Origin: a virus | Virus record (IMG/VR): IMGVR_UViG_3300029309_000296 | Coordinates: 1-26,698 of that record | DNA length: 26,698 bases | Direction: 5' to 3' (one strand) | Part shown: in pieces, positions 1 through 26,698 of the stretch | How positions within the stretch are numbered: the first letter of the stretch is position 1 | How the letters are laid out: every line of letters starts with the position of its first letter | Position numbers and translations under genes: made by a program | The notes under the pieces: generated by a model | What the model was told of the DNA's origin: nothing | Database searches by the model: none | What the model saw: the letters and a program-made list of their open reading frames with translations, nothing else

Positions 1-215
1 AGTTGACTGTTTTGTATTCCTCGCTCTGTATCGAATTGTTCTGATATCTGGGCCGATGCAGCATTTTCAGCCGCTGCTTTCGCCACTCGTGGAGATGATC
101 CCATCTTTGTAGAGAGCAATTCATTGATTGCGATTTGCTCTTTTATAGTAGGCGTATCTCCTTCGATTTCTATGAAGAAGGACTCATTGGGAAGTTCAAA
201 TTTTAGCTTACCCAT
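1..215 (-). CDS. Virion protein, N-terminal fragment (cut by window edge)
   Basis: An ATG at 215 opens a frame that stays open to the left edge, giving 71 visible codons that begin MGKLKFELPNESFFIEIEGD. The segment TIKEQIAINELLS follows at about residues 23-35. This resembles the N-terminus of large internal or ejection proteins at the end of marine podophage virion operons, but that is recalled similarity only. It starts 9 bases after the stop of the 766-residue gene upstream, so it belongs to the same transcript. The rest of the protein, and any catalytic domain such as a transglycosylase, lies outside the window. Confidence 0.75.
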   Translation of the reverse strand, partial: MGKLKFELPNESFFIEIEGDTPTIKEQIAINELLSTKMGSSPRVAKAAAENAASAQISEQFDTERGIQNSQ

Positions 216-224
216 GACGTACCC

Positions 225-2525
225 TTAACTGGTTTTGAGGCTATATGTAGTGATGCCATCAGCCTCAGAAATATTAAACAAGTCTGAGATTAGCGCGTTA
301 CGCCCAGAAACTCCTTCATCTGCCATATCTTCGCCGAAGACAGAATATGCTCTGTTAACTTGATCAAACAAAGATCGCATGGTGTCATTGTATGCTTTTT
401 CGTTTCTGTACATATCTTTGTTATCGAACTGTTCAATTTCGTTAACAATTTTATCTTTACGAGCTTGGAAGATTCCCTGCGTCTCTTTAATTCTTGCGAT
501 AGCTGCATCAGGGTTGCCAAACCAATCAAGTTTTCCAAGAGCGTCCGCAAGGCGATTAACATCACCCTCAGAAATACCATTACCAGTTTCTTGTGAAAGA
601 AAACGCTTATATTGAGCAATAACTCTAGCTTTAATCGCTTCGGCTTCTTCCAAAGGAATGTTTGTCCCTAATTCCTCAGACTTAAAGTAATCTGGGCCAC
701 CGATAGAACGCGACCACCTGTTAATTGTTTCTTTTACTCTTTGCCCAGTGACGCCGCCCGGTCTTTCAGCAATGCTTCCAATTAGACCTATGACTCCATC
801 AAGAGAGCGAATACCATCATTTACATCCGCAAGGGCAAGGCCATATCTGCCAGCCTCTTGCTGCGGAAGAAGGAACATGGGTTGCCCGTCACCCTTGCGA
901 GTAACATATGTAATCGTAAGATTGTCCATGCCCGTAATCGGCTTTTGTGTGGTTTTGTTCTCTGTTTCCGTACCTTTCTTGGACATCTCCAAGAGTTTAA
1001 TCTGACGGTCGTATAAGAATTTTTGATATTGAGCGTCCTCTTCAAGCCGGGCCTTGAGAGTGGCATCTTCAACGGCGTTAATTCGATCTACCATTCTGTC
1101 GTTAAGGGTATCGCGGCGATCACGCAGATAAGTGACTTGGTCATTAATAAACGCTGTTCGGGCAGCCTTGTCCTTGCTTTGTTGTGTAAGAGCAAACTGA
1201 CCGGCGGCAAGCTGAGAAGCTCTTGCATCCTTCTTAGCTTGAACCATAAGCGGCAGAGCCTTCTCACCAGCAGCGCCTGTCTCGCTAAGAATTTTGCCAA
1301 CGTTGAATCCCTTGCCAGCTTTGTTCTGCATAAGAGCAAGGCCAAAAGCTGTCAAAGCTGCTGAATTGTCAGGCTGACCTGAAACATTAATACCAGTGGC
1401 ATCAGAGAATATTTGTTTGTATTCCTCAATCGTTTTTGCTTCTGCGGGGGCTTGCCCCAAAGCTTCCAAAACGCTGTTTGTCGAACTTTCCAACAAATCT
1501 CGGTAAACGTTTTTTTCTTCAGGTTGAGTCGCTACATCAGCGCCAAAGCGAGGATTTATTTCTACAAGATCATCGAATTGTTCGGTAATGTCAGTCACAT
1601 CACCTTGCGTAGTCGTTGTTTGTGTGGCGGCTCCTGAGCCGTCGCCGGTCATGTCAGTACCGCGCTCTGCTCCACCCGTGACATCTTGAGCCATTGCCCC
1701 AGCGTTGGCTTGCGCTTGAGCAGCGGCAGCTTCGTCTGCATTAGCACTGCTTTCAGCCAGAAGTCTTTGAATGATGCTTTGATCGTCGCCAAATAAGGTG
1801 CCACCCGCGGGATTTCTGTCTTCTGGCTCTGGCATAAATACATTGCCCCCAACGAATTGACCATCGGGTCCAACATCGCCAGTGAAGCTAGTACTTCCGA
1901 AATAGCTATCGGACAAATCACGAGCGGCTCCTTGTTGAGCCAGTAGCGCAGCCGTTTGATCTTCTGGCGTAGGTATCTGCTGATAGGTAGGGCCGCCAGC
2001 AATGCCTTGTCTCAGACGGCGCTCTTTTTCTGTCATAAAGGCAGCCTTATCAGCCCTAGCCTTTGCGGCTTGCTGCTCTGCGAACAAACCCTCTGCAATG
2101 GGCATCACGGTTTCGTCTACATAAGTTTGATAAGTAGGAGAAAAACCAGTTGTGACTGCCGCGTGAAGAGGGGCCGCTATATAAGTTCCTGTTTCATCTA
2201 TCAGTCTATTAGCTAAGAAGCCCGGAACATTTGCTACGCCACGAAGCAATTGTGAAACAGGGGTACTACCCGCAGACACATCAAGCATGGGTATTGGAGA
2301 GCTAGTCTTTCTTACCTGCTCAAGAGATGCGTCAAGATTCGTACCAAAATCTCCGAAAGGGAACATTTGTTCGACAGCGCCGCGCAATTGTCCGGGGTTA
2401 GTAGCCGGTGGCCTTGAGGAAGCAAAATAGTCGATTGGCGCGGCTGTTGTGCCGATACCACCACGCAATGCGCGAAGCCTGTCAAGAAACCCAGAATCTC
2501 TTTGATTGGGGAGCCGATCAACCAT
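225..2525 (-). CDS. Large internal virion / DNA-ejection-type protein
   Basis: This is a protein of about 766 residues. Two ATGs stand in tandem (2528 and 2525). The sequence TAGGAG lies upstream, and the second ATG has the better spacing of 6 bases, so I chose it. The N-terminal 240 residues have no recognisable enzyme motif. An Ala/Gln/Thr/Gly-rich low-complexity stretch covers about residues 255-325. A strongly charged helical segment, probably coiled coil, covers about 455-525. The C-terminal 200 residues look alpha-helical. No signal peptide or transmembrane segment is obvious. Size, helical character and position after the tail hub suggest an internal protein ejected with DNA, in the functional place of P22 gp20/gp16 or T7 gp15/gp16. 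I see no direct sequence motif that proves this. Confidence 0.7.
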   Translation of the reverse strand: MVDRLPNQRDSGFLDRLRALRGGIGTTAAPIDYFASSRPPATNPGQLRGAVEQMFPFGDFGTNLDASLEQVRKTSSPIPMLDVSAGSTPVSQLLRGVANVPGFLANRLIDETGTYIAAPLHAAVTTGFSPTYQTYVDETVMPIAEGLFAEQQAAKARADKAAFMTEKERRLRQGIAGGPTYQQIPTPEDQTAALLAQQGAARDLSDSYFGSTSFTGDVGPDGQFVGGNVFMPEPEDRNPAGGTLFGDDQSIIQRLLAESSANADEAAAAQAQANAGAMAQDVTGGAERGTDMTGDGSGAATQTTTTQGDVTDITEQFDDLVEINPRFGADVATQPEEKNVYRDLLESSTNSVLEALGQAPAEAKTIEEYKQIFSDATGINVSGQPDNSAALTAFGLALMQNKAGKGFNVGKILSETGAAGEKALPLMVQAKKDARASQLAAGQFALTQQSKDKAARTAFINDQVTYLRDRRDTLNDRMVDRINAVEDATLKARLEEDAQYQKFLYDRQIKLLEMSKKGTETENKTTQKPITGMDNLTITYVTRKGDGQPMFLLPQQEAGRYGLALADVNDGIRSLDGVIGLIGSIAERPGGVTGQRVKETINRWSRSIGGPDYFKSEELGTNIPLEEAEAIKARVIAQYKRFLSQETGNGISEGDVNRLADALGKLDWFGNPDAAIARIKETQGIFQARKDKIVNEIEQFDNKDMYRNEKAYNDTMRSLFDQVNRAYSVFGEDMADEGVSGRNALISDLFNISEADGITTYSLKTS

Positions 2526-2534
2526 CATGCGCTC

Positions 2535-3434
2535 CTACTGTGACTGTGCGCCGGATTGAATGCCTTGTAGAGCAGCATAAGTGCCAATCCCTGCTAAAAA
2601 CGGATTAGTATCAGGCGTCGTCGTAGACCTAAACGTAGACGATAGATCACCGCTAGGCAGTCCTTTAAGAAGCTGTTGACCAAGCTGTAAGCGTGTAAAC
2701 GGTTCTTGTGATTGTTGAATAAGGTTTTGCCTTTGTGCTTCCAACTGTTGTTGTTGGAAGTTGCGACCTATTTGCCCAAGATCTGTAAGCATGCCAAGGT
2801 CTGCACGACCAAGTTCAGATCCTACACGACCAATGTCAGCCGTTGTGCCAGCCAGTGAGCCAAATGCCTGCCCAAGACCACCCATAAGCTGTGCGGCTCT
2901 CTGAGAGGCGTTAAGGGCCGTGTCAAAGCCTCTACGTCGAGCCTCACCTATGGCAGCAAGTCTACGCCCTTCAGCTTCTCCAGCCTGCAATCCAAAACGA
3001 GATCCGCCAAATGCCCCTGCTTTTGCAGCTTGCGCAGCTATATTCTGCTGTCCTCTGGCTGCCTGACGATTAATCTCATCAATTACAACGTCTTCATAAG
3101 GATTCATGAACATGCCGACAGAGCGCGTTGGGTCTGCCAGCATTCCTAATCCGCCAGAGAGAGCAGCAGTGCCAGCGCCAGCAGTTTGCCCAGCACCCCT
3201 TACAAATGGAGCAAAAGAACCGAACATTTGTGGGGCAAGAGCAAGAGCCTGTTGTTGAAGCGGATCTAACCCAGCAACTTGAAACTGCGGAAGATTAATT
3301 CCTCTATCTAACAATCCGGGGCTAGTTTGCGTTTCCCCGTCAAACGTTCCAAATGCAGACTGTAAAAGTCGCTTTTCTAATCCCTCAAGGTAGGGCGCTA
3401 AACGTTGTACCTGTTCTACAGTTTGAACTGCCAT
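2535..3434 (-). CDS. Internal virion / ejection-type protein
   Basis: This is a protein of about 299 residues. A GTG at 3437 could add one residue, but the ATG at 3434 overlaps the upstream stop (TGATG) and sits 8 bases after AAGG, so it is preferred. The N-terminus is helical. The central segment around residues 110-160 contains NPYEDVVIDEINRQ and then AAKAGAFGGSRFGLQ, a Gly/Ala-rich motif I have seen repeatedly in marine phage internal virion proteins. Residues 160-260 are Gln/Ala-rich and helical. Its place between the tail hub and the largest internal protein fits a DNA-ejection component that acts in the host envelope. Function is inferred from context and composition, not from a catalytic motif. 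Confidence 0.7.
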   Translation of the reverse strand: MAVQTVEQVQRLAPYLEGLEKRLLQSAFGTFDGETQTSPGLLDRGINLPQFQVAGLDPLQQQALALAPQMFGSFAPFVRGAGQTAGAGTAALSGGLGMLADPTRSVGMFMNPYEDVVIDEINRQAARGQQNIAAQAAKAGAFGGSRFGLQAGEAEGRRLAAIGEARRRGFDTALNASQRAAQLMGGLGQAFGSLAGTTADIGRVGSELGRADLGMLTDLGQIGRNFQQQQLEAQRQNLIQQSQEPFTRLQLGQQLLKGLPSGDLSSTFRSTTTPDTNPFLAGIGTYAALQGIQSGAQSQ

Positions 3435-4261
3435 CACGCCATCCTTTCAAACGCATCCATAAGCTGATACTGAGCCTCAATGCCCATTCTTGCAGCTTCA
3501 TCTTTATTTTTTGCGCCCATCATCTTGCCCAAGCCTTCATTGGCGTCTCTGGTATGAACAAACTCACCAGCCAATAGAAGCGCAGGAACATCATCTTTTG
3601 TGCCTGACCCCTCGCTTGGATCAATGCCGCCAGTGCGGCGAGGGAAGAAATCTGGCTCTCCACCGGACTTCATGTAGTTTATGCCACCAATTTGTCCTCC
3701 GGGGCCGCCAGCGCCAAATGGACGACGCTCATACGATCCGGGCGCTGGGCCAGCTTCCTCGTCACCACCAGCAAGAAGTTGCGCTATCAAGCCAGCGGCT
3801 AAACCTTCGCCAAGATTGGTGTTCAGAAGCTTGAATAAAAGATTGCCGTCTTCTGCGCCAGCTAAGTCGAGGCTTTTTAGAAGCTGACCGCTCATCGTCA
3901 GATTTTCTGTTACATTCGGAGCATCGCCTTTGCCAATCACAGACGCGATACCGCCCCCACCCGTTTTCGCTGGCGGCGTTGTTTGTGCTGGAATCTGAGG
4001 CATCATACCGGGCGGACTTTTGCCAGCTAATCGTGACGCCTGAGTTGTTGGCGCTGCTTGCTGCGGCCCACCAAACACAGCACCGCCAATGCCACCAAGG
4101 AGAGCGGAGCGCAAAGCATCTTTAGGTTTCTGGCCAAATGCAATGGAACCAATGCCAGAAGCTAAAGCAGAGCTTAGTATTGGGTTGCCCGGAAACATTC
4201 CGCCAACTGCCGGGCCAAGTACAACTGGAGCCGCTACTTTTAAAATATCGCTTAACTTCAT
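3434..4261 (-). CDS. Virion-associated protein with amphipathic Gly/Ala-rich N-terminus
   Basis: This protein has 275 residues. Residues 1-67 are Gly/Ala/Leu-rich and hydrophobic, with glycine-zipper-like spacing, and could insert into a membrane. A Pro/Gly/Gln linker covers about 68-110. The C-terminal part carries GSGTKDDVPALLLAGEFVHT, about residues 222-241. That motif recurs in ejection and tape-measure-type proteins of marine phages, where it is usually written as G-SGT-D-(V/I)PA-L-GEFV. The stop overlaps the next start (TGATG), so the two are translationally coupled. A role in the ejection apparatus is likely from context, but no enzymatic function is visible. Confidence 0.7.
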   Translation of the reverse strand: MKLSDILKVAAPVVLGPAVGGMFPGNPILSSALASGIGSIAFGQKPKDALRSALLGGIGGAVFGGPQQAAPTTQASRLAGKSPPGMMPQIPAQTTPPAKTGGGGIASVIGKGDAPNVTENLTMSGQLLKSLDLAGAEDGNLLFKLLNTNLGEGLAAGLIAQLLAGGDEEAGPAPGSYERRPFGAGGPGGQIGGINYMKSGGEPDFFPRRTGGIDPSEGSGTKDDVPALLLAGEFVHTRDANEGLGKMMGAKNKDEAARMGIEAQYQLMDAFERMA

Positions 4262-4305
4262 CGGTCAACCCTTAGTAAACAGAACAATTATACGCAAAAA
4301 CTACG

Positions 4306-4536
4306 TTATGTCACGATTTTCACTGTTCCGCTGTCATTGAACAAAGCGCCTGTCTCTAAACCGGAAGAGCTTGTAGGCAAGTCAGTTAAGGTAATTTTAG
4401 TGCCACGTAATTGTCCGGGGTTGCGCTCTTGGGAAATAAATAACTCTAAAGCACGAATTAAATCAGACATATACTGCTGCGTGTACTCACTAGGAGCCTC
4501 TGGTAATCTAGGAGGAGCTACCTCATTTGAAGCCAT
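4306..4536 (-). CDS. Small conserved phage protein following the tail hub
   Basis: This protein has 76 residues. Its start overlaps the stop of the hub gene (TAATG). The first half has APPRLPEAPSEY and a helical segment; the second half ends LPTSSSGLETGALFNDSGTV. This C-terminal pattern (DLPT--(S/T)GL--G--(F/W)-D-GT--(I/V)) is a small family seen next to gp10-like hubs and fibres in marine phages, and I know of no assigned function. Tight coupling to the hub suggests a tail-assembly or virion role. Confidence 0.7.
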   Translation of the reverse strand: MASNEVAPPRLPEAPSEYTQQYMSDLIRALELFISQERNPGQLRGTKITLTDLPTSSSGLETGALFNDSGTVKIVT

Positions 4537-6674
4537 TAACGCCTCCCATCAGGTCGTATGTCAATACGAGGACTGCCTAACTTCCATTTTGCACCCAAAG
4601 CTGAAGACTCTACTCGTAAAGCAAAAGAGCGGCCACGAGCGCGTAAGAACAATTGATTTGTATAAGTCTCCACGGGAGATGACGCTGTGCGAATAGCATC
4701 TCCTGAAGGTGAGTCGTTAAAATCTGCCCCCGGAAAGTTTCTAGTTTTTACCGTAAACGTAGCTTGTGGGCTACTGAGATTTGTTGAGCCGTTAAATGAC
4801 ATGTCCGGTATAACTCTGTTTAGGTAAACAAGCCTGTCACCATCGGCAATGTCGATAACTGAGGATTCTATGAATGAGTTCATGGCAGAGCCATCATCAT
4901 CATAGCCAATTTCATGGTTGTATATATAAGCTGATCCAGCAGCCATAGGCAAAGAGCGCACCCCACGGTCCAACCATGCCGTTCTGCTTAAAGAACCAAA
5001 ATACCAGATTTTTTGTCCGTAGTTGTAAACAACATATTTATCATTATCCGAACTATTTGCAGATGGATAAAACCAAAACACTTCAGAAAATTCAGAGTTG
5101 ACCCCAGCAATCACTTTTTCAGATTGTTCAAAATTAAAATCTAAAAATACTTTTTCTTTAACAGAGCAAGGCAGTTGTTGGGTTTGACCGGCATAAACAT
5201 AGAAATTATCTATGCCCATCCAATATACAAAGTCCTCAGTAGCAACCGCCGCTTGAGAACTCATTATTGTTATATTTGATGCAAGTTGCTGTATGCCGAA
5301 AGTAAAAGGAGGGCCAATAAATCGCATGGAATTTAATGCGGTATCCGTCCACACCAGTATTTCACGCTTTGTTTCTACCGCTTGCATAAAAGTAGATCCG
5401 GCCCCCAGCTTTAAATCACCAGCCGTATTCGTTATGGCCGGGTACCATAATGTTGGGTCTTCTTGACTAGAAAATCTTATAAGCAATGGGTCTTGCACAC
5501 CATCACCCTGAAGATCTGAAGCGCCGCCAATTCCGTCACAGCCGAAAGCAATGACATGGCGGTCTTGATCGGATACCAGTATTTGCTTTGCCTTTGTCGG
5601 CACGCTACGAGAACTGCTTCCGCCAAATGCGCTAAGTTCTACCGCTCGACTAGACAAATTTGTAGATCTGTCCCAATAGTAAACGTTGCTGTCCCGCGCA
5701 TTGATCAGCAGGTCTTCACCAAAGTTATCGTGTGACCATAGACGTATCTGTGTAGTGGTTGTCAGGCCACCAGATGCAGCATCTCCCCAACCAAAATAGT
5801 CGTTAGCTGCACTCGCATTGCCAGATATCAAAGTTACAGTAGCGCCGTTGGCGTGAGCAGCGGCTTCTGTGCCTGATTGTGCGCGTGTCACAGTAAGATC
5901 GTTAGTAGCGACGTTGGTGACTTTCAGTATCTCATTGTCGATCAGGATCAGGTCATTGGTAGCAATGCCTGTGCCACTTGTCACTGTCAGCGTGGTATCT
6001 GAATTAGAAAACTCGCCGCCTTCGTTAATCGTTGTTTCCAGTGCGCCTGCCGCCACGCCGCCGTATAGGCCTGCGCCCCAACCTGTACCACCAACCGTCG
6101 AGTCCAAACCGACGTTGATTTGATATGCGCCCACGGTGCTTGATCCGCCGTTGCCGCTGTCAGAAGAGTTAGCCGCCACACTAGCTGTAATCGTGTAGCT
6201 GTTGGCGTTGATGATACTGACGATCTGATATTCTATATTTAGGATTGAAGCAGTGATGTTGCCACCCAACGAGACTGCACCAGAGAAGGTGACAAAGTCA
6301 TTCTCGACCGCGCTGTGTCCGGCGTCCGTGACAGTGATCGTGGTGCTGCCGTTGGTGGCTGCAAAAGTTACGTCACCCGCACTAGTAGTTACACGCAAAG
6401 GTGTAATGTCGTTAAACCCTCCACCTTCTTCTATGTAGTACTTGAGATGTGTGCCAACGCCGAGATAGTTTGATCCGTCCAGAGCAATCCAATTATGCAG
6501 CGCCCGTGCAGAACCAAGATATGTTGACGACGTTAGCTTCTCCCAGCCGCCCAGCTTTTCTGGATACCCCATACGGAAACGGATTTTGTCACAGTCACGC
6601 CAGCCGCCCTCGTTAGAATACGAGGTGACTTCTTGGTTGATACCGGGGCGAAACTGTAGCTTTGTAAGTGGCAT
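4536..6674 (-). CDS. Tail hub / packaged-DNA stabilisation protein, P22 gp10-like
   Basis: This protein has 712 residues. The N-terminus (MPLTKLQFRPGINQE, then EGGWRDCDKIRFR and GGWEKL at about 22-47) matches the family of marine tail proteins related to P22 gp10, the beta-propeller hub that closes the portal channel and carries the fibres or needle. Residues 300-700 look like beta-propeller blades with repeated aromatic strands. Between about residues 95 and 290 are inserted beta-rich segments, including a module at about 215-287 with LILIDNEILKVT and VTRAQSGTEAAAHANGATV, a common virion insertion. Base composition changes at this insertion. The start overlaps the previous stop (TAATG). Assignment to the gp10-like family is by eye. 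Confidence 0.75.
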   Translation of the reverse strand: MPLTKLQFRPGINQEVTSYSNEGGWRDCDKIRFRMGYPEKLGGWEKLTSSTYLGSARALHNWIALDGSNYLGVGTHLKYYIEEGGGFNDITPLRVTTSAGDVTFAATNGSTTITVTDAGHSAVENDFVTFSGAVSLGGNITASILNIEYQIVSIINANSYTITASVAANSSDSGNGGSSTVGAYQINVGLDSTVGGTGWGAGLYGGVAAGALETTINEGGEFSNSDTTLTVTSGTGIATNDLILIDNEILKVTNVATNDLTVTRAQSGTEAAAHANGATVTLISGNASAANDYFGWGDAASGGLTTTTQIRLWSHDNFGEDLLINARDSNVYYWDRSTNLSSRAVELSAFGGSSSRSVPTKAKQILVSDQDRHVIAFGCDGIGGASDLQGDGVQDPLLIRFSSQEDPTLWYPAITNTAGDLKLGAGSTFMQAVETKREILVWTDTALNSMRFIGPPFTFGIQQLASNITIMSSQAAVATEDFVYWMGIDNFYVYAGQTQQLPCSVKEKVFLDFNFEQSEKVIAGVNSEFSEVFWFYPSANSSDNDKYVVYNYGQKIWYFGSLSRTAWLDRGVRSLPMAAGSAYIYNHEIGYDDDGSAMNSFIESSVIDIADGDRLVYLNRVIPDMSFNGSTNLSSPQATFTVKTRNFPGADFNDSPSGDAIRTASSPVETYTNQLFLRARGRSFALRVESSALGAKWKLGSPRIDIRPDGRR

Positions 6675-7504
6675 TATGGCGTGGGCGTCCCCGGCGCATT
6701 GAACACATCCATGTTGATTGTGCCGGATGCTGGTACGTTGGTGTTACCGTTGACGGCGTCATATCCAAGCACATAGCTACTTGACGATGCGTCGTCTTTA
6801 ACTTTTCGAGTTTGCCCCGCCGTAAAAGAAAGGGAGCCTGTGGAGCTATTTCCGTTTGTAGAGCCGGAGGTTGTGGTGATAGTTACAGAGCTATTGTTGG
6901 TGAAGTCCACATCATATGTTGTGACAGAAGCTCGACGTTGACTGCTTATTCTTGCATAACTGCTGGTGTTGGGGGTCACCACGTCTCCCGCCTGCGCTTG
7001 AAAACTCGTACTAAAAAGAGGGGATGTCGGTGCGCTATTCCATGCCGGACCTTTGAGGTAGGCTTGATATGACCCCGATGCCACACTTCCGATATACGCA
7101 CTAGAAGTTTCTGCCCCCGCTGAGCTTAAAGCCTGTGGCCCAAAAACAACGCTTCCACTACGAGTAATAGTCCATGTGTGACTTACATTTTCATCAGATC
7201 TTCCCGCATTGCCGCCCAGACCTACAATGCCATCGTCTGCTGTGACTGTGTAGCTAGTTGTGCTGCGAACAGTTAAACTGCCGAGTGTTCCAGTAAACGC
7301 CGAAGTTGAGGTGACATCTGCCGTGAACTCGCCGATTGTTTGATCTGACGTGCCACTGGTATTAGCTTGCGCTGTCACTTGTTCGCTGGGAACCTCACTT
7401 CCCCCGCGATAGTATTCCGACAAACTAATTGGGTTTGATCCGCCGTAAAAAGTTTGTAAATCCGAGAAAGAAATCTCGTTTCCTGCGCCGCCATTAACAC
7501 CCAT
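6674..7504 (-). CDS. Fibre/tail-tip-type structural protein
   Basis: This protein has 276 residues and starts directly after the upstream TAG. The N-terminus contains EISFSDLQTFYGGSNPISLS and then EYYRGG (about residues 10-35). That segment is common at the N-terminus of marine phage fibre proteins and probably anchors them to the tail. The rest is Ser/Thr/Gly/Val-rich beta structure with Ig-like character and no cysteine. It lies between a second fibre-type gene and the gp10-like hub. The product is most likely an adhesin or fibre part exposed on the virion. The host ligand cannot be read from the sequence. Confidence 0.7.
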   Translation of the reverse strand: MGVNGGAGNEISFSDLQTFYGGSNPISLSEYYRGGSEVPSEQVTAQANTSGTSDQTIGEFTADVTSTSAFTGTLGSLTVRSTTSYTVTADDGIVGLGGNAGRSDENVSHTWTITRSGSVVFGPQALSSAGAETSSAYIGSVASGSYQAYLKGPAWNSAPTSPLFSTSFQAQAGDVVTPNTSSYARISSQRRASVTTYDVDFTNNSSVTITTTSGSTNGNSSTGSLSFTAGQTRKVKDDASSSSYVLGYDAVNGNTNVPASGTINMDVFNAPGTPTP

Positions 7505-8380
7505 CTATGCCACCGTACCGAATGCTGTTATATCGTCCTTGGCGATCACTGCACCCGTGTCTTGTATGGCGAACACAGCAGTACCGTTATATTTAAAAAT
7601 CAAGTGATCGTTAGAATCTACTTCAATACTCCAGTTGTTCGTGGTGCCGTTAATCTGAAGATCAGAAGCAAAAGCAACCTTGCCGGTGCCGTTGGCGGTC
7701 AACGTGACGTTATTGTTTGCACCATCGGCAATAACGACAGAGCCGGAGTTAGTCCCAGCATTGGTGTTCAGAGTCAAGTCGCCCGTGCCGTTTGTAGTAA
7801 TAGTGGCGTTGGCATTGCTGTCACCCACACGAACAGTGTCCGTGTCGAGTTGCACATCACCCGTGCCATTGGGCGCGATCACGACGTTGCCGTTGGACGC
7901 CGAAGTAATACTGTTGCCGTTTACGTCAAGGTTGCCGCCCAACTGTGGCGTGGTGTCGTTTACAACGTCAAAGGCGGCGACTTGCACTTGTGCGCCAGAA
8001 CCCGCGCCATCCGCAAACACCCAAGCTGTTTCCCCATTCAGGACAGAAGCGTTGCCGCCAGAACCTTGTGTGAAGGTGGCCGTTTGACCAGAACTGTTTT
8101 TAACCAGATACAACTTGTCTTGGTCATTTGGGCTAATGGTAATCGTGTTGGTGCCAGAGGGTGAACCCGCAAGCAACAGAACCTTGTGTCCTCCATCAGA
8201 TAGCGCCCCATCTGTGGTGGTAAGCGTGGTGGTCGTGCCGGACAGAGACAGCGATAACACGCCGTTAACTGCACGGTCAATGATGTCAAAGTTGGTATTG
8301 GTTGTTGTACCCCAAGTACCTGCTTGCTCGCCAGAACCGGGCTTCTCTATGCCAAGATTGTCAGTATATGTAGAAGCCAT
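7505..8380 (-). CDS. Tail fibre protein ending where an S74 chaperone domain usually begins
   Basis: This protein has 291 residues. The N-terminal anchor contains LGIEKPGSGEQAGTWGTTTN and NFDIIDRAVNGV (about residues 9-40), a hallmark of marine phage fibre proteins. A TPQLGGNLDVNGNSI linker follows near residue 143. After it comes a run of beta repeats built on N-G-T-G-(D/K), typical of trimeric fibre shafts. The protein ends in KDDITAFGTVA. In many fibres this segment leads directly into the S74 intramolecular chaperone (SD-RLK), which is absent here. It is directly adjacent to the repeat fibre gene upstream (TAA then ATG). Confidence 0.8.
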   Translation of the reverse strand: MASTYTDNLGIEKPGSGEQAGTWGTTTNTNFDIIDRAVNGVLSLSLSGTTTTLTTTDGALSDGGHKVLLLAGSPSGTNTITISPNDQDKLYLVKNSSGQTATFTQGSGGNASVLNGETAWVFADGAGSGAQVQVAAFDVVNDTTPQLGGNLDVNGNSITSASNGNVVIAPNGTGDVQLDTDTVRVGDSNANATITTNGTGDLTLNTNAGTNSGSVVIADGANNNVTLTANGTGKVAFASDLQINGTTNNWSIEVDSNDHLIFKYNGTAVFAIQDTGAVIAKDDITAFGTVA

Positions 8381-10393
8381 TTACGCTGCCTCCTCTTTCC
8401 AATTAGGAGTTTGATTTGGAGTTATTTCGGACCAACTTGGTGTTTGACTAGCACTCACATCGGACCAACTTGGTGTTTGACTGGCACTCACATCGGACCA
8501 ACTTGGTGTTTGGCTGACACTCACATCGGACCAGCTAGGAGTCTGATCTGGCCCAATCTCACCCCAAATGTTAACAAGACCTATCTTACCTGTAATTTTT
8601 ACGCCGCTCAAGGAGACGGTTGCAGTGCCTGTAGGCGTGACCGAACCTACGGCACCCGTGGATGATACTCCTGTTACAGATACACCCACACCTTCTTCTA
8701 CTGTCACAGAGCCGACAGCGCCGGTTGCGGCCACTCCTGTTACGGATACACTTACATCAGTGGTTATTGATACTGTTACTGTGCCTACTGCACCGGCACC
8801 AGCCACACCACTGACCGATATTCCAACGCCCCCCTCAACAGAAACGGTGCCTACTTCACCAGTGCCAGCCACACCGCTGACTGATACTCCTACTCCTTCT
8901 TCAATAGAAACGGTGCCAATATTTCCAGTGGAGTTAACGCCAGTTGCGACAACATTAGCTTCACCTGTGGGAACTACTGCTCCTACACCACCATTAGCAG
9001 AAACACCTGAAACGTCTATGGAAACATCAGAACTTGCAGTTGCAGTGCCAATTTGGCCTACGGCAGAAACGCCACTGACAACAAATCTGGAATCACCACT
9101 GACAGTAGTAGTTCCAACATTGCCGGTAGAATTAACGCCAGTTGCAACTACATTGGCATCGCCAGTATGAACAATTGTTCCTATCTGACCTGTTCCAGAT
9201 ACACCCGTGGCGGATACATCAGTTCCTTCTTCGACAGAAATAGTGCCAATAGCACCTGTAGCCGCAGTGCCTGTTACATCTACAGATTTAGATATTTGAG
9301 CAACTACAGTGCCAATAGCACCTGTAGCCGCAACACCTGTCACATCTACGGATTTGGATATTTGAGCGACTACAGCCCCGATTTCGCCTGTAGCGGCAAT
9401 GCCTGTCACATCTACAGATTTAGATATTTGAGCGGCTACAGTGCCAATGGCACCTGTGGAGGAAACGCCACCAACAGTAAAGCTGGAATTACCGCTTACA
9501 GTTTCTTGACCAATCTCACCATTGGCCGCAACCCCCGTTGGAGAAACTATTGTCTCCCCTTGGAACTCTATGGCTCCAATCTCTCCTCTACCGGCAACGC
9601 CTGTTGGAGAAACAACAGACGTACCCGTAAGAGAAACTGTTCCCACTTCAGATGTGCCAGCAACGCCGGAAACAGAAACACTCGTGCCAGCCGCTGGCGT
9701 TACAGTGCCAATAGCGCCAGTGCCGGATACACCTGAAACACTTATTGAGACATCAGTTTGAACAGAGGCTGAGCCTATTTCACCTGTGGCTGCGACCCCT
9801 GTTACGTCCACAGATCTGGATATTTGAACAGCTACAGTGCCAATAGCACCCGTACCAGCTACGCCGCTAACAGATACGTCAGTGCCTTCTTGAACAGCTA
9901 CAGTGCCTATTTCACCTGTGCCAGATACACCCGTGACGGATACACCAATGCCTTGACCAACAGAAACTGTACCAACGGCACCCGTGCCAGCTACGCCGCT
10001 GACTGATACGCCAGCGCCTTCTTCGATAGAAACAGTGCCAACAGCGCCTGTGCCAGCCACGCCGCTAACAGATACACCTACGCCCTCTTGAATAGAAACT
10101 GTGCCGATAGCGCCAGTGCCAGCTACCCCTGTGGGGGTTACTGAAACGTTTTCTGTTCCTGAAGCGGTAACTGTACCAACAGCGCCTGTTCCAGCTACCC
10201 CTGTAGGACTTACTGAAGCGTCTGCTGTCACTGAAACGGTGACTGTGCCTATAGCGCCAGTACCAGCCACTCCTGTGGGGGTTACTGATACGTTGACAAC
10301 GCCGCCTGACGAAAAGTCAGCGTTAACAAAACCGAGTCCGTTAACGGTCAGGGTATCGTAAAACCCTAGTCCACTTACTCTCGGTAAAGCCAT
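8381..10393 (-). CDS. Giant repeat fibre: 26 x 22-residue repeats plus 11-residue C-terminal repeats
   Basis: This protein has 670 residues. The head (1-31) contains PRVSGLGFYDTLTVNGLGFV. Residues 32 to about 610 form 26 tandem repeats of mostly 22 residues with consensus (S/G)VSVSGVAGTGAIGTVSVEEG; each unit is short beta strands separated by GTG turns, which suggests a beta-solenoid or stacked-hairpin shaft. The tail (about 611-670) has five copies of an 11-residue repeat, QTPSWSDVSAS, which diverges at the end to QTPNWKEEAA. There are no cysteines and almost no charge apart from Asp/Glu. It is followed immediately by the second fibre gene. A related unit also occurs in the gene at 15634-16086. 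A structural fibre is likely; the ligand is unknown. Confidence 0.8.
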   Translation of the reverse strand: MALPRVSGLGFYDTLTVNGLGFVNADFSSGGVVNVSVTPTGVAGTGAIGTVTVSVTADASVSPTGVAGTGAVGTVTASGTENVSVTPTGVAGTGAIGTVSIQEGVGVSVSGVAGTGAVGTVSIEEGAGVSVSGVAGTGAVGTVSVGQGIGVSVTGVSGTGEIGTVAVQEGTDVSVSGVAGTGAIGTVAVQISRSVDVTGVAATGEIGSASVQTDVSISVSGVSGTGAIGTVTPAAGTSVSVSGVAGTSEVGTVSLTGTSVVSPTGVAGRGEIGAIEFQGETIVSPTGVAANGEIGQETVSGNSSFTVGGVSSTGAIGTVAAQISKSVDVTGIAATGEIGAVVAQISKSVDVTGVAATGAIGTVVAQISKSVDVTGTAATGAIGTISVEEGTDVSATGVSGTGQIGTIVHTGDANVVATGVNSTGNVGTTTVSGDSRFVVSGVSAVGQIGTATASSDVSIDVSGVSANGGVGAVVPTGEANVVATGVNSTGNIGTVSIEEGVGVSVSGVAGTGEVGTVSVEGGVGISVSGVAGAGAVGTVTVSITTDVSVSVTGVAATGAVGSVTVEEGVGVSVTGVSSTGAVGSVTPTGTATVSLSGVKITGKIGLVNIWGEIGPDQTPSWSDVSVSQTPSWSDVSASQTPSWSDVSASQTPSWSEITPNQTPNWKEEAA
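8396..8546 (-). repeat. 33-bp tandem repeats encoding QTPSWSDVSAS
   Basis: Near-identical 33-bp units begin at 8433, 8466 and 8499 (plus-strand core CAACTTGGTGTTTGACT), flanked by diverged units on both sides. They encode the five C-terminal copies of the 11-residue repeat in the fibre. In the central copies, differences are limited to a few bases, so this is a young duplication. Confidence 0.88.
8564..10300 (-). repeat. 26 tandem 66-bp units (22-residue repeats) within the fibre gene
   Basis: Translated on the minus strand, residues 32-610 of the 670-residue fibre contain 26 tandem units, mostly 22 residues (66 bp), with G-(V/I)-(A/S)-(G/A/S)-(T/A)-G-(A/E)-(I/V)-G-(T/S/A)-(V/I) as the invariant core. 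Spacing of matching codons is exactly 66 bases where I checked (TACAGATTTA-type words at 9281, 9347 and 9413). The three units around 9236-9450 are nearly identical at DNA level, whereas others are diverged, which fits recent tandem duplication on top of an old array. Confidence 0.9.
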
Positions 10394-10394
10394 G

Positions 10395-12497
10395 TTAGTA
10401 TGTCTCTATATCAGCAGAAACTACATAGTATTTTTGAATGTTTGTGTTATCTGTAAAGTCCAGACGAATTCCCAGAAGAACGGTTGTAATGTCGTCCTGT
10501 CCACTGGTCGGCACGTTACTTAAATTCAAAGTGACTGTTGTGGGAGAGGCTGGGTTGCCTCCCGCAGTCACCGTTGTGGCTGACGAACTATACACGCGAA
10601 AGTTGGTACTTTGAGTGGTGTCTCTGTGCCACGCTCGTAACAAAATAGAACCCGCCGCAGAATTGTCGTTTCCGTCTGCGTAAGCCACAACAACTTTTGC
10701 TCTTAAATCGTCCGATCCGGCAGTGTAGCTAGGGACAGAAAGGTCCAGAGGAATCCATGCCTGAGATGAAGAGCCACCGGTTGTTCCCGCCCATTGCCCT
10801 ACCAGTACATCTGTGCTGCTGACGGTATCGTTGTACATCAACGATGCGTAACCCTTTCCCGCTGTGTACGGGTCAGTTATCAGGGAAATAGGTATGCCGT
10901 CGTGAGTATTATGCTCACCGCTAATGATTTGGTAGCGTGGCGCTCCTGTAGCTGAAGCAGCGGTTAATGTCAAGTAGGCTATGTTATGAGTCGCCGTTTT
11001 ATAGTCTGAACTTGATGTTAATTTGCCTATACTATCATACTCAATAGGGCGTTGGCCTTCTCGCGAAAAAAGAGGGGAAAACCAGCTATTTGTCGTGTCT
11101 AGTGCTTGCTCAGACAAAAATATATTACTGCCAGAGGTGTTAACCGCCCCGAAGTCTGGGCCATATTCATCCGCATTTGTATTAAAACCAGAACTATTTA
11201 GTGGAGATATGCCGGGGTTCTTGAGATTTGTTCCGTAAGTGTTAGTACCGTTAGCACTTAGCGACAACGAAAAGTCATGCGGACCGTATCGTTGATGTAA
11301 ATAATAAACACTGTTACTTAAAAACTCGCAGGCAATGTCATCGTCTTGTATAGCGCTGTCTCCAAACCTACTAAAGCCATCGGCTCCTGTCTCCCCTCTG
11401 CCGTATAAATTGCCCACTTTTATTGCAGAAATTCCCCCATAATGAGAACTCGCAAACAACGGAGACGCACCGACCATATTTTCAAATACATGCGGATTAG
11501 TATCAGCCGTGCCGTTAAAAGACATGGTTGACGAAAGTTGATACCCGCCTCCAGATATTAACGGGAAGTTTGTTTGAACGTTTGGTGGCTTCGAGTTGCT
11601 AACATCCGGTGCATAATACTCAGCGGCCAAGATCATGGGCGCGGTCAAAATGCCAGTGCCTCCATTTGTCGAGGGATTAAAATCAACATACAGTCGGGTA
11701 TATTTGAAACCGCTTGTATTACTGGTTCCGGCGTGAACCATTAATCGTCCTAAATCAAAATAAGTGTCTGTAACGCTACTACCCGCACCAATGTAAAGCC
11801 TTTCAAAATTGGTTGTCGCCATCGTCTCTAAAATGCTGTAGCCATCCTGCGCAGTTTCACTCGTCCAACCTGCGCTTATTTTACAATCCGCAGAGGTATT
11901 AAATGCGTAGATGTATTGATTATGCGAGTACCGATTTGCGTAAGTATCTTTAACTCGAAAAACCTCAATGCCAGTGGTACTAGCTGCGTTGTAACCAAGC
12001 TGTGTATAAACGACAGCAAAAACGAAAGGCTGGATATATTGTTGTAGGGTAGAGGTGGTCGAGCTACTATGGGCCGCGAAAAAAAGTGGATGTGACCACC
12101 CCGGAAGATAAGAAGATATATCACTATTTTGAAAAGCGTAAATATTGGACACGCCGGTGGCAGAGCCAGCGCTAGCAAAATCTGCCGTGCTATTACCTGT
12201 TACCGGCTCAAGATCGCCGTAAATTTGAACGTCGCTAGAACCAGTGCCGTAACCAGTGTTGTAGACATTACCTTCGCTTGCGAAAAGATCAGAAAAAGAA
12301 AGCCCTTTTAAACGTATCTCATCGCCGTCTGAAATAGTGACGCCATTAAAACTATTAGGAGCAGCCGTGTTAGTTTTAATAAGTTCGCTGTGTACAGAAA
12401 AGGGCGCGGCATAAGTGCCGTTTTTAGTCGTTGTATCAGTTGTGCCATTGCCTTGCGTCGTCGCCTCAAGGAATGGGTCAGCCCAATAGACGGTCAT
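10395..12497 (-). CDS. Large beta-rich virion protein of the fibre cluster
   Basis: This protein has 700 residues and begins MTVYWADPFLEATTQGNG. Its start overlaps the upstream stop (ATGA). The sequence is rich in Ser, Thr, Asn, Gly, Tyr and Phe, poor in Lys, and has no hydrophobic transmembrane run, so a secreted-type or virion-surface beta protein is likely. An N-terminal segment GTYAAPFSVHSELI resembles parallel beta-helix virion proteins, and the C-terminal 150 residues look like a jelly-roll or Ig-like domain (DLSVPSYTAGSDDLRAKVVV, then VTLNLSNVP). No catalytic motif for a depolymerase is evident. Position next to the repeat fibre suggests a tailspike, fibre or fibre-adaptor role. Confidence 0.7.
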   Translation of the reverse strand: MTVYWADPFLEATTQGNGTTDTTTKNGTYAAPFSVHSELIKTNTAAPNSFNGVTISDGDEIRLKGLSFSDLFASEGNVYNTGYGTGSSDVQIYGDLEPVTGNSTADFASAGSATGVSNIYAFQNSDISSYLPGWSHPLFFAAHSSSTTSTLQQYIQPFVFAVVYTQLGYNAASTTGIEVFRVKDTYANRYSHNQYIYAFNTSADCKISAGWTSETAQDGYSILETMATTNFERLYIGAGSSVTDTYFDLGRLMVHAGTSNTSGFKYTRLYVDFNPSTNGGTGILTAPMILAAEYYAPDVSNSKPPNVQTNFPLISGGGYQLSSTMSFNGTADTNPHVFENMVGASPLFASSHYGGISAIKVGNLYGRGETGADGFSRFGDSAIQDDDIACEFLSNSVYYLHQRYGPHDFSLSLSANGTNTYGTNLKNPGISPLNSSGFNTNADEYGPDFGAVNTSGSNIFLSEQALDTTNSWFSPLFSREGQRPIEYDSIGKLTSSSDYKTATHNIAYLTLTAASATGAPRYQIISGEHNTHDGIPISLITDPYTAGKGYASLMYNDTVSSTDVLVGQWAGTTGGSSSQAWIPLDLSVPSYTAGSDDLRAKVVVAYADGNDNSAAGSILLRAWHRDTTQSTNFRVYSSSATTVTAGGNPASPTTVTLNLSNVPTSGQDDITTVLLGIRLDFTDNTNIQKYYVVSADIETY

Positions 12498-12679
12498 TGA
12501 CTATCTCTCCACTCAGCGGCTTTGACTTCAGAAGCGTCCATGACCTTAGAAAAAGGCCAGCCGGTTGCGTCTTCAGTCACTGTAATTTCTTCTTTAACAC
12601 CGTCCTTGTAGCAAGTAATCTTAATGGCTGGAAGATCTGTCGTTGATGGCCCCCAGTATTCTCCTAACCCCTCATACAT
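12494..12679 (-). CDS. Small hypothetical protein, first gene after terminator
   Basis: This protein has 61 residues. The ATG at 12679 is preceded by GGGG seven bases upstream. Its stop overlaps the next start (ATGA), so it is coupled to the 700-residue gene. The sequence has a short N-terminal Gly/Trp part (EGLGEYWGPS), a beta-hairpin-like centre and a C-terminal DATGWPFSKVMDASEVKAAE. It has one cysteine and no transmembrane segment. I do not recognise the family. Being the first gene downstream of the 12736-12771 hairpin, it would depend on read-through or on an unrecognised promoter in the short gap. Confidence 0.65.
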   Translation of the reverse strand: MYEGLGEYWGPSTTDLPAIKITCYKDGVKEEITVTEDATGWPFSKVMDASEVKAAEWRDSQ

Positions 12680-12735
12680 TTCATTACCCCATTATGAAAT
12701 AAGTCGAAGTTGTTTTTCCACTTTTCCGCGTAATA

Positions 12736-12771
12736 AAAAACGCATTGTAAGCGGTATTACAATGCGTTTTT
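12736..12771 (-). terminator. 15-bp perfect inverted repeat with A/T flanks, terminator-like
   Basis: Positions 12736-12750 (AAAAACGCATTGTAA) are exactly complementary to 12757-12771, with a 6-base loop. Each arm ends in five T on its outgoing strand, so the structure can act in either direction; genes on both sides read on the minus strand. It lies in the only gap of the 3' half (12680-12792), just after the 152-residue structural gene, and would partially insulate the fibre genes from the head/connector transcript. Confidence 0.8.
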
Positions 12772-12792
12772 CTTTGACTGACATCAGGCATT

Positions 12793-13251
12793 TCACTCGA
12801 TACGAATAATCGCCGAAGATTGATTGGCAGTCGGAAACGCAATCGTAAATGTGCCAGAAGTAGATGTTTTGTTACTGCCGAAATCAAGCACACAAACAGC
12901 TTTGTTTGAAGCGCTTGAATTGTAAATCAAGGCACCCATCGCAGTTATCGTAGCACTAGTAAAATCACGGTCTGCAAAATCTGTGAAACCAACCGTTCCA
13001 GAGCTTGTGGGGTCAACTCTTGTCAAAGCAAGACCACCAGTAACATACGTCCCACTTGAGGCGACTTCGCCCGTCGTAGTGAAAGCGGTTGTTCCCGCGC
13101 CAAGAGTCGCTGTAGTGCTAGATTTGCCGCCACTACCTTCCGCGTATAGAGCAAGCTTGAAAGTGCCTCCTCCAGAGTTTTTAAAGTTGTGGACACCCTC
13201 TAAAAGCTCTTTTTTGAAGGAAGTACACATTAATGTACCTGCAATAGCCAT
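12793..13251 (-). CDS. Structural protein of a common marine phage family
   Basis: This protein has 152 residues. The ATG overlaps the upstream TAA (TAATG), with AGGAG 7 bases upstream. The N-terminus (SFKKELLEGVHNF, about 11-23), the middle FKLALYAEGS, and the C-terminus with ALIYNSSASNKAVCVLDFGS followed by FTIAFPTANQSSAIIRIE match a family that is very frequent in ocean phage virion modules. The fold looks like a beta sandwich. It is probably a virion surface or head-tail-region protein, but its exact place in the particle is not known to me. It is the last gene before the hairpin terminator. Confidence 0.75.
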   Translation of the reverse strand: MAIAGTLMCTSFKKELLEGVHNFKNSGGGTFKLALYAEGSGGKSSTTATLGAGTTAFTTTGEVASSGTYVTGGLALTRVDPTSSGTVGFTDFADRDFTSATITAMGALIYNSSASNKAVCVLDFGSNKTSTSGTFTIAFPTANQSSAIIRIE

Positions 13252-13541
13252 TACATTCTCCTTATTGCGTCAGCCAAAACATCTTGTCCTTCACGGCTCA
13301 AGATATGACATATAGTAGCACGTTCTTCTCTACGAGCAATATTTATGTAGTAAGCCAACAAAGCCTGCAATTGTTCACGAAACACCTCTGCTTGATCGCG
13401 TATAGCAGGAGGGGCTGTATCTGAAACTTTTAACAGCTTATCCATCGCCAACTCTACAATTTGATCTGTCTCTAAACCACCATTGTCTGAAGTAACTACG
13501 GATACTTCACCGGCTCCCATGTTCGTAGTAACATTAAACAT
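13251..13541 (-). CDS. Small conserved helical phage protein
   Basis: This protein has 96 residues. The start overlaps the preceding stop by 8 bases and AAGGA lies about 10 bases upstream. The family signature visible here is the helical core QIVELAMDKLLKVSDTAPPA followed by IRDQAEVFREQLQALL. Homologues I recall carry the same SD-APP-IR pattern and sit next to structural genes. No enzymatic motif, signal peptide or transmembrane segment is present. Function is unknown; an assembly helper or minor virion protein is plausible from context. Confidence 0.7.
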   Translation of the reverse strand: MFNVTTNMGAGEVSVVTSDNGGLETDQIVELAMDKLLKVSDTAPPAIRDQAEVFREQLQALLAYYINIARREERATICHILSREGQDVLADAIRRM

Positions 13542-14286
13542 TGTAAGTTATTCCTTCTACATCATGCCTTCCATGTAACACAGGCTCTCTACCATCCAAA
13601 GGCTCTGGGCCTTCCAAGTGTTCTTGTTTTTTCGGCTTGTACTCAGATTCTGCAACGATAATTAATTTATCGTTTTCAGTGTACTGAACAAGCGGATCAT
13701 CTAAACGATGATATCCATACAATTTTTCGTTCAAAGGTACATTTGTGTCTAGAAAAGAAGACCGCTCCGCAGTGCGCACAAAAATGCCCCGTGTTAAAGC
13801 TATAGCCGCCCAAAACTCACAACAGGATCTGCCAGCTTCTGCAAAATGCAAATTCTTTCTGTAAGAGAAATCTATCCCAAAGAGATTGATTCTCTTAACT
13901 TTAGCTGCGATAGCAAAAGCAATTGCATACGCTACAGTATTGTTAAAATAGGCAAATCCAAGTTCTGTTATAACCTCAGAAAGTGGATACTCTACGATCT
14001 CAGGCACTCTTTCATCAAGGCAACAAGAATATATCGGACCCTTATTAGGAGTTTCTAACAAAAATTCCGCTGCAATTCCTGTTTGGGTTCCTGCTTTCAC
14101 TCCATCAAGAAAGCGACTAGCTGGGTCCATCATAAAAGTTCTATCAACATGAACAATTGCGCCGATAGAATTAATCCCCCAGACCTCATCATAGCTTGTG
14201 GAATTTATACGAGCCTTTACGTAATCTGCGTAACTTCCCCCAAGACCAACAATGGCAATTTCTTTGCCCTCAAGTTCATCAAACAT
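13534..14286 (-). CDS. Rossmann-fold protein, sialyltransferase/DUF115-like candidate enzyme
   Basis: This protein has 250 residues. The N-terminus has a glycine-rich nucleotide-binding-type loop, IAIVGLGGSYADYV (10-23), followed by DEVWGIN (33-39) and DRTFMMDP (48-55). The second half has FNNTVAYAIAFAIAA (114-128), INLFGIDFSYRK (133-144) and CCEFWAAIA (155-163). The order G-G-S loop, D-(V)-W-(I)N, T(V/S)-Y--A-AIA and L-GIDF is the order seen in CMP-sialic-acid-dependent GT42 enzymes such as Campylobacter CstI and in DUF115/MptE-like proteins. The C-terminal 35 residues are acidic and Pro-rich. It overlaps the next gene by 8 bases and is sandwiched between an adaptor and small structural genes. 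Substrate and role are unknown; virion or host glycan modification is one possibility. Confidence 0.65.
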   Translation of the reverse strand: MFDELEGKEIAIVGLGGSYADYVKARINSTSYDEVWGINSIGAIVHVDRTFMMDPASRFLDGVKAGTQTGIAAEFLLETPNKGPIYSCCLDERVPEIVEYPLSEVITELGFAYFNNTVAYAIAFAIAAKVKRINLFGIDFSYRKNLHFAEAGRSCCEFWAAIALTRGIFVRTAERSSFLDTNVPLNEKLYGYHRLDDPLVQYTENDKLIIVAESEYKPKKQEHLEGPEPLDGREPVLHGRHDVEGITYNV

Positions 14287-14295
14287 TTTTTGCCC

Positions 14296-14958
14296 TTACA
14301 TTGTAGATGCACGGAGAGACTCCTCCCTGTAAGCATCTGTATTTTCTCGCCCTTCAGCATAAACTTTTAATGGTGGCGGCGGAAGTCTCCGCATAGATTC
14401 TGCATATCTGTTCATATACAACTGAAGAAGATCCGTCTCACCCTTCATAAAAGTGTACGCTTCTATTAAGCACGCATACAAAAGTGTATTCGGAGCATTC
14501 GTTCCAAGCCAAGACTGACCATCTGAAGTCTCCGTTATTGACTGCGGTCTATAATAGTAATGTAATTCAGTGACATAATTAGCATTTGGAGTAGGGCCAA
14601 TAATAAAATTTTGGTAATCAAAAGCCGCATAATAACGTGGAAGGCCGGTTGTGGCAGGATTTGGATTAAATTCCTGAATGTAATTAACATCTTTCTGTAA
14701 GAGAAATTGAGCATTTCCACTACTGTCAGTGAAATGCAAAGAAAAAGAGGCAAGATAGTCTGTGGGCATGTTCAAAAATTTATTGCCATTCGACATCACA
14801 CCCGCAACATTTTTGCGAAAATAGTCTAAATCTGTTTCTTTAAGAATACGCTCTTCAGCATTTTTTATGAAAATATTCAGATTGTTGACAAAAGTTGTCT
14901 CTGTGTTTTCTGTCCAATCCTGAATCGCTTGCTTCAATGTTGTGAATGTAAAGCTCAT
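14296..14958 (-). CDS. Head-tail adaptor, SU10-type adaptor-like
   Basis: This protein has 220 residues. The N-terminus (TLKQAIQDWTENTETTFV, about 7-24, then NIFIKNAEERIL) is the typical opening of the adaptor family in marine podophages. A beta domain follows, with LNMPTDYLASFSLHF, GLPRYYAAFDYQNF and GPTPNANYVTELHYYYRPQS, and a C-terminal helix (LLYACLIEAYTFMKGETDLL). These proteins form a ring between the portal and the tail hub. It lies between the cupredoxin-like virion protein and the Rossmann protein. The family call is from recognisable sequence patterns; exact stoichiometry and position in the tail cannot be read here. Confidence 0.75.
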   Translation of the reverse strand: MSFTFTTLKQAIQDWTENTETTFVNNLNIFIKNAEERILKETDLDYFRKNVAGVMSNGNKFLNMPTDYLASFSLHFTDSSGNAQFLLQKDVNYIQEFNPNPATTGLPRYYAAFDYQNFIIGPTPNANYVTELHYYYRPQSITETSDGQSWLGTNAPNTLLYACLIEAYTFMKGETDLLQLYMNRYAESMRRLPPPPLKVYAEGRENTDAYREESLRASTM

Positions 14959-14979
14959 GGTTTGTTTACCTGTCCGCCC

Positions 14980-15633
14980 CTACACTATGGTTATATTGCC
15001 AACCATTGAAGAGTGGTTGGTGCATTGATAAACAAGAGATGTATCGCTTGGCTCATGCGGAACGATAAACTGAGTCAAACCAGTGGTAGAATTATAATTT
15101 TCGGTCACACCGGTTGTGAAAGCAGATCCACCATTAGATGTCCTGATTTGCAGTGGATGGCTGCTTACGTTGGCTGTGTTATCAATCAAGTAAGTATGGC
15201 CTTTGTAAAACGTAAAGTTTGGATTGTTGCCTGACGTAGCACCCGGACCTGTGAATGTGTATGCCGAGCTTCCGCTAGTTCCAGCAGTATACTTTGTTAC
15301 AGGCCCAGTTGTTTCATCGTTTAATCTTATCCAAGCACCACCATGAGCAAAATAGAGGCCACCCGTAGCGTGAACATGAGCCACAGCCCCATGATAGGTT
15401 GATGCACTGGGCAAATCACTTAGGTTGGCATAGTAAAATACAATTTTGTTAGCTCCAGAGCTAACATCGAAAAGACCATTAGCATCTATGATGTCTGTCA
15501 ATACGCTAGAACTATTTCCTAACGCAGCGTAAATTTCGTTAAAGTTATCATTTATTTTGTCAGCGCCAGCACGAAGAGTATCACCAGTGCCGTCATTTGC
15601 GCTTGACCCTATTCCTACTGTTTGCTTTGCCAT
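14980..15633 (-). CDS. Virion protein with His-rich module and C-terminal cupredoxin-like domain
   Basis: This protein has 217 residues. The N-terminus GIGSSANDGTGDTLRAGADK (7-26) with INDNFNEIY is the opening of many T4-like and marine phage structural proteins. Residues 80-105 form the His-rich module YHGAVAHVHATGGLYFAHGG. Residues 136-217 look like a cupredoxin: FTFYKGHTYLID, then SHPLQI with His159, and a C-terminal VYQCTNHSSM with Cys204, His207 and Met210. That is a full set of type-1 copper ligands, with the C-x2-H-x2-M spacing of amicyanin. No signal peptide is present, as expected for a virion protein. Whether copper is bound is unknown. Confidence 0.75.
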   Translation of the reverse strand: MAKQTVGIGSSANDGTGDTLRAGADKINDNFNEIYAALGNSSSVLTDIIDANGLFDVSSGANKIVFYYANLSDLPSASTYHGAVAHVHATGGLYFAHGGAWIRLNDETTGPVTKYTAGTSGSSAYTFTGPGATSGNNPNFTFYKGHTYLIDNTANVSSHPLQIRTSNGGSAFTTGVTENYNSTTGLTQFIVPHEPSDTSLVYQCTNHSSMVGNITIV

Positions 15634-16086
15634 TTACCCCTCGTCAAAAGTCTTGTTACTGGAGTCTAATGTAACGCCCGTTGAATCAAAGGTCGATGCC
15701 GTGGTCAATGTTACAGAACCAATGGCTCCTGTTCCAGAAACTCCTGTGGCAGATACGGATACATCACCTGTTGATGTGGTTGTTATAGAGACACTGCCTA
15801 TTTTCCCAACGACAGATGGATTTGGTATAAACCGTAAAGTCGTTAAATCGAAGGCAGGGAAAGAAACCTCTACAGGTATTATGTTGTTTGTATCCGGCCT
15901 TGGATCTCGCAAAGCCTCTGCATCAGGGCTAATTCTAACAGGTCTTAATTGCGGATGTTTTGGCTCGTATTCGTCAGGGCCAACAAGAAGGCCATTCCAT
16001 TCTCGACGCATATCTCTTAAACGATAGCGGAACCCTGACCTATCAGAAATGCCGTAAGCGTATTTTCCTGTGGCGAACCGTGCCAT
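15634..16086 (-). CDS. Conserved virion protein with a stray copy of the fibre repeat
   Basis: This protein has about 150 residues. A GTG at 16089 is possible, but the ATG at 16086 overlaps the preceding stop (TGATG) and is preferred. The N-terminal 50 residues (MARFATGKYAYGISDRSGFR, RDMRREWNGLLVG, PDEYEPKHPQL) belong to a widespread marine phage structural family found between connector and adaptor genes. The C-terminal third changes character: VSVSATGVSGTGAIGSV matches the 22-residue repeat of the giant fibre encoded at 8381-10393. The N-terminal domain probably attaches to the head or connector. The repeat tail may display or bind the same thing as the fibre. Confidence 0.75.
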   Translation of the reverse strand: MARFATGKYAYGISDRSGFRYRLRDMRREWNGLLVGPDEYEPKHPQLRPVRISPDAEALRDPRPDTNNIIPVEVSFPAFDLTTLRFIPNPSVVGKIGSVSITTTSTGDVSVSATGVSGTGAIGSVTLTTASTFDSTGVTLDSSNKTFDEG

Positions 16087-16754
16087 CACCCTACCCTATA
16101 ATACTGAAGGCTAGGAACCACGTTAAAGGAGGCTCTGTCTCTATCCTCTGCTTGTGCGCGGTCAAACTCTTCATCATAAATAGCTTTTAGAAGCTGTATT
16201 CTATCAGGGGCTTTCTTGATAGCTAAGTAATATGCTAACCCCGCCGCAAGGCACGGATAAAAACGAAAAGGGACCTCTACTGTATTAACAAACGTGTCGG
16301 CGTCTTCAATACGTGTCAGACAGTCAAAGTGCAAAACATCAGTAGAGTTCTCTGGCGTGGGCCATATTTTTATTTTAGGCGTTATCTGACGATCAATAAA
16401 AAACTGCGTTGGCCGACCAGTAGTTGTTTTGTTTGGTATGTTAAGATAATCATCGCGGCTAATTCTATTCATAGAAAAATCAGTGCTGCCACGCCGCACA
16501 ACCATGGACAAAACATCTATTACGTCAGTTCCAAGATCATAATCATTGTCGGAAGCTGTCAAAGCCTGCGTTCGCTGCGTAATAGTCCATTGATTTAAAC
16601 CACGATTGGCCCAATCTGCGAATAAAAGGTTCAACGATCTTTTTGCAGTTTTCAGATCATATCCTGTCCTGACCTGCATGCCACAGCGCTCAAACGCCTC
16701 TTCGATGTAATCACTTACATCAAGCTCAAAGTCCGTTGAACCAGAAGTTGTCAT
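16086..16754 (-). CDS. Head-tail connector, P22 gp4-like candidate
   Basis: This protein has 222 residues, begins MTTSGSTDFELDVSDYIEEA, and its start overlaps the upstream stop (TAATG). The helical N-terminus (IEEAFERCGMQVRTGYDLKT), ADWANRGLNQWTI (about 46-58), and a beta domain with PTQFFIDRQ and KIKIWPTPE match the tail-accessory/connector proteins that sit beneath P22-type portals in marine podophages. The C-terminal helix carries FYPCLAAGLAYYLAIKKAPD. It probably forms the first ring below the portal. The separate SU10-type adaptor downstream would then form the next ring. Family assignment is by eye. Confidence 0.7.
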   Translation of the reverse strand: MTTSGSTDFELDVSDYIEEAFERCGMQVRTGYDLKTAKRSLNLLFADWANRGLNQWTITQRTQALTASDNDYDLGTDVIDVLSMVVRRGSTDFSMNRISRDDYLNIPNKTTTGRPTQFFIDRQITPKIKIWPTPENSTDVLHFDCLTRIEDADTFVNTVEVPFRFYPCLAAGLAYYLAIKKAPDRIQLLKAIYDEEFDRAQAEDRDRASFNVVPSLQYYRVG

Positions 16755-17035
16755 TATTTCTTAACCTTGCCGCCACCGCGCATACGACGCGACTTTTTAG
16801 CAGCACCACCACCCATCATACGACGCGGCTTCTTGGCAGCACCACCACCCATCATGCCCATGGCTTTGCGAGGTGATACGTTTCCGGTTGCACCACCGCC
16901 ACGCATACGACGCGGCTTTTTGGCGGCACCACCGCCCATCATCCTTTTAGCCTTCTTGGCAGCGCCGCCGCCCATCATCCTTTTAGCTTTCTTGGCAGCG
17001 CCGCCGCCCATCATCCTTTTAGCTTTTTTAGCCAT
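16754..17035 (-). CDS. Lys/Met/Gly tandem-repeat protein with seven GGG blocks
   Basis: This protein has 93 residues and is almost entirely made of a 12-residue unit, KKAKRMMGGGAA. Three near-perfect copies are followed by diverged copies (KKPRRMRGGGAT, KKPRRMMGGGAA, KKSRRMRGGG) and an interruption, GNVSPRKAMGMMGGGAA. It is extremely basic and has no acidic residue. The start overlaps the previous stop by 8 bases. I do not know a function; nucleic-acid or membrane binding is suggested only by charge. The clean reading frame on the coding strand and the conserved overlap spacing argue that it is translated. Confidence 0.7.
   Translation of the reverse strand: MAKKAKRMMGGGAAKKAKRMMGGGAAKKAKRMMGGGAAKKPRRMRGGGATGNVSPRKAMGMMGGGAAKKPRRMMGGGAAKKSRRMRGGGKVKK
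16760..17035 (-). repeat. 36-bp tandem repeats encoding KKAKRMMGGGAA
   Basis: The plus strand shows repeated words such as CCCATCATCCTTTTAGCTTT spaced 36 bases apart in the 17035 half, and diverged versions (GCATACGACGCGGCTTTTTGG) in the 16760 half. They account for nearly the whole 93-residue gene. The copies nearest the start codon are the most alike, so expansion there appears most recent. Confidence 0.85.
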
Positions 17036-17486
17036 TGTTCAACCTTCTCTCTCGTCTTGCTAAGATAAGTTTGATGTAGTCTTCGGGTTCATATTGTTGA
17101 TAGTATCCCACTTTTTCTAACTTTTGACTAGCATCGTCCAATTCTGACAGCCTTTGTATAAATATTATGGCCACCTCTCCCTCAAACACTAACACCCACA
17201 AATCTTGTTTAGTAACAGAAAAGTAACTGTTCATTGCCATGCAGGCAGATTCTAACTCATCGTATGATCTATCTGGATTTTCATCAATACAAACAGTTAG
17301 GGCATTCTTTGAGTCAAAATTTACACACTCTTCAGCAACTCTATCCCACAAGTTCTCTTCACATACGACAACTTTCACACGATCATCTAACCATGCCTTT
17401 TTTGCGTACGGACAAAGTGCAAACCCAGATTCAGGGTCTACAGGTGATAAATCTTCCATAATCCAACGACGAACAAACTCATTCAT
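17028..17486 (-). CDS. Conserved hypothetical protein with CPYAKKA motif
   Basis: This protein has 152 residues. Its start overlaps the upstream stop (ATGA). The N-terminus carries GFALCPYAKKAWLDDRVKVV (about 21-40). The G-x-x-(L/V)CP(Y/F)AK motif is shared with DUF1415-like bacterial proteins and with a small family in marine phages. Further segments are NALTVCIDENPDRSYDELES (about 61-80), a beta-rich WVLVFEGEVAIIFIQRL and a helical C-terminus. It is acidic, unlike its basic neighbours. Four cysteines are present (25, 42, 54, 66 by my count, plus one near 82). I cannot assign a function. A redox or cofactor-binding role is a guess from the conserved Cys. Confidence 0.65.
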   Translation of the reverse strand: MNEFVRRWIMEDLSPVDPESGFALCPYAKKAWLDDRVKVVVCEENLWDRVAEECVNFDSKNALTVCIDENPDRSYDELESACMAMNSYFSVTKQDLWVLVFEGEVAIIFIQRLSELDDASQKLEKVGYYQQYEPEDYIKLILARRERRLNNG

Positions 17487-17761
17487 TTTTTCTTTCGCCG
17501 AACAGACTTTACCCTGCGTGGCTTACCAGCAGGCTGACCGATGCGTTTTTTCTGGGCTATCCGTGATCTTTTTTCCGACTTTGTAAGTTCGGAAGTTGTT
17601 TTTGGAGTCTTAGAGGACACCCTTTTACTGGGGCGACAATATGGAGTACCCCGTTTTTCACCTTTACGACGCCCACACGCCTTGCCTGTCCTAACGTCCT
17701 TCCAATCTTCTTTGAACCATCTTTTGAGCGCAAGACCACTTTTTGTTTTCCTAACAGCCAT
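17483..17761 (-). CDS. Small basic DUF5872-like protein
   Basis: This protein has 92 residues and starts at an ATG overlapping the upstream TAA. The sequence KSGLALKRWFKEDWKDVRTG (7-26) followed by KACGRRKGEKRGTPYCRPSK (27-46) matches a small family, found in marine phages and cyanophages, that I remember as DUF5872. The two cysteines (29 and 42) flank a basic loop and could bind metal or form a disulfide. The second half is Lys/Arg/Ser/Thr-rich and ends in RRKKK. Function is unknown; its basic nature fits nucleic-acid association. The family label is from memory. Confidence 0.75.
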   Translation of the reverse strand: MAVRKTKSGLALKRWFKEDWKDVRTGKACGRRKGEKRGTPYCRPSKRVSSKTPKTTSELTKSEKRSRIAQKKRIGQPAGKPRRVKSVRRKKK

Positions 17762-18453
17762 TAGTCCATTGTCTCCTTAATAGCCTTCAATGTTTCTTGA
17801 ACTGTCATCTCTTTTTTAGCATTAGGATCGTATTTACATTGAAATTCATTAGGTATGTGGTCTGACCTTTGAAACACCATCGACTCCACAGTATTGTTCG
17901 CCCCCTTATAAATACAAATTATATTTTGATTGTTTATTTTTTCACACTTTGCTTTTCGACAAGTAACCATAGTTTCGGCTTTTGCTGAGTGCGCTTTGAG
18001 AAGCAGAGCAAACCCAATAATGACACTTGAACCAACTCCAATCAAAACAATCCAAGCAACCACTTCTACAAACTTACGACGTTTCTCCCTCTGTGCATAT
18101 AAAGTTTCCTGACGCTGCTTTCTTATCTTTGCCTCTGTGCGGAGCAAGTCCTCCCATGCCGACATCCCCAATGTCAGCGATATCCACTGCTTGAGTTCGT
18201 CGCGTTGCTGTGTAGCGCGTCGTTTGTGACTGAAAATTTCCATCGCTTCTTGCTCGACAGATTTGCCAGCGAACAATTTGCGAAAAATCGGAGGGTTCTT
18301 GGCCTCTTTCTCGGCCTGCTCTAAATCGCTTAAAGCCGACATCCATCGTCCAATATCCGACATCATAGACTCGACATCGCGACCGATGGCAAAACCTTTT
18401 TTGATGGTGGCGAAGCTGGCAGATGCCAGTGCCATAGCCGAGGCTGGATCCAT
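17761..18453 (-). CDS. Single-pass membrane protein with four-cysteine exterior domain
   Basis: This protein has 230 residues. The N-terminal 125 residues are helical and soluble (GFAIGRDVESMMSDIGRWM near 20-38; AKNPPIFRKLF near 51-61). A dense Lys/Arg stretch (about 109-127) precedes one transmembrane segment at about 130-152. The positive-inside rule puts the N-terminus in the cytoplasm and residues 153-230 outside. That outer part contains Cys165, 170, 180 and 206, probably in disulfides, with ICIYKGANNTVE and EFQCKYDPN. I recall this family from marine phage structural regions without a known function. It may act in the host envelope (lysis, spanin-like or exclusion) or be virion-associated. 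The start overlaps the preceding stop (TAATG). Confidence 0.75.
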   Translation of the reverse strand: MDPASAMALASASFATIKKGFAIGRDVESMMSDIGRWMSALSDLEQAEKEAKNPPIFRKLFAGKSVEQEAMEIFSHKRRATQQRDELKQWISLTLGMSAWEDLLRTEAKIRKQRQETLYAQREKRRKFVEVVAWIVLIGVGSSVIIGFALLLKAHSAKAETMVTCRKAKCEKINNQNIICIYKGANNTVESMVFQRSDHIPNEFQCKYDPNAKKEMTVQETLKAIKETMD

Positions 18454-18638
18454 TAGTACACCCTCTGATCTTGCCTCGCCGTAGCAGGGAGGCAGTAGGC
18501 TGTAATGGACTTTCCTTGCCCCGAAAGTCGTTTAGCGAAATACACACAATCGTCTACGCTTCTGAACCTAAGTGGCTCACCCTTCACTTTAACGTCGTCA
18601 AGAAAAACGTATAAAATAAAAACGTGGATTATCTCAAT
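18453..18638 (-). CDS. Small Cys-containing exported-type protein, probable ATT start
   Basis: A 61-codon frame fills the space between two clear genes and stops in TAATG overlap with the next start. Upstream in frame there is a TAG, then AAG GAA GAC CAC GAG ATT, with no ATG, GTG or TTG before the conserved-looking N-terminus IEIIHVFILYVFLDD. AAGGA lies 10 bases before the ATT. The N-terminus is a short hydrophobic, signal-like segment. RSVDDCVYFAKRL and ITAYCLPATARQDQRVY give two cysteines, a pattern I recall from small marine phage proteins. The frame overlaps the 115-residue gene by 10 bases. An internal GTG at codon 18 is an alternative start but has no ribosome site and removes the hydrophobic segment. 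Confidence 0.6.
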   Translation of the reverse strand: MEIIHVFILYVFLDDVKVKGEPLRFRSVDDCVYFAKRLSGQGKSITAYCLPATARQDQRVY

Positions 18639-18976
18639 CTCGTGGTCTTCCTTCTACGATCTAAGACGGCCCCACACCCTCTTGCAATCATACCGTCTTT
18701 TGGCTGCTTATTAACCTTGCGCTTTCTGGGCTGCATTTCGGCGGCCACTGCACCGCCATTCTCCATTTTCTTGGCTTTCTTCTTCTTTTTACCTCCAGTG
18801 CCATAGTTAGCAGCACCAACTTTTCTGCACTTTGCAATAGCTCCACTAGCATACGCGCTTGGAAAAACCCTGTAACGCGCTTTAACCTTATGATAACAAG
18901 CGTCTTTTGGCATATTCTTCCCCTTCTGTGGCGGGTTAGATATTTGTTTGCTCATTTGTGAGCGGCCAATTGCCAT
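18629..18976 (-). CDS. Small basic Cys-rich phage protein
   Basis: This protein has 115 residues. The frame is open further upstream, but the ATG at 18976 overlaps the stop of the 52-residue gene (TAATG), so I start there. The core DACYHKVKARYRVFPSAYAS followed by GAIAKCRKVGAANYG (about 24-58) is a well-conserved small domain in marine phages and cyanophages; I am not certain of its DUF number. A KKKKKAKK tract follows. The C-terminus IARGCGAVLDRRRKTTRLR is a motif also found at the end of other unrelated marine phage proteins. The protein is strongly basic. Function is unknown. Confidence 0.75.
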   Translation of the reverse strand: MAIGRSQMSKQISNPPQKGKNMPKDACYHKVKARYRVFPSAYASGAIAKCRKVGAANYGTGGKKKKKAKKMENGGAVAAEMQPRKRKVNKQPKDGMIARGCGAVLDRRRKTTRLR

Positions 18977-19134
18977 TAGATTAGCTGCTCCAAGCCAGCC
19001 GCTAACACAATAAGAACCATAATTCCCCACATGCGATTGTCTAATGACTTCAGTTTGTCCTGAATATCAGCATATCTTTCACTGCAATCGGACTCATGCT
19101 TTTCCAAAAGCTTCAATACTTCGTCGGCTTTCAT
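18976..19134 (-). CDS. 52-residue coiled-coil plus C-terminal membrane-anchor protein
   Basis: A short gene lies in what would otherwise be a gap. The ATG at 19134 overlaps the upstream TAA and is preceded by GGAAG five bases away; the TAA at 18978-18976 overlaps the next ATG. The protein begins MKADEVLKLLEKHESDCSER, continues YADIQDKLKSLDNRM and ends in the hydrophobic segment WGIMVLIVLAAGLEQLI (36-52). The layout, an N-terminal amphipathic helix followed by one C-terminal transmembrane helix, is like XhlA-type haemolysin/holin helpers and other small phage membrane proteins. A role in lysis or in envelope association is possible but unproven. Confidence 0.75.
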   Translation of the reverse strand: MKADEVLKLLEKHESDCSERYADIQDKLKSLDNRMWGIMVLIVLAAGLEQLI

Positions 19135-19418
19135 TAACACTTCCACCTTCTACGAGCTTGACGCAAACGTGAGTTTGGATTCTTCGCTGCTTTTGGAAAC
19201 TTTTTCATTTGTCCAGCAGAACGAGCGCAAAAAGACTTACGTCTCTTAGCGGCTGCACTACCCTTCTTGACCTTACCTGTAACTGCTGTCTTTAGCTTGC
19301 TTCCGGGGTTTGCCCTTCTATAAGCTGCGACGCCAGCTTTAGTCATTCCCGCCCCAGCTTTTGTGGGGCGGAAATTCTTTTTGTTGCGCGGTGGCATCTT
19401 TGCCTTGCGCCTAGCCAT
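19134..19418 (-). CDS. Very basic small protein, DUF6321-like
   Basis: This protein has 94 residues. The ATG at 19418 overlaps the upstream TAA and AAGGA lies 9 bases before it. The centre FRPTKAGAGMTKAGVAAYRR (17-36) followed by ANPGSKLKTAVTGKVKKGSA (37-56) and AAKRRKSFCARSAGQMKKFP (57-76) is a small domain family of marine phages and cyanophages that I remember as DUF6321. It has nearly no acidic residues and ends in RRRWKC. The high charge suggests nucleic-acid binding, perhaps head-internal or early-ejected. That role is inference; the family label is from memory. Confidence 0.75.
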   Translation of the reverse strand: MARRKAKMPPRNKKNFRPTKAGAGMTKAGVAAYRRANPGSKLKTAVTGKVKKGSAAAKRRKSFCARSAGQMKKFPKAAKNPNSRLRQARRRWKC

Positions 19419-19834
19419 TAACCATATTCCTTACGCATGTAGAGAATGATGGTGTAAGTGTCAGTGCTGGTATGACCAATGGTGGTAAAATTAATATCGC
19501 CAGTTTTTCCACCACCAGCGTTATTTGTTAAGCCACCAAAAACAGAGTAATCGTGGTTACCACTTTGATTTTCACCTAACTCAATCGCCATGACATCATG
19601 AGATGCGTCAAAAAGAATACGCACCTTCATGCCAATGCACTGCCACCAAATTTTTTCTATGGCTACACCAGTACAAGTTTTTTGAGCGGCTGTATTAGAT
19701 GCCAATGGCTGCAAAGCACTGACATCAACTTTGGTAACAGCAGATTCACCGGTTCCATCGCTAATATTGGTGAACTTCATCACCGCATAACGATCACCGT
19801 CGATAAGAGTCTGAGAGGTTACGGCATCAGCCAT
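19418..19834 (-). CDS. Conserved beta-rich structural-type protein
   Basis: This protein has 138 residues and begins MADAVTSQTLIDGDRYAVMK. It is a compact beta-sandwich-like sequence with VDVSALQP, IEKIWWQCIGMKVRILFDAS and a C-terminal GHTSTDTYTIILYMRKEYG. I recall this family next to capsid genes in marine phages; it is probably a minor capsid, decoration or neck protein. It follows the 151-residue gene by 11 bases and overlaps the next start (TAATG). No transmembrane segment or enzymatic motif is present. Confidence 0.7.
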   Translation of the reverse strand: MADAVTSQTLIDGDRYAVMKFTNISDGTGESAVTKVDVSALQPLASNTAAQKTCTGVAIEKIWWQCIGMKVRILFDASHDVMAIELGENQSGNHDYSVFGGLTNNAGGGKTGDINFTTIGHTSTDTYTIILYMRKEYG

Positions 19835-19845
19835 TTACGCCTCCC

Positions 19846-20301
19846 TTACTCTACGCCGTCATTCGACATCGCGTATGTCAGTGCGCCAACAAAAGTGCCG
19901 CTAGTTGCCGCAGAAGCTCCCACCTTCGCCGTTACGGTAGCTTGGGCCGCAAGACCACCGGCAACAATCAAAGCGCCGTTAGCGCCAGTGATTTCGCCTT
20001 TAACGTCAACAGGCGCTTCATTAACAATCCCATCAGGATCAGCAGATGTGCCAACATCAATAGTAGGGTTGGTTCCACCAGCAGCAGCCTGAATGGTTTG
20101 AACGTTGAGAATGATAGCACCAGCGGGGATCACCAGAGTCTCACCTGATGAGGAAGATGTACCAATGCGAACATTTGTTGCACCAGCAGCAGTTGGATCA
20201 CAAGCGAATTGTACTGTGGTGGTAACTGGGGCAGGAGTAGAAACGCCTTTCCCGCCGCCACCATAAGTGCGTACCACACCTTGGAAGGTTGTATTTGCCA
20301 T
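19846..20301 (-). CDS. Structural-type protein, first gene after the capsid terminator
   Basis: This protein has 151 residues. The ATG at 20301 has AGGAG seven bases upstream. The N-terminus MANTTFQGVVRTYGGGGKG resembles the opening of small virion proteins in marine phages. The rest is Ala/Gly/Thr/Val-rich beta structure (SGETLVIPAGAIILNVQTIQ, then ALIVAGGLAAQATVTAKVG). It has one cysteine and no membrane segment. Being directly downstream of the major capsid gene suggests a head decoration or minor capsid role. This is context-based. Confidence 0.7.
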   Translation of the reverse strand: MANTTFQGVVRTYGGGGKGVSTPAPVTTTVQFACDPTAAGATNVRIGTSSSSGETLVIPAGAIILNVQTIQAAAGGTNPTIDVGTSADPDGIVNEAPVDVKGEITGANGALIVAGGLAAQATVTAKVGASAATSGTFVGALTYAMSNDGVE

Positions 20302-20361
20302 TTAGTTCTCCTGTCGTGGCAAGTGTCAGCCGAAGCTGTCAGGGACAAAGAAACTATACAC

Positions 20362-20388
20362 AAAAAAAGGGCGGCTGAGAAGCCGCCC
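20362..20388 (-). terminator. Rho-independent terminator after the major capsid gene
   Basis: On the minus strand the sequence reads GGGCGGCT, loop TCTC, AGCCGCCC, then seven T. The stem is 8 perfect GC-rich base pairs (20381-20388 with 20369-20376) and the U-tract is at 20368-20362. It lies 22 bases after the capsid stop codon and 60 bases before the next start. This is a canonical intrinsic terminator and would set a step-down in expression between head genes and the downstream module. I see no convincing sigma70 promoter between it and the next gene. Confidence 0.92.
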
Positions 20389-20410
20389 CTTTCCGAACAT
20401 TTGTTCTGGT

Positions 20411-21319
20411 TTATGCGCCCGGCGAACCAAACACACAACGCGGATCAGAGAAGCCGAAGCTGTAACGCTCACGAGCCTTGAAACGCATATTACCAGTATC
20501 GAAGTCAGCTTCCATGTTGGTCGCCATCGGAGAACGCTCAAAGTGCTTAAAGCCATTTGGAGCATCCGTCTTCAAGAAAAACGCATCAGGATCTGTCAGG
20601 AAATGATTGATGGTATAACCATCAGGAAGCATTCCCATGTTCCGAAGTGCGTTTACGTCATTGTCTGACGTGCCAACACGAAGAGTTGATTCTAGCAGGC
20701 GATCAGCAACGAACTGAAGCTGCGGCGGAACAATCAGTTTCATGCCACGAAGAGCAATGATCAGATTGCGCTCATCAACGAAAGTGGAAATGTCGATAAG
20801 AGCATTCTCCAGCGAAGTTTCGTTGAGGTCAGCCGCAACAGAAGGCTCATTACGGAAGGTACCACCACCAGCAAGCGGGTGATCAGTAGCGCAAAGCTCT
20901 TTGCCATCACCACCGGTGAAGCTACTGTCAAACGCATTGTTAAGAACCGCAGCGGCCTTAACTTGCTTGGTGTGAGCCATGGAACGTGCCAAGGCACGAG
21001 TGTAACGAGCGCCAAGGCGGTCGTACAAATTATCTTCCAAAGCCTCTTCCGTCAGCGCGAATGCAAGCGTGACGGTTTCGTGGGTGTAACGAGCAGTGAA
21101 TGCCTCTGACGCGGAGTCGAATTGTACTCCAGCACCTTCAGCTTTCGTCTGCGCATTGCCAAAACCGACCAACATCACTTCTTCTTCAAATGCACGATCT
21201 GAAGATTCCGTTTCGTAGATTTCAGCATGCTCGGCGTCGTAACGATCATATTCCATTCCGAACAGAACGTTGAGGCCGGGTTCTAGCTCTTTCGCTAGTT
21301 GGGCGCGAGAAATAGCCAT
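20411..21319 (-). CDS. Major capsid protein, Mu gpT-like (HK97 fold)
   Basis: This protein has 302 residues. The N-terminus MAISRAQLAKELEPGLNVLF and EYDRYDAEHAEIYETESSDR (about 23-42) lead to FEEEVMLVGFGNAQTKAEG. Then HETVTLAFALTEEALEDNLY (79-98) and ALARSMAHTKQVKAAAVLNN (108-127) form the long helix region typical of the Mu gpT-like branch of HK97-fold capsid proteins in marine podophages. LCATDHPLAGGGTFRNEP and LIVPPQLQFVADRLL are also family-typical. There is no N-terminal pro-domain, so a separate scaffold is expected, and a candidate is encoded two genes upstream of the preceding decoration gene. The strong terminator directly downstream fits its need for high expression. Confidence 0.88.
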   Translation of the reverse strand: MAISRAQLAKELEPGLNVLFGMEYDRYDAEHAEIYETESSDRAFEEEVMLVGFGNAQTKAEGAGVQFDSASEAFTARYTHETVTLAFALTEEALEDNLYDRLGARYTRALARSMAHTKQVKAAAVLNNAFDSSFTGGDGKELCATDHPLAGGGTFRNEPSVAADLNETSLENALIDISTFVDERNLIIALRGMKLIVPPQLQFVADRLLESTLRVGTSDNDVNALRNMGMLPDGYTINHFLTDPDAFFLKTDAPNGFKHFERSPMATNMEADFDTGNMRFKARERYSFGFSDPRCVFGSPGA

Positions 21320-21331
21320 TAGTCAGCCTCC

Positions 21332-21916
21332 TTATGCCAAGCCAGCCGTGCCTGCTGAAAACAGGTGATTGTTAATAACGACGATAACGTTGGTGTTAGC
21401 CGACGAAACGTCACTATTCTCCGGGTCTTGGGAGATATCAATCGCCTTCAGAGGCAGGGTTGCGGTTGTGGCACCCGTCGTAACGTCAAGCTCTGCGCGA
21501 GAAATACCAGAAACGGTATCACCAGCAGTTACATTGACGATATCGAAGTTACCGAAGAGATCTGCTACCGGGAAAGTATCATCGGCCTGAATCTCATACA
21601 CGGCATGAGGCGCATCAATGATGAAAGCCTCAATGTCAGCCGCAGCAGTAGACGCGGGATAATGATTAGAAAATCTTTCCTTGCTAGTAGACGGATCAGT
21701 AAAGCGGCATCCGTTAAAAACACCCAAAATAGGGCCGGAATCACCATCGGCAAAACGCTCAATGCCACCACCAGTAACGACCTTAACCATGTCGCCTTGG
21801 AAGATGGCAGTGGCGTAACCACTGGCAATGCGGTACTTATTCTGCATGTTTTGTAGGTCGGAGCCATTGCCTGAACGCGAAAGGCGCAGGCCAAAAGCGG
21901 CATCTTTGTTTGCCAT
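21332..21916 (-). CDS. Head decoration-type structural protein
   Basis: This protein has 194 residues and begins MANKDAAFGLRLSRSGNGSD. It is a beta-rich protein with a Y-I-(A/S)GYAT-I-QGD-V pattern at about 28-44 (YRIASGYATAIFQGDMVKVV) and GPILGVFNGCRFTDPSTSKE (61-80). These patterns mark a family encoded just upstream of the major capsid gene in many marine phages. It lies 12 bases before the capsid gene and is probably a capsid-associated or decoration protein made in comparable amounts. The exact location in the virion cannot be read from the sequence. Confidence 0.75.
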   Translation of the reverse strand: MANKDAAFGLRLSRSGNGSDLQNMQNKYRIASGYATAIFQGDMVKVVTGGGIERFADGDSGPILGVFNGCRFTDPSTSKERFSNHYPASTAAADIEAFIIDAPHAVYEIQADDTFPVADLFGNFDIVNVTAGDTVSGISRAELDVTTGATTATLPLKAIDISQDPENSDVSSANTNVIVVINNHLFSAGTAGLA

Positions 21917-21927
21917 CTTGCTCTCTC

Positions 21928-22389
21928 CTAAGAGTCAGCTACCTTCGGTCCCCCAAAGGAAACAGAGGTAGAACGTTGCGGTTTTAGCTTTGGCATCGCT
22001 GGATTAGATTCACGCATCCAATCACGATCCACAGCCTCCATCTGGTTTTGCGTAACACTCTGATAATGAGAGTTACGTTGATCCGCAATTTCTTCTGGGA
22101 TTCTTGCGAGAAGAAGGCCCCCAACGCCAATTACGCCAGCGTTTTTGCCTTCATCAATCACAGGTGCATCAAATTCTGGGTAATCCTCGGCACGAACCAA
22201 TTCATATCCCTCACGACGACGCTTGTGAATGTTATTTCGGTCATCGTATTCCATGACCGACTCTCGAATCCACCTGTGTTTATACCCTACAGGAGCCTCG
22301 GGTGCCTCAAGTGCAGAAGGTGGACTCCAATCGGCAGTACGCATTTCTTTTTCACGGGTTTGCGAATCCCGGTTTGCACGATTGGTCAT
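21928..22389 (-). CDS. Conserved head-region protein
   Basis: This protein has 153 residues. The start overlaps the scaffold stop (ATGA). After a charged N-terminus come WSPPSALEAPEAPVGYKHRW (21-40), RREGYELVRAEDYPEF (58-73), KNAGVIGVGGLLLARIPEEI (82-101) and a C-terminal RSTSVSFGG. The same order (W-PP-L, P-GY-(H/Y)RWIR, REGYELV, GVIGVGGL-LA-IPEE) is known to me from marine phages at the same place between scaffold and capsid genes. No catalytic motif is visible. A head-assembly factor or minor capsid protein is likely. Confidence 0.75.
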   Translation of the reverse strand: MTNRANRDSQTREKEMRTADWSPPSALEAPEAPVGYKHRWIRESVMEYDDRNNIHKRRREGYELVRAEDYPEFDAPVIDEGKNAGVIGVGGLLLARIPEEIADQRNSHYQSVTQNQMEAVDRDWMRESNPAMPKLKPQRSTSVSFGGPKVADS

Positions 22390-23297
22390 TGAACGCTCCT
22401 CTGCTTCTCAAGTCTTAATACCTCTGCGGCATAACGTTCTGGAGGTATGCCTGTTTTCCGGCAAAAATTCATCTGACCTTGAGTCAGTTTCACCGTTTGT
22501 TTTCCGCCCTTTTTGGTAGCTGACCGTCCATTGGACGCAGGCGTAACAGCTTGGGCGCTGCGCTTGTTAGCCTGTGATTTCTCAAGAAACGGACTCATCC
22601 GCTTGTCAATCTCTTCGTAATACTCATCCGTAGATGGATCAAAGCCCTCTTCACCAACAATTCGCATATGAATGGCCCGTGCGGCCCCTGTCAGAGCGTC
22701 ATCATTGTCAAACCATGGATTTTTGCTCATCCAATCCTTGAGTTTAGGGTCAAGCTCTTGTGGACGCTGTGGAACTTGCTGCTGAACTTGTTGAGGTTGC
22801 TCTTCCACTTGAACTGGTTGCTCAGAGCGAGCTTTCTGAATGCGAAGACGCTCTTTTTCAATAGCAAGCTGAGCAAGCGCAGCATTAGCATCTGCGATCT
22901 TGTCAGTGTCACCAGCGTCGTATGCTTCTTTAAGAATGCGCTTTGCAGCAGCCTCTTGAGTTTCTACACGAGCGCCATACTCACTAATGTAACCTTTATC
23001 CACATCCTCTAAGCGCTTACGAAGACCCTCGTTCTCAGCTTTCATATGCTCGGCATAAGCATAAGCAGCCTCACTCTCTTCAAGAGCTTGCTTGCGTTTA
23101 GCAGTAAGCTGGTTGATCCGCTTTTGAACGTTTTCGCTGTAATTCTCAAGCTCAGATTCTTGATCTTCAGAATCACGAACAATTGTTCTGTTTTCCTCAG
23201 AATCTTGAGCTTCGGCCTTTATCTCGCCGTCTTGCTCTTCGATTTCTACGGAAACAGTTTGCTCTTCAGCTTCTTGATTTTGAAATTCTTCATTCAT
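22386..23297 (-). CDS. Probable capsid scaffold protein
   Basis: This protein has about 303 residues. The frame also offers a GTG at 23312 and an ATG at 23303, but GGAG has correct spacing (7 bases) only to the ATG at 23297. The N-terminal 50 residues are very acidic (Glu/Gln/Asp). A long coiled coil follows over about 50-165 and a Gln/Val/Pro-rich hinge over about 160-185. A compact C-terminal part has LKDWMSKNPWFDN and a basic end with LTQGQMNFCRKTGIPPERYA. Acidic coiled coil with basic C-terminus, upstream of a capsid gene lacking a pro-domain, is the classic scaffold arrangement. The C-terminal basic helix would contact the capsid protein. Sequence similarity to studied scaffolds is weak. 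Confidence 0.75.
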   Translation of the reverse strand: MNEEFQNQEAEEQTVSVEIEEQDGEIKAEAQDSEENRTIVRDSEDQESELENYSENVQKRINQLTAKRKQALEESEAAYAYAEHMKAENEGLRKRLEDVDKGYISEYGARVETQEAAAKRILKEAYDAGDTDKIADANAALAQLAIEKERLRIQKARSEQPVQVEEQPQQVQQQVPQRPQELDPKLKDWMSKNPWFDNDDALTGAARAIHMRIVGEEGFDPSTDEYYEEIDKRMSPFLEKSQANKRSAQAVTPASNGRSATKKGGKQTVKLTQGQMNFCRKTGIPPERYAAEVLRLEKQRSVQ

Positions 23298-23311
23298 AGC
23301 CATGCTCCACA

Positions 23312-23782
23312 CTATACATATGAAATATCAGCAGGGTCAAGGATAGTAGCGATAATATTATCGTCATTTATGAGGCGAACCTCCAAACCATCCACTTTGA
23401 ACCTATTTCCAGCATATCTTCCCATTAAAACCCAAGAACCTTGCTCACACCACGGACCCGTTGGGAATTTTTGGGCATCTTTATATGCGTCTGGGCCAAC
23501 CTTTACGACATAGGCTGCAACAGTTGCAAAACTCTCGCGCTCTCGCACCTTATCTGGAATATACACGCCAGAGGATGTTTTGGCCTTCATGTAGTATGGA
23601 ATGACAAGGAGACGATAACCCACAGGTTGCGGAAGACGCTCTAACGCGGAGGCTTCCATCTTTGATGGGTCTTCGTTGTTCTTCGTGTCTTCATCATGCT
23701 GATCAAAAGCCTTCTCAATGGCAGGAGGCATTTCATCTTTTGGTTTCGTCATCCTCTCAGGAACAAATAGCTTTTTAGCCAT
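23312..23782 (-). CDS. groES: Phage GroES-like co-chaperonin (Cpn10)
   Basis: This protein has 156 residues. Residues 49-150 align by eye with Cpn10: PVGYRLLVIPYYM (53-65), the mobile loop KAKTSSGVYIPDKVRERES (66-84) with a hydrophobic VYI at the GroEL-contact position, then ATVAAYVVKVGPDAY, CEQGSWVLMGRYAGNRFKVD (112-131) and a C-terminal DDNIIATILDP. Residues 1-48 form an acidic extension absent from bacterial GroES. No groEL is in the window, so it would work with host GroEL, as T4 gp31 does for gp23. Position between portal and scaffold/capsid genes supports a capsid-folding role. It overlaps the upstream gene by 8 bases. Confidence 0.85.
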   Translation of the reverse strand: MAKKLFVPERMTKPKDEMPPAIEKAFDQHDEDTKNNEDPSKMEASALERLPQPVGYRLLVIPYYMKAKTSSGVYIPDKVRERESFATVAAYVVKVGPDAYKDAQKFPTGPWCEQGSWVLMGRYAGNRFKVDGLEVRLINDDNIIATILDPADISYV

Positions 23783-23972
23783 CTTCTAACTCTACACCCT
23801 TCATCGCGGCTCTAATAAGATCCTCACATTGGGTCAGTCCGCGTATTTGACCCACCATGAACCGGTAGTCCTGAATGGTTTCTACCGCACCATCCGCCAG
23901 CCTTTGCGTCATGTCCGCTTTTTGCTGACGTATGTCCTTCAGCAGATACTCTGCAAGATTGAGAGCATCCAT
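23775..23972 (-). CDS. Small helical conserved protein
   Basis: This protein has 65 residues. Its start overlaps the upstream TAA (TAATG) and its stop overlaps the GroES start by 8 bases. It is almost entirely helical: LAEYLLKDIRQQKADMTQRL (6-25), then VETIQDYRFMVGQIRGL and a C-terminal CEDLIRAAMKGVELEDG. I recall similar proteins, with a (D/E)Y--(L/I)VG-I-GL core, beside holin and GroES genes in marine phages. Function is unknown; its length and helical nature would allow a chaperone-like or adaptor role. Confidence 0.7.
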   Translation of the reverse strand: MDALNLAEYLLKDIRQQKADMTQRLADGAVETIQDYRFMVGQIRGLTQCEDLIRAAMKGVELEDG

Positions 23973-24358
23973 TATTTCTTACCAAAAAACTTTGTCGCTG
24001 ACCTTACCGCGAAGCTGGCGCTCACAATGACGCCCAAAGTATATTGATAATAATCCGGCATGGCTTCCAAAGCTGCAAAGCCTTCCGCTACAATTTGCCT
24101 ACCCCAATCTCCACAAAATGCCAAAATTAGGGGAATCGAGAACAAAATTGTTAACCACTCGTCTTTCCACGAATTTTGGCTGCCTTTAGCCATCAACTTT
24201 TCCCAGTCGGCAGTCGATGTCGCGGCAGAAACCATAACGGCAGCTTCCGCTTCGGCCTTGGCTTTGGCAATAGCTGTCTTGCCTCGTTGCTCCTCGGTCT
24301 TTGAATCCATCCAAGAAGAAACGAGTCCGCTAACCGGACCAATTAGTGCTTGTAACAT
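23972..24358 (-). CDS. Holin-like membrane protein, GTA/3TM holin family
   Basis: This protein has 128 residues. The N-terminus MLQALIGPVSGLVSSWMDSK is followed by an Ala/Lys/Glu helix (27-46). NSWKDEW (62-68) leads into hydrophobic segment LTILFSIPLILAFCGDW (about 69-85). A second hydrophobic segment is at about 105-118 (YTLGVIVSASFAVRSATKFF). This order matches the 3TM holin family described for gene-transfer agents and marine phages. Here it would release lysis enzymes, but no endolysin is in the window. Its location among head genes instead of a lysis cassette is usual for this family. Confidence 0.72.
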   Translation of the reverse strand: MLQALIGPVSGLVSSWMDSKTEEQRGKTAIAKAKAEAEAAVMVSAATSTADWEKLMAKGSQNSWKDEWLTILFSIPLILAFCGDWGRQIVAEGFAALEAMPDYYQYTLGVIVSASFAVRSATKFFGKK

Positions 24359-24367
24359 AATGCCCTC

Positions 24368-24685
24368 CTAACCCCTTTTGCCCATGATAGCGGACGCTCC
24401 CATATAGGCACCCACAATGCCTGCGCCACTAATGTAGAAAAGATTGCTAATGTCTGAAAGAGCATTCACTCTTTCAATCTCCACAAAAAACATGGCCACG
24501 GTAAATCCCGCCATGGCAACAAGGCAAGCGGTAGCCATACGGCGCTGGGCGCGCAATTTGCGCATCTCATGCTCTGCCTGCCGTATTTCTTTGGCATGAG
24601 CGAGTTCAGCATCAGTGATTTCGCCGTCTCCGTCGAGATCATACTGAGCATACGCTGTGCCTTTTTCAAACTTCTTCGCGGCCAT
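24368..24685 (-). CDS. Membrane protein with canonical EF-hand loop
   Basis: This protein has 105 residues. The frame continues upstream, but the ATG at 24685 follows AGGGGGGA with 2-6 bases of spacing and avoids overlap with the previous gene, so it is preferred. Residues 16-27 (DLDGDGEITDAE) form a perfect EF-hand loop: Asp at 1, 3 and 5, Gly at 6, Ile at 8 and Glu at 12. A charged helix (28-49) and two transmembrane segments (about 50-69 and 82-100) follow. The family recurs in marine phages beside 3TM holins. Calcium-sensing lysis or envelope function is an inference; the paired EF-hand of typical calmodulin-like proteins is absent. Confidence 0.75.
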   Translation of the reverse strand: MAAKKFEKGTAYAQYDLDGDGEITDAELAHAKEIRQAEHEMRKLRAQRRMATACLVAMAGFTVAMFFVEIERVNALSDISNLFYISGAGIVGAYMGASAIMGKRG

Positions 24686-24693
24686 GGTCCCCC

Positions 24694-24936
24694 CTAAGTA
24701 ACGCGGAACTTCTTTGGTTTTCTTACACGTCCTTGTCCACGGCATACTTCTCCACCATCACGGAATTTAAAGCCATATTGTTTTGTTCTATTGTCATAGC
24801 TAAACCCTCTTTTGCCAGCCTTCAAAGCAGCCTTGAGATCTTCTAGCTGCTCATCGGTTAAGCCCTGAAACATCTTGCTCATAGGAATTGGCTTGGGCGG
24901 CTTGAATCCGGGGCCATATTTATCTTTGTCAGCCAT
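24694..24936 (-). CDS. Small conserved phage protein with C-terminal GGEVCRG motif
   Basis: This protein has 80 residues. The ATG overlaps the upstream stop (TAATG). The N-terminus [20 protein letters not shown] precedes a helix (LTDEQLEDLKAALKAGKRGF) and then a C-terminal tail, FRDGGEVCRGQGRVRKPKKF, ending RVT. The C-terminal (G)GEVCRG-G----KKFRV pattern is common at the ends of small marine phage proteins and is related to the RGCGAVLDRRRK tail of the 115-residue protein at 18629-18976. Function is unknown. A single conserved Cys in a basic tail may bind nucleic acid or metal. Confidence 0.7.
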   Translation of the reverse strand: MADKDKYGPGFKPPKPIPMSKMFQGLTDEQLEDLKAALKAGKRGFSYDNRTKQYGFKFRDGGEVCRGQGRVRKPKKFRVT

Positions 24937-25181
24937 TATCTGACTCCTAAGAACCTTTGCGGTCTAGCGATACTAGAGAAGCGAGAAACTTTCCCGCCAC
25001 TAGCTTTTCTTAGCGGCTTTCTTTTTTGCTGCGGCTTTTTTGGGCGCGGCTTTTTTTGCTGCTTTTTTCCCGCTTGCGACAGGGCTATCGCTACTGCTTG
25101 CCTCTGCGGATACCCCTCCGATCTCAGCTTGCTGATGTTGCTGCTGATCGTCTGCTGGCTTTTGCCTTTCTTCAAGGGCAT
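24936..25181 (-). CDS. Small basic DUF6496-like protein, overlapping another gene out of frame
   Basis: This protein has 81 residues. GGAG lies seven bases before the ATG at 25181. The N-terminus [20 protein letters not shown] and [19 protein letters not shown] (1-39) is the hallmark of a small phage domain I remember as DUF6496 (MPL-KG-S--(T/A)IS-NI------G-P--QAVAIAL--A). The C-terminus [18 protein letters not shown] also has a pattern I have seen in marine phages. The middle is Lys/Gln/Pro-rich. 182 bases overlap the 83-codon gene that starts at 25251 in another frame. Three A_AAA_AAG heptamers (25068-25062, 25056-25050 and 25041-25035) are in its frame and could give -1 slippage into that frame, producing a 60-residue variant. 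Function is unknown; DNA binding is suggested by charge. Confidence 0.78.
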
Positions 25182-25251
25182 GGCGACGCTCCACTTTTTT
25201 AGCCTTCATTTGCTCCGCAACTTTGCGGGACTGTGAACTAGCTGACATCAT
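25000..25251 (-). CDS. Overlapping small basic protein with histone-H1-like Lys/Ala tail
   Basis: This is an 83-codon frame. Tandem ATGs (25251 and 25248) overlap the portal stop, and AGGAG lies five bases before the first, an excellent ribosome site. The N-terminal third ([20 protein letters not shown], then [19 protein letters not shown]) is helical and charged. The last 22 residues are alternating Lys/Ala blocks ([20 protein letters not shown]), like histone H1 or bacterial HU-fusion tails. From 25181 leftward the bases are also read by the DUF6496-like gene in a different frame. Its start is well supported. The 3' part may exist because it is shared with the other frame, by overprinting or frameshifting. 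If only one of the two is made, the DUF6496-like frame is the safer choice for 25181-24936. Confidence 0.6.
25035..25068 (-). other. Cluster of three -1 slippery heptamers (candidate frameshift site)
   Basis: In the frame of the DUF6496-like gene the codon pairs at 40, 44 and 49 each read A_AAA_AAG (25068-25062, 25056-25050, 25041-25035), the heptamer known to be efficient for -1 slippage in Escherichia coli. A -1 slip moves ribosomes into the frame of the overlapping gene, which ends in Lys/Ala repeats and stops at 25000. A possible 7-bp hairpin (25017-25011 with 25002-24996, one G-U) lies 17 bases after the last heptamer, farther than usual for a stimulator. Lys-Lys codons make such heptamers common, so function is uncertain. 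Confidence 0.4.
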
Positions 25252-26698
25252 TGTCTCCTATTCATCAGGTTGGCAGCAGCGATATCTCGCTGTGCTTGCA
25301 CACGGTCATCAGCGACTCTGATGCGCTCTTCATTTGCTTCTTCCTGCAAATCAAGCCTTTGCTGTGCGAGAAGAACGTCATTGCGCTCCTTCTCACGCTC
25401 CATATCTTGCTTCTCCTCAAACTGGCGAGACTTCTCCTGAATCTCAGCGCCACGTAGAGCAAGCTCCTGCTGCCTGATTGCTACCAGTGGATCAGTGTTA
25501 TCAGCAGGAGCAACTGCTTGTGCGTACTGCTCGGTCAACTCGCCGATCAGTTCTGCCGCACGATTTGCAACTTGGGCCTGAAGCTGTTGCAGCATCATTG
25601 GATCTTGCTGCATCATCATTTGCGCTTCAGGTGGTACATTAGCCATGACTTCTTGCTGCGCTTGGGCCTCCGCCATCATTCCAATATGCTCAGAAATATG
25701 GCCTTGCAGTGTCATAACGATATTCGCATTAGTTTGTGCGATTGGGGTCGAAAGCATAGCCAGATGGGCCTCAATATGAGCCTGATGATTCTGATCAGGA
25801 AAGGCTTGCAGCCTCTGATTACGCAATGCTTCTTGATTTTCACGCGCAGGGTTCATTGGCTGGGGCTGTGGCGGCCTTGGCAGGATAGAATCTATGTTCG
25901 TAACGCCCAAAGCTTCATACATCTTGCGATATGCCTGATATACGCCCTGTGGACCGCCATGAATCTCTGGATTGGACTGCACAAGCTGCAATTGTGTCTG
26001 TGCCAAAGCAATTCTTTGCGACATTGAGAAGATATTCGGGTCAGAAACTGGCAAAACGTCAATTCTGGAGTCGAAATCACTCTGCTTAATGTCGGGAGTT
26101 GCCCCAAACACCTCATATGGGTATATGGGGGCAGAAAATTTGGCAAAAACATCAGCCAAAAGCTTAAATTCGATCTTCTGAGAGTAATGCAAGCGCTTAT
26201 GGATAGCGCTCATTACCTTTGTGCCGCGCTCCATAATAGCCATAGTCGTGCCAACTGGAGTTTCGCCACCCATTTCTCCAATCTTCATGTCGGCCATGGA
26301 GGCAAAACGCCGCCCTGAGTCAACAAGCGTCCCAAGAAGCTGATAAAGCGTTCCTGAAGGCTCTTTAAACGGCAAAGTCATGATAGATTGGCGGATATCC
26401 ATACCAGCAGCGTCGATATCGCGGAACTCACCCGGAGACAATGGCTGGTCTTCGTCCCTAATACGCGCACCACGGGCCTTAAAGCCAGCCGGTAGGTTAG
26501 ATAGCGTGCCAGCGTCGATAAGCTGCCGTAGGATGCTTGTAGAGGCTTGAGACAGCCCTCCAATCATGTGGGTCAGGCCAAAGCCGTAGAAGCCGAGTCC
26601 GGGCAAAAACTTATAATGGACAAAGTATTGCTTCCGGCGCATCAGCGCATCTTCTTGATCATAGTTGCGGCGAACAGACAAAACCTCGCCTGTCGCCT
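25248..26698 (-). CDS. P22-like portal protein, C-terminal portion (N-terminus outside window)
   Basis: 482 complete codons are visible and the frame is open to the right edge. An in-frame TTG at 26681 is not the real start because coding-like sequence continues upstream (ATGEVLSVRRNYDQ). Typical portal segments are GLGFYGFGLTHMIGGLSQAS, LIDAGTLSNLPAGFKARGAR, IRDEDQPLSPGEFRDID, IMTLPFKEPSGTLYQLLGTL, IGEMGGETPVGTTMAIMERG and KVMSAIHKRLHYSQKIEFKL. The C-terminal 150 residues are Gln/Ala/Met-rich and end in a Glu/Arg/Gln coiled coil, like the barrel of P22 gp1. The portal forms the dodecameric DNA channel and binds the terminase and the gp4-like connector. Terminase genes would be expected to the right. 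The stop overlaps the next start, with AGGAG inside the portal's last codons. Confidence 0.87.
   Translation of the reverse strand, partial: ATGEVLSVRRNYDQEDALMRRKQYFVHYKFLPGLGFYGFGLTHMIGGLSQASTSILRQLIDAGTLSNLPAGFKARGARIRDEDQPLSPGEFRDIDAAGMDIRQSIMTLPFKEPSGTLYQLLGTLVDSGRRFASMADMKIGEMGGETPVGTTMAIMERGTKVMSAIHKRLHYSQKIEFKLLADVFAKFSAPIYPYEVFGATPDIKQSDFDSRIDVLPVSDPNIFSMSQRIALAQTQLQLVQSNPEIHGGPQGVYQAYRKMYEALGVTNIDSILPRPPQPQPMNPARENQEALRNQRLQAFPDQNHQAHIEAHLAMLSTPIAQTNANIVMTLQGHISEHIGMMAEAQAQQEVMANVPPEAQMMMQQDPMMLQQLQAQVANRAAELIGELTEQYAQAVAPADNTDPLVAIRQQELALRGAEIQEKSRQFEEKQDMEREKERNDVLLAQQRLDLQEEANEERIRVADDRVQAQRDIAAANLMNRRQ

Follow-up and report, generated by a model that had tools for sequence, protein, structure and literature searches.

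A virus record from IMG/VR, 26,698 bases long and analysed here over its whole length (the window), encodes a 250-aa protein in the midst of its virion genes, and the question raised by this locus is what such a protein does there. The initial annotation described it as a sialyltransferase- or DUF115-like Rossmann protein lying inside the connector module, and suggested a role in glycan modification of the virion or of host surface sugars.

The gene and its neighborhood

The proposed ORF (13534-14286) is borne out by its ATG start on the minus strand and by its conservation in relatives, and all the motifs quoted initially are found in its translation, namely GLGGS (residues 14-18), DEVWGIN (33-39), DRTFMMDP (48-55), FNNTVAYAIAFAIAA (114-128), and INLFGIDFSYRK (133-144). 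The gene is real and under strong purifying selection; between the window and locus L004, changes at codon positions 1, 2, and 3 number 29, 12, and 102, respectively, with a dN of 0.081 and a dS of 1.18. It starts 9 bases past the SU10_adaptor ORF, and its end overlaps the start of p96 by 8 bases (Table 1). The window also encodes an SU10-like portal, recognized by Pfam, and a capsid protein (Phage_capsid_4) that shares 72% identity with its counterpart in phage DSL-LC04 and 70% with its counterpart in pelagiphage HTVC023P.

Table 1. The 250-aa protein gene, its motifs, and its neighbors in the window (residue numbers are those of the 250-aa protein; counts refer to the 81-sequence alignment).
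Feature	Coordinates	Strand	Basis
Gene of the 250-aa protein with a predicted GT42/DUF115-type fold	13534..14286	minus	ORF and translation, ATG start, relatives, model, fold matches, DUF115 profile link
GxGxS loop, residues 14-18	14233..14247	minus	G16 in 81/81; residue 18 is S in 75 and T in 6; follows beta strand 9-13 in the model
RTFMMDP, residues 49-55, including D54-P55	14122..14142	minus	D54 and P55 each in 81/81
NNT followed by GIDFSY, residues 114-142	13861..13947	minus	Signature common to DUF115 and GT42; hhalign to DUF115
FAEAGR, residues 148-153, start of a helix after the superfamily His position (H147)	13828..13845	minus	E150 and G152 in 81/81
EKLYGYHRL, residues 187-195, private to the family	13702..13728	minus	L189-L195 invariant in 81/81
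Upstream neighbor, SU10-type adaptor	14296..14958	minus	Pfam SU10_adaptor 1.2e-24; PHROG head-and-packaging 8.9e-22
Downstream neighbor p96, 96 aa, no named family	13251..13541	minus	Pfam and PHROG scans, slot survey
p152, function-unknown PHROG 644 family; bounds the slot on the right where relatives lack the gene	12793..13251	minus	PHROG

Several other features of the window are worth recording. The module holds two SU10_adaptor paralogues on the minus strand, the one adjoining the gene and another at 16086-16754 (5.3e-13); a PHROG 28581 protein separates the two. Directly upstream of the adaptor that adjoins the gene, a protein with a T4 gp9/10-like N-terminal domain is encoded (14980-15633, minus strand; Pfam 2.7e-8), which is present in one of the 22 capsid-anchored loci that span the slot (see below). 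A Cpn10 (GroES-like) co-chaperonin lies near the capsid gene (23312-23782, minus strand; PF00166, E 2.6e-10, over the cut-off). Two repeat proteins are also encoded on the minus strand: one of 93 aa, made of KKAKRMMGGGAA repeats (16754-17035), and one of 670 aa (8381-10393), with GVAGTGAIGTV-like units and C-terminal tryptophan repeats (TPSWSDVSASQ), whose sole Pfam match is borderline (Spt5 CTD, 25.3 vs. 25.4 bits).

Relatives and distribution

A first scan of IMG/VR proteins confirmed 574 relatives of the 250-aa protein, of which the best 80 were kept. The alignment used throughout contains 81 sequences, the window protein and 80 others, each 41-86% identical to it. An outward walk via L082, L083, L198, and L239, together with anchor scans, brought the loci with the gene to 386, a figure that includes contigs fetched twice; here and below, locus counts are of fetched loci including near-copies, in sets biased towards the queries. 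Many uncultured ocean phages carry the gene between two virion-building genes. Two of these loci, L082 and L083, were taken from MAGs labelled Trichodesmium and Alphaproteobacteria, but their flanks hold the same phage gene order, which suggests phage contigs that ended up in cellular bins. A cellular origin was rejected, since among 385 genomes of the class of the L083 genome the only match was the contig already known.

Among 50,697 phage records, tblastn with the window protein found no match at E 0.01. With a divergent member as the query and a limit of E 10, the sole match below 0.5 was to Microcystis phage Mvi-Yong1342-1 (E 5e-4), whose protein XAN61349 (L250:3665-4468, PP496355.1) is a distant homologue by profile (E 7e-11; 2.7e-12). 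Despite its annotation as a type 11 methyltransferase, no methyltransferase match was found for this protein in Pfam. Unlike members of the connector-slot family, XAN61349 sits before the terminase small subunit and does not hold the GYHRL motif.

The gene is not a constant part of the module. Of 80 loci anchored on the major capsid protein (MCP), 58 do not span the slot; the 22 that do comprise nine with the gene and p96, eight with p96 alone, and five with neither, so that the gene is cleanly absent from 13 relatives with similar capsids. Likewise, it is found in none of the 77 loci that span the slot among 80 anchored on the HTVC027P adaptor. The adaptor is directly followed by p152 in the cultured phages HTVC027P, HTVC023P, and CRP-901 and in phage genome 023Pt_psg01, while the order in DSL-LC04 is adaptor, p96, p152; Planktothrix phage Pag-Yong1 has the adaptor, without p152 and without the gene in the stretch examined. 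The placement inside the connector module therefore holds as a position, but not as membership of the connector, and a structural connector part was discarded as the main reading because of these relatives cleanly lacking the gene.

In a capsid-protein tree of 75 rows, one of them on a very long branch, gene presence requires at least four state changes, two of which are forced by starred branches, against a mean of 19.7 after shuffling. This argues against highly mobile cargo and for what is mostly a clade trait with few gains and losses. Together, the slot survey and the capsid tree indicate that the gene is optional for the virion but inherited with the clade. A link with a 152-aa ORF at 17028-17486 was also considered, as it accompanies the gene in seven of nine loci and occurs in none of 13 without it among the 22; it was rejected in a larger set, where the ORF is present in 27/191 loci with the gene and in 3/41 without.

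When present, the gene is usually the only occupant of the slot: this is the case in 350 of the 365 loci spanning adaptor to p96, and the other 15 hold extra ORFs. These extra ORFs number 20, the largest cluster comprising nine, and ten were scanned with Pfam; four score above a 2OG-oxygenase-superfamily cut-off (2OG-FeII_Oxy_5 or PhyH), two match below it, and four have no match. In L035:3796-5692, the relative of the gene lies between two oxygenase-like ORFs, one over the PhyH cut-off and the other over that of 2OG-FeII_Oxy_5. A recurring cargo of approximately 250 aa (L005:4556-5350, L477:15540-16319, and L021:2115-2858) has no Pfam match in these three instances.

Predicted fold

A model built from the 81-row alignment reached a mean pLDDT of 84.5 and a pTM of 0.81, being poor beyond approximately residue 220. 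It replaced a first model from 25 close relatives, which had a pLDDT of 61 and no match under E 0.01. In Foldseek against the PDB, CstII came top (E 1.3e-4, probability 1.00), followed by chains of SteA (E 3.3e-4), and the five chains at E <= 0.001 are three of CstII and two of SteA. VIA-align gave Z scores of 12.1 for Maf, 11.9 for MjHPPK, 11.0 for CstII, 10.8 for SteA, 10.4 for CstI, and 10.0 for ThiN, compared with 6.6-7.7 for GT29 and 5.4 for the next unrelated fold, a dehydrogenase. The matches with Z 10-12, from six families, extend over 121-166 residues and leave residues 181-250 outside. Among viral predicted structures (BFVD), the best matches are phage proteins without names (E 7e-12), and others bear the names MptE-like or glycosyl transferase family 29.

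A profile of 16 DUF115 domains drawn from genomes agrees with the fold matches. Aligned to it with hhalign, the family scored 48.1 (E 2.2e-6) over 40 columns, F114-R153, whereas 12 column shuffles scored at most 18.6 and two reversals at most 14.8; the same profile retrieves Maf, MjHPPK, and CstII in the PDB. The original guess of a fold related to GT42 and MptE/DUF115 is upheld by these two lines of evidence, with both families at the top of the structural searches and no drift towards an unrelated fold. Judging from the model, the 250-aa protein almost certainly belongs to the fold superfamily comprising GT42, DUF115, Maf, MptE, SteA, and ThiN.

Assignment to a named family is a different matter. 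The window protein scores 13.0 bits against Pfam PF01973 (DUF115/MptE-like), below the gathering cut-off of 34.6, and it reaches the cut-off of no NCBIfam model. MptE-like is the commonest weak Pfam match of the family, found in 10 of 25 members with a best E of 0.0041, always below the cut-off. CST-I (PF06002) is absent from the Pfam matches of these 25 members and from the window record, in a search where the control genomes gave no match either; as a further control, it matched nothing in 289 genomes, and over 398 genomes it passed the cut-off in one (L416), and comparison of the family with that single protein was weak (E 0.004, probability 8%). Sequence searches of the PDB yielded nothing usable, the best being an aspartate-semialdehyde dehydrogenase at E 0.1; the alignment of 25 relatives gave no match, and a GFP match at E 0.82 was put down to chance.

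Conserved residues and the putative pocket

Thirty-six columns are invariant across the 81 sequences. They include N39, D54-P55, R58, D61, C88, D91, R93, N115-N116-T117, G137, D139, and Y142, and further on E150, G152, C155, E157, S176, and L189-YGYHR-L195. Over 334 loci, pairwise identity averages 0.57 in the 250-aa protein, 0.53 in the adaptor, 0.47 in p96, and 0.76 in p152. The GxGxS loop occupies the site of the nucleotide-phosphate loop of the superfamily and may, by analogy, play the same role. By motif position, N39 would correspond to N31 of CstII, and D54 would stand where CstII has N51; T117 is invariant as well, and in place of the first-loop Asn the family has M, L, I, or F. Part of the presumed pocket signature is retained, rather than all nucleotide-binding residues being substituted: the GxGxS loop, the Asn of WxIN, D54-P55, T117, and G137xD139.

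Other positions set the family apart. The Pro of GxGPS gives way to Q, G, K, S, R, and A, the six commonest residues there in the 81 sequences. By motif position, the family has no counterpart of the SDLDGD of MjHPPK, an acidic stretch after strand 3 of MptE/HPPK with a role in metal binding; in the consensus, D54-P55 is not followed by a second acid two residues on. H147 aligns with the His motif of DUF115, and its column holds His in 66 sequences, Asn in 12, Tyr in two, and Ser in one. In CstII and CstI, the catalytic histidines are described as His188 and His202, respectively, and Arg129, Asn51, and Tyr81 of CstII as helping acceptor binding (PMC4202792). Conserved motifs of the family's own are NNT, FAExGR, and EKLYGYHRL.

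The protein is thus assigned to the superfamily and to none of its named families, given the missed cut-offs, the absence of both the GxGPS proline and SDLDGD, the variable H147, and the weak CST-I comparison. For similar reasons, the label of sialyltransferase does not follow: the DUF115, CST-I, and NCBIfam cut-offs are missed, the residue aligned with the superfamily His varies, and some of the invariant motifs are particular to the family.

The flagellin glycosyltransferase Maf and other DUF115 proteins (PF01973; PDB 5mu5) provide the best fold match and the best profile link, with the same order of GxGxS, a Thr before the last helix, GxDxxY, and the His region; however, the phage protein is small and single-domain, lacks the Pro of GxGPS, and carries its own C-terminal EKLYGYHRL. 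CstI and CstII (GT42; PDB 2p2v, 1ro7, and 1ro8) share the fold, the Asn after strand 2, the Thr before the helix, and GIDF, but identity is at most 20%, the CST-I profile is silent, the His position is variable in the phage family, and the phage has no known supply of CMP-sugar. The 6-hydroxymethylpterin diphosphokinase MptE (PDB 8sd5) resembles the phage protein in fold, but DxDG is absent from the phage family and a pathway context is lacking. Finally, SteA and ThiN have the fold and the likely nucleotide pocket in common with it (PMC12977500), although no sequence similarity to them was found and their context differs.

Proposed function and alternatives

The reading tentatively preferred here is that of an accessory transferase dependent on a nucleotide, most likely a glycosyltransferase whose target lies on the virion or the host surface. 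Glycosyl transfer is favored because the nearest folds include Maf and GT42, the gene is optional among virion genes, and hydroxylase-type cargo sometimes adjoins it; two of the three top fold families are glycosyltransferases. The gene would be expressed late in infection, as its place in the virion operon suggests. A nucleotide-phosphate donor would bind in a pocket where the Rossmann strands end (GxGxS, WxIN, DP, NNT, and GxDFSY), and the activated group, most likely a sugar from a host nucleotide-sugar, would be moved to a virion protein or a target on the host envelope. The pocket common to SteA, thiamine pyrophosphokinase, and CstII has been described as a phosphonucleotide site (PMC12977500). 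Catalytic residues would probably lie among the family-invariant D54, R58, D61, D91, R93, N115, N116, E150, Y190, H193, and R194, so that a GT42-type histidine would not be the sole candidate. CMP-sugar synthetases (PF02348) were found in none of 18 long contigs carrying the gene, which may be fragments, as against 11 of 14 control genomes; the nucleotide-sugar, if it is the donor at all, would therefore come from the host. Glycan modification of the virion or host, as initially suggested, fits the accessory distribution and the occasional oxygenase neighbors, although these do not prove it. Three glycosyltransferases have been reported in genomes of the HTVC023P type, their fold not being named (PMC9599517); nothing decisive came from PMC12839542, PMC10149686, PMC12753301, and PMC1508147.

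The same fold also houses kinases and the cell-division regulator SteA, and both offer other readings. An enzyme of the MptE/ThiN kind, working late in infection as a diphosphokinase or phosphotransferase on some small molecule such as a pterin or a nucleotide, appears unlikely: MjHPPK and ThiN match the model no less closely than CstII, and MptE-like is the most frequent weak Pfam match, but all these matches fall below the cut-off, the acidic stretch of MjHPPK has no equivalent around D54-P55, and no gene of a pterin or thiamine pathway was recognized among the window proteins scanned. A non-catalytic nucleotide-binding protein, with a part in assembly or regulation like the one SteA seems to play, is slightly less probable still. 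The closeness of SteA in both structural searches, the location of the gene in the connector module with p96 nearly always directly next to it, and a divergence that follows that of p152 (Spearman 0.77) would all suit such a factor. On the other hand, the same module does without the gene in 13 of the 22 spanning loci anchored on the MCP and in all 77 anchored on the HTVC027P adaptor, and the many invariant polar residues across the 81 sequences, typical of an active enzyme, suggest chemistry.

Oxygenases adjoining the gene in some loci also bring to mind an enzyme of DNA or nucleotide modification, transferring a group to hydroxymethylated bases with their help, and pairs of DNA-hypermodification genes have been reported in genomes of the HTVC023P type (PMC9599517). 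This is nevertheless very unlikely, as the gene lies in the virion operon rather than in a nucleotide-metabolism region, and 350 of 365 loci have no extra gene in the slot. An extension of the preferred glycosyltransferase reading, decidedly speculative although less so than DNA modification, would see an optional cassette for post-translational modification within the connector operon, in which a transferase of Maf/GT42 fold, sometimes with 2OG-Fe(II) oxygenases, would act on head-tail or tail proteins, first by hydroxylation and then by glycosylation, in a widespread group of marine phages, altering adsorption or protein stability between lineages.

Significance

Proteins of this kind were already known, since BFVD has phage entries under the names MptE-like and glycosyl transferase family 29. 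What the present analysis describes is the family in the connector slot, with the motifs private to it and its presence in some relatives but not others, and no published description of this family was found in the literature searched. With it, the superfamily that unites sialyltransferases with kinases for pterin and thiamine gains a viral branch that has no name. Should the protein act as a transferase on glycans of the virion or the host, a fixed slot of the virion operon would house an optional enzyme of modification in a large group of ocean phages, most of them uncultured, and phages of similar capsid with and without the gene would offer a natural comparison for the role of virion glycosylation in marine phages.

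Follow-up and report, generated by a model that had tools for sequence, protein, structure and literature searches.

Two small genes behind a phage portal gene very probably share 182 nucleotides in different reading frames

Does one stretch of DNA directly behind a phage portal gene encode two proteins, or is one of its two overlapping reading frames an artefact of annotation? When tailed phages show long overlaps on one strand, misannotation is the usual suspicion, and gene callers disfavour such overlaps. The locus lies in a 26.7-kb virus record, analyzed here as a whole (the window) and probably derived from a marine phage. In the sequence as in its ORF list, the DNA at 25000-25181 is covered by two ORFs that differ in frame. 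A first interpretation made from the letters alone (the sequence-only reading) had reported both ORFs, two ribosome-site-like motifs and a 182-nt overlap, which were all recovered at these positions, and had proposed overprinting rather than misannotation. Genes nearby include the portal gene (phrog_1216), an EF-hand-like protein, phrog_2524, GroES and the major head protein. The features of the locus are as follows.

25248-26681, minus strand: portal gene, C-terminal part (phrog_1216, E=1.2e-27; Pfam SU10_portal, E=9.2e-8), running off the window
25248-25250, minus strand: portal stop TGA, overlapping the start of gene A as TGATG
25255-25259, minus strand: AGGAG, Shine-Dalgarno-like motif of gene A, seen in the sequence; such motifs also lie upstream of A in 101 tabulated homologues
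25000-25248, minus strand: gene A, 82 aa, stop TAG at 25000; 83 aa if started at the upstream ATG, 25251
25189-25192, minus strand: GGAG, Shine-Dalgarno-like motif of gene B, within gene A codons (K-V-E-R-R)
25000-25181, minus strand: putative dual-coding overlap, 182 nt, phase +1; B codon positions 1/2/3 are A codon positions 2/3/1
24936-25181, minus strand: gene B, 81 aa, ATG at 25181, TAA at 24936
25047-25181, minus strand: B residues 1-45, phrog_2423 region (E=3e-16), helix hairpin predicted by AlphaFold2
24939-24998, minus strand: B residues 62-81, tail GGxVxRFSxIARPQRFxGVx, in the window entirely beyond the overlap
25003-25071, minus strand: A residues 60-82, Lys/Ala-rich C-terminal tail, overlapping B's basic linker
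24694-24936, minus strand: next gene, 80 aa, starting as TAATG on B's stop

The AGGAG motif (25259-25255) lies 3 nt before the ATG at 25251, which had been read as the start of A, and 6 nt before a second ATG at 25248. In the window's clade, most homologues have AGGAGGCAGTAATG here and start A at the codon that matches 25248, and gene A is therefore taken as 25248-25000. The motif and the first ATG are thus present as described, but the start is probably the second ATG (82 aa) rather than the first (83 aa). Gene B begins 67 nt into A, with GGAG (25192-25189) positioned 7 nt upstream of its ATG at 25181. GGAG at this distance is found in 72 of 101 homologues (70 with ATG, two with TTG), and the remainder mostly carry AGGAG or GGAGG at 6 nt. 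From this arrangement we infer that A would be expressed by reinitiation at the portal stop, starting on TGATG, and B independently from the internal GGAG written inside A's codons.

To obtain homologues, IMG/VR was searched with B, A and variants of both, and the loci were sorted by script. Three sets emerged among 132 distinct loci with a short ORF ending in an IARPQRF-type tail. The A+B overlap set comprises 109 non-redundant loci, in all of which the A frame is open through the overlap; the third frame closes there after 2-18 codons. Fourteen loci are B-only, their A frame closing after 3-13 codons. In the remaining nine (A-plus-tail), the phrog_2423 start is missing and A is intact, with only B's basic linker and tail left. 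Searches with A proteins bearing a further C-terminal module (described below) added A-plus-tail loci whose B frame is closed on the 5' side of that module, and A-only loci, where A directly follows the portal gene without the B tail (L423, L432 and L426 were examined in detail). In another clade (L138-L155), B's phrog_2423 sequence is replaced by one starting MPVTSKRPQ, while neither frame is closed and the tail is retained. Homologues with one frame broken and the other intact had been named in advance as evidence against overprinting. Such homologues do exist, yet they are other lineages that have or lack an entire gene (B-only, A-only), which supports two separable genes instead. With loci carrying B without A, A without B, and A with the B tail only, A and B are separable genes and not a misannotation. 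One contig with a long-A overlap (L307, WTIQ01000384.1, a Rhodobacteraceae MAG) is binned with a Rhodobacteraceae genome, a host hint that may be a binning error.

We then considered whether B alone might be a gene, with A open by chance or through B's Lys-rich composition. B belongs to a family (phrog_2423), whereas A has none in Pfam, PHROGs or NCBIfam (no Pfam family at E<=1), and low-complexity Lys/Ala codons do help to hold a second frame open. B was recoded synonymously, following the codon usage of the phage, in 2000 rounds for each locus. Given B's amino acids, the probability of an open A frame was 0.0015 in the median, 0.015 at most and 0.005 for L221, from the contig nearest to the window. 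Permuting B's own codons gave a median of 0.10, a weaker test since the observed B codons already avoid stops. B's protein does not itself force A open, as the closed A frame of B-only loci demonstrates. Together with the constraint on A's amino acids described below, the conservation of A's ribosome site and of its N-terminus upstream of B, and the occurrence of A without the B tail, these values make it highly unlikely that B alone is a gene.

Constraint on codons in both frames had been named beforehand as the test; it was carried out and came out positive for A and for B. Parsimony steps were counted for each alignment column over a 101-locus tree. Portal codon positions 1/2/3 show 5.7/3.1/17.2 steps per site, and A outside the overlap 6.1/4.4/13.3. 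Within the overlap, the values are 11.2 for B3/A1, 7.4 for B2/A3 and 5.4 for B1/A2. B's third position is thus slowed (11.2 versus 17.2 at portal third positions) and its second position, the third of A, is quickened (7.4 versus 3.1 at portal second positions). Both shifts match the prediction for dual coding.

For a second test, 38 close independent pairs were formed, each sequence being used once; differences were sorted by what they change in each of the two frames and normalized by opportunity, and intervals are bootstraps over pairs from unevenly sampled clades. For A, the ratio of changes nonsynonymous in both frames to changes synonymous in A and nonsynonymous in B (NN/SN) is 0.37 [0.26-0.49] in the overlap, compared with a single-coding null of 2.86 [2.35-3.63] from a virtual A frame in the portal gene and 2.29 from a virtual A frame in B's tail. 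For B, the ratio of changes nonsynonymous in both frames to changes nonsynonymous in A and synonymous in B (NN/NS) is 0.27 [0.18-0.39]; a virtual B frame placed in the portal gene gives 1.16 [0.82-1.54]. Constraint on A is weaker in the phrog_2423 part (B codons 2-40: NN/SN 0.60 [0.33-1.08], NN/NS 0.22) than past B codon 40 (0.26 and 0.39, respectively). Stops expected without constraint number 12.5 in A and 15.1 in B, and one and none were observed; half-counts in this tally probably come from codons with two differences. These results are robust to other choices of pairs and to kappa values of 2-8. In the window's clade alone (eight pairs, low power), 4.1 A stops were expected in B codons 2-40 and none was observed. 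The comparisons indicate that purifying selection acts on both reading frames of the overlap, less strongly on A within the phrog_2423 part, and that two genes very probably encode proteins from the same 182 nt.

The fallback offered by the sequence-only reading, in which only the first 24 codons of A are used, does not hold for the homologue set as a whole, which displays constraint on A across the overlap, clearest over the Lys/Ala tail, and avoidance of stops. The converse possibility is that only A is translated beyond the first codons and B is a by-product frame, as one might suppose from the MPVTSKRPQ clade, which lost B's phrog_2423 sequence and kept A intact. B is nevertheless present without A in other phages, its NN/NS ratio lies far below the null, and its tail, outside A in most clades, has a dN/dS of 0.10 with changes mainly at third positions. 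We consider it most improbable that B is such a by-product.

A fusion of A and B via a programmed +1 (or -2) frameshift from A into B would also connect the two frames. Lineages without phrog_2423 and its ribosome site (L183, L196, L214, L231, L338 and others) keep the tail in the +1 frame, and A-rich runs are present. Candidate ATGs for the B tail exist in these A-plus-tail lineages, with weak or no Shine-Dalgarno motifs. However, the window and the 109 overlap loci have a B start of their own, nearly always with a Shine-Dalgarno-like site, B-only genes are ordinary genes, and the usual -1 slip on A-runs would lead into the third frame, which soon reaches a stop. A fusion is unneeded wherever B comes with its own site; we regard it as highly improbable overall, its remaining chance lying with the A-plus-tail lineages.

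Two separately started proteins thus being the preferred reading, their sequences were compared with known families and their structures predicted. B (pI 12.0) had been credited with a DUF6496-like N-terminus. PF20106 has no match in the window at E<=10 and none appeared in the Pfam scan; residues 1-45 instead match phrog_2423 (E=3e-16), with a similar MPLKKGxSxxTIS... start and helix hairpin. AlphaFold2 places helices at 9-21 and 26-37 with high confidence (block pLDDT 96-97 for residues 11-30) and the rest extended. B is accordingly modelled as a phrog_2423 two-helix hairpin followed by a disordered basic linker and a conserved C-terminal tail. The end [RK]FxG[VIT]x is found in 109/109 homologues, and the tail FSxIARPQRFxGVx is retained in lineages without phrog_2423: four A-plus-tail lineages differ at 2-3 residues over the 16-residue tail, and their nucleotide changes fall mostly at third positions. 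A PDB fold search gave no match at E<=0.001, and matches in BFVD are other small unnamed phage proteins sharing the hairpin. Searching PDB sequences with a B profile mainly retrieved artificial helical-repeat proteins over one short stretch, from which no meaning was drawn.

A is likewise basic (pI 10.2). Its structure prediction has low confidence (mean pLDDT 60.8) with a helix at 4-28, suggesting a short N-terminal helix and a mostly disordered remainder with a Lys/Ala-rich C-terminus. The tail had been called histone-H1-like; its Lys/Ala composition does resemble H1, but A has no Pfam match. An AT-hook-like KKRGRPRK is located at the position of the Lys/Ala tail in 12/109 A proteins, in sister clades, and is absent from the window's A; PF02178 (AT-hook) scores E=0.07 and 13.4 bits on sister-clade A, below the cut-off of 17.4. 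That both products are basic is correct, yet it is not evidence of overprinting: AAR/GCN-rich (Lys/Ala) codons read in +1 give Lys/Arg/Gln/Pro, so that the shared basicity is largely mechanical.

Long phase +1 overlaps in tailed phages are familiar from spanin pairs (PMC6139136), and Rz/Rz1 spanins are likewise two +1-frame proteins with separate ribosome sites and disorder-prone products (PMC6139136, PMC8903798). The gene arrangement here is alike, and o-spanins often go unannotated in the +1 frame (PMC6139136), which counts in favour of an overlapping two-component spanin pair. Among 218 A and B proteins, however, none has a transmembrane segment (19-residue hydropathy maximum 1.03), as an i-spanin would, and none has a cysteine and hence the lipobox of an o-spanin. 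The locus moreover follows the portal gene and not a lysis cassette. A spanin pair was rejected as exceedingly unlikely.

How the overlap arose was approached with a portal-protein tree of 71 rows, which is drawn with a midpoint root and contains several long branches. All 61 A-bearing loci fall into one clade (support 100/99), with B-only loci and named isolates outside it; an earlier tree agrees on this main split. Within the A-bearing clade, several distinct lineages lack the phrog_2423 part (A-plus-tail requires at least five label changes), and B is wholly absent in two places. Label changes may be gains or losses; they are read as losses because B-only forms lie outside the A-bearing clade. 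The spread of phrog_2423 across GenBank phages (130 records) indicates that B's domain is older than the overlap. Members inspected there are mostly 43-50 aa and non-overlapping, with no IARPQRF tail and a closed A frame. Locus L173 has an intact phrog_2423 B, yet its portal groups with phages whose B N-terminus is replaced, which suggests recombination or regain.

A second module lies on the side of A. The A proteins of the long-A, A-plus-tail and A-only forms contain VRARxExGHFxADDPxTPENEAW, a sequence shared with small proteins that other phages encode without any overlap, Roseobacter phage CRP-2 gp67 being one. The combined module, VRARxExGHFxADDPxTPxxNEAW with KKKAPAKKK, sits at the C-terminus of A in these forms and elsewhere in non-overlapping marine-phage genes with unrelated N-termini; the window's A keeps the Lys/Ala tail only. 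In L426 (2504-2836), the A protein has VRARxExGxFxxDDPxTxxNEAW twice, in tandem. Over the stretch shared with phrog_2423, A would carry sequence overprinted on B, and where A has the VRARxEKGHFxADDPxTPENEAW module, B's reading would be overprinted filler, so that each gene would supply filler to the other. This reciprocal overprint, each gene's free stretch being written over the other's conserved module and both modules also existing outside the overlap, is a reading to which we give slightly less than even chances. If true, the cassette repeatedly shed one module or gene and kept the other frame, making it a natural experiment on birth, constraint and release of overlapping genes.

With respect to known systems, the 182 nt shared by A and B compare with a median length of 14 nt (IQR 8-26) for +1 overlaps of virus reference genomes (PMC8903798). 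The A/B pair differs from other same-strand +1 overprinting cases in having A-only and B-only relatives. The nearest named portal relatives, pelagiphages HTVC023P/HTVC027P, Roseobacter CRP-901/902 and DSL-LC04 (44-59% identity over best matches), have small genes after the portal gene and, in several, GroES downstream; none has the A/B overlap, and DSL-LC04 has a B-like gene only. A DNA search of GenBank phages gave no match to the locus and a search with the gene A protein none either, whereas the gene B protein matched by its N-terminus only. The overlap is absent from every named phage record inspected, and literature on related phages, its text searched for 'overlap', does not mention the pair. 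Overprinting and +1 overlaps are known as such, and the A/B overlap, being absent from those records, is a well-supported new case. Its support is unusually direct, combining more than 100 homologues with constraint in both frames and A-only, B-only and A-plus-tail relatives. Methods for detecting dual coding could be tested on it, and it offers a system for asking what befalls a protein once the overlying gene vanishes.

As to function, retention of the tail where the rest of B is lost points to a putative short docking motif in the head module. Tentatively, and with considerable doubt, A and B could be late accessory proteins of the head module that are translated from the portal mRNA, their basic segments contacting nucleic acid and the B tail docking on a conserved phage partner. 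These suggested roles are based on position, charge and composition, the AT-hook-like motif below the Pfam cut-off, and disorder; none of the structure matches gave a function for A or B.

Some further observations concern neighboring genes. The next small protein (24694-24936, minus strand) ends CRGQGRVRKPKKFRVT, and several small genes near the portal gene of related phages have similar Arg/Gly/Lys-Phe ends (HTVC023P gp32, ...IRGHKFIGVK), possibly a shared C-terminal signal. Large virion-region ORFs at 225-2528, 8381-10393 and 10395-12497 (minus strand; 767, 670 and 700 aa) have no PHROGs match at E<=0.001. The small product of the ORF at 24368-24685 (minus strand, start likely ATG 24685) has hydrophobic segments behind a single EF-hand-like loop (YDLDGDGEITDAE; Pfam EF-hand E=0.007, under the cut-off), and 23312-23782 (minus strand) encodes a phage GroES co-chaperonin (Pfam Cpn10, E=2.6e-10).
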